Assembly (NCBI RefSeq): GCF_003751085.1 | Contig: NZ_RJJY01000002.1 | Location: 1,178,001 to 1,242,000 of the forward strand | Source of the DNA: Micromonospora sp. Llam0 | Lineage (GTDB): Bacteria; Actinomycetota; Actinomycetes; Mycobacteriales; Micromonosporaceae | Direction of reading: 5' to 3' | Length of the DNA stretch: 64,000 nucleotides | In this document: one piece after another, positions 1 through 64,000 of the stretch | Layout: each line of letters begins with the position of its first letter | How positions within the stretch are numbered: position 1 is the stretch's first letter | The notes under the pieces: model-generated | The model's database searches: none | Seen by the model: the letters and a program-made list of their open reading frames with translations, nothing else | Told to the model about the DNA's origin: nothing | Position numbers and translations under genes: made by a program

Positions 1-284
1 GCACTTGTGACTCCCCTCTCCCGCCAGCAGCAGATCACGCGAGGCACGCTCGCTCATGCGCTTTGCCACGAAAAAAGATGAAAGTTCAGGACCGGTGGCC
101 ACGTCGCCGACCGGCTATCACGCGCAGGTTCCGACCCGGGTGTTCCCGCACGTTCCGGCACGGGTGATTGAGCAGTGGGACTCCCGGGTACCCCGGTGAC
201 ACGAAGGACCGGAGCGCTTGCGCGGCCGGCCGCCCGGTCCTACCACGAAGTGTCCGCGGGAGCCGCGCGGAAGGAGGGGTGCAG
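1..284. other. Left-edge region upstream of whiD
   Basis: No complete gene is visible here. A reading frame on the minus strand starts with ATG at 57 (MSERASRDLLLAGEG...) and runs off the left edge. A plus-strand frame open from the edge closes with TGA at 79-81. Neither has a recognisable motif or a clear ribosome binding site, so a partial neighbouring gene is possible but unproven. The remaining roughly 200 bases must hold the whiD promoter; I could not pick a convincing -35/-10 pair. In related actinomycetes a response-regulator or sigma-factor gene lies beside whiD, which is background knowledge rather than something seen here. Confidence 0.3.
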
Positions 285-713
285 ATGTCGGATGTACGCC
301 GACTGCCCGGACCGATCGTCGACCTATGGGAGTGGCAGATCCTCGGTGCCTGCCGTGGCCGGGACAGCGCCCAGTTCTTCCACCCCGACGGTGAGCGGGG
401 GTCGTCACGCAACCGTCGGGAGTCGGGCGCCAAGGCGGTCTGCCGGACCTGCCCGGTCCGGGCGGAGTGCGCCGCGCACGCCCTGTCGGTCCGCGAGCCG
501 TACGGGGTGTGGGGCGGCTTCAGCGAGTCGGAACGACTCCGGCTGCTCGCCCTCGGCTGGGAGGACCTCGCCGACCGCCACGGCGGCCGGGTCGACGTGC
601 AACGGCTGGAGGCCCGGCTGGGCCGGCCGCACAAGTCGACCGTGCCGGCCCAGCGCCGGCCGGAATCGACCGCCGTCAGGCCGCAGCCGGCGGACTCGGC
701 CACCGCCGCCTGA
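285..713 (+). CDS. whiD: WhiB-family iron-sulfur regulator, WhiD/WhiB3 type
   Basis: A 142-residue WhiB-like [4Fe-4S] transcription factor. The four cluster cysteines are C23, C53, C56 and C62 (CRTC spacing in the middle pair), followed by the GVWGG turn at residues 74-78 that contacts the principal sigma factor in this family. The N-terminus (LPGP...W.WQ..ACRG.DS..FFHPDGERG) matches my memory of WhiB3 of mycobacteria and WhiD of Streptomyces better than other Wbl classes. The position beside groEL1 supports this. The start at 285 was chosen because aaggagggg sits just upstream; an in-frame start further upstream lacks this signal. Family members regulate sporulation or redox homeostasis; which role applies here is inferred. 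Confidence 0.9.
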   Translation: MSDVRRLPGPIVDLWEWQILGACRGRDSAQFFHPDGERGSSRNRRESGAKAVCRTCPVRAECAAHALSVREPYGVWGGFSESERLRLLALGWEDLADRHGGRVDVQRLEARLGRPHKSTVPAQRRPESTAVRPQPADSATAA

Positions 714-798
714 CCCCGGCGACTGCCGCCTGAACCACGGCCGCGCGGCTACTACCTCGGCCACGACCTCGGCCGCGGGGCCGCCGGCTCAAATGTCC

Positions 799-2451
799 CT
801 ACTGGACTGTTACGCGGACCGAGTGCCAACCTGTCGCCCCGTCCGGGGCAACAGGTTGGCGCAGTTCGGGCTGGGTGGCGCCGGTCCCGTCGGTGGCCCG
901 GACCTGCAGCAGGTGCTCACCCGAGGTCGCCGGCCACTGCCAGACCCACTGCACCCAGGTGTCCGCCGAGACCGCCGGGGCCAGCTCGGCCGGCTGCCAG
1001 GGGCCGTCGTCCACCCGTACCTCGACGCCGCTGATGCCCCGGTGCGGGGCCCACGCCACCCCGGCCACCGGTACGGTGCCGGCGGACAACTCGGTGCGGA
1101 TCCGGGGGGTGTCGATCCGGGACTGGGTCTTGATCGGGCCCTGCGCCGCCCAGCCGCGCGGCACCCAGTACGCGTCGAAGTCGGCGAAGCTGGTCAACTC
1201 CAGCTCGGTGACCCACTTGCAGGCGGAGACGTACCCGTAGAGGCCGGGCACCACCATGCGGACCGGGAAACCGTGCTCGACCGGCAGTGGTTGACCGTTC
1301 ATCCCGACCGCGAGCAGCGCGTCCCGCCCGTCCAGCAGCGCCTCGGTCGGGGTGCCGCAGGTCCAGCCGTCGACGGACCGGCCGACGACCTGGTCGGCTC
1401 CGGGCAGCGGGCCCGCCTCGACCAGCAGGTCCCGCACCGGTACGCCGAGCCAGCGGGCGTTGCCGATGAGGTTCCCGCCCACCTCGTTCGAGACACAGGC
1501 CAGCGTGACGTACCGCTCCACCAGCTCCATCCCGAGCAGGTCGGCGTAGCTCAGGGTGATCGGGTTGGTCACCCGGCCGTGGATCCGCAGCTGCCATTCG
1601 TCCGGGTCGACCTGGGGCACGACCAGCGCGGTGTCGATCCGGTAGAAGTCACGGTTCGTGGTGACGTACCGGCTCAGCCCCGGTGCCGCCGGGTCCACAC
1701 CGAACGGCAGCGGCGGCGCGGCGGCGACCGGGGCGGGCAGTGTCACGGCGGACCTGGCGGTGGCCACCCCCCGGCGTTGCGCCAGCCAGCGACCGCCGGC
1801 ACCGGTGACCAGGGCGGCGCCGACCGACACGCCGACGCTGGACAGGAACCGTCGCCGGTCGGCGGTGCCGGCGCCGGGCCGAACCGGTACCGGCTCGGCA
1901 GACGAGGCAGACGAGGCAGACGAGGCAGGCGACGCGGCGGCGGCCGGCCGCAGCGGGCCGGCGAGCAGCGCCCAGAGCAGCAACGCGGCGGCGGACGCGC
2001 CGATCACCGCCGGCAGGACGGCGGCCGGCCCGGCGCCGGGCCGGGTGAGCGCGGCCACCGCGCCGACCACGCCGAAAACCGCGACGCCGACGAAGCCGAC
2101 GGCCAGCCGGCGGGCGGCCAGCATCCCGATGACGGCCGCGAACCCGGCGAGCAGTACGCCGGTGCCGATCAGCAGCGCGGTCTTGTCGTGTACGCCGAAC
2201 ACGTCGATGGCGAACTGTTTCAGCGGCTCGGGGACGGTGTCGACGACCACCCCGCCGACCGCGACCAGCGGTGCCGAGCGGGCGCCGGTGGCGACGGCGA
2301 TCAGCTCGGCCAGGCCCAGGGCGAGTGCGGCCGCGGCCACGCCGGCGAGCGCTGCGAGCGGCCCGGGCAGGCGGCCCGGCGGTTCGGTCTGCGCAGCTGG
2401 CCCGGTCGGCTCCGGCCCTGTCGCGTCCGGCACCGTCGGCTCCGCCCTCAT
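799..2451 (-). CDS. Membrane-anchored sulfite-oxidase-like molybdopterin oxidoreductase
   Basis: About 550 residues. The N-terminal ~190 residues hold several hydrophobic helices in an Ala/Leu-rich stretch. A twin-arginine-like DRRRFLSSVG segment follows, then a sulfite-oxidase-fold domain. The presumed Mo-ligand cysteine is in TLACVSNEVGG, followed by NARWLGVPVRDLL, the GYVSACKW segment and a C-terminal Ig-like dimerisation domain (GVEVRVDDGPWQPAEL). The active domain is therefore probably on the outer face of the membrane. The substrate is unknown; the family includes sulfite oxidases and YedY-like methionine sulfoxide reductases. The start at 2451 (MRAEPTVPD) is preferred; a GTG at 2574 would add 41 residues but overlaps an inverted repeat. 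A Ser/Ala linker is encoded by a 9-bp tandem repeat at 1901-1927. It converges on whiD. Confidence 0.85.
   Translation of the reverse strand: MRAEPTVPDATGPEPTGPAAQTEPPGRLPGPLAALAGVAAAALALGLAELIAVATGARSAPLVAVGGVVVDTVPEPLKQFAIDVFGVHDKTALLIGTGVLLAGFAAVIGMLAARRLAVGFVGVAVFGVVGAVAALTRPGAGPAAVLPAVIGASAAALLLWALLAGPLRPAAAASPASSASSASSAEPVPVRPGAGTADRRRFLSSVGVSVGAALVTGAGGRWLAQRRGVATARSAVTLPAPVAAAPPLPFGVDPAAPGLSRYVTTNRDFYRIDTALVVPQVDPDEWQLRIHGRVTNPITLSYADLLGMELVERYVTLACVSNEVGGNLIGNARWLGVPVRDLLVEAGPLPGADQVVGRSVDGWTCGTPTEALLDGRDALLAVGMNGQPLPVEHGFPVRMVVPGLYGYVSACKWVTELELTSFADFDAYWVPRGWAAQGPIKTQSRIDTPRIRTELSAGTVPVAGVAWAPHRGISGVEVRVDDGPWQPAELAPAVSADTWVQWVWQWPATSGEHLLQVRATDGTGATQPELRQPVAPDGATGWHSVRVTVQ
825..860. 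repeat. Long hairpin at the 3' end of the molybdopterin oxidoreductase gene
   Basis: A near-perfect inverted repeat: a 10-bp outer stem (gccaacctgt pairing with acaggttggc), one c/a mismatch, a 5-bp inner stem (gcccc/ggggc) and a gtcc loop. It lies inside the last 25 codons of the minus-strand gene and about 110 bases after the whiD stop codon. It could act as a two-way transcription end between the convergent genes, although no T-run follows on either strand. Confidence 0.6.
1901..1927. repeat. In-frame 9-bp tandem repeat (3 copies of gacgaggca)
   Basis: Three identical head-to-tail 9-mers encode a Ser-Ser-Ala linker on the minus strand, between the hydrophobic N-terminal domain and the twin-arginine-like segment of the oxidoreductase. 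Because the unit is a multiple of three, copy-number change would lengthen the linker without shifting the frame. Confidence 0.8.
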
Positions 2452-2521
2452 CGCGTCCAGCCCATCTGTCCGGCACCGTACGGGTCGACGGCGCGTAGGT
2501 ATACCGCCGACGATACGCAGA

Positions 2522-2580
2522 ATCCGCGTGATCAGAAACCTCGGGCGGAATGCACCCTCGGCCGTACTGATCACGCGGAT
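2522..2580. repeat. 14-bp perfect inverted repeat between groEL1 and the oxidoreductase gene
   Basis: atccgcgtgatcag at 2522-2535 is exactly repeated in reverse complement at 2567-2580, with a 31-base gap. It sits just upstream of the preferred oxidoreductase start (2451) and about 45 bases beyond the groEL1 stop. The long gap and lack of a T-run argue against a simple terminator. A paired operator or an RNA structure in the leader is possible. The pairing is seen directly; the function is inference. Confidence 0.6.
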
Positions 2581-2581
2581 C

Positions 2582-2617
2582 CAGGTGGCGCAGGTGGAAC
2601 AGGTGGAACAGGTGGAG
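2582..2617. repeat. Four-copy 9-bp tandem repeat downstream of groEL1
   Basis: Four head-to-tail copies of caggtgg followed by two variable bases (cg, aa, aa, ag). They lie in the 3' untranslated region of groEL1, directly beside the 14-bp inverted repeat. No coding role is seen. Confidence 0.8.
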
Positions 2618-2624
2618 CTTCCGG

Positions 2625-4367
<1,743 letters not shown>

Positions 4368-4384
4368 TCAGCACTGGCAGTAGG

Positions 4385-4699
4385 TCACTTCTCGATGACC
4401 GCGAGGACGTCGCGGGCGGAGAGCACCAGGTACTCCTCGCCGGCGTACTTGACCTCGGTGCCGCCGTACTTCGAGTAGATGACCGTGTCGCCGACGTTGA
4501 CGTCAACCGGGATCCGGTTGCCCTTGTCGTCGACGCGGCCGGGGCCGACAGCGAGGACGGTGCCCTCCTGCGGCTTCTCCTTGGCGGTGTCGGGGATCAC
4601 GATGCCCGACGCCGTGGTGGTCTCAGCCTCGTTCGCCTGGACCAGGATCCGGTCCTCGAGCGGCTTGATCGCAACCTTGGTCGCGGTAGTCACGGGCAT
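4385..4699 (-). CDS. groES: Co-chaperonin GroES
   Basis: A 104-residue GroES, the normal length, with [10 protein letters not shown] at the N-terminus, the mobile-loop region [20 protein letters not shown] and the C-terminal [14 protein letters not shown]. It caps the GroEL ring. The ATG at 4699 was chosen because ccaggaggg precedes it; a further 23 upstream in-frame residues are not GroES-like. It is the first gene of the groES-groEL1 unit, and two CIRCE operators lie 136-196 bases upstream of the start. Confidence 0.98.
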
Positions 4700-4834
4700 A
4701 CCCTCCTGGGGTATCTGGTTTTGGTGCCGGCCACGTGGGTAACCGGCGTCAATCTGCCTCATGTCCACCGGGCGGATCCGTCGTCGCGGGTGCCGGACCG
4801 CCTGGCGTTTCGCTCACCGGCGGGAGCCGGTGGG

Positions 4835-4861
4835 CTGGCACCCTCGACCCGAGAGTGCTAA
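4835..4861. promoter_or_regulatory. CIRCE operator 1 (HrcA site)
   Basis: Matches the CIRCE form ttagcactc-N9-gagtgctaa. The right arm gagtgctaa (4853-4861) is perfect; the left arm ctggcaccc (4835-4843) matches 6 of 9 positions with exact 9-base spacing. HrcA repressor binding at such sites controls groE in actinobacteria. Confidence 0.8.
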
Positions 4862-4868
4862 CCGCAGA

Positions 4869-4895
4869 TTAGCAGTCGCCTGTGCGGAGTGCTAG
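4869..4895. promoter_or_regulatory. CIRCE operator 2 (HrcA site)
   Basis: ttagcagtc (4869-4877), nine bases, then gagtgctag (4887-4895): 8 of 9 matches in each arm. It lies 34 bases from the first element and ends only 14 bases before the start codon of the divergent methyltransferase gene, so heat-shock control could reach both directions. Confidence 0.85.
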
Positions 4896-4909
4896 CCCGA
4901 TGGCCGAGC

Positions 4910-6145
4910 ATGGACAATGTCGCGGTGCACCCGGACGAACTGGCCGCCCTGCGTGCCCCGGAAGGCGCGGCCGCGCTGGTCACCGCAGGCGAGGTGCTGG
5001 CCGCGTCGGGCGGGGCGGATCCCCTCGCGGCGGCGACCGCGCTGCGTACCGCCGGGGTGCCGGCACCGCTCGCGACCGCAGCGCTCACCCAGGCCGCGCT
5101 GCGCGCCCGCGCGACCGGCAAGTTCGGCCCGGCCGCCGACCGGATGTTCTTCACCCGCGCCGGCCTGGAGCAGGCCACCCGGTCGGTGGTCGCCGACCGG
5201 CGCGCCGCCCGGTTGCGCGCCGCCGGGGTGCGCCACCTCGCCGACCTGGGTTGCGGTCTCGGCGCGGACACCCTCGCCGCCGCCCGGGCCGGCATCCGGG
5301 TGTACGCGGTGGAGGCCGACCCGGGCACCGCCGCGATCGCCGCCGCCAACGCAGCGGCGACCGGGCTGGCCGACCTGGTCGACGTGGTCTGCGCCGACGC
5401 CACCGGAGTCGACGTCTCCGGCTACGACGCGGTCTTCTGCGACCCGGCCCGCCGTACCGGCAGCGGTCGGCGCACCTTCGACCCGGACAGCTACTCCCCG
5501 TCCTGGGACTTCGTCCGGTCGCTGGTCGCCCGGGTGCCGCGGACCGTGCTCAAGGTGGCGCCGGGCATCGACCACGCGCTGATCCCGCCGGGAGCCGAGG
5601 CCGAGTGGGTCAGCGTCGACCGGGAGGTGGTCGAGGCGGCGTTCTGGTGCGGCCCGCTGGCCGACGCCCCGCGCCGGGCCACCCTGCTGCGTGCCGGACG
5701 GCCGGCCACGGACCTGGTCGGCGACGGCGACGAGCCGGTCGACGTCGGCCCGGTCCGGCGTTACCTGTACGACCCGGACGGGGCGGTGGTCCGCTCGCAC
5801 CTGGTCGCCGCGTTCGCCGCGACCGTCGGCGGCACCCTCGCCGACGGGTCGATCGCCTACGTCTACGCCGACACGCCGACCGACACGCCGTACGGCCGAT
5901 GTCTGGAGATCACCGACGTGCTGCCGTTCTCGCTGAAGCGGCTGCGGGCGTTGCTGCGCGAACGCGGTGTCACGCGGCTGGAGATCCTCAAACGCGGTTC
6001 CCCGCTCGACCCCGCCCAGTTGCGGCGTGACCTGCGGCTGCGTACCGCCGCCGGAGCCGGCGTGGCGGCGAGCCTGGTGCTGACCCGGGTGGCCGGCGCC
6101 CCGACGGCGCTGCTCGCCCACCCGGTGGAGGCACCAGGCCGGTAA
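4910..6145 (+). CDS. SAM-dependent methyltransferase with THUMP-like C-terminus
   Basis: A 411-residue protein. An Ala-rich helical N-terminus is followed by a Rossmann methyltransferase core: motif I HLADLGCGLGADTLAAARAG, the acidic YAVEADP after beta-2, and FCDPARR as the catalytic-type motif IV. The C-terminal third (SIAYVYADTPTDTPYGR ... LEILKRGSPLDPAQLRRDL) resembles the THUMP-like domain found in this family. The substrate is not known; an RNA base or nucleoside is the usual guess. The start is either ATG 4910 or a GTG at 4889; neither has a strong ribosome site. The gene is divergent from groES and its start abuts CIRCE 2. Confidence 0.8.
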   Translation: MDNVAVHPDELAALRAPEGAAALVTAGEVLAASGGADPLAAATALRTAGVPAPLATAALTQAALRARATGKFGPAADRMFFTRAGLEQATRSVVADRRAARLRAAGVRHLADLGCGLGADTLAAARAGIRVYAVEADPGTAAIAAANAAATGLADLVDVVCADATGVDVSGYDAVFCDPARRTGSGRRTFDPDSYSPSWDFVRSLVARVPRTVLKVAPGIDHALIPPGAEAEWVSVDREVVEAAFWCGPLADAPRRATLLRAGRPATDLVGDGDEPVDVGPVRRYLYDPDGAVVRSHLVAAFAATVGGTLADGSIAYVYADTPTDTPYGRCLEITDVLPFSLKRLRALLRERGVTRLEILKRGSPLDPAQLRRDLRLRTAAGAGVAASLVLTRVAGAPTALLAHPVEAPGR

Positions 6146-6156
6146 CGTCGCGCGGC

Positions 6157-6636
6157 ATGGCAGGTACCGCGACCCCGGCGACGACGCTGCTGACCAAGCG
6201 GCGGATCACCTTCCAACTGCACCCGTACCGGGTCTCGCCGGACACCCCGGACTACGGCGCGGCGGTCGCGGCCGCCCTCGGCGTCGCCGCCGAGCAGGTC
6301 TTCAAGACGCTGGTGGCGCAGGTCGACGGGGCACTCGCCGTCGGTGTCGTGCCGGTCACCGGGGAGCTGGGCCTGAAGGCCTTCGCGGTGGCGCTCGGTG
6401 GTAAGCGCGCGGTGCTCGCCGACCGGGTGCTCGCCGAGCGGACCACCGGGTACGTCCGGGGTGGGATCAGCCCGATCGGGCAGCGTAAACGCCTGCCGAC
6501 GGTGCTGGACGCCTCGGCGCAGCGGTTCGCCGAGGTGTACGTCTCGGCCGGCCGTCGCGGGTTGCAGCTGAGTATCACTCCGGGCGATCTGGCAGCGGTG
6601 GCCGACGCCCGGTTCGCCCCGATCGCTACCCACTGA
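6157..6636 (+). CDS. ybaK: YbaK-type Cys-tRNA(Pro)/Cys-tRNA(Cys) deacylase
   Basis: A 159-residue YbaK/EbsC-family protein, full length. It carries TPATTLLTKRRITFQLHPY at the N-terminus, the EQVFKTLVAQVDG strand containing the family lysine, KRAVLADRVLAERTTGYVRGGISPIG, and a C-terminal GLQLSITPGDLAAV. Family members hydrolyse mischarged Cys-tRNA(Pro) in trans to prolyl-tRNA synthetase. It starts 11 bases after the methyltransferase stop and is probably co-transcribed with it. Confidence 0.93.
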   Translation: MAGTATPATTLLTKRRITFQLHPYRVSPDTPDYGAAVAAALGVAAEQVFKTLVAQVDGALAVGVVPVTGELGLKAFAVALGGKRAVLADRVLAERTTGYVRGGISPIGQRKRLPTVLDASAQRFAEVYVSAGRRGLQLSITPGDLAAVADARFAPIATH

Positions 6637-6676
6637 TCCGGTCAGTCGACGGGCAGATGTCCGCCACGTTGCTGAA

Positions 6677-6764
6677 TTGTTATCGCGGGCAACAAAACTG
6701 GTGACGTCAGCGGTCTTGTGCTCGGCGCCACACTCCTAATACGTTGCCGGACACAACAAAACTG
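6677..6764 (+). promoter_or_regulatory. Putative xyl promoter with paired operator motifs
   Basis: Between ybaK and the xylose-binding protein gene, caacaaaactg occurs twice (6690-6700 and 6754-6764), each time followed by tgacg. The first copy is the right half of a ttgtt-N9-aacaa palindrome (6677-6695). The second follows gttg (6743-6746) to form gttg-N7-caac. A -10-like taatac lies at 6737-6742, so the second motif would fall at the transcription start. The ROK regulator at 10208 is the natural candidate to bind here, since ROK operators are typically AT-rich palindromes with ttt/aaa arms. Motifs are seen; assignment is inference. Confidence 0.45.
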
Positions 6765-6914
6765 TGACGGCCCAGCCCAGCCCCAGGCCGTTGCCGTCGC
6801 CGGCCGGGTCTCCGGAGCCCATCAGCGCCGCGCGAGCCACACCTGATACCGCACGACACGCACCAGCACCAACCCCTTGTACGCGAAACATCACCCTTCG
6901 AAAGGACCCGAGCG

Positions 6915-8006
6915 ATGCGCAGAGGGATCCTCAGCACCGCCGCCGCTGGCGTCCTGCTCGCCGGCGGCCTGACCGCCTGTAGCAGCGACACCGGCACCGA
7001 CAGCGGTGACACGCCCACCCCGAAGATCGGCGTGATCCTGCCGGACAGCGCCTCCTCCGACCGCTGGGAGACCGCCGACCGGCGCTTCCTGCAGGAGGCG
7101 TTCGACGCCGCCGGCGTGCAGGCCACCATCCAGAACGCCCAGGGCGACAAGGCCCAGTTCCAGACCCTCGCCGACCAGATGATCACCGACGGGGCCACCG
7201 TCCTGATGATCGTCAACCTGGACTCCGGCACCGGCAAGGCCGTGCTGGACAAGGCCAAGCAGCAGGGCGTCGCCACCATCGACTACGACCGGCTGACCCT
7301 GGGCGGCTCCGCCGAGTACTACGTGAGCTTCGACAACGAGGCCGTCGGCCAACTGCAGGGCGAAGGTCTGGTCAAGTGCCTGACCGACGCCGGCGTGGAA
7401 GAGCCGACCATCGCCACCCTCAACGGCTCCGAGACCGACAACAACGCCACCCTGTTCAAGAACGGCTACGACGGCGTGCTCGACCCGCTGTACGAGTCCG
7501 GCGAATACGTCAAGGGCCCGGACCGCTGGGTGCCGGACTGGGACGGCGCCCAGGCCGCCACGCTGTTCGAGCAGATGCTGACCCAGACCGGCGGCGAGAT
7601 CGACGGTGTGCTGGCCGCCAACGACACCCTCGGCAACGCGGCGATCTCGGTGCTCAAGCGCAACCAGCTCAACGGCCAGGTGCCGGTCACCGGGCAGGAC
7701 GCCACCCCGCAGGGTCTGCAGAACATCCTCGCCGGCGACCAGTGCATGACCGTCTACAAGGCGATCAAGGCCGAGGCGCAGGCCGCCGCCGACCTGGCGG
7801 TCGCGCTGGCCAACGGTGAGCGCAAGGAGGTCGCGCAGACCGTCACCGACCCGGAGACCAACCGGGAGGTGCCGTCGGTGCTGCTCACCCCGCAGGCCAT
7901 CTACAAGGAGAACGTCGCCGACGTGGTCAACGACGGCTACGTCACCGCCGAGGAGCTCTGCACCGACGAGTTCGCCGAGCTCTGCGCCGAGGCCGGCATC
8001 AGCTGA
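6915..8006 (+). CDS. xylF: Xylose-type ABC transporter substrate-binding lipoprotein
   Basis: A 363-residue precursor with a lipoprotein signal peptide: RRG start, hydrophobic core, and lipobox ending LTAC with lipid-modified C22. The mature part is a type-I sugar-binding fold (KIGVILPDSASSDRW, DGVLAANDTLGNAAI, VTGQDATPQGLQNILAGDQCMTVYK). The last segment and overall order resemble XylF, the D-xylose-binding protein of CUT2 transporters. Xylose itself is inferred from family resemblance and the operon. It is the first gene of xylF-xylG-xylH followed by a ROK regulator. A 21-bp perfect stem-loop separates it from xylG, the usual way to keep binding-protein mRNA in excess. Confidence 0.85.
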   Translation: MRRGILSTAAAGVLLAGGLTACSSDTGTDSGDTPTPKIGVILPDSASSDRWETADRRFLQEAFDAAGVQATIQNAQGDKAQFQTLADQMITDGATVLMIVNLDSGTGKAVLDKAKQQGVATIDYDRLTLGGSAEYYVSFDNEAVGQLQGEGLVKCLTDAGVEEPTIATLNGSETDNNATLFKNGYDGVLDPLYESGEYVKGPDRWVPDWDGAQAATLFEQMLTQTGGEIDGVLAANDTLGNAAISVLKRNQLNGQVPVTGQDATPQGLQNILAGDQCMTVYKAIKAEAQAAADLAVALANGERKEVAQTVTDPETNREVPSVLLTPQAIYKENVADVVNDGYVTAEELCTDEFAELCAEAGIS

Positions 8007-8034
8007 CCGGCGTACCGGCGACCGACCGGTAGCC

Positions 8035-8085
8035 CCGCCGCGGGTGTCACCCGGCAGCACCATCGCCGGGTGACACCCGCGGCGG
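8035..8085 (+). repeat. 21-bp perfect stem-loop between xylF and xylG
   Basis: Arms at 8035-8055 and 8065-8085 are exact reverse complements (core cgggtgtcacccggc) with a 9-base loop. No T-run follows. It is best read as an intercistronic mRNA-stabilising or attenuating hairpin that raises binding-protein output over the ATPase and permease. Confidence 0.75.
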
Positions 8086-8128
8086 CGGAACCGGCACCGG
8101 CCGGACACCCTCACGAAGGAGACCACCC

Positions 8129-8935
8129 GTGTCCGCGACCCCCCTGCTGCAACTGCGCGGGATCGACAAGAACTTCGGCCCCGTCCAGGTGCTGCGCAAC
8201 GTCGACTTCGCCGTCTACCCCGGCGAGGTGACCGCGCTCGTCGGTGACAACGGTGCCGGCAAGTCCACCCTGGTCAAATGCATCAGCGGCATCCACCCGA
8301 TCGACCGCGGCGAGGTCCTCGTCAACGGCCGCCGGGTGCACATCCACAATCCGCGCGACGCCGCCTCGCACGGCATCGAGGTCGTCTACCAGGACCTCGC
8401 GCTCTGCGACAACCTCGACATCGTGCAGAACATGTTCCTCGGGCGGGAGAAGCGCTCCGGGATCGTGCTGGACGAGACCACCATGGAGCAGATGGCCGCG
8501 GACACCCTCGCCGGGCTCTCCGTCCGGACCGTCAAGTCGCTGCGGCAACTCGTCGCCAGCCTCTCCGGCGGCCAGCGCCAGACCGTCGCCATCGCCAAGG
8601 CGGTGCTGTGGAACAGCAAGGTCGTCATCCTCGACGAACCCACCGCGGCGCTCGGCGTCGCCCAGACCGCCCAGGTGCTCGAACTGGTCCGCCGGCTCGC
8701 CGACAACGGCCTCGCCGTCGTGCTGATCTCGCACAACATGAACGATGTCTTCGCGGTGTCGGACCGGATCGCCGCGCTGTACCTCGGCCAGATGGTCGCC
8801 CAGGTCCGCAGCACGGAGATCACCCACGCGCAGATCGTGGAGCTGATCACCGCCGGCCGCAGCGGTGACCTCGGCCTGCCGGCCGACAACGGCACCGAGT
8901 ACACCGTCACCACCGGACCGGGAGCCGACCGATGA
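8129..8935 (+). CDS. xylG: Sugar ABC transporter ATPase, single-domain XylG-like
   Basis: A 268-residue ATPase with Walker A GDNGAGKS, Q-loop VVYQDLALCDN, signature SLSGGQRQTVAIAKAV, Walker B VVILDEPTAALG and H-loop LISHNM. Classical CUT2 ATPases such as E. coli XylG carry two ABC cassettes in about 500 residues; this one has a single cassette, so the active complex would need two copies. The GTG start at 8129 follows gaaggaga. It overlaps the permease gene by 4 bases (ATGA). Confidence 0.88.
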   Translation: MSATPLLQLRGIDKNFGPVQVLRNVDFAVYPGEVTALVGDNGAGKSTLVKCISGIHPIDRGEVLVNGRRVHIHNPRDAASHGIEVVYQDLALCDNLDIVQNMFLGREKRSGIVLDETTMEQMAADTLAGLSVRTVKSLRQLVASLSGGQRQTVAIAKAVLWNSKVVILDEPTAALGVAQTAQVLELVRRLADNGLAVVLISHNMNDVFAVSDRIAALYLGQMVAQVRSTEITHAQIVELITAGRSGDLGLPADNGTEYTVTTGPGADR

Positions 8936-10188
8936 GCACCGCCACCTCGACAGTCCAGCGGCCCGCCGCCCCGGCCGACTCGCCCGGCGTCGGCGAACAC
9001 CTGCGCAACTACTCCTCCCGGGTGCGCGGCGGCGACCTCGGCGCACTGCCCGCCATCCTCGGTCTCGTCGTGCTCTGCACGGTCTTCTCGATCGTGCGGC
9101 CCAACTTCTTCACCGCCGGCAACTTCGCCAACCTGTTCATCCAGGGCGGAGCGGTCACCCTGATCGCGATGGGGCTGATCTTCGTCCTGCTGCTCGGTGA
9201 GATCGACCTCTCCGCCGGCTTCGCCAGCGGTGTCTGCGCCGCGATCCTGGCGGTCGTCTCCACCGAGATGGGACTGCCCTGGTACGTGGCGGTGCTGGCG
9301 GCGGTCGCCACCGGCACCCTGATCGGCACCACCCTCGGATTCCTGGTCGCCAAGGTCGGCATCCCGTCGTTCGTGGTCACCCTGGCCGCGTTCCTCGCCT
9401 TCCAGGGCACCGTGCTGCTGCTGATCGAAGGCGGCAAGAACGTCTCGCTGCGCGACGACGTGCTCATCGCGATCGTCAACCGCAACGTCCCGCCGGTCGT
9501 CGGCTGGGCGATCTTCGGCGTCGGGGTGGCCGGGTTCGCGCTGATCCAACTGCTGCGCTACCGCACCCGGTCCGCCAAGGGCCTGGTCACCGACCCGATG
9601 GTGGTGGTGCTGACCCGCATCGGCGTGCTGATCGCGATCGCCGGCGCCGCCGTCTACATCCTCAACCAGGAGCGCAGCATCAACCCGCTGATCACCTCGC
9701 TACGCGGGGTGCCGATCGTGGTGCCGGTCATCGTGGTACTGCTGGTCTTCTGGACCTTCGTGCTGCGGCGCACCGCGTACGGCCGGCACATCTACGCCGT
9801 CGGCGGCAACCGGGAAGCCGCCCGCCGGGCCGGCATCAACGTCGACCGGATCCGGATCTCCGCCTTCATGATCTGCTCCTCGATGGCCGCCGTCGGCGGC
9901 ATCGTGGCCGCCAGCCGGGCCAACTCGGTGGACGCCAACACCGGCGGCAGCAACGTGCTGCTGTTCGCCGTCGGCGCGGCGGTGATCGGCGGCACCAGCC
10001 TGTTCGGCGGCAAGGGCCGGGTCCTCGACGCGGTCCTCGGCGGCGCCGTGGTCGCGGTCATCGAGAACGGCATGGGGCTGATGAACGTCAGCTCCGGGGT
10101 GAAGTTCGTCTTCACCGGACTGGTGCTGCTGCTGGCCGCCAGCGTCGACGCGCTGTCCCGTCGTCGCGCCGCCGCCGGGTCACGATGA
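8932..10188 (+). CDS. xylH: Sugar ABC transporter permease, XylH-like
   Basis: A 418-residue membrane protein of the BPD-transp_2/CUT2 permease family. After a polar N-terminus it has about ten or more hydrophobic segments, including LIAMGLIFVLLLGEIDLSAG (the family GEIDLS motif), and YAVGGNREAARRAGINVDRI as the cytoplasmic coupling loop. It ends LLLLAASVDALSRRRAA. It forms the channel with XylF and XylG. It is translationally coupled to xylG and followed 19 bases later by the ROK regulator gene. Confidence 0.9.
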   Translation: MSTATSTVQRPAAPADSPGVGEHLRNYSSRVRGGDLGALPAILGLVVLCTVFSIVRPNFFTAGNFANLFIQGGAVTLIAMGLIFVLLLGEIDLSAGFASGVCAAILAVVSTEMGLPWYVAVLAAVATGTLIGTTLGFLVAKVGIPSFVVTLAAFLAFQGTVLLLIEGGKNVSLRDDVLIAIVNRNVPPVVGWAIFGVGVAGFALIQLLRYRTRSAKGLVTDPMVVVLTRIGVLIAIAGAAVYILNQERSINPLITSLRGVPIVVPVIVVLLVFWTFVLRRTAYGRHIYAVGGNREAARRAGINVDRIRISAFMICSSMAAVGGIVAASRANSVDANTGGSNVLLFAVGAAVIGGTSLFGGKGRVLDAVLGGAVVAVIENGMGLMNVSSGVKFVFTGLVLLLAASVDALSRRRAAAGSR

Positions 10189-10207
10189 CTGCGGAGACGA
10201 AGAACCG

Positions 10208-11398
10208 ATGCGGGCAGGACCCAGCCAGGAGGAGATCCGCCGGCACAACCTCGGCGCGTTGCTGCGGCACGTGCACGTGCACGGCGCCACCTCACGGGCC
10301 GAACTGACCACCACGCTGGGGCTCAACCGCAGCACCATCGGCGCGCTCACCGCCGACCTGGCCGCCGCCGGCCTGGTCAGCGAGGGCGGCGCCCGGGAAA
10401 CCGGCCGGGCCGGACGACCGTCGCTGGTCGTCCGGCCCGCGTCCGAGCGGGTGTACGCGTACGCGCTCAGCATCGAGGTCGACCGGCTACGGGCCGCCCG
10501 GGTCGGGCTCGGTGGCCGGATCCTCGACATGCGCACCGCCGAACGGCCGCGCGGGACGCTGGCCGCCGAGGCGGTCGGCCCGCTCACCGGCTTCGTCAAG
10601 GAGCTGCACCAGGCGGTGCCGGCCGGCTCGGTCTGCGTCGGCAGCGGCGTCGCGGTCTGCGGCATGGTCCGCCGCGACGACGGCATGGTCCGGCTCGGGC
10701 CGACCATGGGCTGGGTCGACGAGCCGCTGGGCGCCGCCCTGGCCGAGGCGCTCGGCGACGACCGGGGCGTCCTGGTCGGCAACGTCTCCGACGTGTGTGC
10801 GCTGGCCGAACACACCCGGGGCGCGGCGGTCGGCTGCGACCACGTCATCTACCTGTACGGCGACGTCGGCATCGGCGCCGGGATCATCGCCGGTGGCCGG
10901 CGGGTCACCGGACACGGCGGGTACGGCGGCGAGGTCGGCCACATGGTGGTGCACCCCGGCGGCCGGCCCTGCCTGTGCGGATCCCGGGGCTGCTGGGAGA
11001 CCGAGATCGGCGAACACGCGCTGATCCAGGCGGCCGGCCGCAGCGGGGCCGTCGTCGGCCGCGAAGCGGTGCTCGCCGTGGTGGACGCGGCCGACCGGGG
11101 CGACAGCCAGGCCCAGGCCGCGGTCCGCCAGGTCGGCAACTGGCTCGGCTTCGGCGTGGCCAACCTGGTCAACATCTTCAACCCGGAGACGGTGATCTTC
11201 GGCGGTACGCTGCGGGACGTCTACCTGGCGGCGGCCGCGCACGTGCGCAGTCGGCTCAACTCCAACGGGTTACCGGCCTGCCGGGAACACGTCCGGCTGC
11301 GTACCCCGAAACTCGGCGACGACGCCCCACTGATCGGCGCCGCCGAACTCGCCTTCGAGCAGCTGCTCGCCGACCCGCTCGACGCGGTCGCCGGCTGA
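10208..11398 (+). CDS. ROK-family transcriptional regulator (XylR-like)
   Basis: A 396-residue protein. An N-terminal winged helix (HNLGALLRHVHVHGATSRAELTTTLGLNRSTIGALTADL) is fused to a sugar-kinase-fold ROK domain (GDVGIGAGIIAGG, GEVGHMVVHPGG). The ROK zinc motif CLCGSRGCWETEIG is complete. It most likely represses xylFGH and responds to the imported sugar. Its last 37 codons lie in a 191-bp segment that recurs at 19612-19802 on the far side of the accessory island; the gene itself is intact. Confidence 0.9.
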   Translation: MRAGPSQEEIRRHNLGALLRHVHVHGATSRAELTTTLGLNRSTIGALTADLAAAGLVSEGGARETGRAGRPSLVVRPASERVYAYALSIEVDRLRAARVGLGGRILDMRTAERPRGTLAAEAVGPLTGFVKELHQAVPAGSVCVGSGVAVCGMVRRDDGMVRLGPTMGWVDEPLGAALAEALGDDRGVLVGNVSDVCALAEHTRGAAVGCDHVIYLYGDVGIGAGIIAGGRRVTGHGGYGGEVGHMVVHPGGRPCLCGSRGCWETEIGEHALIQAAGRSGAVVGREAVLAVVDAADRGDSQAQAAVRQVGNWLGFGVANLVNIFNPETVIFGGTLRDVYLAAAAHVRSRLNSNGLPACREHVRLRTPKLGDDAPLIGAAELAFEQLLADPLDAVAG

Positions 11399-11478
11399 CC
11401 CGAGACCCTGCCAGGTGCGCCACAGATCGGCGTACGGACCGTCGGCGGCGACCAGCTCGTCGTGCGAGCCGAACTCGG
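11288..11478. repeat. Left copy of the 191-bp island-flanking direct repeat
   Basis: Matches 19612-19802 at a constant offset of 8324 with six mismatches, all within the first ~105 bases; the last ~85 bases are identical. It holds the 3' end of the ROK gene (stop at 11396-11398) and, on the minus strand, the last ~60 codons of an ABC-exporter gene whose complete copy lies at 19621-21480. Homology breaks off after gaactcgg at 11478, leaving a headless ABC remnant here. Confidence 0.9.
11297..11478 (-). pseudogene. Remnant C-terminus of the ABC exporter gene
   Basis: The minus strand encodes EFGSHDELVAADGPYADLW and onward, the same C-terminal sequence as the ABC exporter at 19621-21480, but with no ATPase core upstream. 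Beyond 11478 the frame continues into unrelated sequence. It is the left-hand leftover of the repeat created when the island came in, and is not expected to be functional. Confidence 0.8.
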
Positions 11479-11660
11479 AGCCCATCGCGTGGAGCGTCAG
11501 GGTCCGGAGGCGCCGACTCCCACACCAACCGCTCCGCCGACGCCGCTCCACCGTCCGCCACCGGTCAACGTCAGCCATGACGATCTCCGGCGGGTGTTCT
11601 GGCATCAGCACGGGTCACCCCCGTGGTTTGACACTCCCCGCCGGCAGGGAGGCATGCGAA
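11479..11660. other. Left island junction, non-coding
   Basis: No supported gene. Around 11629-11655 the bases cactccccgccggcagggag form an imperfect hairpin next to tttgacac. This resembles the terminal hairpins of IS200/IS605-type elements, but no transposase or TnpB gene is attached, so at most this is a remnant. Confidence 0.3.
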
Positions 11661-12110
11661 CTATGACCAGCCGCTGAGTACGAAGGGTGCCCGGTCTCGG
11701 AATGCGCGTACGCAGGCGGCGGTGTACGGGTAGGTGTTGGTCGGCAGCATGTCAGCGGGAAACCATGCGATCTTGGCGCACTTGTGCGGCTCGGCGTTGA
11801 CCGGCTCGCCGTGCCGGCTTTGGTCGAAGGCCACGGCGAAGGCGAGGCCGACGCGGGCGAGGCCGCTGGCGTTGCGGTGGTGCACCGTGGTGACCAGTTG
11901 CGGCTCCGAAGGGCTGAGGCGCACGCCGATCTCCTCACCGGCCTCGCGGACGATGGCGGTGATTGCGTGTTCGCCGTGCTCCAGCTTCCCGGATGGAAGA
12001 TTCCACTGGCCGTCCGCGTAGCCGGTTCCTTCGCGGAGCGCGAGTAAGAGATGGTCGGCGCGGGTGAGTAGGAGCAGCACATCAACCGGGTGCGCAGGGA
12101 GGATGGTCAC
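11661..12110 (-). CDS. NUDIX hydrolase
   Basis: 149 residues with a complete NUDIX box: G-K-L-E-H-G-E, seven residues, then REAGEEIGV, matching Gx5Ex7REuxEExGu. These enzymes cleave nucleoside diphosphates linked to another group X. Substrate unknown. NLPSGKLEHGEH before the box suggests a MutT/ADP-ribose-type fold. The GTG at 12110 overlaps the end of the upstream kinase gene by 29 bases, so it is the last gene of the radical SAM operon and probably acts on the same nucleotide chemistry (inference). Confidence 0.88.
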   Translation of the reverse strand: MTILPAHPVDVLLLLTRADHLLLALREGTGYADGQWNLPSGKLEHGEHAITAIVREAGEEIGVRLSPSEPQLVTTVHHRNASGLARVGLAFAVAFDQSRHGEPVNAEPHKCAKIAWFPADMLPTNTYPYTAACVRAFRDRAPFVLSGWS

Positions 12111-12735
12111 GCTGGCCGAGGTTAGCCGGTCGTGCCAGGAAGTAGTGGGTCGACCCCCGCCGGGCGATCCATGCCACGCGGGCGGCGGTGTCGATCCCGG
12201 TGGGCACGTCGGTCAGCGGTAGGTTCACGTCGGCGCAGGTTGCGCGGAGCGCCTCGGCGGTTTCGGCTTGGAGGTGGGCGACCTTGGCTCGCATCGGGTC
12301 GTTGGGATGGTCGAAGCGGTCAGATAGGTAGAAGACCGCGTCGTAGGTGGTAGGTGCCCATGTGCGGCAGAACGTAGCCATCGCGTCGAGTACGGCGGCG
12401 TCAGGGCTGCCGGGTGCGGGGGCGAGGATCATGCGGGCGTAGGCGAGAACGTTGATCACCGTTTTGTCGCAGATGAGGAGTCGTTGATGGCGGGCGGCGC
12501 GCAGCGTCGTGGACAGGTGCGCGGCGAACAGGTCCACTTCGCAGGTCAGGTCGAAGTTGCCCTTGCCGTGAATGACGGTTTCCTCGATGAAGGGGCTTGT
12601 GCGGGCGGGCTCTGCGAGGCAGTCGACGAGCACGCCTTGGTGCCGGTAGTGGGCGGTCAGCGCGTGGACCAGGGTGCTCTTGCCGGATGCGTGTGTGCCC
12701 TCGATTCCTACAAGCACGCAGGTTCGTGCGGTCAT
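12082..12735 (-). CDS. P-loop nucleoside/nucleotide kinase-like protein
   Basis: 217 residues. The N-terminus CVLVGIEGTHASGKST is a Walker A loop (residues 13-20) of the thymidylate/deoxynucleoside-kinase type. It is followed by LAEPARTSPFIEE, a DR-like LLICDKTVINVLAY substrate segment, and a lid-like region rich in Arg/Asp (LSDRFDHPNDPMRAK). The real start is ATG 12735, which overlaps the upstream stop as ATGA; the upstream extension of the frame is not protein-like. Likely a small-molecule or nucleotide kinase; substrate unknown. It is second to last in the island operon. Confidence 0.75.
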   Translation of the reverse strand: MTARTCVLVGIEGTHASGKSTLVHALTAHYRHQGVLVDCLAEPARTSPFIEETVIHGKGNFDLTCEVDLFAAHLSTTLRAARHQRLLICDKTVINVLAYARMILAPAPGSPDAAVLDAMATFCRTWAPTTYDAVFYLSDRFDHPNDPMRAKVAHLQAETAEALRATCADVNLPLTDVPTGIDTAARVAWIARRGSTHYFLARPANLGQRDHPPCAPG

Positions 12736-13523
12736 CGCGTTTGCCGCCCTGGCGGGAGTAGTGCCTGGAAGGTGGGGTGGTCCAGCCAGGCGACGCGGCC
12801 GGCCCATTGCTCGGCGAGGTTGGCGTTGACGTTCAACGGCGATCCCCAGGTGACGTATCCGGCCGCGCGGAGCGCGACGTAGGCGGTAGAGAGGCTGTGT
12901 CGCAGGTTGAGCACGGTGATGCGTTCCCGTGCTTCGGTGTCGCCATGTTCCAACCAGTCGCGGTGTAGGGCTGTCATCGACTTTCGTGCCAGTTCCGGTT
13001 GGGTCACGTCGAGGTCGAGTTCGCCGCACACGTCGACAAGGCGGCGGGAGGTGCCGGTGAGCACCTGGCTGGTGTCGAATCGGGTGTCGAGCACTCGTTG
13101 TGCGGGGTCACTGCGTCGCTCCTGCCATGCCCGTCTCGCGGCAGTCAACGCGGTCGGTGTGGAATTTCCGGCGTTGGCCATGAGCACCGCTAGGTCGCTG
13201 CATAGCTGGTGCCCGACGATCAGGTCTGCGCCGCCCAATGCTGCACCGATGTCGGTCGCTGCGGCCTCCACCAGTTCCAGCCGCTCCTGGTCGTGGCCTA
13301 GGTAGACGCTCGTCGACCAGAACGGCAGACCACCGGTGAGCTGTGCTGGCTGGTTTGTCGTGGGAACGGTGAGCCAAAGGATCGAGTAGCAGAACGCCTG
13401 GTTGCCGTCCTTGATTCGGTAGTTCTTGCTCCACTCGACATCCATCGAGGCTACGAGTCGAGTGCCCGCCGGGCGGCTCGGTGTGCTGCCTGGCCCACCG
13501 ACGTCGCTGATCATCTGCACCAT
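12732..13523 (-). CDS. DnaQ/RNase H-like fold protein, putative 3'-5' exonuclease relative
   Basis: 263 residues with motifs arranged like a DEDD exonuclease: motif I ASMDVEWSKN (D28, E30), motif II LIVGHQLCSDLAVL (D110), a VLDTRFDTS strand near 146, and a late RHSLSTAYVAL helix near 209 where exonucleases carry His-x4-Asp. The final Asp is not obvious, so catalysis is uncertain. The start is ATG 13523, with ggag eight bases upstream; GTG 13532 is the alternative. It overlaps the kinase gene (ATGA). The next upstream gene (13620-14399) looks like a diverged paralogue. No specific function is claimed. Confidence 0.6.
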   Translation of the reverse strand: MVQMISDVGGPGSTPSRPAGTRLVASMDVEWSKNYRIKDGNQAFCYSILWLTVPTTNQPAQLTGGLPFWSTSVYLGHDQERLELVEAAATDIGAALGGADLIVGHQLCSDLAVLMANAGNSTPTALTAARRAWQERRSDPAQRVLDTRFDTSQVLTGTSRRLVDVCGELDLDVTQPELARKSMTALHRDWLEHGDTEARERITVLNLRHSLSTAYVALRAAGYVTWGSPLNVNANLAEQWAGRVAWLDHPTFQALLPPGRQTR

Positions 13524-13619
13524 CTTTACCACTCCACATGGTCATGCTCATGCTTGCCGGCCGGTGGACGTCGCCCGTCCCGCCTCGGTACGGGCGACGG
13601 CCACCGACCCTAGCGCCGT

Positions 13620-14399
13620 TCAGTCTGGAGCAGAGGTGAGCACGGCGGCCGTGTTGGTATCCGTTCCGACGATGCGGCGGGTGGCGCAACAGGCGGTGTC
13701 GGTGTCGGTGGTGAAGACATCCCACGCTGCCCGGTCGATGGTCTCGGTCACACGAGAGGTGCCCTCCCAGGTGTAGCGATCGGTGTGCACGGCGGCGGTC
13801 AGACCGACTGCCAGGCACCGGGCCAGGGCGGATCGGGCGACTCCGGACGCGCACGTCGGGCAGGTGGGCACCGGGACCGACACGGGTTCCAGGTGCATGT
13901 CCAGTTCCGCTCCGGTCGCGGCGGCTTCCGCAGCGGTGTCGATCATGACTGCGACGCCGCGTTGCTTGACCGTCCGGTTCGCCCAGGCGGAAAGCACCTC
14001 GGCCGCTCCGCGCAGCGGCACCGTTGAGAGGGCGTTCATGCGGGTCAGGTCATCGCTGAGGCGGTGTCCGGCGAGGATGACGCCGAGGCGGCGGGCACCG
14101 GTCAGCTCCCGGTCGGTGAGCCGGAGCAGGTCCGGCACCTCACCCGGTTCCTCGATGACGGCTGTCCGGAACCCGACGGACAGCGTGTCGTCGGCGATGT
14201 GCTGGGCGGTGCCGTGTTTGCGGACCCGCAGGTACACCGCCGCCGACGCGACCGGTAGCCCCGCCTCTTCGGGGCGGCCGGACCATTCAAGGGTGCAGGC
14301 CGTCAGCATGTCCCAGTGCCGGCCGAAGGGTCGTTGCTCGGCGCCGAACGGCGTCTGCGGCCATTGCAGGTTGGTGTACTCACGCACCGACGTGCCCAT
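13620..14399 (-). CDS. Diverged paralogue of the DnaQ-like protein, unknown function
   Basis: 259 residues. It aligns by eye with the neighbouring protein: CTLEWSGR (residues 35-42) against MDVEWSKN, ILAGHRLSDDLTRM against IVGHQLCSDLAVLM, VMIDTAAEA against VLDTRFDTS, and a C-terminal ...TAAV...YTWEG against ...TAYV...YVTWGS. The first catalytic Asp is replaced (T for D), so it is probably inactive. It has C180-P-T-C183 and a further Cys, a possible metal site absent from the paralogue. The start at 14399 overlaps the radical SAM stop by 20 bases. Confidence 0.55.
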   Translation of the reverse strand: MGTSVREYTNLQWPQTPFGAEQRPFGRHWDMLTACTLEWSGRPEEAGLPVASAAVYLRVRKHGTAQHIADDTLSVGFRTAVIEEPGEVPDLLRLTDRELTGARRLGVILAGHRLSDDLTRMNALSTVPLRGAAEVLSAWANRTVKQRGVAVMIDTAAEAAATGAELDMHLEPVSVPVPTCPTCASGVARSALARCLAVGLTAAVHTDRYTWEGTSRVTETIDRAAWDVFTTDTDTACCATRRIVGTDTNTAAVLTSAPD

Positions 14400-15381
14400 C
14401 GGAGGCGGGGGCGCCCGCGTTGGCAGCGGTGCGGATGCTGGCACCGAGGTACTTGGCGAAGTGGTTGCGCTTGTACCGGTAGCGTTTCCAGATCTCCGTC
14501 ACCGGTTCGGTGAGGACGTTGCCGAGAGGTTCCAGCAGGTCCGGTGCGTCGTACACCGGCCAGGCGCTGGCCTTGCCGGTGACCTCCACGAGGATCATGT
14601 GACCCTCGGTTTCCGGGGTCCAACACGTCATGCGCAGCGCCGGCCGCCAGTCGTGGGTCGAGCGTGCCTCCATGAGCCGGTCGAACGTCCGGCCCGCCTC
14701 GTCGATACTGATGAACTCGTTGGCCTCCAGGCCGAGGGCGTTGCCCTTGCGCAGCGGCAGGATCAGTTTCAGCTTGCCCGCTCCGATCACATCCGCGATC
14801 TGGTAGGTGAACGGCAACGCGTGCAGGGTCGACCGGTACACCACGGCTGACAGCGACAGCGGCAATCCAGCGTCCAGAAACGCGCGCACACCGGACATCA
14901 CCTGGTCGTAGTCGCCGCGTACCCGGTTGGTGGTCGCGCGTGGTCCCTCCAACCCGACGTTGACGAACGCCACCTTGTCCACCATCGACTTGGCGTGCTG
15001 CAACCCCCGGGTGGCATTCGTCGGGATACCGAGGATGAAGTCGGGGCTGTACATGTCCACGATGTCGCCGAAGTCTCTGCGCAGCAACGGCTCCCCGCCG
15101 GACAGGAATACCCGGCCTACCCCGGCAAGGTTCGAGCGGATCGTGTCCAACTCGGGCAAGGTCGGGTCGGGAAGCTGCAACGTCTCCGAGCAGAATGAGC
15201 AGTCGAAGTTGCACCGCTTGGTGATCTGGAGGATGACCGACAGCGGCACCGTCGCCGCCTCGGCAAGCTCCTCGATGCTTGCCGCGCCAGTCACGGTGAA
15301 GTGGTGTCCGGCGGTGAAGGCCACCGGCCCGGCGACCTGCGGCGGCGCGGGCGGGACAGCGGGCATACCCAGCATGGTCAT
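14380..15381 (-). CDS. Radical SAM enzyme with twitch/SPASM-like C-terminus
   Basis: 333 residues. The cluster motif is RCNFDCSFC (C57, C61, C64), followed by RVFLSGGEPLLRRDF (the SAM-binding GGE near 95), typical of the PqqE/AlbA/MoaA branch. The C-terminus (ALRMTCWTPETEGHMILV...LGNVLTEPVTEIWKRY) has the layout of a SPASM or twitch domain but keeps only one obvious Cys, so the auxiliary cluster is probably lost. The start at 15381 has aagggaga upstream; the longer frame does not. It is the first gene of a five-gene operon (radical SAM, two DnaQ-like, kinase, NUDIX). Substrate unknown. Confidence 0.85.
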   Translation of the reverse strand: MTMLGMPAVPPAPPQVAGPVAFTAGHHFTVTGAASIEELAEAATVPLSVILQITKRCNFDCSFCSETLQLPDPTLPELDTIRSNLAGVGRVFLSGGEPLLRRDFGDIVDMYSPDFILGIPTNATRGLQHAKSMVDKVAFVNVGLEGPRATTNRVRGDYDQVMSGVRAFLDAGLPLSLSAVVYRSTLHALPFTYQIADVIGAGKLKLILPLRKGNALGLEANEFISIDEAGRTFDRLMEARSTHDWRPALRMTCWTPETEGHMILVEVTGKASAWPVYDAPDLLEPLGNVLTEPVTEIWKRYRYKRNHFAKYLGASIRTAANAGAPASDGHVGA

Positions 15382-15618
15382 GGTCAATGTCTCCCTTGCA
15401 GGGGTCGGGATCTGGTCCGACCGGACCGTTATGGCATGGGTGAAAGTCGATGGTTGAGTCGTAGATGTCGCCACGCACGAGTCAGTTCGACTAGCCGGGA
15501 GGGCCTCGTTCCCGAGGTGTCGTCCGTCCCGTCTTGTGAGGCACGACGAGCCGATTCCGGGTGGCCACCGCTGCTTTGACGGGTGACTGGACGGGTGCGG
15601 GGCGGTGATGGCTGGCCA
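15382..15618. promoter_or_regulatory. Upstream region of the radical SAM operon
   Basis: A 237-base gap between two minus-strand genes. Apart from the aagggaga ribosome site next to the radical SAM start, no convincing promoter boxes or repeats were seen. It presumably carries the operon promoter. Confidence 0.35.
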
Positions 15619-15984
15619 TCAGTGCTCCCGCTCGTAGAGCAAGCCCTCGGCATCCGGCGACAGATCGCGCCAACCGACCGAGTAGCCGAAAGGCTCTGTC
15701 CGCGCCTGTATCAGCTCGGGGTTATTCGAATGAGCGGGATCGGGGTGCCGGGGCTCGTTGGCCGCCGATGCGGCTGGTGCAGACAGGGCGCTTCGTGTGT
15801 CGTACCAAAGTGGGTCGTCCCCGGCTGCTGCGATGACCGAGGCCGCGAAGGACCGGACTTCGCATGGCGTCGGACCACCGCATCTCGCACACGTTCTAGC
15901 TGCGGTGACCTGGTGGCGTTGATAGAGCTCCACGGCGGTGGCGTGCGTCGGGGTGCCGCGTAAGGTGGGAATCGGACGCTGCAT
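15619..15984 (-). CDS. Small Cys-motif protein of unknown function
   Basis: 121 residues, unrecognised. It contains TCARCGGPTPCEVRSFAASVI, a CxxC...C pattern that could bind a metal. The gene looks real because the ATG at 15984 is preceded by ggaaggagg at good spacing. A shorter protein at 17650-17901 has a similar GLCVECRVLGPCSVHEAAARV segment, so the two belong to the same family of actinobacterial small proteins usually found near HTH regulators. It is probably at the end of the regulator operon starting at 17465. Confidence 0.65.
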   Translation of the reverse strand: MQRPIPTLRGTPTHATAVELYQRHQVTAARTCARCGGPTPCEVRSFAASVIAAAGDDPLWYDTRSALSAPAASAANEPRHPDPAHSNNPELIQARTEPFGYSVGWRDLSPDAEGLLYEREH

Positions 15985-16020
15985 ACCGGCCTCCTTCCTA
16001 ACTCCGGCCGTTGGTGGTGA

Positions 16021-16350
16021 TCAGGAGGCCGGACGTACCCCTACCTGTCGATTCGTCAATGCGGTGGCTGGCCCGTCCACCGTGACTCGCCCGTCACGTT
16101 GGCGAGCAGGGCCGTCAGGGTTAGCGAGAAGGAGCTGGAAGCGGGCCTTGGAGTTGGTGTCGGCAAGGGTGAGGGCTTGGTCGAGCACAGACTGTGCCGC
16201 GAGCGTCGGTGTTGCGGGGGTGGTGCGGTGCTCCCATGCGGTAACGGCAGCTACGGCCAATCCGAGGTGCTCGGCGAACGCTCGCACGCTCATGCGCAGC
16301 GCCTCGCGCAACGCGCGGATCTCCCGTGCGGTCCACCGACCGACGACCAC
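16021..16350 (-). CDS. Small XRE-type helix-turn-helix regulator
   Basis: 109 residues. The N-terminal half is a clear HTH: TAREIRALREALRMSVRAFAEHLGLAVAAVTAWEHR. The remainder is a short tail without a ligand domain. GTG start at 16350 with gaggag upstream. It starts 15 bases after the preceding HTH gene ends, so three regulators lie in one minus-strand unit. Target unknown; self-control and control of the radical SAM operon are plausible. Confidence 0.75.
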   Translation of the reverse strand: MVVGRWTAREIRALREALRMSVRAFAEHLGLAVAAVTAWEHRTTPATPTLAAQSVLDQALTLADTNSKARFQLLLANPDGPARQRDGRVTVDGPATALTNRQVGVRPAS

Positions 16351-16365
16351 TGGCCCGCACTCCTC

Positions 16366-16794
16366 TCACGATGCCGGGGATGTGGTGCCGGCAGGAGTGA
16401 ATGGTGCCGGCTGTGTGGTGGGAAGCTGGCGTTCCAGGTCGCGCTCCAGTTCGGTCTGGGCGTGGAAGTCGCGCATGAGTGCGTGTACCTGGTCGTACAC
16501 CGCCAGGAGCGCTCCATGCGCGCCGAGAGTCGTGTCCGCGTTCAGCCAGAATCGGCGAGTGGTGTTGTCGCGGCCGACTTCGACGTTGGCGATCTGGCTG
16601 CGGGAGTAGCGAATGAGCGTGGCAAGGTCGACTTGCCTTAACCCGGCTGCGACGCGCCAGAAGGCCAGGTGCCGGCCGAGGTCCTTGCGCGCGTCGGCTA
16701 CCTGACCGGGTGTGATGCCGCCCGTAGGGCTGACGCGGCGCGGCGTGGTCGGAACACGCTGATGCTGCGGCCGAGGGTGCGGTGCACGGGTCAT
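16366..16794 (-). CDS. XRE-type helix-turn-helix regulator
   Basis: 142 residues. A Pro/Arg-rich leader is followed by an HTH (LGRHLAFWRVAAGLRQVDLATLIRYSRSQIANVEVGR) and an amphipathic helix (LAVYDQVHALMRDFHAQTELERDLERQL) that could dimerise. The ATG at 16794 overlaps the previous stop as ATGA. Long alternative frames through this stretch are not protein-like. Confidence 0.75.
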   Translation of the reverse strand: MTRAPHPRPQHQRVPTTPRRVSPTGGITPGQVADARKDLGRHLAFWRVAAGLRQVDLATLIRYSRSQIANVEVGRDNTTRRFWLNADTTLGAHGALLAVYDQVHALMRDFHAQTELERDLERQLPTTQPAPFTPAGTTSPAS

Positions 16795-17465
16795 CACGAC
16801 CACCGCCCCTGGGCGATCGGGTACACCCGGGCTTCGCCCGCCACCGTCGGCACACCAGCAACGACCGGGGCGAGTCTTACGGGCTCGACATCGGCGGGGC
16901 TGATCAGCACCTGGATCGGTCCGGCCACAATCGCGACATGGCCGGGGGGCACCGCGTCGTGGTGCACCACCGTGACAGCTGTGTCCTCGTGCATGCTGAG
17001 GTGCACCACCGCTGTCTTCGCGTGCACGGTTACCGGTTCGTGGCCGTTCGACGCTGAAGGGGTGGCGGCTGGAGAGTGGGCGATGGTCAGCGGCGTCGCT
17101 GGACGGCCGTGTGATACCGCTGCCTGCGACGGACCCACGGGTGGGAGTGGCTCGGCCGGTGAGACGTCGGGATCGTTGGTGTGGCCCTGGATGATGAAGA
17201 AGCCGAGTTCGGCGTCCGTGGCCTTGCCCAACACCGCACGCAGCGCTGTGCGGTAGTGCGCGGACGGCCAACGGGTCTGGCCGCGTTCCAGATTGCCGAT
17301 GTAGTGGCCCGCGACGGCGGAGCGTCGCCCGGCGTGCTCATACAGGTAGGTGATAACCGCGTCGGCCAACTCCTGGCGTGACAACGGCCGACCCGAGCCC
17401 GAAGGAGACCGCAGCGCCAGTCGTGCTGCCCGCAGCAACTCGTTCGGTCCCGGTTGATAAGCCAT
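16794..17465 (-). CDS. Helix-turn-helix regulator with His-rich sensor-like domain
   Basis: 223 residues. MAYQPGPNELLRAARLALRS...RPLSRQELADAVITYLYEH...VAGHYIGNLERGQTRWPS is an HTH of the kind actinomycetes place near small-molecule operons. The C-terminal part has many His residues (VHAKTAVVHLSMHEDTAVTVVHHD), which may bind metal. ATG 17465; its ribosome site is weak. First gene of the regulator trio. Confidence 0.7.
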   Translation of the reverse strand: MAYQPGPNELLRAARLALRSPSGSGRPLSRQELADAVITYLYEHAGRRSAVAGHYIGNLERGQTRWPSAHYRTALRAVLGKATDAELGFFIIQGHTNDPDVSPAEPLPPVGPSQAAVSHGRPATPLTIAHSPAATPSASNGHEPVTVHAKTAVVHLSMHEDTAVTVVHHDAVPPGHVAIVAGPIQVLISPADVEPVRLAPVVAGVPTVAGEARVYPIAQGRWS

Positions 17466-17649
17466 GAAACAAGATCCGTTCCTTGATCGGAGATCGTCGG
17501 GGACAGAGCGGCGAGGAGATGGCGAGTAGTTCGACGTACCTGGCGACCACGCGGGTGCGTTTCTCAGCCATGACCTACCCGGCGGATCCTGTATGTGTGC
17601 TGGGTGTAGCCCGCTATCTCGGGGCTCGGCAGCCGTCAAACTATGCACC

Positions 17650-17901
17650 TCAGCTCGCCGCCCGCGTTGATAGCCAACTGAATTCATCCTGCTTGTCGCC
17701 CATCAGTTCCGGCCGCGTCGCGCCAGGTCGCCGCCGAGGGAGCCGTGCCGAAAGCAAGAACACCCTGGCCGCCGCTTCGTGCACTGAGCACGGGCCGAGC
17801 ACCCGACACTCCACGCACAGCCCGTCACTACTGGATACCGCATGCCTGTCAAGTGTTGCTTGCGCCTGATCGATCTGGTTTCCTCCGTGGTAGGTGCCCA
17901 T
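17650..17901 (-). CDS. Small Cys-motif protein of unknown function
   Basis: 83 residues, unrecognised. GLCVECRVLGPCSVHEAAARV parallels the CARCGGPTPCEVR segment of the 15619-15984 protein. The tail is basic. An overlapping frame (17703-17942) is not convincing. No strong ribosome site precedes the ATG at 17901, so the start is uncertain. Confidence 0.5.
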   Translation of the reverse strand: MGTYHGGNQIDQAQATLDRHAVSSSDGLCVECRVLGPCSVHEAAARVFLLSARLPRRRPGATRPELMGDKQDEFSWLSTRAAS

Positions 17902-17992
17902 GCCCGTCCGTTCTTGCCAGACGGCTCCCGTCCAGCAACCAAAGTCTGGTGGCTTTTAGAAACGATGGTCGTGCTATTTTTTTCGGAGGTTG

Positions 17993-18136
17993 CTACAGGT
18001 TCTTCCTGACGTTCTTCGCAATGGCGTCAGTGGTGGTCGCGCCGCACTCCGGGCACCAACGAGACTTGATCTTGAATGAGAGTAGTCCGGCCAGGTAGCT
18101 GGCCACTGCAGTGCCTGCAACTGTGGCAATAAGCAT
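17993..18136 (-). CDS. 47-residue membrane protein with a zinc-ribbon-like CPEC motif
   Basis: MLIATVAGTAVASYLAGLL is a single hydrophobic helix, followed by basic residues, CPECG and a short basic tail ending KNVRKNL. The ATG at 18136 is preceded by ggggag at nine bases. It is divergent from the XRE-DUF5753 gene. Function unknown; a small membrane-tethered regulator or toxin-like peptide would fit the size (inference). Confidence 0.5.
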   Translation of the reverse strand: MLIATVAGTAVASYLAGLLSFKIKSRWCPECGATTTDAIAKNVRKNL

Positions 18137-18413
18137 CTTTATTGTCTCCCCGTCCCGTTGCGACGCGCCTCGGGCGGCTAACGAGTCGAGGCCGTGCCAA
18201 CGGGTTCGACGCTGCCACCTTGGGTCAAGGCGGCTGCGGGAGACACCGACTCCGGCGCGGACTTTCGTCGAACTGGGCATGTTCCCGACCTCCCTGGCTA
18301 CGACGAGGGGCAACGCAGGAATAATCCCACGAGGCACCTGCGTCAGGCAACTGTCTGGAGCTAGTGTTTGGAGAAGTGTCTTGATCGTTGACCTTGGTCG
18401 TAGACTGTCCGCC
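18137..18413. promoter_or_regulatory. Divergent region upstream of the XRE-DUF5753 gene
   Basis: 277 bases between the 47-residue protein and the XRE gene. It is less GC-rich than the flanks. A good ribosome site, ggagaag at 18370-18376, leads to an in-frame TTG at 18381. No other element stands out. Confidence 0.4.
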
Positions 18414-19253
18414 GTGGCAAGTCCTACTGCTCGACGGAAGCTGGGCATCGAACTCAAGGGGCTGCGCGAGGCAGCCGGCCTGAACATCGATCAGGCTGCC
18501 AGCGCGGCTGGCATCTCCGACTCGCACCTGAGCCGTATCGAACGTGGTCGGGTTGGTGTTCGACCGTTGACCCTCAAGGCGTTGCTCCAGAGCTACGGTG
18601 CAGACGCCGAGGTCACGGAACGGCTGGCCCGGACCGCCGCCGATACGACCAAGCGCGGTGACCGGGGATGGTGGCAGCCGTACGCTGCGGCGATCTCCGA
18701 GAAGTACACGAGCCTGATCGCCTTCGAGAGCGAAGCGACCTCGATCAAGGCGTTCGGTTCGATGGTCGTGCCCGGCCTGCTCCAGACCGAGGAGTACGCC
18801 CGAGCGCTACTGCAACGCGGACCTGTCCGACTGAAGGTCGACGAGATCGACACGCGTGTCGCGGTACGCACGTCACGCCAGGCCATCCTTGATCAGAGCG
18901 ACCCGCCGAGCACGTGGATCATCCTTGACGAAGGAGTCATCCGCCGGATGGTCGGTGGCGCGGAGGTCATGCGTCGCCAGATCCTCCACCTGGTGGACAT
19001 CGCAGCGCGGCCCAACATCGACCTCCAGGTGATCCCATACTCCGCAGGTGCCCACGCCGGCACCCTCGGACCGCTCGTGATCCTTGGCTTTCCAGAGGGT
19101 GACGACGTCGTGTACTGCGAGACCTACGCTGGGGACCTTTACCCCGAGGCGGTAGCATCGTATGGCGACGTATTCAACAGGTTGGCGCAGGATGCGTTGT
19201 CTACGGACAGATCGACCGAATTGCTACGAACCGCCGCAGAGGGGATAAAGTGA
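18414..19253 (+). CDS. XRE-DUF5753 regulator of an XRE/DUF397 pair
   Basis: About 279 residues. The HTH is KLGIELKGLREAAGLNIDQAASAAGISDSHLSRIERGR, followed by the DUF5753 domain (YTSLIAFESEATSIKAFGSMVVPGLLQTEEYARALL, RTSRQAIL, VIPYSAGAHAGTLGPLVILGF). The GTG at 18414 gives the usual family length. A TTG at 18381 with a better ribosome site would add 11 residues. The stop overlaps the DUF397 gene start (GTGA). Such pairs are numerous in filamentous actinomycetes and have been described as development regulators or toxin-antitoxin-like modules. Confidence 0.88.
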   Translation: MASPTARRKLGIELKGLREAAGLNIDQAASAAGISDSHLSRIERGRVGVRPLTLKALLQSYGADAEVTERLARTAADTTKRGDRGWWQPYAAAISEKYTSLIAFESEATSIKAFGSMVVPGLLQTEEYARALLQRGPVRLKVDEIDTRVAVRTSRQAILDQSDPPSTWIILDEGVIRRMVGGAEVMRRQILHLVDIAARPNIDLQVIPYSAGAHAGTLGPLVILGFPEGDDVVYCETYAGDLYPEAVASYGDVFNRLAQDALSTDRSTELLRTAAEGIK

Positions 19254-19444
19254 ACGGACTGACGCAACACTGGAAGAAGTCAACCAAGAGCAACGGCAGC
19301 GATAGCTGCGTCGAGACTCGAGCGCATAGCGGCGGGGTCCAGGTCCGAGACTCCAAGGACCGCAGCGGTCCGACGCTCTCGTTCGACCGCGAGAGCTACG
19401 GCAACTTCCTCGCCGGGCTAATTACGGGGCGCTTGGAATCCTGA
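19250..19444 (+). CDS. DUF397 small protein
   Basis: 64 residues with the DUF397 pattern W.KS..S....CVE...... VRDSKD..GP.LSF....... F. It is coupled to the XRE-DUF5753 gene by a 4-base overlap and followed at once by a rho-independent terminator. It belongs to the partner family of the XRE regulator; the paired protein probably binds or sequesters that regulator. Confidence 0.9.
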   Translation: MNGLTQHWKKSTKSNGSDSCVETRAHSGGVQVRDSKDRSGPTLSFDRESYGNFLAGLITGRLES

Positions 19445-19468
19445 CCTGACCAGCACGAGAAGCCGTGG

Positions 19469-19499
19469 GCGACCTCCCTCAGGGGTCGCTGTTGTTTTT
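19469..19499 (+). terminator. Rho-independent terminator of the XRE-DUF397 unit
   Basis: Stem gcgacc (19469-19474) with ggtcgc (19484-19489), then tgttgttttt. It sits 25 bases after the DUF397 stop. A second small hairpin, cgcgcc-tgtg-ggcgcg, follows at 19520-19535. Confidence 0.8.
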
Positions 19500-19611
19500 C
19501 GGCGGCCCCTCTTGGGTTTCGCGCCTGTGGGCGCGGAATCAGTCGACGCCCGGCCGCTCTCGGGGGCTGTTTCAACTCCGCCCGCCCTGCCTCACTGACC
19601 CTCGTCACAAG

Positions 19612-19802
19612 CACGTCCGGCTACGTACCCCGAAACTCAGCGACGACGCGCCGCTGATCGGCGCTGCCGAACTCGCCTTCGAGCAGCTGCTCGCCGACCC
19701 GCTCGACGCGGTGGCCGGCTGACCCGAGACCCTGCCAGGTGCGCCACAGATCGGCGTACGGACCGTCGGCGGCGACCAGCTCGTCGTGCGAGCCGAACTC
19801 GG
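19612..19802. repeat. Right copy of the 191-bp island-flanking direct repeat
   Basis: Homologous to 11288-11478. It encodes on the plus strand a headless ROK C-terminus (VRLRTPKLSDDAPLIGAAEL; one Gly to Ser change against the left copy) and on the minus strand the genuine C-terminus of the ABC exporter. The junction with island DNA is at about 19611. Confidence 0.9.
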
Positions 19803-21480
19803 TGATCAGCCCGTCCTCGACCACGGCGATCCGGTCGGCGTCGTGCGCCGAGTACAGCCGGTGGGCGATCGCGATCACCGTACGCCCGTGCAGCACCGCG
19901 GCGAGCGACCGCTCCGTGCGCCGGGCGGTACGCGGGTCGATCAGCGACGTCGCCTCGTCCAGCACCAGGGTCTGCGGATCGGCCAGCACCAGCCGGGCCA
20001 GGGCGAGCTGCTGGGCCTGGTCCGGACCGACCGGGTGGCCGCCGGCACCGACCACCGTGGCCACCCCGGCCGGCAGGGCGGACACCCAGTCCAGCGCGTC
20101 GACGGCGGCCAACGCGTCGCGTACCTCGGCGTCGGTGGCGTCCGGTCGGACCAGCGCGACGTTGTCGCGCACCGTACCGATGAAGACGTGATGCTCCTGG
20201 GTGACCAGGGCGACCCGGCCGCGCAGCTGGTCCGGGGCGAGGTCGGTCAGCGGTATGCCGCCGGCGGTGACCGAGCCGGCGGTCGGCCGCAGCACCCCGG
20301 CCAGCAGCCGGCCCAGGGTGGACTTGCCGGCGCCGGACGGCCCGACGATCGCGATCCGCTCCCCCGGTTGCGGCACCAGGGTGACCCCGCGCAGCACCTC
20401 CCGGCCGTCGACGTAGCTGAAGTGGACGTCGACCGCCGCGACCGGGTCGGCGGCGCGCACACCGTCGGGGGCCGGCGTGCGGGGCACTGCGGTCGCGGAC
20501 CGGCCCGGCTGGGCGACGCCGAGCAGCCGGGCCAGCGACGCGGCACCAAGCTGCAGTTCGTCCAGCCAGTTCAGCAGCCGGTCCAGCGGGGCGGCCAGCA
20601 TCTGCACGTAGAGCACCGCCGCCGTGACCTGACCGAGCGTCACCCAACCGCGCAGGTAGCACCAGCCGCCGATGGCCAGGGTCGCCGCGACCGGCACCAC
20701 ATAGCTGATCTCGATCAGCGGGAACCAGACGGTACGCAGCCACAGTGTGTAGCGCTCGGCCGCGTACTGCCGGGCGATGTCGGTGTCGGTACGCCGCCGC
20801 CGGTGCTCCTGCCGGCGCAGCGCCTCGACGGTCCGGGCACCGTCGACGGTCTCGCTGAGCCCGTCGGTGATCCGCGAGTACGCGGCGCTCTCGGCCAGGT
20901 AGCCGTCCGGCGCCCGACGCAGATACCAGCGGGTGCCCGCCCACAGCAGCGGCACCACGATCAGGCAGGGCACCGCCAGCACCGGACCGACCAGCAGCAA
21001 CGCCCCGAAGATGAAGGTCGCGGTGCTGATCGCGATCAGCGTCTCGGGCACCGCGAACCGCACCGACTTGGACAGCACGGCGACGTCGTGCGAGGTCCGG
21101 GTGAGCAGGTCACCGGTGCCGGCCTTCTCCACCGTCGACAGCGGGATGGACAACACCCGGCCGATGAACTCCTCGCGTAATGCGGCCAGCACCCGCTCGC
21201 CGAGCCGGGCCGACGCCACGTGCGCGTAGCGGGCCAGCACCGCCTGGCCGACCAGGAACCCGGCGATCGCCAGGGCGGTCCGGTCCACTGCGCTGACCGC
21301 CGCCGTCCCGGTGGTGAGCGTCTCGACCAGGCCGCCGAGCAGCCGGGGCGCGGCGAGCCCGGCGACCGCGGCACCCACGTGCAGCGCGAGGGCACCGGCC
21401 AGCATCCGTGGGTGCCGGCGGACCAGGACGCGGGCGTACCGGCGGACCTCGGCCCGGTCCGCGACCGGCAACGCCGTCAC
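19621..21480 (-). CDS. ABC exporter half with catalytic Walker motifs
   Basis: 619 residues. A six-helix exporter membrane domain is followed by an ATPase domain: Walker A GPSGAGKST, Q-loop LVTQEHHVF, Walker B TLVLDEATSLID and H-loop IAIAHRL. The signature motif is degenerate (PVGPDQAQQLALARL in place of LSGGQ). Paired with the upstream half, which keeps the signature but lacks Walker A, it gives one working ATP site, as in asymmetric heterodimeric exporters. ATGA overlap with the partner gene. Substrate unknown. Its 3' end is duplicated at the left island border. Confidence 0.9.
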   Translation of the reverse strand: MTALPVADRAEVRRYARVLVRRHPRMLAGALALHVGAAVAGLAAPRLLGGLVETLTTGTAAVSAVDRTALAIAGFLVGQAVLARYAHVASARLGERVLAALREEFIGRVLSIPLSTVEKAGTGDLLTRTSHDVAVLSKSVRFAVPETLIAISTATFIFGALLLVGPVLAVPCLIVVPLLWAGTRWYLRRAPDGYLAESAAYSRITDGLSETVDGARTVEALRRQEHRRRRTDTDIARQYAAERYTLWLRTVWFPLIEISYVVPVAATLAIGGWCYLRGWVTLGQVTAAVLYVQMLAAPLDRLLNWLDELQLGAASLARLLGVAQPGRSATAVPRTPAPDGVRAADPVAAVDVHFSYVDGREVLRGVTLVPQPGERIAIVGPSGAGKSTLGRLLAGVLRPTAGSVTAGGIPLTDLAPDQLRGRVALVTQEHHVFIGTVRDNVALVRPDATDAEVRDALAAVDALDWVSALPAGVATVVGAGGHPVGPDQAQQLALARLVLADPQTLVLDEATSLIDPRTARRTERSLAAVLHGRTVIAIAHRLYSAHDADRIAVVEDGLITEFGSHDELVAADGPYADLWRTWQGLGSAGHRVERVGEQLLEGEFGSADQRRVVAEFRGT

Positions 21481-23240
21481 GACGCCACCTCACTCAACGC
21501 CGCCACCTCACTCAACGCCGCCGGCTCGCTTGACGCCGCCGACTCGGCGCGGGTCACCAGGGCGGCGTACCCGGGCGCGGTACGCAGCAGATCGGCGTGA
21601 CTGCCGTCGGCCACCACCCGGCCGGCGTCGACGAACACCACCCGGTCGGCGTGTTCCAGCAGCAGCGGGCTGGTGGTGCAGACGACGGTGGTCCGGCCGG
21701 TCCGGGCGGCCGGGAGTCGGGCGGCGATCCGCACCTCGGTGTGCGCGTCGACTGCGCTGGTCGGCTCGACCAGCACCAGGATCGGCGGGTCGGCGAGCAG
21801 CGCCCGGGCCAGCCGGAGCCGCTGCTGCTGACCGCCGGAGAACTCCCGGCCACGTTCGGCGACCTCGGCGTCGAGACCGTCGGGCAGCGCGTCGACGATG
21901 TCGGTGGCGCTGGCCGCGACCAGTGCCGCCCGGATCGCGTCGTCGCTGGCCCGCCCGGTGCCGTCGAGTTCGTCGCGCAGCCGGCCGGTGAACAGCCGGT
22001 CGTCGTTGTCGGTCACCAGAATCCGCTGCCGGACCGCGGCCAGGTCCAGCTCCCGCAGCGGTACGCCGGCCAGGGCGACCTCGGCGTCGCGGTAGCGCCC
22101 CAGCCGGTCGGCGAGCCCGGCGACGTCCTCCGGCGCGGTGGCCGCGACGGCGGTCAACTGGTACGGGGCCACCCGCAGGCCGGACGTGGAATCGACCAGT
22201 TCGCCGTCGCGGTCCGGCAGTCGGCGCGGCCACGCCGGGTCGGTGAACTCCGGCGTGATGGCGAGCAGGCCCGCGACCCGGCGGGCGGCGACGTGGCCAC
22301 GGGTCATGGTGTGCAGGAACTCGGTCAGCGTCCGGATCGGACCGGTCAGGAACGCGGTGTACGCGTAGGCGGCGACCAGCTGCCCGACGGTCAGCTCGCC
22401 GGAGAGCGTGAGCCGCGCCCCGAGCCAGGTCACCAGCACCAGGAACATCCCGGGCAGCAGCAGCTGGCCGGCCTCCAGGACGGACTCGACCCGGGCCAGT
22501 CGGTCGCCGCGCCGCCGCAGCTCCTGCGACTGGTCCCGGTAGCGGTCGGCGAAGGCCGGTTCACCGCCGACGCCGCGCAGAATCCGCAGGCCGGTCACGA
22601 TGTCGCCGGCCAGGGTCGCCAGGGTGGCCTGCTGGTCCCGGTAGGTCTGCTGGCGGCGGTGCAGCGGCCGCAGGCCGAGCCCGACGGCCGCCATCAGCAC
22701 CGGCACCCCGATCACGATCACCAGCCCGAGCGGAACTGAGATGCCGAGCAGGATCGCGGCGACCACGACGATCGCCACCACCGCACCGACCGCCCGGGCG
22801 ACCACCTCCACCGCGCCGCCGAGACTGCTCATGTCGGCGGTGCCGATGCTCACCACCTCGCCGGTGGCCAGCCGTTTCGGCAGGGTGGCGCCGAGCCGGT
22901 TGGCCTGCCGTACGGTTAGCTGGACCGTGCGGTACGCGGTGGACAGCCAGTTGAACACGCCGAACCAGTGCTGGCTGATGCTGGCCGTCGCCTGGACCAG
23001 CCCGAGCCCCAGCAGCACCGCCGACCAGCCGAGCAGCGCCTGCGGATCGCGGGCGGTCAGGCCGACGTCGACGGCGCGCCCGAGAACCGCCGGCATCAAC
23101 GCCTGGCTGCCCATCCAGACCACGCTGAGCACCGACCCCCAGGCCACGGACGCCCCGGCACGTCCGGCCAGCCAGCGCAGCAGACGCAGGGCTGACCGGT
23201 GATCGGCTACGCCGGGATCGGCGACGGGTAGTGACCACAT
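21477..23240 (-). CDS. ABC exporter half with degenerate nucleotide site
   Basis: 587 residues. An exporter membrane domain (SALRLLRWLAGRAGASVAWG..., LPKRLATGEVVSIGTADM) precedes an ATPase domain. There is no Walker A lysine loop where one is expected (YQLTAVAATAPEDVAGLADR). Walker B is ILVLVEPTSAVD with Val for Asp, and the H-loop His is missing (VVCTTSPLL). The signature FSGGQQQRLRLARALL is perfect. It therefore donates only the signature half-site to its partner. The C-terminus is a repeated LSEVAA encoded by an 18-bp tandem duplication at 21483-21518. Confidence 0.9.
   Translation of the reverse strand: MWSLPVADPGVADHRSALRLLRWLAGRAGASVAWGSVLSVVWMGSQALMPAVLGRAVDVGLTARDPQALLGWSAVLLGLGLVQATASISQHWFGVFNWLSTAYRTVQLTVRQANRLGATLPKRLATGEVVSIGTADMSSLGGAVEVVARAVGAVVAIVVVAAILLGISVPLGLVIVIGVPVLMAAVGLGLRPLHRRQQTYRDQQATLATLAGDIVTGLRILRGVGGEPAFADRYRDQSQELRRRGDRLARVESVLEAGQLLLPGMFLVLVTWLGARLTLSGELTVGQLVAAYAYTAFLTGPIRTLTEFLHTMTRGHVAARRVAGLLAITPEFTDPAWPRRLPDRDGELVDSTSGLRVAPYQLTAVAATAPEDVAGLADRLGRYRDAEVALAGVPLRELDLAAVRQRILVTDNDDRLFTGRLRDELDGTGRASDDAIRAALVAASATDIVDALPDGLDAEVAERGREFSGGQQQRLRLARALLADPPILVLVEPTSAVDAHTEVRIAARLPAARTGRTTVVCTTSPLLLEHADRVVFVDAGRVVADGSHADLLRTAPGYAALVTRAESAASSEPAALSEVAALSEVAS
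21483..21518. repeat. 18-bp tandem duplication at the end of an ABC gene
   Basis: Two adjacent copies of cgccacctcactcaacgc encode a duplicated Ala-Leu-Ser-Glu-Val-Ala on the minus strand just before the stop codon. A further degenerate copy (gccggctcgcttgacgcc) follows. The change is in frame. Confidence 0.8.
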
Positions 23241-23317
23241 GACATCGCGACGGTACGGCTACGTTACGTGGCCGATCCACCGATTTTCCCATTTCCGCCG
23301 GCCGGTCGGCGGCGGCC

Positions 23318-23584
23318 TCAGCGGTCGACCTGGGTGAAGTCCCAGCTGTGCGGTGGCCGGGTGACCAGCCGCAGCGGCGGTTCCGGCAACGACAGCGGGC
23401 CGCTGCGCCACTTCGAGATGACCACCAGCCGGTCGTCGGTCGACGAGAAGACCTCACTGGCCAGGTGCAGCGGGCTGTGTTCGATCTCCGGCAGCGCGGT
23501 GTCGCAGACCCAGGTGAGCAACTCGGTCAGGCGGGACGGCTCGGCCTTGGCCTCCCACATCCGCACGATCACGTCGCCGGACAT
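23318..23584 (-). CDS. Small ABM-like domain protein
   Basis: 88 residues. It resembles the antibiotic-monooxygenase-like ferredoxin fold ([34 protein letters not shown]...VFSSTDDRLVVISKW). Its start overlaps the last base of the tsaD stop codon, so it is at the end of the tsaB-rimI-tsaD operon. Role unknown; likely a small ligand-binding or degradative protein. Confidence 0.65.
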   Translation of the reverse strand: MSGDVIVRMWEAKAEPSRLTELLTWVCDTALPEIEHSPLHLASEVFSSTDDRLVVISKWRSGPLSLPEPPLRLVTRPPHSWDFTQVDR

Positions 23585-24630
23585 TACACGCTCACCGTGG
23601 TCAACGGCAGCGCGGAGTCGGCCGGCAGGTCCAGCCGGCTGGCCGGTACCCCGGCGGCCACCAGATGCGAACCGAGCGCCGCGACCATCGCGCCGTTGTC
23701 GGTGCAGAGTTTCGGCCGGGGCACCCGGACCCGGATCCCGTACCGCTCGCAGCGTTGCTCGGCCATCGCCCGCAGCCGCGAGTTGGCCGCCACCCCACCA
23801 CCGATGACCAGGGTCTCGACGCCCCGGTCCCGGCAGGCGTCGACCGCCTTCGCGGTCAGCACGTCACAGACCGCCTCCTGGAACGACGCGGCGACGTCCG
23901 CCACCGGCACCGGCTCACCGGCCCGTTCCCGGGCCTCGACCCAGCGGGCCACCGCGGTCTTCAGCCCGGAGAAGGAGAAGTCGAACCGGTGCGCGGCGAG
24001 GTCCTTCGGCGCGGTGAGTCCACGCGGGAACGCGATCGCCGCCGGGTCACCGTCGCGGGCCGAGCGGTCGATCGGCGGCCCACCGGGGAACGGCAGACCG
24101 AGCAGCCGGGCCACCTTGTCGAACGCCTCACCGGCCGCGTCGTCGATGGTGGCGCCGAGCGGGGTGACCCCGGCGGTCAGGTCGTCGACCAGCAGCAGCG
24201 ACGAGTGCCCACCGGAGACCAGCAGGGCGATCGCCGGCTCCGGCAGCGGACCGTGTTCCAGGGTGTCGACGGCCACGTGGGCGGCGAGGTGGTTGACGCC
24301 GTACACCGGCTTGTCGGTGGCGATCGCGTAACCCTTGGCCGCCGCGACACCGACCAGCAGGGCACCGGCCAGACCGGGGCCGGCGGTCACCGCGATCGCG
24401 TCGATGTCGGCCAGGGTGACGCCGGCGTCGGCGAGCGCCCGGCGCATCGTCGGCACGATCGCCTCCAGGTGGGCCCGGCTGGCCACCTCCGGCACCACGC
24501 CGCCGAACCGGGCGTGTTCGGCCACGCTGGAGGCCAGCGCGTCGGCGAGCAGCGTGTGCCCGCGGACGATACCGACCCCGGTCTCGTCGCAGGAGGTCTC
24601 GATCCCGAGGACCAGTGGTTCGTCAGCCAT
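23584..24630 (-). CDS. tsaD: tRNA N6-threonylcarbamoyladenosine transferase TsaD
   Basis: 348 residues, the full family length. It has [15 protein letters not shown] at the N-terminus, metal ligands in [36 protein letters not shown] and the C-terminal [13 protein letters not shown]. TsaD transfers threonylcarbamoyl onto A37 of ANN-decoding tRNAs with TsaB and TsaE. It overlaps rimI by 8 bases. The order tsaB-rimI-tsaD is the conserved actinobacterial arrangement. Confidence 0.97.
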
Positions 24631-25096
24631 CTCGCATCATCACCAGAGCGTCGGTGTTGCTGGGTTGGTAGTAGCCACGGCGTACGCCCACCGGTTCGAA
24701 ACCGTACGCCGCGTACAGCCGCTGCGCGGGTGCGTTGTCCACCGCGACTTCCAGGAAGGTCCGGCCGGCCCCGCGTCGGGTGGCCTCGTCGAGCAGTCCG
24801 ACCAGCAGGGTCCGGCCCACGCCGCGCCGCTGGCGGTCCCGGCGTACCGCGACGTTCTGCACCCACGCCTCGTCGGGTGCCGCCGGGTCGCCGACCAGCG
24901 CCAGCCCCGCGTACCCGGTGAGCTGGTCGGTACCGTCAACGGCGGCCAGGTAGTGGTGTCCGTTGGCCAGCTCGTTCCAGAACATCTCGGCCGACCATCG
25001 TTCGGCCCCGAACAGGTCCGCTTCGATCGGCAACGCCTGGTCGATGTGCCACCAGCGGAACGGGACGATCCGCACCTGCCCGTCGGCCTGGGTCAC
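24623..25096 (-). CDS. rimI: Ribosomal-protein-alanine N-acetyltransferase RimI
   Basis: 157 residues, GNAT fold: [18 protein letters not shown] at the start, acetyl-CoA loop [14 protein letters not shown], and [20 protein letters not shown]. The GTG at 25096 is preferred because it overlaps the tsaB stop (GTGA); the longer frame adds an Arg-rich stretch that is not RimI-like. RimI acetylates ribosomal protein S18 in E. coli. Confidence 0.9.
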
Positions 25097-25815
25097 CGGA
25101 GCACCGGTTTGCGTCCGGCCGCCGCGACGGCGTCGGGCCGGCGCAGGTAGCACGGGGTCAGCGGCTCGGTCGGCGCGGCGGTGCGGACCCGGTCGGCCGC
25201 CAGCCGCGCCAGCGGCAGCGCGTCCGGGTAGCGGGGCTCGGGTCGCACCGCTACGCCGAGCAGTTCGGCGTACCGCAGGGCGCCGTCGCCGACGGCCGTG
25301 GCCACGCCGAGACCCGGCAGGGCCTCGGCGACGGCGGCCGGTGCGCCGACCGCCGGGTCGGTGAGCCGCCGACCGCCGGCGGCGTACACCGCCCAGTAGA
25401 TCTCCCGGCGCCGCGCGTCGGTCGCGGCCAGCACCGGGCCGGGGGCGGCGTCGCTGCCGGCGGCGCCGGTGCTGCCGGCGAGGACGGTGGCGGCGTGGCC
25501 GAGCGCGTCGAGGGAGTTGACGCCGTACGTCGGGATGTCCAGGGCGTGTGCCATGCTGGCGGCGGTGACCAGCCCGGCCCGCAGGCCGGTGAACGGCCCG
25601 GGTCCGAGCCCGGCCACCACTGCGGTCAGGTCCGCCGCCGCCGCGCCGGATTCGGCCAGGCAGGCGGCGATCTGCGGGGAGAGCAGCTCGCCGTGCGCCC
25701 GCGCGTCGACCGTACGTCGGCTGGCCAGCAGACGTACGTCGTCGGTGATCTCGGCCAGCGCGGCGGTCACCGCGGGAGTCGACGAATCCAGCACCAGTAC
25801 CAGCACGGTATGCAC
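25093..25815 (-). CDS. tsaB: t6A synthesis protein TsaB
   Basis: 240 residues, ASKHA fold: VLVLDSSTPAVTAAL, HGELLSPQIAACL, VVAGLGPGPFTGLRAGL, YGVNSLDAL, ATDARRREIYWAVY. It is an inactive paralogue of TsaD that scaffolds the TsaB-TsaD-TsaE complex. The GTG at 25815 was chosen because the frame upstream is filled by a 9-bp repeat (AIRAIR...) and is not conserved-looking. First gene of the operon. Confidence 0.92.
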   Translation of the reverse strand: MHTVLVLVLDSSTPAVTAALAEITDDVRLLASRRTVDARAHGELLSPQIAACLAESGAAAADLTAVVAGLGPGPFTGLRAGLVTAASMAHALDIPTYGVNSLDALGHAATVLAGSTGAAGSDAAPGPVLAATDARRREIYWAVYAAGGRRLTDPAVGAPAAVAEALPGLGVATAVGDGALRYAELLGVAVRPEPRYPDALPLARLAADRVRTAAPTEPLTPCYLRRPDAVAAAGRKPVLR

Positions 25816-25892
25816 CCTAACCGGACACCGCGTCCGGCTCCTGTCTGCCCTCGGCGCGCCCGTGGCCGGGTCACCCCACGCCCCGCGTCCCC

Positions 25893-25928
25893 CGCGTATC
25901 GCGCGTATCGCGCGTATCGCGCGTATCG
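25893..25928. repeat. Four-copy 9-bp tandem repeat (cgcgtatcg)
   Basis: Four perfect adjacent copies, just upstream of tsaB on its non-coding side. The unit is itself nearly palindromic, so the array could form alternative structures. Confidence 0.9.
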
Positions 25929-25953
25929 CCCGCCACTCGTACTCTCCGGACCT

Positions 25954-25992
25954 GATGCCACACGTGCATCTTGATGCCACAGGTGCATCAAG
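25954..25992. promoter_or_regulatory. Two tandem operator-like palindromes
   Basis: gatgccacacgtgcatc (25954-25970) and gatgccacaggtgcatc (25973-25989) are near-identical 17-mers separated by two bases, and each has gatgc/gcatc arms. The second extends to perfect 8-bp arms cttgatgc (25970-25977) and gcatcaag (25985-25992) with a 7-base spacer. This is a typical dimer-repressor arrangement; the XRE protein encoded 196 bases downstream is the obvious candidate. Confidence 0.6.
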
Positions 25993-26039
25993 CCTGGAGA
26001 GAGACCATGTCCTCCGGCCCGACCCAGGGCCGACCCGGG

Positions 26040-26090
26040 CCCGGCCTGAGCCCGGCCTGAGCCCGGCCTGAGCCCGGCCTGAGCCCGGCC
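26040..26090. repeat. 11-bp tandem repeat (cccggcctgag, 4 copies plus a partial)
   Basis: Four exact adjacent copies from 26040 to 26083, then a partial copy. It lies upstream of the XRE gene start at 26188. One helical turn per unit means every copy presents the same DNA face. Confidence 0.85.
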
Positions 26091-26187
26091 GCCCGGGAGT
26101 CCGCCCAACCGCCCGCGCGCCGCCGGTCGGGAACCGGACATCCGTCGAGGATGGACATGATCGGTCTCGGACAGGAACCATCAGCGG

Positions 26188-26910
26188 ATGGAATCGTCGA
26201 CCCGGCTCGGCGGGGAGGTCGGCCGGCTACTGCGGCAGGAACGCGAACTCCGCCGGCTGACCCAGCGGGATCTGGCCATGGCCACCGGAATCGCGCAGAC
26301 CACCGTGGCCCGGGTCGAGTCCGGTCACCGTGGCGCGGCGCTACCACTGGTCGAGCGGTTGTTCGCGGCGCTGGGCCGGCAGCTCGTGGTCGGAGTCGAG
26401 GATATCGGCGAGGACGTGGACCGGCAGATCGCGCAACTCGCCACCAGCGGGATCGATGACCGGCTCCTGGACACCGACGTCGAGCGGTTCCGCCGCCACA
26501 TCGACGGAATCAGCTACGTCTTCGACGGCCCGACCGCCGCACTGCTGCAGGGCGCACCGGTGCCGGCACCCGGAGTGCACGTGGCCCTGCTCTGGTCCGA
26601 GGCGGACCACATCACCGAATGGCTGACCGGCCGGTACGCGAGCCGGTGGATGGACCGTTGGCAGGAGTACCGGCACATTCCGGTCGATCCGCGCGAACCG
26701 TATCCGCACCGGTGGCAGACGATAGCCGGGGAGATCCACGCCCGGATGTGCGACGAACTCCCCGAGTCGATCGACGTACGGCACGGCGACCGCCACTACC
26801 CGGTGGTGCCGCTGGCCGAGCTGGCGATCGCCGATCCGGGCGTCGCCCGGCTACTGGACCGGCACCGGGCGGGCCGCGGCGGTCAGCCGGCACCGGGCCG
26901 CGCCGGTTGA
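26188..26910 (+). CDS. XRE-family regulator with a large C-terminal domain of unknown function
   Basis: 240 residues. HTH: LGGEVGRLLRQERELRRLTQRDLAMATGIAQTTVARVESGHRG. The C-terminal ~150 residues (VERFRRHIDGISYVFDGPTAALLQGAPVP...VHVALLWSEADHITEWL) are not recognised by me, although the layout recalls HTH proteins fused to nucleotidyltransferase-like or AbiE-antitoxin-like domains. ATG 26188. It probably autoregulates through the palindromes at 25954-25992. It converges on ung with only four bases between stop codons. Confidence 0.75.
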   Translation: MESSTRLGGEVGRLLRQERELRRLTQRDLAMATGIAQTTVARVESGHRGAALPLVERLFAALGRQLVVGVEDIGEDVDRQIAQLATSGIDDRLLDTDVERFRRHIDGISYVFDGPTAALLQGAPVPAPGVHVALLWSEADHITEWLTGRYASRWMDRWQEYRHIPVDPREPYPHRWQTIAGEIHARMCDELPESIDVRHGDRHYPVVPLAELAIADPGVARLLDRHRAGRGGQPAPGRAG

Positions 26911-26937
26911 CCGGTCAGCCGGCCACCGGCTGACCGG
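26911..26937. terminator. Perfect 12-bp hairpin at the XRE/ung convergent junction
   Basis: ccggtcagccgg (26911-26922), cca, ccggctgaccgg (26926-26937). It begins one base after the XRE stop and contains the last codons and the stop of ung, so the same stem would end both transcripts. No T-run is present. Confidence 0.6.
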
Positions 26938-27619
26938 CACCGCCGGTCCGGCTCCAGTCGATGCCGGGCAGGCCGGCATCGGCCAGCGCCTTGTCGGTGG
27001 CGCTGAACGGCCGGCTGCCGAGAAAACCCCGCGGGTTCATCGGGCTGGGGTGGCCGGCCTCCAGCACGACGTGCCCCGGGTTGGTGATCAATCCGCGCTT
27101 CTTGCGCGCGTAGCCGCCCCACAGCAGGAAGACGACCCGCTGGTCGCGGGCGTCGAGCGCGGCGATCGTGGCGTCGGTGAACCCCTCCCAGCCCTTGCCG
27201 GCGTGTGAGCCGGGCCGGCCCTGCCGCACGGTGAGCACCGCGTTGAGCAGCAGCACCCCCTGGGCCGCCCAGCCGGTCAGGTCACCACTGCGCGGCATCG
27301 GCACCCCGACGTCGGTGCCCAGCTCCTTGAAGACGTTGCGCAGCGACGGCGGCACCGGCACCCCGTCACGGACGCTGAAGCTCAGCCCGTGGGCCTGCCC
27401 GGCCCGGTGGTACGGGTCCTGGCCGAGGATCAGCACCCGGCACTGCTCCGGCGGGCACAGCCGGTACGCGGTGAACAGATCCTCCACCGGCGGGTACACC
27501 GTCTGGTCGGCGTACTCGTCGGCGACGTACCGGCCGAGCGCGGCGGTGCCGGCCGGGTCCAGGTGCGGGGTGAGCGCGGTGGCCCAGGCAGGAGGCAACA
27601 TGGCCAGCAGGTCGAGCAT
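26915..27619 (-). CDS. ung: Uracil-DNA glycosylase, family 1
   Basis: 234 residues. Catalytic GQDPYH (Asp68), the FLLWGGYARKKRGLI region and the HPSPMN leucine-loop motif are all present; HPSPLS is more usual. The enzyme removes uracil from DNA in base-excision repair. ATG 27619. It lies between tsaE and the XRE gene on the minus strand, 91 bases downstream of tsaE. Confidence 0.96.
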   Translation of the reverse strand: MLDLLAMLPPAWATALTPHLDPAGTAALGRYVADEYADQTVYPPVEDLFTAYRLCPPEQCRVLILGQDPYHRAGQAHGLSFSVRDGVPVPPSLRNVFKELGTDVGVPMPRSGDLTGWAAQGVLLLNAVLTVRQGRPGSHAGKGWEGFTDATIAALDARDQRVVFLLWGGYARKKRGLITNPGHVVLEAGHPSPMNPRGFLGSRPFSATDKALADAGLPGIDWSRTGGAGQPVAG

Positions 27620-27710
27620 CTCGGGAGCCTTTCGTCACACCTCGGTGGTGGCCGCCGCCCGGTCACGGAGGGCTGCGCGCCGTCCGGCACTCTACGGGTC
27701 GGCTACGACA

Positions 27711-28217
27711 TCACCGTCCAGCATGGTCGGCCGGCTGGTCCAGCGCAGCGAGCCGACCCGACCAGCCGGGGCCCCGCCCGGTCAACTCGGCGGTCCGGGA
27801 GTCGTCCTCGGCCCGGTGCATGCGGACCAGCAGGTGCGCCTCGGCGAGCTGCTCGACCATCCCCTCGCCCCACTCGACGACGGTGACCGCCCGGTCCATG
27901 TCGGCGTCCAGGTCGAGGTCGTCGATCTCGGCCCGTGGGTCGGGTGCGTCGCCGAGCCGGTACGCGTCGGCGTGCACCAGGGTGAGCGTGCCGCCCCGGG
28001 CCGCATCCGGCTGGTGTACCCGGGCGATGACGAAGGTCGGCGAGGTGACGTCGCCGCGTACCCCGAGGCCGTCGCCGATCCCCTGCACCAGCGCGGTCTT
28101 GCCGGCGCCGAGCGGACCGGTCAGCACCACCAGGTCGCCCTGGCGCAGCAGCCGGCCGAGGCGGCGGCCGAGGTCGTGGGTGTCGGCCAGTTCGGGTAGC
28201 GGGATCCGGACGGTCAT
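27711..28217 (-). CDS. tsaE: tRNA t6A synthesis ATPase TsaE
   Basis: 168 residues. P-loop TGPLGAGKTALVQGIGDGLG, switch-like VTSPTFVIARVH, the HADAYRL strand and VVEWGEG. TsaE powers turnover of the TsaB-TsaD complex. Its start overlaps the stop of the upstream hydrolase gene (ATGA), placing it in the alr-hydrolase-tsaE operon. It is separated from tsaD by ung and the XRE gene, a slightly broken-up version of the actinobacterial order. Confidence 0.95.
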   Translation of the reverse strand: MTVRIPLPELADTHDLGRRLGRLLRQGDLVVLTGPLGAGKTALVQGIGDGLGVRGDVTSPTFVIARVHQPDAARGGTLTLVHADAYRLGDAPDPRAEIDDLDLDADMDRAVTVVEWGEGMVEQLAEAHLLVRMHRAEDDSRTAELTGRGPGWSGRLAALDQPADHAGR

Positions 28218-29302
28218 CGGGCAATTTTCGCAAGGAACGCGAACAGCGCCGCGTTGACCCGGTCGGCGTGTTCCAGCATCACCACGTGCCCGCCGTCGGG
28301 GATCTTCACGTAGTCTGCGTCGGGCAGCCGACGCAGGATCTCCTCCGAGTGGGTCACCGGGGTGATCATGTCCTTGTCGCCGACGATGACCAGCGTCGGG
28401 CTGCTCTCCAGCACCGCGAGTGCCGGGTACCGGGAGTGGGTCAGCAGGGTGCGCACGTACCGGGTGACGGTCTCCGCCGAGGTCCGTGAGTTCATCCGTT
28501 CCACGTAGCTGACCAGCGCCGGGCTGGGCCGGGCGGTGCCGAAGCCGTACTGGCGGGTCAGCAGCCAGGCGAGGTCGGCGGTGGCCACCCGCAGCCGGTC
28601 GATGACTCCGCCGGTCAGCCGGGTGGCGTTGTTGACCAGCATCAGCAGCGGCGAGCCGGCGCGGCTGAGGATCGCCGGCAGACCGAGCCGGGCCTCGTCG
28701 GCCAGGCTGCCCGAGGTCGCCATCAGTACGGTGCCGACCACCCGGTCGCGGAACAGCTCCGGATGCCGTTGCGCCAGGGCCATGATGGTCATGCCACCCA
28801 TCGAGTGTCCGACCAGGATCAACGGGCCGTCGCCGGCGGCCTGCTCGATGACCGCGCGTAGTGTCTCACCGAGCGCGTCGATCTCGTAGTCGCCGGACTC
28901 CAGCCGGCCGGAGCGGCCGTGGCCGGGCTGGTCGTAGCAGACCAACCGGTACTCTCCCCGCCGGGTCAGCTCCCGGCGCTGGAAGTGGAAGGTCCCCATG
29001 TCCAGGCAGTAGCCGTGCACGAAGACGATGGTCGGCCGCAGCGGTGCCGCGTCGTCCGGCTCGACGATCTCCACGTAGACGTCGGTGCCGTCGGCGGCGG
29101 TGACCACCCGGGTCTCGTCGTAGGGCAGCTCGCCGAAGGGTTCGTCGGCGTACCGGTCCGCCACCTCCCGCTTGAGCCGACGTACCAGGGCGCGTTCGGC
29201 GGCGACCGTCGCGGTCACCCCGGCAGCCGCGACGCCGATGGCCGCGCCGACGACGCCGGCGGTCCGGGCCACCTTCTGCGCACCGACCCGCTGCCCGCTC
29301 AT
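28214..29302 (-). CDS. Alpha/beta-hydrolase, membrane-anchored
   Basis: 362 residues. One hydrophobic helix at residues 13-35 probably anchors it. The hydrolase fold shows FVHGYCLDMGTFHFQ (oxyanion HG), YDQPGHGRS, nucleophile GHSMGG (S167), the acid in VIVGDKDMITP and a C-terminal GGHVVMLEHADRVN (His). Esterase or lipase activity is likely; substrate unknown. Both ends overlap the neighbours by 4 bases (alr upstream, tsaE downstream). Confidence 0.88.
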   Translation of the reverse strand: MSGQRVGAQKVARTAGVVGAAIGVAAAGVTATVAAERALVRRLKREVADRYADEPFGELPYDETRVVTAADGTDVYVEIVEPDDAAPLRPTIVFVHGYCLDMGTFHFQRRELTRRGEYRLVCYDQPGHGRSGRLESGDYEIDALGETLRAVIEQAAGDGPLILVGHSMGGMTIMALAQRHPELFRDRVVGTVLMATSGSLADEARLGLPAILSRAGSPLLMLVNNATRLTGGVIDRLRVATADLAWLLTRQYGFGTARPSPALVSYVERMNSRTSAETVTRYVRTLLTHSRYPALAVLESSPTLVIVGDKDMITPVTHSEEILRRLPDADYVKIPDGGHVVMLEHADRVNAALFAFLAKIAR

Positions 29303-30417
29303 GGCCGGCTGTCCTGGTAGGTCCGGGGCACCCGGGGACTACCGAACCGGGTGACGATCTCGTAGTTGATGGTGCCGACCGCGTCGGCCCAGTCGTCGGC
29401 GGTCGGGCCGCCGTCGCGTCCGTCACCGAACAATGTGGCCACCTCCCCAGCGTTGATCTCGTCGTCGCCGCAGTCGAGCACGATCTGGTCCATGCACACC
29501 CGGCCGGCGATCCGGCGCGTCCGGCCGCCGAGGCGCACCGGCCCGGTGTTGGACGCGTGCCGGGGCACCCCGTCGGCGTAGCCGAGCGGCACCACGGCCA
29601 GGGTGCTCTCCCGTCCGGTGTGGTAGGTGTGCCCGTAGGAGACGCCCTGCCCGGCGGGGACCCGCTTGACCAGCATCACCCGGGCGCGGACGGTCATCGC
29701 CGGCCGCAGGCCGAAATCCTCACCCGGCACCGGGGACAGCCCGTAGCAGGCGATACCGGGGCGGACCAGGTCGAAGTGGGTGTCCGGCCGGGTCAGCGTG
29801 GCCGCCGAGTTGGCCAGGTGCCGGTAGCGGGGGCGCAGCCCGTACCGGCCGGCCACGGCCAGCCCGTCGTGGTACGCCGCCAGCTGCCGGTCGATGGTGG
29901 CGTGCCCCGGCGCGTCGGCGAAGACGAAGTGGCTCCACACCCCGACCACCTCGACGGTGCCGTCGGACTGCGCTTTGGCGGCTGCCTCAACCAGCTCTGG
30001 CCAGTCGTCGCCGGTGGCCCCACCCCGGGACAACCCGGTGTCGATCTTGAGGTGCAGCCGGGCCGGCCGGCCGGCGAGTCGGGCTGCGGCGACGGCCTCG
30101 GACAGCAGGGCGCGGCTGCCCACGCCGAGGTCGACGTCGGCGGCGACCGCGTCGTGTAGCGGCAGTCCGGGACTGAGCAGCCAGGCCAGCACCGGCCCGG
30201 TCAGCCCGGCACCGCGCAGCTCCAGCGCCTCACCGAGGGTGCAGACGCCCAGCCAGTCCGCTCCGGCGTCGAGGGCGGCCCGGGCCGCCGGCACCATGCC
30301 GTGGCCGTACCCGTCGCCCTTCACCACCGCCATAAGCTCGGCGCTGGTGCCGGCCCGCAGCCGGGCCACGTTCTCCCGGATCGCGTCCAGGTCGACCCGC
30401 ACCTCTGCCTGCCACAT
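29299..30417 (-). CDS. alr: Alanine racemase
   Basis: 372 residues. The PLP lysine lies in AVVKGDGYGHG (K33). HLKIDTGLSRGG, SHFVFAD, LANSAATL and RPGIACYGLSP follow, and the second catalytic Tyr lies in GVSYGHTYHT. It makes D-alanine for peptidoglycan. First gene of the alr-hydrolase-tsaE operon, 101 bases from nnr; no clear promoter was picked in that gap. Confidence 0.97.
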   Translation of the reverse strand: MWQAEVRVDLDAIRENVARLRAGTSAELMAVVKGDGYGHGMVPAARAALDAGADWLGVCTLGEALELRGAGLTGPVLAWLLSPGLPLHDAVAADVDLGVGSRALLSEAVAAARLAGRPARLHLKIDTGLSRGGATGDDWPELVEAAAKAQSDGTVEVVGVWSHFVFADAPGHATIDRQLAAYHDGLAVAGRYGLRPRYRHLANSAATLTRPDTHFDLVRPGIACYGLSPVPGEDFGLRPAMTVRARVMLVKRVPAGQGVSYGHTYHTGRESTLAVVPLGYADGVPRHASNTGPVRLGGRTRRIAGRVCMDQIVLDCGDDEINAGEVATLFGDGRDGGPTADDWADAVGTINYEIVTRFGSPRVPRTYQDSRP

Positions 30418-30518
30418 GAGGCCAGCCTACTGACCGGTCACCTGATCGGGCAGGTTCCCGGCCGGTCAGGTCGGCGCCCGACCGGGTCAGATCATCGTCA
30501 CCTGTTGAAAGGTCGCCG

Positions 30519-32039
30519 TCACTCAACGGTCAGGTCGGCCACCACGGGGCGCAGCGCGGCAGCCACCTCGACTGCGGTGACCGGCCCGCTCCGGGCGGCG
30601 GCCCGGCCGGCCAGGCCGTGCACGTACGCGGCGGCCAGCGCCGCCCGCTGCGGGTCCAGCCCGGCGGCGAGCAGCGAGCCGAGCAGACCGGCCAGCACGT
30701 CGCCGGTGCCGCCGGTGGCCAGCGCCGGGGTGCCGGTGGCGTTCACGTACGCCCGTCCGTCCGGGCCGGCGACCACCGTACGGTCGCCTTTGAGCAGGAC
30801 GGTCGCCCGCATCCAGGCGGCCAGCCGCAGCGCGGCCCCGACCCGGTCGTCGCCGGGTGGCTGGCCGGCGAGCCGGGCGAACTCCCGGTCGTGCGGGGTG
30901 ATCACGGTGGGTGCCTGCCGGCCGCGCAGCTGCTCGGCCCAGCTGCCGTCGACCAGCATGGTCAACGCGTCGGCGTCCAGCACCACCGGCACCGGCGCGG
31001 CCAGCACCGACCGCAGCTCGGTGACGGCGTGTTCCCCGCCACCCAGCCCGGAGCCGCACACCCAGGCCTGCACCCGGCCGGCGTCGGCGACCCGACCGGT
31101 GGCGATCACCGAGGGATACCGGTCCAGCACCTGGGCGGCGGCGCTGCCGGCGTACCGGACCAGGCCGGTCGGCCCGGCGACCGCCCCGCCGACGGAGAGC
31201 ACCGCCGCGCCCGGATAGGTCGCCGATCCGGTCGCCACGCCGACCACTCCCCGGGTGTACTTCTCGGCGGCCGGGGCCAGCGACGGCCACCAGGCCGACA
31301 CGTCGTCGCGACCGGGCACCTCGAACGCGGGTGTGCCGCGCAACCACGGTCGCAGGCCGATGTCGACCAGCTCCACGTGGCCGGCGCGGGCGGCGGCCGG
31401 TCCGACCATCAGGGCCGGCTTCAGGCATCCGAAGGTGACGGTGACGTCGGCCCGTACGGTGTCCGTCCCGGCCCCGGCAGCTCCGGCCCCGGCGAGGCCC
31501 GCTCCGGTCGACGGCACCGCAGCGCCGTCGGGCACCCCGCCGGTGTCGACCGCCACGCCGCTGGGCACGTCCACCGCGACCAGCACCGGCCGACCGCCAC
31601 GTGCCGAGGTGAGCTCACCGGCCCGGGCGAGCGCACCGACGGCCGGCTCCCGCAGCCCACCGGTGCCGCCGATGCCGACGATCCCGTCCAGGATCAGGTC
31701 CGCGTGCCGGCCGGCGCCGTCGACGGCCCGGCCGCCGGCGGCCCGTAGCGCGGCGAGCCCGCCACGGTGGGCCCGGTCCGGTCGCAGCAGCCAGGCGGTG
31801 ACCCGGGCGCCCCGGCGGGCCAGCCGGGCCCCGGCGTACAGCGTGTCACCGCCGTTGTCGCCCGAGCCGACCAGCAGCAGCACCTCGGCGCCGTAGACCC
31901 CGCCGCGCTCGGTGAGCAGGGTGGCGCACCTGCGGGCCAGGCCGGCGGCGGCCCGGTGCATCAGTGTCCCCGGTGGAACGGTCGCCATCAGCGCCTGCTC
32001 GGCGCTGCGGACGTCGGACACCCGCCACACCTGGATCAT
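30519..32039 (-). CDS. nnr: Bifunctional NAD(P)HX epimerase / ADP-dependent dehydratase
   Basis: 506 residues. The N-terminal YjeF_N epimerase domain (residues 1-~225; GSGDNGGDTLYAGARL, VAVDVPSGV) is followed by a C-terminal ribokinase-like dehydratase domain (VITPHDREFARL, TVLLKGDRTVVAGPDG, GTGDVLAGLLGSLLAAGL). It repairs hydrated NADH and NADPH. ATG 32039 with gaggag just upstream. A 20-residue Gly/Ala insertion (STGAGLAGAGAAGAGT) lies between the domains. Confidence 0.95.
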   Translation of the reverse strand: MIQVWRVSDVRSAEQALMATVPPGTLMHRAAAGLARRCATLLTERGGVYGAEVLLLVGSGDNGGDTLYAGARLARRGARVTAWLLRPDRAHRGGLAALRAAGGRAVDGAGRHADLILDGIVGIGGTGGLREPAVGALARAGELTSARGGRPVLVAVDVPSGVAVDTGGVPDGAAVPSTGAGLAGAGAAGAGTDTVRADVTVTFGCLKPALMVGPAAARAGHVELVDIGLRPWLRGTPAFEVPGRDDVSAWWPSLAPAAEKYTRGVVGVATGSATYPGAAVLSVGGAVAGPTGLVRYAGSAAAQVLDRYPSVIATGRVADAGRVQAWVCGSGLGGGEHAVTELRSVLAAPVPVVLDADALTMLVDGSWAEQLRGRQAPTVITPHDREFARLAGQPPGDDRVGAALRLAAWMRATVLLKGDRTVVAGPDGRAYVNATGTPALATGGTGDVLAGLLGSLLAAGLDPQRAALAAAYVHGLAGRAAARSGPVTAVEVAAALRPVVADLTVE

Positions 32040-32197
32040 CTCCTCGCACCTCCGCCGCGCCGGCTTCGTCGCTCACCGCCCACGGTCACCCTACCGGCGG
32101 TGGTGACCGGCGGGACGGTAACCGCTGCGCCGATTGTCCACAGGGTCCCCGCCACGCCGCCGGTTCCGGATAGCGTCTGCCCATCGACACATGCCGA

Positions 32198-32235
32198 CGG
32201 AGGCGACATGGGTGAACGGAGGCGACATGGGTGAA
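32198..32235 (+). repeat. 19-bp tandem duplication of a ribosome site and start codon
   Basis: cggaggcgacatgggtgaa occurs at 32198-32216 and again at 32217-32235. Each copy has ggagg and an ATG. The second ATG (32227) starts the WXG-like gene. The first (32208) is out of frame and opens an 8-codon peptide whose TGA (32232-32234) lies just past the real start, so its translation would end on the gene's own initiation site. Confidence 0.85.
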
Positions 32236-32547
32236 CTGCCCGGCAATGACGTGGGCCCGGCCGGCGGCGGGCCGCTGCGGGTGCGGCCGGCTGTGCTGCA
32301 CGACGCCGCCGACCGGTTGACCGGGCTGGCCTACCGGCTGGGGCACGGGCTGGCCGGCCAGCCGGAGCTGAGCGTCGCCGCACCGGGCTGGGCGGCGGCC
32401 GACCTGCTGGTCGCGGTGGAGGCCGCGGTGCACCGCCAGGTGAGCCGGGCCGGCGCGGACGCGGCCGGCACCGGTCAGGCGCTGGCCAGGGCCGCCGACG
32501 AGTACGACGCCGCCGACTGGCGGGCGGTCCACCGGCTGGCCAGGTGA
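32227..32547 (+). CDS. WXG100/ESX-like small helical protein
   Basis: 106 residues, Ala-rich and helical. LRVRPAVLHDAADRLTGLAYRLGHGL...[45 protein letters not shown] has the heptad pattern and the W near the midpoint expected of type VII secretion partners. It ends with an overlap (GTGA) into the DUF1023 hydrolase gene. Start 32227 is chosen for its ggagg; in-frame upstream ATGs at 32134 and 32191 are less well placed. The duplicated start region is described separately. Confidence 0.7.
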   Translation: MGELPGNDVGPAGGGPLRVRPAVLHDAADRLTGLAYRLGHGLAGQPELSVAAPGWAAADLLVAVEAAVHRQVSRAGADAAGTGQALARAADEYDAADWRAVHRLAR

Positions 32548-34148
32548 TCACGTACCGGCAGCTGTGGCGGGCCGACCCGGCGGCCTGGCAGCGGGCCGCG
32601 TACGGCTGGCGGCGGCGGCAACCAGCGGTCGAGCGGCGGGCCGCCGAGGTGGCCGGGGCGGCCGGGGCGCTGCGCGCCGGCTGGTCCGGCCCGGCTGCGT
32701 CCGCCGCCGACACCCGGTTGGCCGGCCTGGGTGACCGGCTCGACGCCGTCGGCCCGGCGCTGTGCGTCGTCGACCAGATCCTCAGCCGGTACGCCGAGCA
32801 GCTGGCCCGGGCCAAGGCGGTGCTCGCCGACTGGGTCGCCACGGCGGGGGCGCTCGGTCTGTCGATCGACCGGGACGGCCGGGTCGGCGTGGATCCGGCG
32901 GTGACCCGTCCGGACGGGCCGACCCTGGCCGGTGCCCGCCGGGTGGCCGCCGGCGTCGCCGACGCGCTCGCCCTGGCCACCGAGGCGGACGTCGACGCGG
33001 CCCGCCAGCTCGACGCGGCCGCCACCGCCGCCAGCCAGGGCTGGCCGGCCCGCCCGCCGGCGACGCGGCCGCCGCCGTCGGCCTTGCCGGCGACGGTGCG
33101 GGCCTGGTGGGCCGGGCTGGACGACGCGCAGCGACGCTGGTTGATCCGGCACGAGCCGGCCCGGGTCGGCCGGTGGGACGGTCTACCGGCGGCCGTTCGG
33201 GACCAGGCGAACCGGCTGCTGCTGGGTCGGCAGCGGGCAGCCTTGCTGGCCGAGCGGGCGGCGCTGCTCGACAGCACGGACCCGACGGCGGTGCCGCGGT
33301 TGCGCCGGCTTGATCGGCTGATCGCCGGGTTGGCCACGGTCGACGACCGGCTCGCGTCCCCGGCCGGCCCGCGGGCCTACCTGCTGGCACTGGACGGCGG
33401 TGCCGGCCGGGCGGGTGATCCGTCGGCTCCCGCCTCGACCGGCCGGGTGATCCTCGCGCTGGGCGATCCCGACCAGGCCCGACGTGTGCTGACCCACGTG
33501 CCGGGGATGGGTAGCGGTCTCGACCGGGTCGGCGGCGAGTTGGTGCGCACCGAGCAGGTGCTGCGACGTTGCCAGCAGTTGGCTCCACAGGAGTCGACCG
33601 CCGCCGTGTTGTGGCTGGACTACCCGGCGCCGGCGTTCGTCGACGAGGCGGCCAGCACCGCACCGGCGCGGGCCGGGGCCGCCGATCTGCGCCGGTTCCA
33701 GGATGGTCTGGGCGTCAACCGCGACGGCGACCCGGGCGGGTTGACGGTGCTCGGGCACAGCTACGGCTCGCTGGTGGTGGGTACGGCGGCGCAGGCACCC
33801 GGCCTGGCCGCCGACAACCTGATCTTCGTCGGTTCGCCCGGGGTGGGGGTGGATCGGGTGGACGAGTTGGCGGTGCCGGCCGACCGGGTGTGGGCCACCA
33901 CCGCCGACAACGATGTCATCCGCCGGGCGACCTGGCCGCAGCTGTGGCCGGGCGACCGGCTGTGGCACGGCGAGGACCCGAGCGGCGAGGACTTCGGCGC
34001 CCGGGTCTTCACCGGTGACGCGTCCGGGCATCTGGGCTACTGGGCCGGGGACAATCCGGCGTTGGACTCGATGGCCCGGATCGTGCTCGGCGCCGACCAC
34101 CCGGCTGGCAGCCGCCCCGGCACCGGCGCGGCGGTCACTCCACGGTGA
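32544..34148 (+). CDS. DUF1023 alpha/beta-hydrolase with helical N-terminus
   Basis: 534 residues. The N-terminal ~250 residues are helical and Arg/Ala-rich (WXG-like WSGPAA near 48). The DUF1023 hydrolase domain follows, with nucleophile LGHSYGSLVVG near 404 and late FVGSPGVGVDRVDEL and GDASGHLGYW (catalytic His). The pairing with a WXG-like gene resembles actinobacterial ESX-linked hydrolases. No ESX machinery genes are in the window. GTG 32544. The last 14 bases overlap the end of glmS on the other strand. Confidence 0.82.
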   Translation: MITYRQLWRADPAAWQRAAYGWRRRQPAVERRAAEVAGAAGALRAGWSGPAASAADTRLAGLGDRLDAVGPALCVVDQILSRYAEQLARAKAVLADWVATAGALGLSIDRDGRVGVDPAVTRPDGPTLAGARRVAAGVADALALATEADVDAARQLDAAATAASQGWPARPPATRPPPSALPATVRAWWAGLDDAQRRWLIRHEPARVGRWDGLPAAVRDQANRLLLGRQRAALLAERAALLDSTDPTAVPRLRRLDRLIAGLATVDDRLASPAGPRAYLLALDGGAGRAGDPSAPASTGRVILALGDPDQARRVLTHVPGMGSGLDRVGGELVRTEQVLRRCQQLAPQESTAAVLWLDYPAPAFVDEAASTAPARAGAADLRRFQDGLGVNRDGDPGGLTVLGHSYGSLVVGTAAQAPGLAADNLIFVGSPGVGVDRVDELAVPADRVWATTADNDVIRRATWPQLWPGDRLWHGEDPSGEDFGARVFTGDASGHLGYWAGDNPALDSMARIVLGADHPAGSRPGTGAAVTPR

Positions 34149-36081
34149 CCGACTTGGCCAGGTTCCGGGGCTGGTCGACGTCGTGCCCCCGGGCGGCGGC
34201 GATCTCGCAGGCGAGCACCTGTAGCGGCACTGTGGTCAGCAGCGGGGCCAGCAGCGTCGGGGTGCGCGGCACGTAGATCAGATCGTCGGCGTACGGCGCC
34301 ACGGCGGTGTCCCCCTCCTCGGCGATCACCACGGTCCGCGCGCCCCGGGCCCGTACCTCCTGGATGTTGGAGACGATCTTGTCGTGCAGCATGCCCCGGC
34401 CGGCCGGTGAGGGCACCACGCAGACCACCGGGGTGCCCTGGTCGATCAGGGCGATCGGGCCGTGCTTGAGCTCGCCGGCGGCGAAGCCCTCGGCGTGCAT
34501 GTAGGCGAGCTCCTTGAGCTTGAGCGCGCCTTCGAGGGCGACCGGGTAGCCGACGTGCCGGCCGATGAACAGCACCTGGTTGGCGGTGGCGAGGTCCCGG
34601 GCGAGCTGGCGGACGGGCTCCATCGAGTCCAGCACCTGCCGCAGCTTGTCCGGCATCTCCTGCAGCTGGCTGACCACGGCGGCCACCTCGTCGGCGTACT
34701 TGATGCCGCGGACCTGGGCCAGGTGCAGGCCGATCAGGTAGCAGGCCACCAGCTGGGTGAGGAACGCCTTGGTGGAGGCGACCGCGATCTCCGGGCCGCT
34801 GTGGGTGTACAGCACCGCGTCCGACTCGCGCGGAATGGTGGAGCCGTTGGTGTTGCAGATGGCCAGCACCCGGGCCTTCTGCTCCTTGGCGTGCCGCAGC
34901 GCCATCAGGGTGTCCATCGTCTCGCCGGACTGGGAGATCGCCACCACCAGGGTGGACCGGTCCAGCACCGGGTCCCGGTAGCGGAACTCGCTGGCCAGCT
35001 CCACTTCGCACGGAATCCGGGTCCAGTGTTCGATGGCGTACTTGGCGACCATCCCGGAGTGGTACGCCGTACCGCAGGCGACGATGAAGATCTTGTCGGC
35101 GTCGCGCAGGTCCTGGTCGGTGAGGCGGACCTCGTCCAGCATGATCTCGCCGGTCTCGGTGAGCCGGCCGAGTAGCGTGTCGGCGACCGCCTGCGGTTGC
35201 TCGGCGATCTCCTTGAGCATGAAGTAGTCGTAGCCGCTCTTCTCGGCGGCGGAGGCGTCCCAGTCGATGTGGAAGTCGCGGCCGAGCGCCGGCGCGCCGG
35301 AGAAGTCGGTGATCTCGATGCTGTCCGGGGTGATCAGGACGACCTGGTCCTGGCCGAGCTCGACGGCGTCGCGGGTGTGCTCGATGAACGCGGAAACGTC
35401 GCTGGCCAGGTAGTGCTCGCCCGGTCCGCGGCCGACGACCAGCGGAGAGTTGCGCCGCGCCCCGACCACCGCGTCCGGGATGCTGGCGTCCACCGCGAGC
35501 AGGGTGAACGCGCCTTCGAGGCGTTGACACACCCGACGCATCGCGGCGGCCAGCAGCCTCGGCCCCTCCGGCTCGCCGGCGGTCCGCAGGTCGGCCAGCG
35601 CGGCGGCGAGCAGGTGGGCGGCGCATTCGGTGTCGGTGTCGCTGACGAACTCGACCCCGTCGGCTTCGAGCTCGGCGACCAGCTTGGCGAAGTTCTCGAT
35701 GATCCCGTTGTGGATCACCGCGATCCGGCCGTCCCGGGACACGTGCGGGTGGGCGTTGCGGTCGGTCGGTCCGCCGTGGGTGGCCCACCGGGTGTGGCCG
35801 ATGCCGGCGGTGCCGTCGCCGATGCCGATGCCGACCGGGGCCGGGCAGCCGGTGCCGTCGACCGTGGTGGTGTCACCGGCCGTGCCGGTGCCGAACCGCT
35901 CGTCGCCGAGCGCCTTCTCCAGGTTGGCGAGTTTGCCGGCCCGCTTCTCGGTGCGCAGCTCGTCGTCACAGACGATCGCCACGCCGGCCGAGTCGTAGCC
36001 CCGGTATTCGAGCCGCCGGAGCCCGTCCAGCACGATGCCCAGCGCCGGCCGCGTGCCGACGTACCCCACGATTCCACACAT
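34135..36081 (-). CDS. glmS: Glutamine-fructose-6-phosphate aminotransferase
   Basis: 648 residues. The N-terminal nucleophile follows the start Met directly (MCGIVGYVGTRPA). GIGHTRWATHG, NGIIENF, two SIS domains (ACGTAYHSGMVAKY, SQSGETMDTLMALRHAK) and the C-terminal DQPRNLAKSVTVE are all present. It commits carbon to UDP-GlcNAc. A Gly/Thr-rich insertion of about 25 residues before GIGHTRW is unusual. Start 36081 is fixed by the need for Cys1. No glmS ribozyme-like element was seen. Linked to glmM. Confidence 0.97.
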   Translation of the reverse strand: MCGIVGYVGTRPALGIVLDGLRRLEYRGYDSAGVAIVCDDELRTEKRAGKLANLEKALGDERFGTGTAGDTTTVDGTGCPAPVGIGIGDGTAGIGHTRWATHGGPTDRNAHPHVSRDGRIAVIHNGIIENFAKLVAELEADGVEFVSDTDTECAAHLLAAALADLRTAGEPEGPRLLAAAMRRVCQRLEGAFTLLAVDASIPDAVVGARRNSPLVVGRGPGEHYLASDVSAFIEHTRDAVELGQDQVVLITPDSIEITDFSGAPALGRDFHIDWDASAAEKSGYDYFMLKEIAEQPQAVADTLLGRLTETGEIMLDEVRLTDQDLRDADKIFIVACGTAYHSGMVAKYAIEHWTRIPCEVELASEFRYRDPVLDRSTLVVAISQSGETMDTLMALRHAKEQKARVLAICNTNGSTIPRESDAVLYTHSGPEIAVASTKAFLTQLVACYLIGLHLAQVRGIKYADEVAAVVSQLQEMPDKLRQVLDSMEPVRQLARDLATANQVLFIGRHVGYPVALEGALKLKELAYMHAEGFAAGELKHGPIALIDQGTPVVCVVPSPAGRGMLHDKIVSNIQEVRARGARTVVIAEEGDTAVAPYADDLIYVPRTPTLLAPLLTTVPLQVLACEIAAARGHDVDQPRNLAKSVTVE

Positions 36082-36231
36082 GGGTCGAAGCGTAACCCAC
36101 GATCGCTCATCAGCGGTGCGCATAACCCCAGCAATCAATCAAGCACGCTGAGCAGTAACTGACCAAACCCGTCTTATAGTGCAAAGTACGGGCGCCGTCA
36201 TCTGTTTCGATGGACCGCATAAAGTGGCAAG

Positions 36232-37440
36232 GTGGTCACCTCCCCCGGCGCCCCCGCCGACATCGACCCCCTGGTCCGCCGCATGCGCCCGTTCGGCACG
36301 ACGATTTTCGCCGAGATGTCCGCTCTTGCCGTCCGCACCGGCGCGGTCAACCTCGGCCAGGGCTTCCCGGACACCGACGGGCCCACCGTGATGCTGACCG
36401 CCGCCACCGAGGCGCTGCGCAGCGGCCACAACCAGTACCCGCCCGGTCCCGGCATCCCGGCGCTGCGCACCGCCGTCGCCCGCAACCAGCAGCGCTTCTG
36501 GGGTCTCGACTACGACCCGGAGACCGAGGTCCTGATCACCGCCGGCGCGACCGAGGCGATCACCGCCGCCATCCTCGCGCTGTGCGAGCCGGGCGACGAA
36601 GTCGTCTGCTTCGAGCCCTACTACGACTCGTACGCGGCCGCGATCGCGCTCGCCGGGGCGGTCCGCCGGCCGGTCACCCTACGCCCCGACGGGGACGGCC
36701 GGTACGCCTTCGACCCCGCCGCACTGCGCGCCGCGGTCGGGCCGCGTACCCGCCTGGTGCTGCTCAACTCCCCGCACAACCCGACCGGCAAGGTCTTCAC
36801 CGTCGCCGAGCTCACCACGATCGCCGCGATCTGCCAGGAGCACGACATCTGGGCGGTCACCGACGAGGTGTACGAGCACCTCGTCTTCACCGACGCCGAC
36901 ACCCCGCACGTCCCGCTCGCCACCCTGCCCGGGATGCGAGACCGGACGCTGCGCGTCTCGTCGGCCGGCAAGACCTTTTCCTGTACGGGCTGGAAGATCG
37001 GCTGGGCCAGTGGGCCGGCCGCGTTGGTCAACGCCACAGCCCGGGTCAAGCAGTTCCTCACCTACGTCAACGGCGGGCCGCTGCAGCCGGCCATCGCGGT
37101 GGCGCTGGACCTGCCGGACAGCTACTACACCGGGCTGCGGCAGAACATGCAGACGCAGCGCGACCAACTGGTGGCCGGGCTGTCCGAGGCCGGATTCCGG
37201 GTGCTGGTGCCGGAGGGCACCTACTTCGCCACCGCCGACATCAGCGCGCTGGGCGGCACCGACGGGATCGAATTCTGCCTGTCCCTACCGGAGCGCTGCG
37301 GCGTGGTCGCGGTACCGACCCAGGTGTTCTACGACGAGCCGGACGCCGGGCGACTGCTGGTCAGGTTCGCCTTCTGCAAACGTCCCGAGGTCCTCGCCGA
37401 AGCCGGCCGGCGGCTGGCCGGCCTGCGCCCGGCCGACTGA
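36232..37440 (+). CDS. PLP-dependent aminotransferase, class I/II
   Basis: 402 residues, fold type I. VNLGQGFPDTDGP near the start, NQYPPGPGIPALRTAVA, LLNSPHNPTGKVF (cofactor Asn), VTDEVYEHLVF, PLP lysine in SSAGKTFSCTGWKIGW, and VRFAFCK (substrate Arg). Closest in layout to DapC/YbdL-like enzymes; either succinyl-diaminopimelate or methionine-type transamination is possible. GTG 36232. A TATAGT at 36175-36180 is a reasonable -10. It diverges from glmS and converges on glmM with a 20-base gap. Confidence 0.88.
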   Translation: MVTSPGAPADIDPLVRRMRPFGTTIFAEMSALAVRTGAVNLGQGFPDTDGPTVMLTAATEALRSGHNQYPPGPGIPALRTAVARNQQRFWGLDYDPETEVLITAGATEAITAAILALCEPGDEVVCFEPYYDSYAAAIALAGAVRRPVTLRPDGDGRYAFDPAALRAAVGPRTRLVLLNSPHNPTGKVFTVAELTTIAAICQEHDIWAVTDEVYEHLVFTDADTPHVPLATLPGMRDRTLRVSSAGKTFSCTGWKIGWASGPAALVNATARVKQFLTYVNGGPLQPAIAVALDLPDSYYTGLRQNMQTQRDQLVAGLSEAGFRVLVPEGTYFATADISALGGTDGIEFCLSLPERCGVVAVPTQVFYDEPDAGRLLVRFAFCKRPEVLAEAGRRLAGLRPAD

Positions 37441-37460
37441 CGGAGCAGGCCGGACGGGAT

Positions 37461-38825
37461 TCAGGCCGGGCTGGCCGCGCGGACGGCGGCGGCGATCCGC
37501 TCGGCGACCGACCTGGCGGTCTCCACCGTCGCCGCCTCGACCATCACCCGGACCAGCGGCTCGGTGCCGGACGGGCGCAGCAGCACCCGCCCGGTGCCGC
37601 CCAGCTCGGCTTCGGCCCGCTCGGCGGCGGCCCGCACCGCCGGGTCGCCGGCGCCGGCGACCCGGTCGCCGACCGGCACGTTGATCAGCACCTGGGGCAG
37701 CTTGGTGACGGCGGCCGCCAGGTCGGCCAGCGAGGATCCGGTGGCCGCCATCCGGGACATCAGCTGCAGCCCGGTGAGCACCCCGTCGCCGGTGGTGGCG
37801 TAGCTGGGCATCACGATGTGCCCGCTCTGCTCGCCGCCCAGCGCCAGCCCGCTGGCCCGCAGCTCCTCCAGCACGTACCGGTCGCCGACCTTGGTCTCGA
37901 CCAGCTTGATGCCCTCCCGGGACATGGCCAGCCGCAGTCCGAGGTTGCTCATCACGGTGGCCACCAGGGTGTCGGCGATCAACGTGCCGGCGTCGCGCAT
38001 GGCCAGCGCCAGGATCGCCATGATCTCGTCGCCGTCCACCTCGGTGCCGTCGGCGGTCACCGCCAGGCACCGGTCGGCGTCACCGTCGTGGGCCAGCCCC
38101 AGGTCGGCGCCGTGTTCACCGACGGCGGCCCGGACCACGTCGAGGTGGGTCGACCCGCAACCGTCGTTGATGTTGAGCCCGTTCGGCTCGGCGTTGATCG
38201 CGATGACCTCCGCGCCGGCCTCCCGGTAGGCGACCGGACCGACCTCGGCCGCCGCGCCGTTCGCGCAGTCGACCACCACCCGCAGCCCGTCGAGCCGGTG
38301 GTCGACCGTGCCGACCAGGTGCCCGACGTAGTGCTCGGCCCCGTCCAGCAGGTCGCTCACCCGGCCGATGCCGGCCCCGGTGGGCCGCCGTCGTCCGGTG
38401 GACCCGTCGCCCTCGATCGCCGCGCCGATCGCGGCTTCGATCTTCATTTCGAGGTCGTCCGGCAGTTTGTGCCCGCCGGCGGCGAACAGCTTGATCCCGT
38501 TGTCCGGCATCGGGTTGTGCGACGCGGAGAGCATCACCCCGAAGTCGGCCTTGGTCTCCCCGACCAGGAACGCGACGCCGGGGGTCGGTAGCACGCCGAC
38601 CCGTAGCACGTTCGCGCCGGCGCTGGTCAGCCCGGCCACCACGGCGGCCTCCAGCATCTCGCCGCTGGCCCGCGGGTCGCGGCCGACCACGGCCAACGGC
38701 TGACGGCTCGGATCCCGCTCGGCCAGGGTGTGCGCGGCGGCGACCGCGACCGCCAGCGCCAACTCCGGGGTGAGATCGGCGTTGGCCCGCCCACGTACGC
38801 CATCGGTGCCGAACAGCCGCGCCAT
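37461..38825 (-). CDS. glmM: Phosphoglucosamine mutase
   Basis: 454 residues. [15 protein letters not shown], phosphoserine loop [15 protein letters not shown], metal loop [11 protein letters not shown], sugar loop GGEQSGHIV, and phosphate loop [15 protein letters not shown]. It converts GlcN-6-P to GlcN-1-P, the step after GlmS. Start 38825 is preferred over 38834 because ggagg lies at the right distance. It is downstream of rplM-rpsI but separated by a terminator. Confidence 0.97.
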
Positions 38826-38966
38826 ACCTGTCATCCTCCGATGGTCCCGCTAACGGTGCCGCTCCGCCGCCCCGCCGGGGGTACGAATCCGCCCGCCGCG
38901 ATGGCGAGCGGGCCGGCAACCGATGAAGATACTGCCGATGAACGGAAGAATCCGCATCAACTAGAC

Positions 38967-39030
38967 AAAAAAGCACGGACGGCTGAGAAACCCCACGAAG
39001 GAGGTGTCCCAGCCGCCCGTTCAGCCGTGT
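38967..39030 (-). terminator. Rho-independent terminator of rplM-rpsI
   Basis: Read on the minus strand, a stem formed by cggctg (39010-39015) and cagccg (38980-38985), with an alternative outer pairing to 39022-39030, is followed by six T (38967-38972). It lies just after the rpsI stop, so glmM needs its own promoter in the roughly 140 bases that follow. Confidence 0.75.
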
Positions 39031-39034
39031 CGGA

Positions 39035-39517
39035 CTAGCGCTTCGAGTACTGCGGAGCCTTGCGGGCCTTCTTCAGGCCGTACTTCTTGCTTTCCTTGAC
39101 CCGGTCGTCGCGGGTGAGGAAACCCGCCTTCTTCAGCGCCGGACGGTCGTCGCCGTCGTTGGCGCACAGCGCCCGGGCGATGCCCAGCCGCAGCGCACCC
39201 GCCTGGCCGGTGATGCCGCCGCCGCGCAGGTTGGCGATCACGTCGAACGCCTCGGCCTTCTCGGCCGTCCCCAGCGGCTCCCGGATCAACTGCTGGTGCA
39301 CCTTGCTCGGGAAGTACTCCTCGAGCTCGCGACCGTTGCAGGTGATCTTGCCGGAACCGGGGACGATCCGCACCCGGACGATGGCTTCCTTGCGCCGCCC
39401 GACGGTCTGGATCGGGCGCTCGCCGCGCGGCGCGCGCACCACTGGCGCGGGCGTCACGGCGGTGGCCGGCTCGGTCTCGGCAACGGCGACCGAGCTGGCC
39501 TCGGTGGTGTCGGTCAT
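39035..39517 (-). CDS. rpsI: Ribosomal protein S9
   Basis: 160 residues. An acidic/Ala-Thr-rich N-terminal extension of about 33 residues is followed by the S9 core ([63 protein letters not shown]). ATG 39517 has gaaggaa upstream. It follows rplM with a 20-base gap, the universal L13-S9 operon. Confidence 0.98.
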
Positions 39518-39537
39518 GCTGGTTCCTTCGCCCGCGC

Positions 39538-39981
39538 TCACTGCGCGATCTGCTTGATCTCGAACGGCACCGGCTGCTGCGCGCCGTGCGGGTGCTCGGC
39601 GCCGGCGTAGACCTTGAGCTTGCGGATCAGCTTGGCACCGAGCTTGTTGTGCGGCAACATGCCCTTGACGGCCAGCTCGATCGCCCGCTCGGGGCGCTTG
39701 GCCAGCAGCTCGTCGTAGCCGACCTGCTTCAGCCCGCCGGGGTAACCGGAGTGCCGGTAGGCCACCTTGGTGTGCCGCTTGTTGCCGGTCAACGCCACCT
39801 TGCCGGCGTTGACGACGATGACGAAGTCACCGGTGTCGACATGCGGCGCGAAAGTCGGCTTGTGCTTGCCGCGCAGCAGCGTGGCGGCGTGGGTGGCCAG
39901 GCGGCCCAGCACGACGTCAGAGGCGTCGATCACATGCCACTGACGCTCGATCTCACCCGGCTTCGGGCTGTACGTACGCAC
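39538..39981 (-). CDS. rplM: Ribosomal protein L13
   Basis: 147 residues: [77 protein letters not shown] start at 39981. First gene of the L13-S9 operon; its promoter must lie in 39982-40300. Confidence 0.98.
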
Positions 39982-40402
39982 AGGTCTACCTTGTCTCGTC
40001 GTCGGTCTGGGGTCGCGCGTCGGTCGTCAGGTAACGCGCGGGCCGTCGGGGCGACCCGGAACCGGGCGACCTGGCAGAGAACGCGCGCGCGAACGACAAG
40101 CATACCCCGGCTGACCTGGCACCATCGGACGGGGCCTCCCGCAGACGGTGAGCTGCATCCACGGACGGTGACCTGGGACGGTGACGGGTCTGGCGAGGGA
40201 CGCCCCTCGGTTGTCGCACAACAGCAGGCGACGATACCCGCTGCCCGGCACGCCGGTCAAAACGGCTGGTCGGCACCGGTACGCCGGAGGTCCCACCAGA
40301 TGGGCCAGCTAACCCTCTGACAACAGCCCGTGTGAGCTGCTCTTAGCAGGCTGGAAACAATCGGGACGTCGAGGCGAAATCGCCCCCCGGCACGCTTCGC
40401 AC
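39982..40402. promoter_or_regulatory. Divergent rplM / nitrate operon region with GlnR-box-like bases
   Basis: 421 bases without a gene. On the nitrate side, ctaac-N6-acaac at 40309-40324 and ttagc-N6-gaaac at 40343-40358 partly match the actinomycete GlnR/NnaR layout (gtnac-N6-gaaac). Control of nitrate genes by GlnR and NnaR is known in Streptomyces, so a site here is expected, but the match is weak. No other structure was seen. Confidence 0.3.
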
Positions 40403-42550
40403 ATGCCAGGCAGTGTGCAGGTGACCATCGGGCCGACCGGCGAATCCGTCGACCGGACCGTGGCCACCCACTGCCCGTACTGCGCCCTGCAGTGCGGGAT
40501 GCGGCTGCGCGCCACGGCCGACGGCGGCGTGCAGGTGCTCCCCCGGCAGTTTCCCACCAACCAGGGCGGACTCTGCCAGAAGGGCTGGACCGCCGCCGAG
40601 CTGCTCGACCACCCGCAGCGGCTGACCACCCCGCTGGTCCGCGACCGACCAGGGGCCGAGCTGCGGCCGGTCAGCTGGCCGGAGGCGCTGGACCGGATCG
40701 TCGACGGCGTCACCGGCATCCAGCGCGCGCACGGCCGCGACGCGGTCGCGATGTTCGGCGGCGGCGGGCTCACCAACGAGAAGGCGTACGCGCTGGGCAA
40801 GTTCGCCCGGGTCGCGCTGCGCACCCGCAACATCGACTACAACGGCCGGTTCTGCATGTCCTCGGCGGCCGCCGCCGGGATCCGGGCCTTCGGCGTCGAC
40901 CGCGGCCTGCCGTTCCCGATGGCCGACGTCGGCACCGCCGACACGCTGCTGCTGGTCGGCGCGAACGTGGCCGAGACGATGCCGCCGTTCGCCCGCTACC
41001 TGACCGAGCTGAAACAGCGTGGCGGTACGTTGATCGTGATCGACCCCCGCCGCACCGCCACCGCCCGGCTGGCCGACCTGCACCTGCAACCCACCCCCGG
41101 CACCGACCTCGCGGTGGCCAACGCGCTGCTGCACGTCGCGCTACGGGAGGGCTGGGTGGACCAGACCTACGTCGCCGAGCGGACCACCGGCTTCGACACC
41201 GTCCGGGCCACCGTCGCCGGCTACTGGCCGGCCCGGGTGGAACGGCTCACCGGCGTACCGATCGGCGATCTGGAGGCGGCGGCGCGGGCGCTGGCCGGCG
41301 GCGACCGACGCACGACCGACGCCCCGCCCGCGAAGGTCGTCATCCTCACCGCGCGCGGGGCCGAGCAGCACGCCAAGGGCGTCGACACGGTCAGCGCGTA
41401 CGTCAACCTGGCGCTCGCCCTCGGGCTGCCCGGCCGGCCCGGATCCGGATACGGCTGCCTGACCGGCCAGGGCAACGGCCAGGGCGGCCGGGAGCACGGC
41501 CAGAAGGCCGACCAGCTGCCCGGCTACCGGCGCATCGACGACCCGGCGGCGCGGGCGCACGTGGCCGGGGTGTGGGGCATCGACCCGGCCGACCTGCCCG
41601 GGCCGGGGGTGTCCGCGTACGAACTGCTGGACGCGCTCGGCACCCCGACCGGGCCGAAGGCGTTGCTGGTCTTCGGCTCCAACCCGGTGGTCTCCGCCCC
41701 CCGCGCCGGCCGGGTCCAGCGGCGACTGGCCGATCTGGACCTACTGGTCGTCGCCGACTTCGTGTTGTCCGAGACGGCAGCGATGGCCGACGTGGTGCTG
41801 CCCACCGCCCAGTGGGCCGAAGAGGACGGAACGATGACCAACCTGGAGGGACGGGTGCTGCGCCGGCACGCGCTACGGCCGCCCCCGCCCGGTGTCCGCA
41901 CCGACCTGGCCGTCCTCGCCGACCTGGCGCAGCGGCTCGGCTGCCCGGCCGGACAGTTCCCGGCCGACCCCGCCGAGGTCTTCACCGAGCTGCGCCGGGC
42001 CTCAGCCGGTGGCGTCGCCGACTACGCCGGGGTGACCTGGGAGCGGATCGACGCCGCCGACGGCGTCTTCTGGCCCTGCCCGGACCCGGACCGGCCGGAC
42101 ACCCCACGGATGTTCACCGAACGGTTCGCCACCCCGGACGGGCGGGCCCGGTTCGTGCCGGTGGAGCACCGGGCCGCCGCCGAGGAGGTGTGCGCCGACT
42201 ATCCGCTCTACCTGACCACCGGCCGGGTGCTGGCCCAGTACCAGTCCGGTGCGCAGACCCGCCGGATCGCGCCGCTGCGCGGCGCCGCCCCGGAACCCTT
42301 CGTGGAGCTGCACCCGGACCTGGCCGCCCGGCTCGGCGTCGCCGACGGCGACCCGGTCACGGTGACCAGCCGGCGCGGCGAGATGCGCGCCCCGGCCCGA
42401 CTGACCGAGTCGATCCGCCCGGACACCGTGTTCGCCCCGTTCCACTGGGGCGGCGCGGGGCGGATCAACTCGGTCACCAACGACGCGTTGGACCCGACAT
42501 CCCGGATGCCCGAGTTCAAGATCTGTGCGGTCAGGGTGGAGCGAGCGTGA
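40403..42550 (+). CDS. nasC: Assimilatory nitrate reductase catalytic subunit
   Basis: 715 residues, molybdopterin oxidoreductase superfamily. An N-terminal [4Fe-4S] site THCPYCALQCGMRL...GGLCQKGW, the bis-MGD core (YNGRFCMSSAAAAGIRAFG, GANVAETMPPFARYL, CLTGQGNGQGGREHGQKADQ), and a C-terminal dinucleotide-binding domain (YLTTGRVLAQYQSGAQTRR). There is no signal peptide, so it is cytoplasmic and assimilatory. Streptomyces call the equivalent gene nasA. First gene of a five-gene operon with 4-base overlaps throughout. Confidence 0.93.
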   Translation: MPGSVQVTIGPTGESVDRTVATHCPYCALQCGMRLRATADGGVQVLPRQFPTNQGGLCQKGWTAAELLDHPQRLTTPLVRDRPGAELRPVSWPEALDRIVDGVTGIQRAHGRDAVAMFGGGGLTNEKAYALGKFARVALRTRNIDYNGRFCMSSAAAAGIRAFGVDRGLPFPMADVGTADTLLLVGANVAETMPPFARYLTELKQRGGTLIVIDPRRTATARLADLHLQPTPGTDLAVANALLHVALREGWVDQTYVAERTTGFDTVRATVAGYWPARVERLTGVPIGDLEAAARALAGGDRRTTDAPPAKVVILTARGAEQHAKGVDTVSAYVNLALALGLPGRPGSGYGCLTGQGNGQGGREHGQKADQLPGYRRIDDPAARAHVAGVWGIDPADLPGPGVSAYELLDALGTPTGPKALLVFGSNPVVSAPRAGRVQRRLADLDLLVVADFVLSETAAMADVVLPTAQWAEEDGTMTNLEGRVLRRHALRPPPPGVRTDLAVLADLAQRLGCPAGQFPADPAEVFTELRRASAGGVADYAGVTWERIDAADGVFWPCPDPDRPDTPRMFTERFATPDGRARFVPVEHRAAAEEVCADYPLYLTTGRVLAQYQSGAQTRRIAPLRGAAPEPFVELHPDLAARLGVADGDPVTVTSRRGEMRAPARLTESIRPDTVFAPFHWGGAGRINSVTNDALDPTSRMPEFKICAVRVERA

Positions 42551-44004
42551 ACCGTATCGTCATCGTCGGCCACGGCATGGCCGGTGCCCGGCTCGCCGCC
42601 GAACTGCACGCCCGGCGCGGCGACTACAAGATCACTGTGTACGGGGCGGAGCGGCACCGGGCGTACAACCGGATCATGCTGTCGAACCTGCTCGCCGGCC
42701 GGGCCGACGAGCTGGACGTGACGCTCACCGAGGCCGCCGGGCACGGCATCGACGTACGGGCCGGGCTGGCGGTGACCGCGATCGAGCCGGCCACCCGGAC
42801 GGTGCGCACCGCCGACGGCACCGCCACCGAGTACGACCACCTGGTGCTCGCCACCGGCAGCCGGGCCGTGGTCCCCGACCTGCCCGGCCTGACCGGCACC
42901 GACGACCCGGCCGGGCTGCCGGGCCGGGTCGCGGTGTTCCGGACCCTCGACGACTGCCGGCGGATCCTCTCCACCGCCGCCGACGCCCGCACCGCCCTGG
43001 TCCTCGGCGGCGGCCTGCTCGGGCTGGAAGCCGCCCGTGGACTCGCCGCCCGTGGCCTGGACGTGCGGGTGGTGCACAAGGTCGGCCAGCTGATGGAGCG
43101 CCAACTCGACGCGACCGCCAGCGCGGTGCTCGCCCGTACCCTCTCCGGCCTCGGCGTCGGCACCGAGCTGGCCGCCGCCGCCGAGTCCTTCACCGCCACC
43201 GCCGACGGGGTACGGCTGCGACTCGGCGACGGCCGGGAGCTGGGTGCCGACCTGCTGGTGCTGGCCTGCGGGGTCCGGCCGGACACCGACCTGGCCCGGC
43301 GGGCCGGACTGCGGGTCGGACGCGGCGTCGTGGTCGACGACCGGATGGCCACCAGCGACCCACGGATCTGGGCGATCGGTGACTGCGCCGAACACGACGG
43401 AGTGGTCACCGGGCTGGTCGCCCCGGCCTGGGAACAGGCCCGGGTGCTGGCCCGGGTGCTGGCCGGCGACGACCCGGGTGCCCGCTACCGGCCACTGCCG
43501 ACGGTGACCCGGCTCAAGGCCGCCGGCATCGACCTCGCGGCGATGGGTGACACCCGCCCGGGCGCCGACGGGCAGACCGAGGAGCTCAGCTTCGCCGACC
43601 CGGCCCGTGGCACGTACGCCCGGCTGCTGATCCGCGACGACCGGCTGACCGGGGCGATCATGCTCGGCGACAACCCGGCCGTCGGCACCGTCATCCAGTT
43701 GTTCGACCGGGGCGGTCCGGTGCCGACCGACCGGCGGGCGCTGCTGCTCGGCCGGGCGGTCGGCGGCACCGTCGCGGCACCGGCCACCAGTCCGGCGCTG
43801 ATGCCGGACTCGGCGACCGTCTGCCAGTGCAACACGGTCAGCAAGGGCGCGCTGGTGCGCTGCTGGCGCGCCGGTGCCCGGTCGGTCGCCGAGGTGGTCG
43901 CCGCCACCCGGGCCACCACCGGCTGCGGCAGCTGCACCGACGCGGTCACCGGCATCGTCGACTGGCTCTCATCTGTGGATTCCGACGTGGAGGTACCGAC
44001 ATGA
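42547..44004 (+). CDS. nasB: FAD-dependent electron-transfer subunit of nitrate reductase (NasB-like)
   Basis: 485 residues. Two Rossmann motifs, IVIVGHGMAGARLAAEL (FAD) and ALVLGGGLLGLEAARGL (NAD(P)H), a second FAD contact in IWAIGDCAEHDG, and a C-terminal BFD-like [2Fe-2S] domain with CQCNTVSKGALVRC...GCGSC. It corresponds to the front half of NirB, as in Bacillus NasB, and should feed electrons to the nitrate reductase encoded just upstream. GTG 42547, GTGA overlap. Confidence 0.88.
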   Translation: MNRIVIVGHGMAGARLAAELHARRGDYKITVYGAERHRAYNRIMLSNLLAGRADELDVTLTEAAGHGIDVRAGLAVTAIEPATRTVRTADGTATEYDHLVLATGSRAVVPDLPGLTGTDDPAGLPGRVAVFRTLDDCRRILSTAADARTALVLGGGLLGLEAARGLAARGLDVRVVHKVGQLMERQLDATASAVLARTLSGLGVGTELAAAAESFTATADGVRLRLGDGRELGADLLVLACGVRPDTDLARRAGLRVGRGVVVDDRMATSDPRIWAIGDCAEHDGVVTGLVAPAWEQARVLARVLAGDDPGARYRPLPTVTRLKAAGIDLAAMGDTRPGADGQTEELSFADPARGTYARLLIRDDRLTGAIMLGDNPAVGTVIQLFDRGGPVPTDRRALLLGRAVGGTVAAPATSPALMPDSATVCQCNTVSKGALVRCWRAGARSVAEVVAATRATTGCGSCTDAVTGIVDWLSSVDSDVEVPT

Positions 44005-46580
44005 ACCGGTTGATCGTCATCGGCAACGGCATGGTCGGGCAGCGCCTGGTCGAAGCGGTCCGCTCCCGCGACGCCGGGGGCGGATGGCAGGTCACGGTGC
44101 TCGCCGAGGAGTCGCGGCCGGCGTACGACCGGGTCCGGTTGTCGGCCTTCTTCGACGGTGTCGGGCCGGACGAGTTGAGCGTGCACACCCCGGACGACGG
44201 GGTGGACCTGCGGCTGGCCGAGCCGGCCCGGCGCATCGACCGGGACCGCCGGGTGGTCGTCACCGACCACGGCGAGTACGGCTACGACGCGCTGGTGCTG
44301 GCCACCGGCTCGTACCCGTTCGTCCCGCCGATCGACGGCGCGCACCGACCCGCCGACGGTGCCAGCGGCGGCGGCCTGCGCGACGGGGTGTTCGTCTACC
44401 GGACGTTGGACGACCTGGTCGCCATCCGCGCCTTCGCCACCGATCCGGCCGCCGGCCGACGGGTCGGTACGGTGATCGGCGGCGGCCTGCTCGGCCTGGA
44501 GGCCGCCAACGCGCTGCGGCTGCTCGGCCTGCGTACCCACGTGGTGGAGTTCGCGCCCCGGTTGATGCCGGTCCAGGTCGACGAGGCTGGCGGGGCGATG
44601 CTGCGCCGCTACGTCGAGGACCTCGGCGTCGACGTACACCTGGGGACCGCGACGTCGGCGATCCGCACCGGGCCGGACGGCACCCCGCACGGAGTCGCCC
44701 TCACCGACGGCACCCAACTGGAGACCGACCTGGTGGTGGTCGCCGCCGGCATCCGGCCCCGCGACGACCTGGCCCGCGCCGCCGGGCTGGCCGTCGGCGA
44801 ACGCGGCGGGGTGACCGTCGACGCCACCTGCCGGACCAGTGACCCGCACATCTGGGCGGTCGGGGAATGCGCCGCGGTCAGCGTCGACGGCGAGCCGGGC
44901 CGCTGCTACGGGCTGGTCGCCCCCGGCTACGCGATGGCCGAGGTGGTCGCCGACCGGCTGCTCGGCGGCACCGCCGCCTTCCCCGGCGCGGACACCTCCA
45001 CGAAGCTCAAACTGCTCGGGGTGGACGTGGCGTCGTTCGGTGACGCGCACGGCACCACCACCGACTGTCTGGACGTGACGTTCACCGACCCGGCCACCCG
45101 GGTCTACGCCAAGCTGGTGCTCTCCGACGACGCGCGCACCCTGCTCGGCGGGGTGCTGGTCGGCGACGCGACGGCGTACCCGACGCTGCGGGCCAGCGTC
45201 GGCGGGCCGCTGCCCGGCCCGCCGCTGGCGCTGCTCGCCCCGGCCGGTTCCGACGGGGCCGTCGGCGGGGCCGGCATCGACGCGCTGCCCGGCAGCGCCC
45301 AGGTCTGCTCCTGCAACGCGGTCACCAAGGACCAGATCCTCGGTGCGATCGGCGAAGGCTGCACCGACGTCGCCGGGATCAAGGCGTGCACCCGGGCCGG
45401 CACCAGCTGCGGGTCCTGCGTACCGATGCTCAAGCAGTTGCTGTCCGTCGCCGGGGTGACCCAGTCCACCGCGCTGTGCGAACACTTCGACCACAGCCGC
45501 CAGGAGCTGTTCGACATCGTCCGGGTACGCGGTATCCGGACCTTCTCCCAGCTGGTCGCCGAGCACGGTCGGGGCCGGGGCTGCGACATCTGCAAGCCGG
45601 TGGTCGCCTCGATCCTCGCCTCGCTCGGCAACGGCTACGTGCTCGACGGCGAGCAGGCCACCCTGCAGGACACCAACGACCACTTCCTGGCCAACATCCA
45701 GCGCGACGGCACCTACTCGGTGGTGCCGCGGATCCCCGGCGGGGAGATCACCCCGGAGAAGCTGATCGTGATCGGCGAGGTGGCCCGGGACTTCAACCTC
45801 TACACGAAGATCACCGGCGGGCAGCGGATCGACCTGTTCGGCGCCCGGGTCGAGCAGCTGCCGAAGATCTGGCGGCGGCTGGTCGACGCCGGCTTCGAGT
45901 CCGGTCACGCCTACGGCAAGGCGCTGCGGACGGTGAAGTCCTGCGTCGGATCCACCTGGTGCCGCTACGGCGTACAGGACTCGGTCGGCCTGGCGGTCGC
46001 CCTGGAGCTGCGCTACCGGGGGTTGCGCGCCCCGCACAAGATCAAGTCTGCGGTCTCCGGCTGCGCCCGGGAGTGCGCCGAGGCGCGCAGCAAGGACTTC
46101 GGCATCATCGCCACCGACGTCGGCTGGAACCTCTACGTCGGCGGCAACGGCGGCTTCCGTCCCCGGCACGCCGAGCTGTTCGCCAGCGATCTGTCCACCG
46201 AGGAGCTCGTCCGTACCATCGACCGGTTCCTGATGTTCTACATCCGCACCGCCGACCGACTGCAACGCACCGCGGCCTGGATCGAGGCGATGGACGGCGG
46301 CCTGGACCACCTGCGATCGGTGATCGTCGACGACTCGCTCGGGCTGGCGGCCGAGCTGGACGAGGCGATGGCCCGCCACGTCGAATCCTACTCGGACGAG
46401 TGGCGGGACACGATCGACGACCCGGAGCGGCTGCGCCGCTTCGCCTCCTTCGTCAACGCACCCGACACCCCGGATCCGTCGATCACCTTCGAGGTCGAGC
46501 GGGGCCAGCCGGTGCCGGCCCTGGGCGAGCGCCGGCCCGTCGCGCTCGGTCTCCCGACAACCCTGGAGGTACGCCGATGA
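44001..46580 (+). CDS. nirB: Nitrite reductase [NAD(P)H] large subunit
   Basis: 859 residues, standard length. FAD/NAD(P)H module (LIVIGNGMVGQRLVEAV, TVIGGGLLGLEAANALRLLG, IWAVGECAAVSV), BFD-type [2Fe-2S] domains (VCSCNAVTKDQIL, GTSCGSC), then the sirohaem half. The sirohaem/[4Fe-4S] ligands are in SCVGSTWCRYG and SGCARECAEARSKDFGI. It reduces nitrite to ammonium in the cytoplasm. It overlaps both neighbours by 4 bases. Confidence 0.96.
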   Translation: MNRLIVIGNGMVGQRLVEAVRSRDAGGGWQVTVLAEESRPAYDRVRLSAFFDGVGPDELSVHTPDDGVDLRLAEPARRIDRDRRVVVTDHGEYGYDALVLATGSYPFVPPIDGAHRPADGASGGGLRDGVFVYRTLDDLVAIRAFATDPAAGRRVGTVIGGGLLGLEAANALRLLGLRTHVVEFAPRLMPVQVDEAGGAMLRRYVEDLGVDVHLGTATSAIRTGPDGTPHGVALTDGTQLETDLVVVAAGIRPRDDLARAAGLAVGERGGVTVDATCRTSDPHIWAVGECAAVSVDGEPGRCYGLVAPGYAMAEVVADRLLGGTAAFPGADTSTKLKLLGVDVASFGDAHGTTTDCLDVTFTDPATRVYAKLVLSDDARTLLGGVLVGDATAYPTLRASVGGPLPGPPLALLAPAGSDGAVGGAGIDALPGSAQVCSCNAVTKDQILGAIGEGCTDVAGIKACTRAGTSCGSCVPMLKQLLSVAGVTQSTALCEHFDHSRQELFDIVRVRGIRTFSQLVAEHGRGRGCDICKPVVASILASLGNGYVLDGEQATLQDTNDHFLANIQRDGTYSVVPRIPGGEITPEKLIVIGEVARDFNLYTKITGGQRIDLFGARVEQLPKIWRRLVDAGFESGHAYGKALRTVKSCVGSTWCRYGVQDSVGLAVALELRYRGLRAPHKIKSAVSGCARECAEARSKDFGIIATDVGWNLYVGGNGGFRPRHAELFASDLSTEELVRTIDRFLMFYIRTADRLQRTAAWIEAMDGGLDHLRSVIVDDSLGLAAELDEAMARHVESYSDEWRDTIDDPERLRRFASFVNAPDTPDPSITFEVERGQPVPALGERRPVALGLPTTLEVRR

Positions 46581-46939
46581 GTGTGCAGACAGTCAACGTC
46601 ACCGCCCGGTGGACACCGGTGTGCCCGTACTCCCGGGTGGAGCCGGAGCGGGGCGTGGCCGCACTGGTCGACGGCGAGCAGGTGGCGGTCTTCCGGACCT
46701 ACGACGGGACGTTGTACGCGATCGGCAACCAGGACCCGGTGGCCGGCGCCCACGTCATGTCCCGGGGCATCGTCGGTACCCGAGGGGACGTCCCGACCGT
46801 GGCGTCACCACTGCACAAGCAGGTCTACGACCTGCGTACCGGCGAATGTCTGGATCTGCCGGGCGTCGCCGTGCCGACCTACCGGGTGCGCTGTCGGGAC
46901 GGGCTGATCGAGGTGCTCGGTCGGCGGCAGGACCAGTGA
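46577..46939 (+). CDS. nirD: Nitrite reductase small subunit
   Basis: 120 residues, Rieske-like fold. W.PVCPYSRVEPERGVAALVDGEQVAVFR...YAIGNQDPVAGAHVMSRGIVG...VASPLHKQVYDLRTGECLD. The Cys/His pairs of true Rieske proteins are missing, as expected for NirD. ATG 46577, ATGA overlap with nirB. Confidence 0.95.
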   Translation: MSVQTVNVTARWTPVCPYSRVEPERGVAALVDGEQVAVFRTYDGTLYAIGNQDPVAGAHVMSRGIVGTRGDVPTVASPLHKQVYDLRTGECLDLPGVAVPTYRVRCRDGLIEVLGRRQDQ

Positions 46940-48027
46940 TGTCCGACGAGCTGTCCGGATTCACCATCGGGGTCACCGCCGACCGGCGGCGCGACGAGCT
47001 GGCCGCACTGCTGGAGCGGCGGGGTGCCCGGGTGGTGCTCGCCCCGGCGCTGCGGATCGTGCCGCTGGCCGACGACACCGAACTGCGCGCGTCGACCCGG
47101 GCCTGCCTGGACAATCCGCCGGACGTGCTGATCGCCAACACCGGCATCGGCATGCGGGGTTGGCTGGAGGCCGCGGAGGGGTGGGGCCTGGCCGAGCCGC
47201 TGCGGGCGGTGCTCGGCGGTGCCTACATCGTGGCCCGCGGTCCCAAGGCCCGGGGTGCGATCCGCGCCGCCGGCCTGCACGACCAGTGGTCACCCGCGTC
47301 GGAGAGCTGTGACGAGGTCACCGACCATCTACGGGCCCGCGGCGTGGCCGGCCAGGTGATCGCGATGCAGTTGCACGGGGAACGGCAACCGGAGTGTTCG
47401 GCGGCGCTCGAGGCGGCCGGTGCCACCGTGATCGAGGTGCCGGTGTACCGGTGGGCGCCACCGACCGACCCGGCTCCGCTGCACCGGCTGGTCGACCTGG
47501 TCGCCGGCCGGCTCGTCGACGCGGTCACCTTCACCTCCGCGCCGGCGGTCGGAGCGCTGCTGCGCGCCGCCGGACCCAACGCCGACGCGGTGCTCGAGGC
47601 GATGCGGACCGACGTACTGGCCGCCTGCGTCGGGCCGGTCACCGCGGCACCGCTGCGCCGGCACGGGGTGCCGGTGACCGCACCGGCCCGGGCCCGGCTC
47701 GGGGCGCTGGTCCGGACCATCGTCGACGAGTTGCCCCGCCGGGCGGTAAACCTGAAGGTCGGCGGACACCTGCTCACCCTGCGCGGACACGCCGCAGTCG
47801 TCGACGGTGAGCTGCGCCCGTTGGCGCCGGCACCGATGGCGGTGCTGCGCGCGCTGGCGCAGACCCCGGGGCGGGTGCTGTCCCGGGCCGCGCTGCTGCG
47901 CACCCTGCCCCGGGGTGCCGACGAGCACGCCGTCGAGATGGCGGTGGCCCGGCTCCGGGCCGGGCTGGGCACGCCCGGGGTGATCCAGACCGTGGTCAAA
48001 CGCGGCTACCGGCTGCCGATCGACTGA
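46939..48027 (+). CDS. nnaR: NnaR-type regulator: HemD-like domain fused to winged helix
   Basis: 362 residues. Residues 1-~265 have the two-lobed uroporphyrinogen-III synthase fold (FTIGVTADRRRDELAALLERRGARVV, VTFTSAPAVGALLRAAG). Residues ~270-362 are an OmpR-type winged helix (LAPAPMAVLRALAQTPGRVLSRAALL...VEMAVARLRAGLG...VVKRGYRL). This fusion is the architecture of NnaR, the nitrate/nitrite assimilation regulator of Streptomyces. It may also bind a tetrapyrrole (inference). The ATG overlaps the nirD stop by one base; a strong terminator follows. Confidence 0.9.
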   Translation: MSDELSGFTIGVTADRRRDELAALLERRGARVVLAPALRIVPLADDTELRASTRACLDNPPDVLIANTGIGMRGWLEAAEGWGLAEPLRAVLGGAYIVARGPKARGAIRAAGLHDQWSPASESCDEVTDHLRARGVAGQVIAMQLHGERQPECSAALEAAGATVIEVPVYRWAPPTDPAPLHRLVDLVAGRLVDAVTFTSAPAVGALLRAAGPNADAVLEAMRTDVLAACVGPVTAAPLRRHGVPVTAPARARLGALVRTIVDELPRRAVNLKVGGHLLTLRGHAAVVDGELRPLAPAPMAVLRALAQTPGRVLSRAALLRTLPRGADEHAVEMAVARLRAGLGTPGVIQTVVKRGYRLPID

Positions 48028-48039
48028 GCCAGGCCACGC

Positions 48040-48072
48040 CGGCCGGCGGCGCGCTGCGCCGCCGGCCGTTTC
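48040..48072. terminator. 13-bp GC hairpin between nnaR and cvnD
   Basis: 48040-48052 pairs perfectly with 48056-48068 around a gct loop (core ggccggcggcgc), followed by tttccc on the plus strand. It lies between convergent genes; a good end for the nitrate operon. Confidence 0.7.
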
Positions 48073-48079
48073 CCATGCG

Positions 48080-48119
48080 GTCAGCCGACCGGGGTCGTGC
48101 CGTCAGCCGACCGGGGTCG
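48080..48119. repeat. Duplicated 3' end of cvnD
   Basis: gtcagccgaccggggtcg occurs at 48080-48097 and 48102-48119, a 22-base period. The right copy contains the cvnD stop codon; the left copy is an untranslated duplicate. Confidence 0.8.
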
Positions 48120-48726
48120 GATACCCCCGGCCGTGCTCGGCGCGCAGCGTCGCCATGGCATGCTCGACGACATTGACCAGCACACTCTTCGTCGAGTCCC
48201 GGCTGCGGGCGTCGCACATCACCAGCGGCACGTGCGGCGCGATGGCCAGCGCCTCCCGCACCTCCTCCGGCTCGTACTGTGGCGCGCCGTCGAAGCAGTT
48301 CAACGCCACGAGGTACGGCAGCTGCCGGTTCTCGAAGTAGTCCAGCGGGGCGAAGGCGTCGGTGATCCGGCGGGTGTCCACCAGCACTGCGGCACCGACC
48401 GCACCGCGGATGATCTCGTCCCACATGAACCAGAACCGGGTCTGTCCGGGTGTGCCGAACAGATAGAGAATCAGGTCGTCGGCCATGGTGATCCGGCCGA
48501 AGTCCATCGCCACCGTGGTGGTCTCCTTGCCGGGGACCTTTGACGGATCGTCGATGCCGACACCGGCCGAGGTCATCAGCGCCTCGGTGGTCAGCGGCGT
48601 GATCTCGGAGACCGCGCCGACCATGGTGGTCTTGCCCACCCCGAATCCACCGGCGATGACGATCTTCGCCGAGGTGATTCCCTTGTCCCGGCGGACGCCG
48701 GGACGGTCATAGCCTGCGAAGTCCAC
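48103..48726 (-). CDS. cvnD: Conservon GTPase CvnD
   Basis: 207 residues. Small GTPase fold with P-loop IVIAGGFGVGKTTMVGAVSEI, switch II FGTPGQTRFWFMWDEI and LVALNCFDGA in place of NKxD. This is the CvnD/Mgl-like family of actinobacterial conservons. It overlaps cvnC by 20 bases. It works with CvnA-C as a membrane-linked signalling complex. Confidence 0.95.
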   Translation of the reverse strand: MDFAGYDRPGVRRDKGITSAKIVIAGGFGVGKTTMVGAVSEITPLTTEALMTSAGVGIDDPSKVPGKETTTVAMDFGRITMADDLILYLFGTPGQTRFWFMWDEIIRGAVGAAVLVDTRRITDAFAPLDYFENRQLPYLVALNCFDGAPQYEPEEVREALAIAPHVPLVMCDARSRDSTKSVLVNVVEHAMATLRAEHGRGYPTPVG

Positions 48727-49078
48727 TTAGCACCCTCTCAAGAAGTTCCATCCGCTCCTCGTAGCCCTCTGTCTCGGTCGGAGCGGTGCTGTGCAACGCC
48801 AGCAGGCCGTCGGCGACCATGTCGGCGACGAGGACCCGTGCGACGCCCAGCGGGAGCCGGGTGTACGCGGCGATCTCCGCCAGTGACTGGGCACGGTTGT
48901 CGCAGATCGTGGCGATTCGATGCTTGTCGTGCCCGGCGAAACGAGACTCGGTGACCGCTGCCGCCGAGGCCACCAGCACCGCTTCCAGTGCGATGTGCTG
49001 CCGTGGCTCGGTACGCCCGCGGGTGACCGCGTAGGGGCGGACCAGCGCTCCGCGCGGGTCCTGTCGTGGTTGGCCCAT
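48707..49078 (-). CDS. cvnC: Conservon DUF742 protein CvnC
   Basis: 123 residues. DUF742 winged-helix-like protein: LVRPYAVTRGRTEPRQHIALEAVLVAS, ICDNRAQSLAEIAAYTRLPLGVARVLVADM. ATG 49078 with gaggaggt upstream; an earlier in-frame start lacks family similarity. Confidence 0.93.
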   Translation of the reverse strand: MGQPRQDPRGALVRPYAVTRGRTEPRQHIALEAVLVASAAAVTESRFAGHDKHRIATICDNRAQSLAEIAAYTRLPLGVARVLVADMVADGLLALHSTAPTETEGYEERMELLERVLSGLRRL

Positions 49079-49158
49079 TGAGCGGTCACCTCCTCGTGGG
49101 TCTGCTGGCACGTCATCGGTGACGGTCCCTTGTGTCGCTGCGGAACTTCAGCCTCGGA

Positions 49159-49572
49159 TCAGGGTCGGCCGCCCACGGCCTCCCGTGGTGCCGGAACCAG
49201 CGCGGCACCGACCCGCTCGACCAGCAACGCCATCTCGTACCCGACCTGACCGACGTCGCAACTGCGGGCGGCGAGCACCGCCATCGACGATCCATCGCTG
49301 ATGGACATCAGGAACAGGTACCCGCTGTCCATCTCGATCACCGTCTGCAGCACACCACCCGCGCTGAACATCCGCGACGCCCCGTCGGTGAGGCTGACCA
49401 CACCGGAGGTGATCGCCGCCAACTGGTCGGCCCGGTCCGCCGGCAGGTCACGCGAGGAGGCGAGCAGCAGTCCGTCTGCCGAGACAGCCACGACGTGGGC
49501 GATTCCCGCCACGCTGTCGGCAAAGTTGCTGAGCAGCCAACCCATGTCCTGAATAGCTGCTGGCCTGTTCAT
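49159..49572 (-). CDS. cvnB: Conservon roadblock/LC7 protein CvnB
   Basis: 137 residues. Roadblock/LC7 fold: DMGWLLSNFADSVAGIAHVVAVSADGLLLASS, FSAGGVLQTVIEMDSGYLFLMSISDGSSMAVLA. It probably acts as regulator of the CvnD GTPase. Start overlaps the cvnA stop (ATGA). Confidence 0.95.
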   Translation of the reverse strand: MNRPAAIQDMGWLLSNFADSVAGIAHVVAVSADGLLLASSRDLPADRADQLAAITSGVVSLTDGASRMFSAGGVLQTVIEMDSGYLFLMSISDGSSMAVLAARSCDVGQVGYEMALLVERVGAALVPAPREAVGGRP

Positions 49573-52500
49573 TCGCTGGTCTCCTTGGTTGAGGTGGCGC
49601 GGTACTGCTCGTTGCCGACGGTCCGGCCGCGTTGCACGCCACGGTGATATGCCGACAGCAGGCCGCGGACCTCGTCCGGGGTCCGCCGGGTCGGCTCGCG
49701 GCCCTGCTTGGCCTCCACGCCACCCGGCACCAGCTGTGCCTGGGGCTGGCGCTTCGGCAGACCAGAGCGGGTGGTGCCGGCGTTCGCCGGCTCAGCTGCC
49801 TGGCTGGCCCGGGCCCAGCCCTCGTCAGCGGCGGTACGCCAACTGCCGGAGTCGCCGGTCCGTTGCCGGGGGATGGCACCCAGCGCCGACGTCGCCGCGC
49901 CGGCCGGAGTGGACGGTGCGGGCGCCGGTGGCGCGGCCGGGGGTGGTGGTGCGGCGTTCGGCTGCACCGGAGCAGAGTACGCCGCCGGCTGTGGAGTCGA
50001 CTGTCCCGGGTTGCGGGCCGGCAGCGGTGTCCTGGTCGGAGCGGGTGCCGGTGAGTACGCCGCCGCAGGCGCGCCGGCAGCCGGCGGGCGACCGGCGGTC
50101 GGTAGCGGCAGGACGGTGGTCTCGGCCGAGCCGTGTGACCGGAACCAGACGGCCTCCATCTCCCGGAAGATGGGCATCTCGGCGGCGTCCTCGGGTCGCG
50201 CACCGGGGTTGGCGGGCGCGGCGGGGTTGGCGGGCGCACCGCCGCCAGTGGAGCCGCCGGCCATCGGGCCGTGCGGCAGTTGGCCGCCGGGGCGTACCGC
50301 CGGGGCCAGCGGGTGCATCGTGGCCGGGATGACCCCGGACTGGTCCGGGTAGCCGCCGGCACCCGTCGGCCGCACCGTCGGGTAGGCGACGGTCGGCGTA
50401 CCGACGTTGGCCACCGGCGGTGCCGCAGCCGGCGGGGCGGCGGATGCCGCCGGACGGTACGCCGGCAGCCCGGGGTTGTACGTCGGCGCGGCCGGGCCGG
50501 CGGCCGGGGCCGCCGGCGGCCCGGACATCGGGGAGCCAGACATCGGGGAGCCAGACATCGGCGACGCGGAGATCGGGGCGGCGGAGACCGGCGTCGACTG
50601 CCCGCCGGTGGTCACCGGGAAGGCGGCGGTAGGGGCACCAGCCACCGCGTTCCACTGTGAGGACCGGGCGTTCTGCCACTGATCGGTGAGGGTCGCCGTA
50701 CGGCCGGGTGCCGCCGGCGGACTCGAGATCGGCGACCAGGTCCCGCCCGACGTGGGCGCGGCGGAGATCGGCTCGGCCGCCATGGCCGGTCGTCCCCGCG
50801 TCATCACCGGCTCCCGGGTGCGCTGCGGCAGTACCAGGATGCTGCTCGGCAGCGTGGCCTGGGCAATGGTGCCGCCCTCGGGGTTGGGCCGCAGCTCGAC
50901 CCGGATGCCGTACCGGCCGGCCAGCCGGCTGACCACGGCGAGACCCATCAGCCGGAACGCCGAGACGTCGACCGTGGATGGCTCGGCGAGCCTCCGGTTG
51001 AGATTGTCGAACTGCTCCTCGGACAACCCCAGCCCGCGGTCCTCCACCTGGACCAGCACGTAGTCGCGCAGCCGCCGGGCGTCGGCGACGACCGTGGTGG
51101 TCGGCGGCGAGAACCGGGTGGCGTTGTCGAGCAACTCGGCGACGAGACGTACCACGTCGTTGACCGCATGCGCGGAGATCAGGATGTCGGTGTCGACGGT
51201 GCCGAACTCGATCCGGTTGTAGAGCTCCACCTCGGACTGCGCGGCCCGCAGCGCGTCGACCAGCAGCGCATCCTCCCGGCGTGGTGCCGTCGAGTCGGCA
51301 CCGGCCAGGACCAGCAGGTTCTCGTCGTTGCGGCGCATCCGGGTGGCGAGGTGGTCGAGCTGGAACAGCTGGGCGAGCCGCTTCGGGTCCTCCTCGCCTC
51401 GCTCGATCGCGTCGAGCTCGCCGATCATCCGGTCGACCAGCGTCTGGCTTCGGCGGGCCAGGGAGAGGAACATCGCCGACACGCTCGCCCGCAGCGCCGC
51501 CTGCTCGGCCGCGATCCGGACCGCCTCCCGGTGCACCACGTTGAACGCCTGGCCGACCTGGCCGACCTCGTCGCGGTTGGGCAGGCGGATCGGGTCACGG
51601 AGGTTGCGGACGATCTCCTCCGGACCCCGGTCGTTCAGGTCGTTGACGTCGCGGAGCTTGGCCACCGCCTCCGGAAGGTCTTTGCTGGCCACCGACATGG
51701 CGCCTTCCCGCAGCCGGCGCAGCGAGTCGTTCAACGAGCGGGCCAGGACCACCGCGAGGGCGATCGCCAGCACCAGGACGATCAGCACCGCGATCGACTC
51801 GATGATCGCCTGCCGGGTGACGTTGGTGCTCACCTCGGTGGCCCGCTCGAGCAGCCGGTTCTCCAGCTGGATCTCGGCCCACCGCATCAGGTCGTTGACC
51901 GCGCCTACGGTCCGGGCCGCCTCGGCGGCGCTCATCGGAGCCCGCTGGCCCACCGAACGGGTGATCTCGGTGGCGACCCGGTCGGCGAGGAAGACGGCGT
52001 CACCGGTGACGCTGCTGTCGACCAGTTCCTGCTCCCACGGTGACGCGGCCAGCGAGAACGACAGCAGCGCCTCCTGCTGGCTGGTCAGCGTGGCGAGGTA
52101 CGACGAGAACTGCTCCTCGTCCAGCCGGCCGGTGGACAGCGCCGCGAAAATGATCGCCTCCTCCTCGGCCGTGGCCAGCTTGGCCCGGGCGAAGGCGGAG
52201 ACGGCACGCAGACTGTCCGGCACCTCGCCGTCACCGGAGACCTGGCCGAGAACCTCACCGTAGGAGGCCAGGTCGGACAGGATGACGCCGTACCGCAGCA
52301 CTGCCTCCGGCACCGGCATCTGCCGCCGGTCGAGCACCTCCTGGCGGGTGGCGTTCAAGGTGTCCAGGTGGTCGTCGATGGCGACCAGCTGCCGCTCCAC
52401 CGCCTCCGGCACGTTTCCGGCCCGGTCGCGTTCGGCGGCGTACGCCGCGATCCGCTCGTCGGTGCTGCGCACCCGGATGTTGTAGGCCTCGGCGTCGGCG

Positions 52501-52796
52501 TCGCGGGCGGCGAGGAAGGTCACCGCAGCCATCCGCTCCTTGTGGACGTCCTGAGCCAGTGCCGAGACGTCGACGGAGAGTGCGGCCATCGACCGCACCA
52601 TCCGCGCGTCGACTGCGCCCTGTCCCACGTCGACCAGCCGTACCGTGGCCAGAGCGGCGACCGCAGCCAGCGGAACGACCAGGATCAGGGCCAGTTTGGA
52701 CCTGATCCGCGCATCCCTCAGTCGCGGTACCCAACGCAATGGCGCGCGGCGCTTCCGCGGGCCGTTGTCGGGCAGGGTCGTCGGTCCGGTCCTCAC
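49569..52796 (-). CDS. cvnA: Conservon sensor histidine kinase-like protein CvnA
   Basis: 1075 residues. First membrane helix near residues 33-55, a nitrate/sulfonate-sensor-like extracellular helical domain, a second helix (IAVLIVLVLAIALAVVL), HAMP, a dimerisation region (SLARRSQTLVDRMIGELDAIE) and a HATPase domain (ELLDNATRFSPPTT, VEDRGLGLS). The tail of roughly 370 residues is Pro/Ala-rich with SPMSG repeats. GTG 52796 is preferred because ggagg lies seven bases upstream. First gene of cvnABCD. Confidence 0.93.
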   Translation of the reverse strand: MRTGPTTLPDNGPRKRRAPLRWVPRLRDARIRSKLALILVVPLAAVAALATVRLVDVGQGAVDARMVRSMAALSVDVSALAQDVHKERMAAVTFLAARDADAEAYNIRVRSTDERIAAYAAERDRAGNVPEAVERQLVAIDDHLDTLNATRQEVLDRRQMPVPEAVLRYGVILSDLASYGEVLGQVSGDGEVPDSLRAVSAFARAKLATAEEEAIIFAALSTGRLDEEQFSSYLATLTSQQEALLSFSLAASPWEQELVDSSVTGDAVFLADRVATEITRSVGQRAPMSAAEAARTVGAVNDLMRWAEIQLENRLLERATEVSTNVTRQAIIESIAVLIVLVLAIALAVVLARSLNDSLRRLREGAMSVASKDLPEAVAKLRDVNDLNDRGPEEIVRNLRDPIRLPNRDEVGQVGQAFNVVHREAVRIAAEQAALRASVSAMFLSLARRSQTLVDRMIGELDAIERGEEDPKRLAQLFQLDHLATRMRRNDENLLVLAGADSTAPRREDALLVDALRAAQSEVELYNRIEFGTVDTDILISAHAVNDVVRLVAELLDNATRFSPPTTTVVADARRLRDYVLVQVEDRGLGLSEEQFDNLNRRLAEPSTVDVSAFRLMGLAVVSRLAGRYGIRVELRPNPEGGTIAQATLPSSILVLPQRTREPVMTRGRPAMAAEPISAAPTSGGTWSPISSPPAAPGRTATLTDQWQNARSSQWNAVAGAPTAAFPVTTGGQSTPVSAAPISASPMSGSPMSGSPMSGPPAAPAAGPAAPTYNPGLPAYRPAASAAPPAAAPPVANVGTPTVAYPTVRPTGAGGYPDQSGVIPATMHPLAPAVRPGGQLPHGPMAGGSTGGGAPANPAAPANPGARPEDAAEMPIFREMEAVWFRSHGSAETTVLPLPTAGRPPAAGAPAAAYSPAPAPTRTPLPARNPGQSTPQPAAYSAPVQPNAAPPPPAAPPAPAPSTPAGAATSALGAIPRQRTGDSGSWRTAADEGWARASQAAEPANAGTTRSGLPKRQPQAQLVPGGVEAKQGREPTRRTPDEVRGLLSAYHRGVQRGRTVGNEQYRATSTKETSE

Positions 52797-53261
52797 GACA
52801 TCGCCTCCGTCGCTATCTCCACACGCGGACTGCCGACCGATGCCTGCTGCAGCGGTGAGCGCCGCATGCGGCACGGCCGCGATTTCATCAGAAGTGGACC
52901 CGCTTGGGAAGCCTCAGTGGGGCAGGAATCGGTCGGACGACCCGTAATCACCCTGATGCTACCCGAGAGTATCTTCATCACACCGCCCTGATCAGCGCGG
53001 ATAGAACTTCCACCGTCAGTTGTCCCGCCAAAGTCAACGCTCGCAACATGTACTCGTTGCCAACATGTGGGACGACAGTCCCGGAAACGCCCCGACCGGC
53101 GCGCTTGACCAGAACGCCGCCCATTGGCATGGTTTCCCAAGTTTGCAGGCTCCGCGCACACCGTACGGCATGCCGTCGGCGCGACTTCTACTGAGGACGT
53201 GCTCAGCCGCGCCGCCGCCCACCGACCGGGTGCGCATCCGCCGCGTACCTGGAGGACTGAC
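52797..53261. promoter_or_regulatory. Divergent cvnA / binding-protein region
   Basis: 465 bases without a gene. It contains caacatgt twice (53044-53051 and 53061-53068) and TTGACC at 53105-53110, 17 bases before CATGGT, a modest promoter candidate for the plus-strand gene. Nothing else was identified. Confidence 0.4.
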
Positions 53262-54461
53262 TTGAGGCCCACCCGTTCCGCCCTACTCACGGCGCTCGCA
53301 TCCACATTGCTGGCCTCTTCGCTCACCGGCTGCCAGTTCGCCAGCGACTCGGCCGGCGGGGACGGCGGCGAGATCGTCATCGCCGCCGACCTGGAACTGT
53401 CCGGTGCCGCCGCAACCGTCGGCAAGGGCTACCAACGAGCCCTCGAACTGAAGGTCGAGCAGATCAACGAATCGGGTCTGCTGGGCGACCGGACGATCCG
53501 GCTGGACGTCCGGGACAACCGTTCCGACCCGAGCGAGTCGCTGCGCAACATCGGCGACTTCACCGGCGACTCCGCGGTGACCGCGATCATCATGGGCAGT
53601 TGCAGTGACTGTGCGGTCGGCGCCGCCCGGACGATCAACGACAAGCGGGTGCCGACCATCTCGCTGGCCCCGGCCACCGCGGTCGCCACCCCGGTCGACG
53701 AGCGTCGCTACCTGTTCAAACTCGGCCCCAACGCGGCGGACAGCGCCGCCGCGGTCGCCAATGAGCTGCGCCGCCGCAACATCAAGCGGGCCAGCCTGCT
53801 GCACACCGACGACGAGTACGGCCGGGACGGCCTGCGGGTGATCACCGCCGAACTCGACAAGCTCGACATCAACCTGGTCGGCACCGAACAGGTGCGTACC
53901 ACCGACACCGATGTGAGCCAGGCAGTCGCCACCCTGGCGCAGCCGTTGACCGGCGAGAATCCGGGCGCGCTGCTGGTCTGGACCTCGGCCGAGCAGGCGG
54001 CGCTGGCGGCGGACAGCGCCGCGCAGGCCGACTACCCGGGGCCGCTGTTCTTCGACGCCGCCGCCGCCGGTGACCTGTTCCTGACCGGTGGTTCCGCCAC
54101 CGGCACCAAAGGCGTCAACCTGGTCTTCACCCAGACCATGGTGATTGACGACGTGATCGCCAACACCCCGGCGAAGGCGGCCCGCAAGCAGTGGTTCCGC
54201 GACTACACGGCAAGGTTCGGCAGCTACTACGGGTTCTCCTCGTTCGCGGCCGACGCGGTCCAGCTGATCGCCGACGCGGTGGCCCGGTCGACCGGCGACG
54301 GCTCGGTCAACCGGGAGGCCATCCGTGAGGTGCTGGAGACCACCCAGTTCGACGGGCTGTCCGGGCCGATCCGGATGACCCCGGACAACCACTCCGGACT
54401 GATGCCCCAGGCACTGACCATGCTGGTCTCCCGGGGTGGCCGCTGGCGGCTGGCCAGCTGA
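53262..54461 (+). CDS. Branched-chain amino-acid-type binding lipoprotein (orphan)
   Basis: 399 residues. Lipoprotein signal ending SLTGC (C24), then a type-I periplasmic-binding fold of the LivK/Peripla_BP_6 group: IVIAADLELSGAAATVGKGYQRALEL, SCSDCAVGAARTINDKRVPTISL, FKLGPNAADSAAAVANEL, HTDDEYGRDGL. The TTG at 53262 follows ggaggactgac. No matching permease or ATPase genes adjoin it. It is divergent from the cvnABCD conservon, so it could either serve a transporter encoded elsewhere or act as a ligand receptor. Confidence 0.85.
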   Translation: MRPTRSALLTALASTLLASSLTGCQFASDSAGGDGGEIVIAADLELSGAAATVGKGYQRALELKVEQINESGLLGDRTIRLDVRDNRSDPSESLRNIGDFTGDSAVTAIIMGSCSDCAVGAARTINDKRVPTISLAPATAVATPVDERRYLFKLGPNAADSAAAVANELRRRNIKRASLLHTDDEYGRDGLRVITAELDKLDINLVGTEQVRTTDTDVSQAVATLAQPLTGENPGALLVWTSAEQAALAADSAAQADYPGPLFFDAAAAGDLFLTGGSATGTKGVNLVFTQTMVIDDVIANTPAKAARKQWFRDYTARFGSYYGFSSFAADAVQLIADAVARSTGDGSVNREAIREVLETTQFDGLSGPIRMTPDNHSGLMPQALTMLVSRGGRWRLAS

Positions 54462-54484
54462 CCACCCCGGTACGGCCCGGCCCC

Positions 54485-54516
54485 GTGCGCCCGCCAGGAG
54501 ATCCTGGCGGGCGCAC
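54485..54516. terminator. Perfect 32-base palindrome between convergent transport genes
   Basis: 54485-54499 pairs with 54502-54516; the centre is gagatc. It lies between the stop codons of the orphan binding protein and the permease, and serves both strands equally. Confidence 0.75.
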
Positions 54517-54550
54517 GACGTCCGGGGCGGGCACGACATGGTGGCAGACG

Positions 54551-55390
54551 TCAGCGGGCGGACGTCGTCTCCCGCACCCACGGCAGCAGCAGCCGTTCGA
54601 AGCCGACCAGCGCAAAGTAGAGCAGAATGCTCATCAGCCCGATCAACACGATCGCCGCCCAGGCGGCGGAGTTCTCGCCCATCCCGCTGAACTGCAGGGT
54701 CATGTAGCCCAGCCCTTCCTCACCGGCCTGGAACTCGCCGATCACCGCGCCGATCGCCGCCAGCGGCATCGCGACCTTCAGGCCGACGAAGATCTGCGGC
54801 AATGCCGCCGGGAACCGGATCTTGCGGAAGGTCTGCCAGCGGGACGCGTCCAGTGACCGGGCCAGCTCGGCCAGGTCGGCCGGGGTCGAGGTCAGGCCGG
54901 TCACCGTGGAGAGCACGATCGGGAAGAAGCAGAGCAGGAAGACCATGGTGAGGATCGACTGCTGACCCCAGCCGAGGGTGACCACGAGCAGCGGGGCGAG
55001 CACGATCTTCGGTACGGCGTTGAGCGCCACCAGCAGCGGAGCGAACATCCGCTCGGCCACCTGGGAACCGGCCAGCGCCAGTCCGATCAGCACCCCGATG
55101 ACGGTGGAGATCGCAAACCCGACGACGGTCGACGTGGTGGTCGCCAGGGCATGTTCCAGCAGCCGTGGCATCCGCAGGGAGAACGCCGCGTACACGTCCT
55201 GCGGGGGTGGCAGCACCACCGAGTGCACCAGGTTGAACACGCTGGTGACGAGCCACCACGCGGTCACCGTCACGGCCACGCCGAGCAGCGGTAGTCCGAC
55301 GGCGGCGACCCGGCCGCCGGCGGGGCGGCGGACCGCAGCGGTGGTCGCGGCGCGTACCGGTGGCGCCTGCGCCGGTTTGAGTACGGTCAT
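54551..55390 (-). CDS. ABC transporter permease (SsuC/ThiX-like)
   Basis: 279 residues, six hydrophobic segments, with the BPD_transp_1 coupling loop ELARSLDASRWQTFRKIRFPAALPQIFVGLKVAMPLAAIGAVIGEFQ. This group imports sulfonates, taurine or thiamine precursors. ATG 55390 lies seven bases after ggag; a GTG six bases earlier is possible. It is downstream of the binding protein gene, separated by an 18-bp perfect stem-loop. Confidence 0.88.
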   Translation of the reverse strand: MTVLKPAQAPPVRAATTAAVRRPAGGRVAAVGLPLLGVAVTVTAWWLVTSVFNLVHSVVLPPPQDVYAAFSLRMPRLLEHALATTTSTVVGFAISTVIGVLIGLALAGSQVAERMFAPLLVALNAVPKIVLAPLLVVTLGWGQQSILTMVFLLCFFPIVLSTVTGLTSTPADLAELARSLDASRWQTFRKIRFPAALPQIFVGLKVAMPLAAIGAVIGEFQAGEEGLGYMTLQFSGMGENSAAWAAIVLIGLMSILLYFALVGFERLLLPWVRETTSAR

Positions 55391-55422
55391 CGACACACTC
55401 CTCAGGCTCGCCGAACCGCCCG

Positions 55423-55464
55423 GTGCGGCGGGTGGGCCACCCGCCGGTGGCCCACCCGCCGCAC
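55423..55464 (-). repeat. 18-bp perfect stem-loop between binding-protein and permease genes
   Basis: 55423-55440 pairs exactly with 55447-55464 around ccgccg. It has the same position and style as the hairpin after xylF: directly after a binding-protein gene and ahead of the membrane component. Confidence 0.75.
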
Positions 55465-55473
55465 CCAGGTCGG

Positions 55474-56508
55474 TCAGGATTCGGCGTTCGGGGCCAGGTC
55501 GAAGTTGACGACCTGCTCCGGCTCCAGGCCCGGCGGGATCGCCCCGGCGCCCTGCAGGATCGCGATGCTGCGGGCGATCCGCTGGCTGTCCAGCGCACCG
55601 ACCGGCACACCGGAACTGGTCGACTTCACGAAGGCGGCCATCAGCTCCAGTTCGGCGGCGGCGGCGGCCGGGTTGGCCTCCTCCACGTTCTTGGCCAGGA
55701 TCTCGCCGGCCTCCTCCGGGTTGGTGATGCTGTACTCCAGACCCTTGAGCAGTGCCGCGCTGAAGCGCTTCACCATCTCCGGGTCCTCCTCGGCGATCGC
55801 CGTCGAGGTGATCAGCACGTTGCCGTACAGGTCGGTCATGATGTCGCTGTACGGCAGCACCACGGCGGTCTTGCCCTGCGCGACGGTCTCCACGGTGGGC
55901 TTACCGACCACGAACTGACCGATGCCGTCCACCGAACCGGAGGCCAGGGTGCCCATCAGGGTCTGCGGGGCGCCGTTGACCCACTCGACCTTGCTCTCGT
56001 CGATGCCGGCCAGCGAGGCGTACGTCGGGAACAGGTTGCGCACCACCGAGCCGGGGGCGTCGGCGAGCGTCTTGCCCTCCAGGTCCTTGGGGGTGGTGAT
56101 GCCGCTGCCGTCGAGCGCGATGATCGCGGCCATGGTGCGCTGCTGGATGCCGGCGACCACGACGAAGTCCTTCGCCTCGCCGTTGCCGTACTGCAGCAGT
56201 CCGCCGGTCATGTCGATCGGCGTGAAGTGGGCCTGTCCTGCGACGACGGTCTTGATGTTGTCGCCGGTGCCGGCTCCTGCCTTGACCTCGACGTCGAAAC
56301 CGGCCTCCTCGAAGAAGCCCTTGTCCTTGGCGACCCAGGCGTAGGAGTCCCGACCGAAGTTACCGAAGGAAGTGAGGTACGTCACTTTCTTCAATTCCTC
56401 GGTGCCACCGGCATTCGCCTCGTCACCGTCGTCCGCGCTGCAGCCGGCAGTGACCGCGAGCGCCGCCGCGAGGGCCGTGGCGGCGATCGTACGGGTGAGC
56501 CTTGTCAT
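55474..56508 (-). CDS. NMT1/ThiY-like ABC substrate-binding lipoprotein
   Basis: 344 residues. Lipoprotein signal with lipobox TAGC (C23), then an NMT1/THI5-type fold: KKVTYLTSFGNFGRDSYAWVAKDKGFFEEAGFDVEV, GQAHFTPIDMTGGLLQYGNG, VVGKPTVETVAQGKTAVVLPYSD. ThiY-type proteins bind formyl-aminopyrimidine; related ones bind sulfonates. The thiamine genes 4 kb away make a pyrimidine precursor the better guess (inference). ATG 56508 with gaaagga upstream. Confidence 0.85.
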   Translation of the reverse strand: MTRLTRTIAATALAAALAVTAGCSADDGDEANAGGTEELKKVTYLTSFGNFGRDSYAWVAKDKGFFEEAGFDVEVKAGAGTGDNIKTVVAGQAHFTPIDMTGGLLQYGNGEAKDFVVVAGIQQRTMAAIIALDGSGITTPKDLEGKTLADAPGSVVRNLFPTYASLAGIDESKVEWVNGAPQTLMGTLASGSVDGIGQFVVGKPTVETVAQGKTAVVLPYSDIMTDLYGNVLITSTAIAEEDPEMVKRFSAALLKGLEYSITNPEEAGEILAKNVEEANPAAAAAELELMAAFVKSTSSGVPVGALDSQRIARSIAILQGAGAIPPGLEPEQVVNFDLAPNAES

Positions 56509-56812
56509 GAACGTGTGTCCTTTCCAACCCGACGGCCCCTCGACGAACCCGCAGGTCGTCGAGGCGACCGGAGGGGGTAGTTGGTCCGGCGCGGCAGCCG
56601 GTCGGTGGGGGCCGGACCGGTGCCGCGGTCGCGTTGGGAAACTTCGCGGGCAACAGAGTACGAGGGAAACCTGACCAATGCGACAGCCGGGCATCGCGGA
56701 CCCTGGATCGCAATCAAAAGTGTTTACCGTGCGGGTGGTGCGTGGCCGGCACGATCCGGATACTCTGTCCCCCGCTTGTTGATCGACTCAGGACGAGGGA
56801 GCTGCCGGCCCC
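56509..56812. promoter_or_regulatory. Divergent binding-protein / ATPase region with a structured leader
   Basis: 304 bases. On the binding-protein side, cctcgacga (56538-56546) pairs with tcgtcgagg (56556-56564), and ggtccggc pairs with gccggacc at about 56583-56618. The conserved TPP riboswitch bases were not found. Otherwise unremarkable. Confidence 0.45.
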
Positions 56813-57598
56813 ATGATCCAGCTCAGCGGAGTCGGGCGGACGTTCGCCGGTCGCTCCGGCACAGTGGAAGCACTGCGCGGCATCGACCTCTCGGTGACCG
56901 CCGGTGAGTTCGTCGCGGTCGTCGGTCGATCCGGCTGCGGCAAGTCCACCCTGCTCAGACTCATCGCCGGGCTGCTCCCGACGACCGCCGGCGAAATCAC
57001 CGTCGGTGGCGAGCAGGTGGTCAAACCACGCCGGGACATCGCGATGCTCTTCCAACGTCCGGCCCTGCTGCCCTGGCGATCAGTGCTGGACAATGTCCTG
57101 CTGCCGGCGGAGATTTTCGGGCTGCGTCGCAGGCAGCACCGGGCGAAAGCCATGGAACTGCTGGAGATGGTCGGGCTGGCCGGATTCGACAAGCGGCTGC
57201 CGCACGAGCTGTCCGGCGGCATGCAGCAGCGGGTGTCGCTGTGCCGCTCGTTGCTGGCCGAACCACAGGTGCTGCTGATGGACGAGCCGTTCTCGGCGCT
57301 GGACGCGCTGACCCGGGAAGAACTCTCCGTCGAACTGCAACGGATCCACATGGAACGCGCGGCGACCATCGTCTTCGTCACCCACTCGATCGACGAAGCC
57401 GTGCTGCTCGCCGACCGGGTCGTGGTGCTGAGCCCTCGACCAGGGCGAATCCGCAAGATCGTGCCGATCGACATTCCCCGCCCCCGCAGCCTGGGGCGCA
57501 ACGCGCACACCGAGGACGTCGCCCGGTGCAGTGCGGAACTGCACGAGGTGCTGATGGAACGCGACGCACCGGCGACGGCCGGGATCGGAGGGTACTGA
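56813..57598 (+). CDS. ABC transporter ATPase (SsuB/ThiZ-like)
   Basis: 261 residues: Walker A GRSGCGKSTLLRLIAG, Q-loop MLFQRPALLPWR, signature LSGGMQQRVSLCRSL, Walker B VLLMDEPFSALD, H-loop VTHSIDEAV. It should energise the permease and binding protein encoded on the other strand at 54551-56508. It is followed two bases later by the LLM monooxygenase gene. Confidence 0.92.
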   Translation: MIQLSGVGRTFAGRSGTVEALRGIDLSVTAGEFVAVVGRSGCGKSTLLRLIAGLLPTTAGEITVGGEQVVKPRRDIAMLFQRPALLPWRSVLDNVLLPAEIFGLRRRQHRAKAMELLEMVGLAGFDKRLPHELSGGMQQRVSLCRSLLAEPQVLLMDEPFSALDALTREELSVELQRIHMERAATIVFVTHSIDEAVLLADRVVVLSPRPGRIRKIVPIDIPRPRSLGRNAHTEDVARCSAELHEVLMERDAPATAGIGGY

Positions 57599-57600
57599 CC

Positions 57601-58542
57601 ATGCGGGTCAGCGTGTTCACCGAGCCGCACCGCGGCGCCAGCTACGACGACCAGCTCCGGCTGGCCCGGCTCGCCGAGGAGTCCGGGTTCGAGGGTTACC
57701 TGCGGGCCGACCACTACCAGTCGATGGGCGAGGAGCTGGCGCTGCCGGGGCCGACCGACGCCTGGCTGACCCTGGCCGCGCTGGCCCGGGAGACCTCCCG
57801 GATCCGGCTCGGCACGCTGGTCACCTCGGCGACCTTCCGGCTGCCCGGGCCGCTCGCCGTGATGGTCGCCCAGGTCGACCAGATGAGCGGCGGCCGGGTC
57901 GACCTCGGCATCGGGGCCGGCTGGTACGCCCGGGAGCACACCGCCTACGGGCTGCCGTTCCCGTCCGTCGGGGAACGCTTCGACCGGTTGGCCGAGCAGC
58001 TCAAGGTGATCACCGGCCTGTGGCGTACCCCGGTCGGTGACAAGTTCAGCTTCCACGGCGACCACTACCAGCTGGTCGACGCTCCGGCACTGCCGAAGCC
58101 GGCGCAGCCGGCCGGCCCGCCGATCATCATCGGCGGACGGGGGCCGAAGCGGACCCCGGAGCTGGCCGCCGAATTCGCCGACGAGTTCAACATGCCGTTC
58201 AAGTCGGTCGCCGAGACCGCGGCGGCCTACGAGCGGGTGACCGAGGCCTGTCACCGGACCGGGCGCACCGAGCAGGACCGGCCGCCGCTGACCATGTCGG
58301 CCGGCATCGTCATCGCGATCGGGCGTACCGACGCCGAGGCGCAGCGTCGCGCCGCGCCGCTGCACGAGAAGAGCGCCCTGCCGCCGGAGGACCCGGTGAT
58401 CGGTTCGCCGGCCCAGCTGGTGGACCGGATCGGGGAGTTCGCGGCGATCGGTACCAGCCGGGTGCACCTGCGGTTCATCGACCTCGCCGACCTGGATCAC
58501 CTGGAGCTGGTCGCCGCCGAGGTGCTGCCCCAGCTGGGCTGA
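57601..58542 (+). CDS. LLM-class flavin/F420-dependent oxidoreductase
   Basis: 313 residues, luciferase-like TIM barrel: MRVSVFTEPHRGASYDDQLRLARLAEESGFEGYLRADHY, RLGTLVTSATFRLPGPLAVMVAQVDQMSGGRVDLGIGAGW, PIIIGGRGPKRTPELAAEFADEFN. Probably uses F420 or FMN. Coupled to the ATPase gene, so it may process the imported compound, for example desulfonation or oxidation of a thiamine breakdown product. Confidence 0.85.
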   Translation: MRVSVFTEPHRGASYDDQLRLARLAEESGFEGYLRADHYQSMGEELALPGPTDAWLTLAALARETSRIRLGTLVTSATFRLPGPLAVMVAQVDQMSGGRVDLGIGAGWYAREHTAYGLPFPSVGERFDRLAEQLKVITGLWRTPVGDKFSFHGDHYQLVDAPALPKPAQPAGPPIIIGGRGPKRTPELAAEFADEFNMPFKSVAETAAAYERVTEACHRTGRTEQDRPPLTMSAGIVIAIGRTDAEAQRRAAPLHEKSALPPEDPVIGSPAQLVDRIGEFAAIGTSRVHLRFIDLADLDHLELVAAEVLPQLG

Positions 58543-58611
58543 CCCACCGGCCCGGCGGCGGTCGCCCCGGTCCAGGTCGACAGTACGGGCGGCCGGCCGT
58601 AACCTCCCGGC

Positions 58612-64000
<5,389 letters not shown>

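What the first reader, a model, noticed from the sequence alone, without database searches (positions are those of the whole stretch)
11661..15381. Five-gene radical SAM / DnaQ-like pair / P-loop kinase / NUDIX module of unknown function
The genes overlap or nearly touch and share one direction, so they form one operon. The combination (radical SAM enzyme lacking most auxiliary-cluster cysteines, two exonuclease-fold proteins, a thymidylate-kinase-like P-loop protein, a NUDIX hydrolase) suggests chemistry on a nucleotide or nucleoside: modification, phosphorylation, and clean-up. Prokaryotic viperins, which make antiviral nucleotides, are also often placed beside nucleotide kinases, but this enzyme is not viperin-like in its GGEPLL and C-terminal regions. 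A defence role or a small nucleoside-type metabolite pathway are both open. Linked HTH regulators support a self-contained system.
Basis: inference. Interest (0 to 1): 0.8.

Follow-up and report, generated by a model that had tools for sequence, protein, structure and literature searches.

The report
Mobile radical-SAM nucleotide-chemistry operon
This is a five-gene cassette, found in phages and mobile-looking DNA of soil actinobacteria, whose enzymes look set up to make an unusual nucleotide inside the cell, possibly to fight other phages or microbes, and which we could not match to any described system.

Summary
Five minus-strand genes (11661-15381) encode a radical SAM enzyme, two paralogous DnaQ-fold proteins, a TMP-kinase-like P-loop protein and an intact Nudix hydrolase. 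All five are in the same order in 12 of 24 close loci; eight more (Frankiaceae) lack only the second DnaQ gene. Structure models confirm the exonuclease fold, but the catalytic sites are incomplete: DnaQB keeps three of four acids in 66 of 66 rows, DnaQA lacks the first Asp in 55 of 55. The operon is mobile. Here it lies in an 8.3-kb low-GC island absent from 6 of 6 other same-genus genomes; complete copies are in Streptomyces phage Gilgamesh and 5 IMG/VR viral contigs. In that phage lineage the site is a cargo slot; relatives carry a graspetide cluster, a lanthipeptide cluster, or other operons joining radical SAM (or a radical-SAM-like protein), nucleotide kinase and Nudix. A sister radical SAM clade has nucleotide kinases and a HhH-GPD-like protein instead. 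Best reading: synthesis of an intracellular modified nucleotide, viperin-like in logic but not a viperin. Substrate, product and phenotype are unknown; nothing here shows defence.

The parts
14380..15381 (-). Radical SAM enzyme, 333 aa, CNFDCSFC motif, three invariant Cys, SPASM-like C-terminus without its cysteines, signature NHxxKYLGxSI
   Evidence: Pfam Radical_SAM 4.5e-15; 23-row alignment; protein P0188 of 333 aa
13620..14387 (-). DnaQA: DnaQ/RNase H-fold protein lacking the first ExoI Asp; N-tail NLxWPxTPFGAxxRPF conserved but of low model confidence
12732..13523 (-). DnaQB: DnaQ-fold paralogue keeping D31, E33, D113 but with T, A or S where the fourth acid is expected
12082..12735 (-). 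KIN: TMP-kinase-like P-loop (AAA_28) protein with GTxAxGK[ST]T, EPAR and DKT motifs
   Evidence: invariant columns in 20 rows
11661..12110 (-). NUD: Nudix hydrolase with intact Nudix box and an EPxKC signature
   Evidence: Pfam NUDIX 4.8e-15; invariant G41, E47, R55, E56, E59, E60, E107, P108, K110, C111 in 20 rows
11288..11478 (+). Left direct repeat (touching 3' ends of the ROK and ABC genes)
   Evidence: 191 bp, 97% identical to the right copy (203 bp at 95%)
19612..19802 (+). Right direct repeat
11491..19611 (.). Island holding the operon and regulators, GC 66.0% against 71.8% and 72.8% outside
   Evidence: empty site in 6 of 6 other same-genus genomes
15619..17901 (-). Upstream small zinc-ribbon-like (by eye) and HTH genes; accessory, not conserved with the operon

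Best explanation
The operon is a mobile biosynthetic module that makes a modified nucleotide acting inside the cell. Proposed steps, all inferred: the radical SAM enzyme generates the 5'-deoxyadenosyl radical and modifies a nucleoside or nucleotide; the TMP-kinase-like protein phosphorylates substrate or product; the Nudix hydrolase cleaves the triphosphate form, either as the last tailoring step or to protect the host pool; the DnaQA/DnaQB pair, two paralogues of exonuclease fold with incomplete catalytic sites, binds the nucleotide or a nucleic-acid 3' end rather than acting as an ordinary nuclease. The likely benefit to the carrier is inhibition of competing phages or elements, in the way viperin products work. 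Shown here: operon structure, folds, motif integrity or loss, mobility, related operons. Not shown: any reaction, product or phenotype.
For: All five genes in the same order in 12 of 24 loci, 8 further without DnaQB. Intact rSAM, P-loop and Nudix motifs. Sister rSAM clade (hhalign E 1.7e-50 over 299 columns) next to a thymidylate-kinase family protein in 3 of 3 loci and an AAA_28 kinase in 2 of 3, plus a HhH-GPD-like protein (Pfam matches just under cut-off in two, alignment only in the third) and, in one, a MazG-like protein under Pfam's cut-off. Other operons at the same phage site repeat the theme: thymidylate synthase-like + NDK + rSAM-like + DnaQ + AAA_28 kinase + aldo-keto reductase, with a Nudix gene nearby in one (L138, L146), and B12-rSAM + thymidylate kinase + Nudix of the same subfamily as NUD (L148). 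Carried by 6 viral records and, by eye, beside integrative-element genes. No transporter is conserved next to it, which fits an intracellular product. DnaQA evolves fastest: mean pairwise identity over 20 sequences 40.8%, against 59.8-69.7% for the other four.
Against: No substrate evidence; the rSAM core is closer to PqqE (5.9e-13) and MoaA (8.3e-13) than to viperin (4.8e-6). Frankiaceae operons lack DnaQB, L036 lacks KIN, and the Dictyobacter loci have only rSAM and a DnaQB-type gene for certain, so no partner but a DnaQ-type protein is always there. The best PADLOC rSAM hit covers only the core (8.9e-10, residues 80-190); no complete defence system was recognised among 10 cargo proteins tested. 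The phage site also carries peptide natural-product clusters, which favours a metabolite over defence. The MazG and HhH-GPD assignments of the sister loci are weak; one of two MazG-like genes (L073) has no Pfam match. The rSAM tree follows host families broadly.
Confidence: 0.4

Rival explanations
1. A small nucleoside-type natural product cluster: the product is dephosphorylated and leaves the cell to act on competitors, and phages carry it as a weapon for their hosts.
For: The cargo site of the Gilgamesh-type phages holds a graspetide cluster (L145) and, upstream of the same phage gene g44, an FxLD lanthipeptide cluster (L143), with models above NCBIfam cut-offs. Tubercidin biosynthesis uses a radical SAM enzyme and a Nudix hydrolase as last tailoring step, with a carbohydrate-kinase family gene in the cluster (PMC6112128, passages). 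Small putative BGCs, several for class I lanthipeptides, were reported in actinobacterial prophages (PMC10023795, passages).
Against: No transporter is conserved beside the operon and no tubercidin scaffold gene (GTP cyclohydrolase, CPH4 synthase, phosphoribosyltransferase, UbiD) is among the five. The same paper found BGCs in only 0.6% of its analysed genomes (13 of 2112), and no prophage cluster for known antiphage molecules, whereas it reports that prophages contribute significantly to antiviral immunity.
Confidence: 0.22
2. A nucleic-acid modification system: rSAM modifies bases or sugars in DNA or RNA held by the DnaQ-fold (or HhH-GPD-like) subunits, marking or protecting the carrier's genome.
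For: The exonuclease fold and the HhH-GPD fold both bind nucleic acid, and they swap between sister systems. Phage Gilgamesh is annotated with a queuine tRNA-ribosyltransferase and a DNA methylase.
Against: The Nudix and kinase partners point to free nucleotides; the operon also occurs in bacterial contigs with no phage genes that I recognised by eye nearby.
Confidence: 0.15
3. A protein or peptide modification system: rSAM with its SPASM-like tail modifies the conserved N-tail of DnaQA.
For: The core rSAM matches PqqE best (5.9e-13) and the C-terminal region resembles SPASM (recalled) without its cysteines; the DnaQA N-tail is conserved although its model there is of low confidence.
Against: No auxiliary-cluster cysteines; no DnaQA-type protein was found in the Dictyobacter loci; the kinase and Nudix partners are unexplained.
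Confidence: 0.12

Closest known systems
Prokaryotic viperins (pVip)
   Same: Radical SAM enzyme that can sit beside a nucleotide kinase (PADLOC has a model named 'Viperins associated with kinases'); antiviral nucleotide as product logic (viperin's ddhCTP seen in an abstract start, PMC9279394, listing)
   Different: Viperin model 26.0 bits against cut-off 180, core-only match; added DnaQ pair and Nudix
PqqE/MoaA-type radical SAM enzymes
   Same: Closest core similarity (PqqE 5.9e-13; PqqE chain 6c8v 1.4e-11)
   Different: Far below every equivalog cut-off, no auxiliary-cluster cysteines, no precursor peptide found, nucleotide-type partners
Tubercidin cluster (tubA-I)
   Same: Radical SAM, Nudix and kinase genes in a small Streptomyces cluster (PMC6112128, passages)
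   Different: Its GTP cyclohydrolase, CPH4 synthase, phosphoribosyltransferase and UbiD genes are not in the operon; its gene table as seen lists no DnaQ protein
DEDD (DnaQ) exonucleases
   Same: Fold of both middle proteins
   Different: DnaQA lacks the first ExoI Asp in 55 of 55 rows; DnaQB lacks the fourth acid in 66 of 66

Membership tests
Viperin | Full-length match to the viperin family model (NF038283, cut-off 180 bits) | tested here: not met
   26.0 bits, residues 79-174 only
Viperin | CxxxCxxC radical SAM motif | tested here: met
   C88, C92, C95 invariant in 23 rows; shared by radical SAM enzymes in general, so not specific
Viperin | Makes a 3'-deoxy-3',4'-didehydro nucleotide | not testable with these tools
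   needs biochemistry
SPASM radical SAM peptide maturases | Auxiliary Fe-S cluster cysteines in the C-terminal domain | tested here: not met
   no invariant Cys outside the core motif in 23 rows
SPASM radical SAM peptide maturases | Linked precursor peptide | tested here: inconclusive
   no precursor-like ORF at a fixed place among ORFs of 50 aa or more clustered in the window and 23 loci; shorter ORFs not examined
DEDD (DnaQ) exonucleases | DnaQ/RNase H fold | tested here: met
DEDD (DnaQ) exonucleases | Four catalytic acids (motif recalled) | tested here: not met
   DnaQB: D31, E33, D113 in 66 of 66 rows; at the expected ExoIII place RHSxS then T 55, A 8, S 3. DnaQA: first ExoI position never an acid in 55 rows, second E/D in 40 of 55, ExoII D in 46 of 55. 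Placing ExoIII rests on reading the helix against recalled motifs; hhalign to an intact DnaQ gave no usable alignment
Nudix hydrolases | Nudix box GX5EX7REUXEEXGU | tested here: met
dTMP kinase | Equivalog model TIGR00041 (cut-off 83.25 bits) | tested here: not met
   21.1 bits; Walker A present, DKT in place of the recalled DRX motif
Known anti-phage systems in PADLOC | A complete system recognised by its models | tested here: inconclusive
   for the five window proteins only a core-level pVip match, a Nudix PDC-S07 match (4e-11) and weak others; the library dates from 2023

The most novel reading that the evidence does not exclude
A new class of radical SAM system in which a catalytically altered exonuclease-fold heteromer (or, in the sister clade, a HhH-GPD-like protein) holds a nucleotide or a nucleic-acid end while the radical SAM enzyme modifies it, yielding an antiviral or signalling nucleotide that a dedicated kinase activates and a pyrophosphohydrolase detoxifies; phages and integrative elements trade such modules as cargo.
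Probability: 0.2. Interest if true: 0.87.

Novelty: new variant of a known kind. Interest (0 to 1): 0.63.

Why it matters
If right, it extends the viperin idea (a radical enzyme making an antiviral nucleotide) to a different radical SAM clade with built-in activation and clean-up enzymes, and it gives a new type of phage-carried chemistry. The module is small, occurs in a phage isolated on Streptomyces lividans, and can be tested in laboratory Streptomyces. The swap of parts between related operons (DnaQ for a HhH-GPD-like protein, one kinase type for another) gives a way to guess which step each part performs.

Tried and rejected
Viperin membership: rejected on model score. A complete known defence system: none recognised; among 10 cargo proteins PADLOC matched a DnaQ protein of L138 (DEDDh 5.5e-29, PDC-S48 2.9e-19) and a methyltransferase of L143 (mad2 4.9e-11, PDC-S07 1.1e-5). 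Plasmid carriage: no tblastn hit in the plasmid collection at 1e-20. A sixth conserved gene: ORFs of 50 aa or more from the window and 23 loci (L033 left out as near-identical to L032) were clustered; the widest clusters beyond the operon and its antisense frames were DUF5753-type HTH regulators (9 of 24 sources), a mixed methyltransferase cluster (9), another HTH regulator cluster (7) and an ABC-transporter cluster (5), all at varying places, the ABC genes more than 4 kb from the operon. HMUDK/aGPT-PPlase-type phage DNA hypermodification was considered from memory; PHROGs gave only general names (thymidylate kinase, NMN adenylyltransferase, radical SAM, Nudix, MazG) and a paper search had no hit. 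Chloroflexota scan of 151 genomes: besides the two Dictyobacter genomes, two hits at about 1e-25 (L135, L136) that I judged by eye to be mycofactocin-type loci and dropped. IMG/VR scan with the sister clade: 36 loci, all at 20-35% identity over partial stretches, not pursued. Ten of the 34 loci (L045-L054, E 6e-6 or weaker) were dropped as general radical SAM proteins. ARAGORN's tRNA-Ile at 18432-18521 lies in an HTH reading frame and is probably false. Ten paper searches, of which I saw the listings (at most 12 of 96 papers and 12 of 485), and passages of four papers showed no description of this operon; that is absence from those only.
Full report
Observation. Five genes lie head to tail on the minus strand between 15381 and 11661, as described. 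rSAM and DnaQA overlap by 8 bp, DnaQB and KIN by 4 bp, KIN and NUD by 29 bp; between DnaQA and DnaQB there are about 96 bp. Pfam recognises a radical SAM domain, an AAA_28/thymidylate-kinase-like P-loop protein and a Nudix domain; the two middle proteins match nothing in Pfam or NCBIfam above cut-off.

Conservation. One scan of the genome contigs (one genome for each of 84,980 species) with the rSAM protein returned 34 loci; 24 (L021-L044) are close relatives at 56-90% identity and 10 are general radical SAM proteins that I dropped. Of the 24, 12 carry all five genes in the same order and strand (L021-L031, L040); 8 are Frankiaceae loci with rSAM, a DnaQA-type gene, KIN and NUD but no DnaQB (in one, L038, the adjacent NUD is broken; L032 and L033 are nearly the same); L036 lacks KIN; two Dictyobacter loci (Chloroflexota) have rSAM and a DnaQB-type gene only, apart from a distant Nudix match in L043; L044 is decayed. 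Clustering of neighbouring ORFs (window plus 23 loci) found no other gene at a fixed place: the widest other clusters were regulators and mixed methyltransferases in at most 9 of 24 sources. In whole-genome samples the module is patchy. Among 151 genomes (the window's own and relatives) the close rSAM is in G000 and G015 (five genes), in G031 (rSAM in two overlapping matches, then about 1.5 kb, one DnaQ-type gene, KIN, NUD), and as a remnant in G005.

Mobility. In the window the operon lies in an island bounded by a 191-bp direct repeat (97% identical) that duplicates the touching 3' ends of a ROK-family gene and an ABC transporter gene (named by eye). In 6 of 6 other same-genus genomes these two genes are adjacent without the island. 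Island GC is 66.0%, flanks 71.8% and 72.8%. Several relatives lie beside replication-relaxation-like, conjugation-like and integrase-like genes (read by eye). Streptomyces phage Gilgamesh carries all five genes (39-43) downstream of its tyrosine integrase, and an IMG/VR scan confirmed five further viral contigs, each with all five genes in order. In the rSAM tree Gilgamesh pairs with the Streptomyces cahuitamycinicus locus at 100/100; that contig also carries relatives of phage genes g44 and g45, so it is probably a prophage of the same lineage. Broadly the tree follows host families.

A phage cargo site. A search with the Gilgamesh portal protein found 16 viral loci of this lineage; two (L092, L152) carry the operon. 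L152 is the same contig as L094; L091 and L093, found by the rSAM scan, also match the portal. Of the other 14, three (L139, L144, L151) do not cover the site, two (L147, L150) show no cargo I could name, and nine have different cargo upstream of g44: a graspetide cluster with precursor and ATP-grasp enzyme above NCBIfam cut-offs (L145) and an FxLD lanthipeptide cluster (L143, whose left border is not covered); TauD genes (L140, L141; L149 by eye) with a GT4 glycosyltransferase (tested in L140) and a D-Ala-D-Ala-ligase-like gene (L142); and two other nucleotide-type operons. L138 has a Nudix gene, thymidylate synthase-like, NDK, a protein with CxxxCxxC but no Pfam hit that I read as radical SAM-like, a DnaQ protein of the RNase_T family, an AAA_28 kinase and an aldo-keto reductase; L146 has the same seven-gene run from thymidylate synthase on, at 52-84% identity. 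L148 has a B12-binding radical SAM enzyme, a thymidylate kinase and a Nudix hydrolase 35% identical to NUD with the same EPxKC signature; its left border is not covered. PADLOC on ten cargo proteins matched two, no complete system.

Sister clade. Radical SAM proteins at 30-33% identity (hhalign E 1.7e-50 over 299 columns) occur in three unnamed actinobacterial genomes. L058 has AAA_28 kinase, thymidylate kinase, HhH-GPD-like (3.2e-5, 24.7 bits against 26.2), rSAM and a MazG-like protein (0.0033, below Pfam's cut-off; PHROGs 1.1e-4). L057 has the two kinases, a HhH-like gene without a Pfam match and rSAM. L073 has thymidylate kinase (2.4e-20), HhH-GPD-like (9.1e-5, below cut-off) and rSAM, and upstream a gene that looks MazG-like by eye but has no Pfam match. 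The DnaQ pair is thus replaced by another, weakly assigned, DNA-repair-type fold; the pyrophosphohydrolase swap (Nudix for MazG) rests on L058 alone.

Interpretation. Radical chemistry with nucleotide kinases, and mostly with a pyrophosphohydrolase, recurs in independent operons at one phage site and in a sister clade. This is the strongest argument for nucleotide chemistry. Whether the product stays inside (viperin-like defence) or leaves the cell (a nucleoside antibiotic; precedent tubercidin, PMC6112128, passages read) is open. The lack of a conserved transporter leans to an intracellular product; the biosynthetic neighbours at the phage site lean to a metabolite. PMC10023795 (passages) found BGCs in prophages of only 0.6% of genomes, none for known antiphage molecules, and a significant contribution of prophages to antiviral immunity. 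I commit to an intracellular modified nucleotide at 0.40. Paper searches are listed under Tried and rejected. That viperin makes ddhCTP I saw in an abstract start in the listing; the DEDD, SPASM and DRX motifs are recalled.

Noticed in passing
L138:3085-8966 and L146:2396-8187: A second uncharacterised phage-cargo operon: thymidylate synthase-like, NDK, radical SAM-like (SPL-like by eye), DnaQ, AAA_28 kinase, aldo-keto reductase, and one unassigned gene.
   Followed up: partly
L148:61-2686: B12-binding radical SAM enzyme + thymidylate kinase + Nudix hydrolase at the same phage site; the Nudix is 35% identical to the window's NUD.
   Followed up: partly
L057:7604-10193, L058:7703-10761, L073:9057-11780: Sister radical SAM operons with one or two nucleotide kinases and a HhH-GPD-like protein; MazG-like gene in L058, by eye only in L073.
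   Followed up: partly
L145:6033-8484 and L143:750-3920: Graspetide and FxLD lanthipeptide clusters carried by phages of the Gilgamesh lineage.
   Followed up: partly
window 11288-11478 and 19612-19802: Direct repeats made of the 3' ends of two convergent genes flank the island, as if it entered by recombination carrying its own copy of the junction; I recognised no integrase among the ORFs inside (by eye).
   Followed up: partly
L061:8777-9571 and L044:7515-8511: Decayed remnants of the operon in two relatives, a sign that it is dispensable.
   Followed up: no
L021:5635-7745: An ATP-grasp (MvdD-type) gene and a PCMT-type methyltransferase, a graspetide-like pair, just upstream of the regulators and operon.
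   Followed up: partly
window 18432-18521: ARAGORN reports a 90-nt tRNA-Ile inside an HTH gene frame; probably a false positive.
   Followed up: partly
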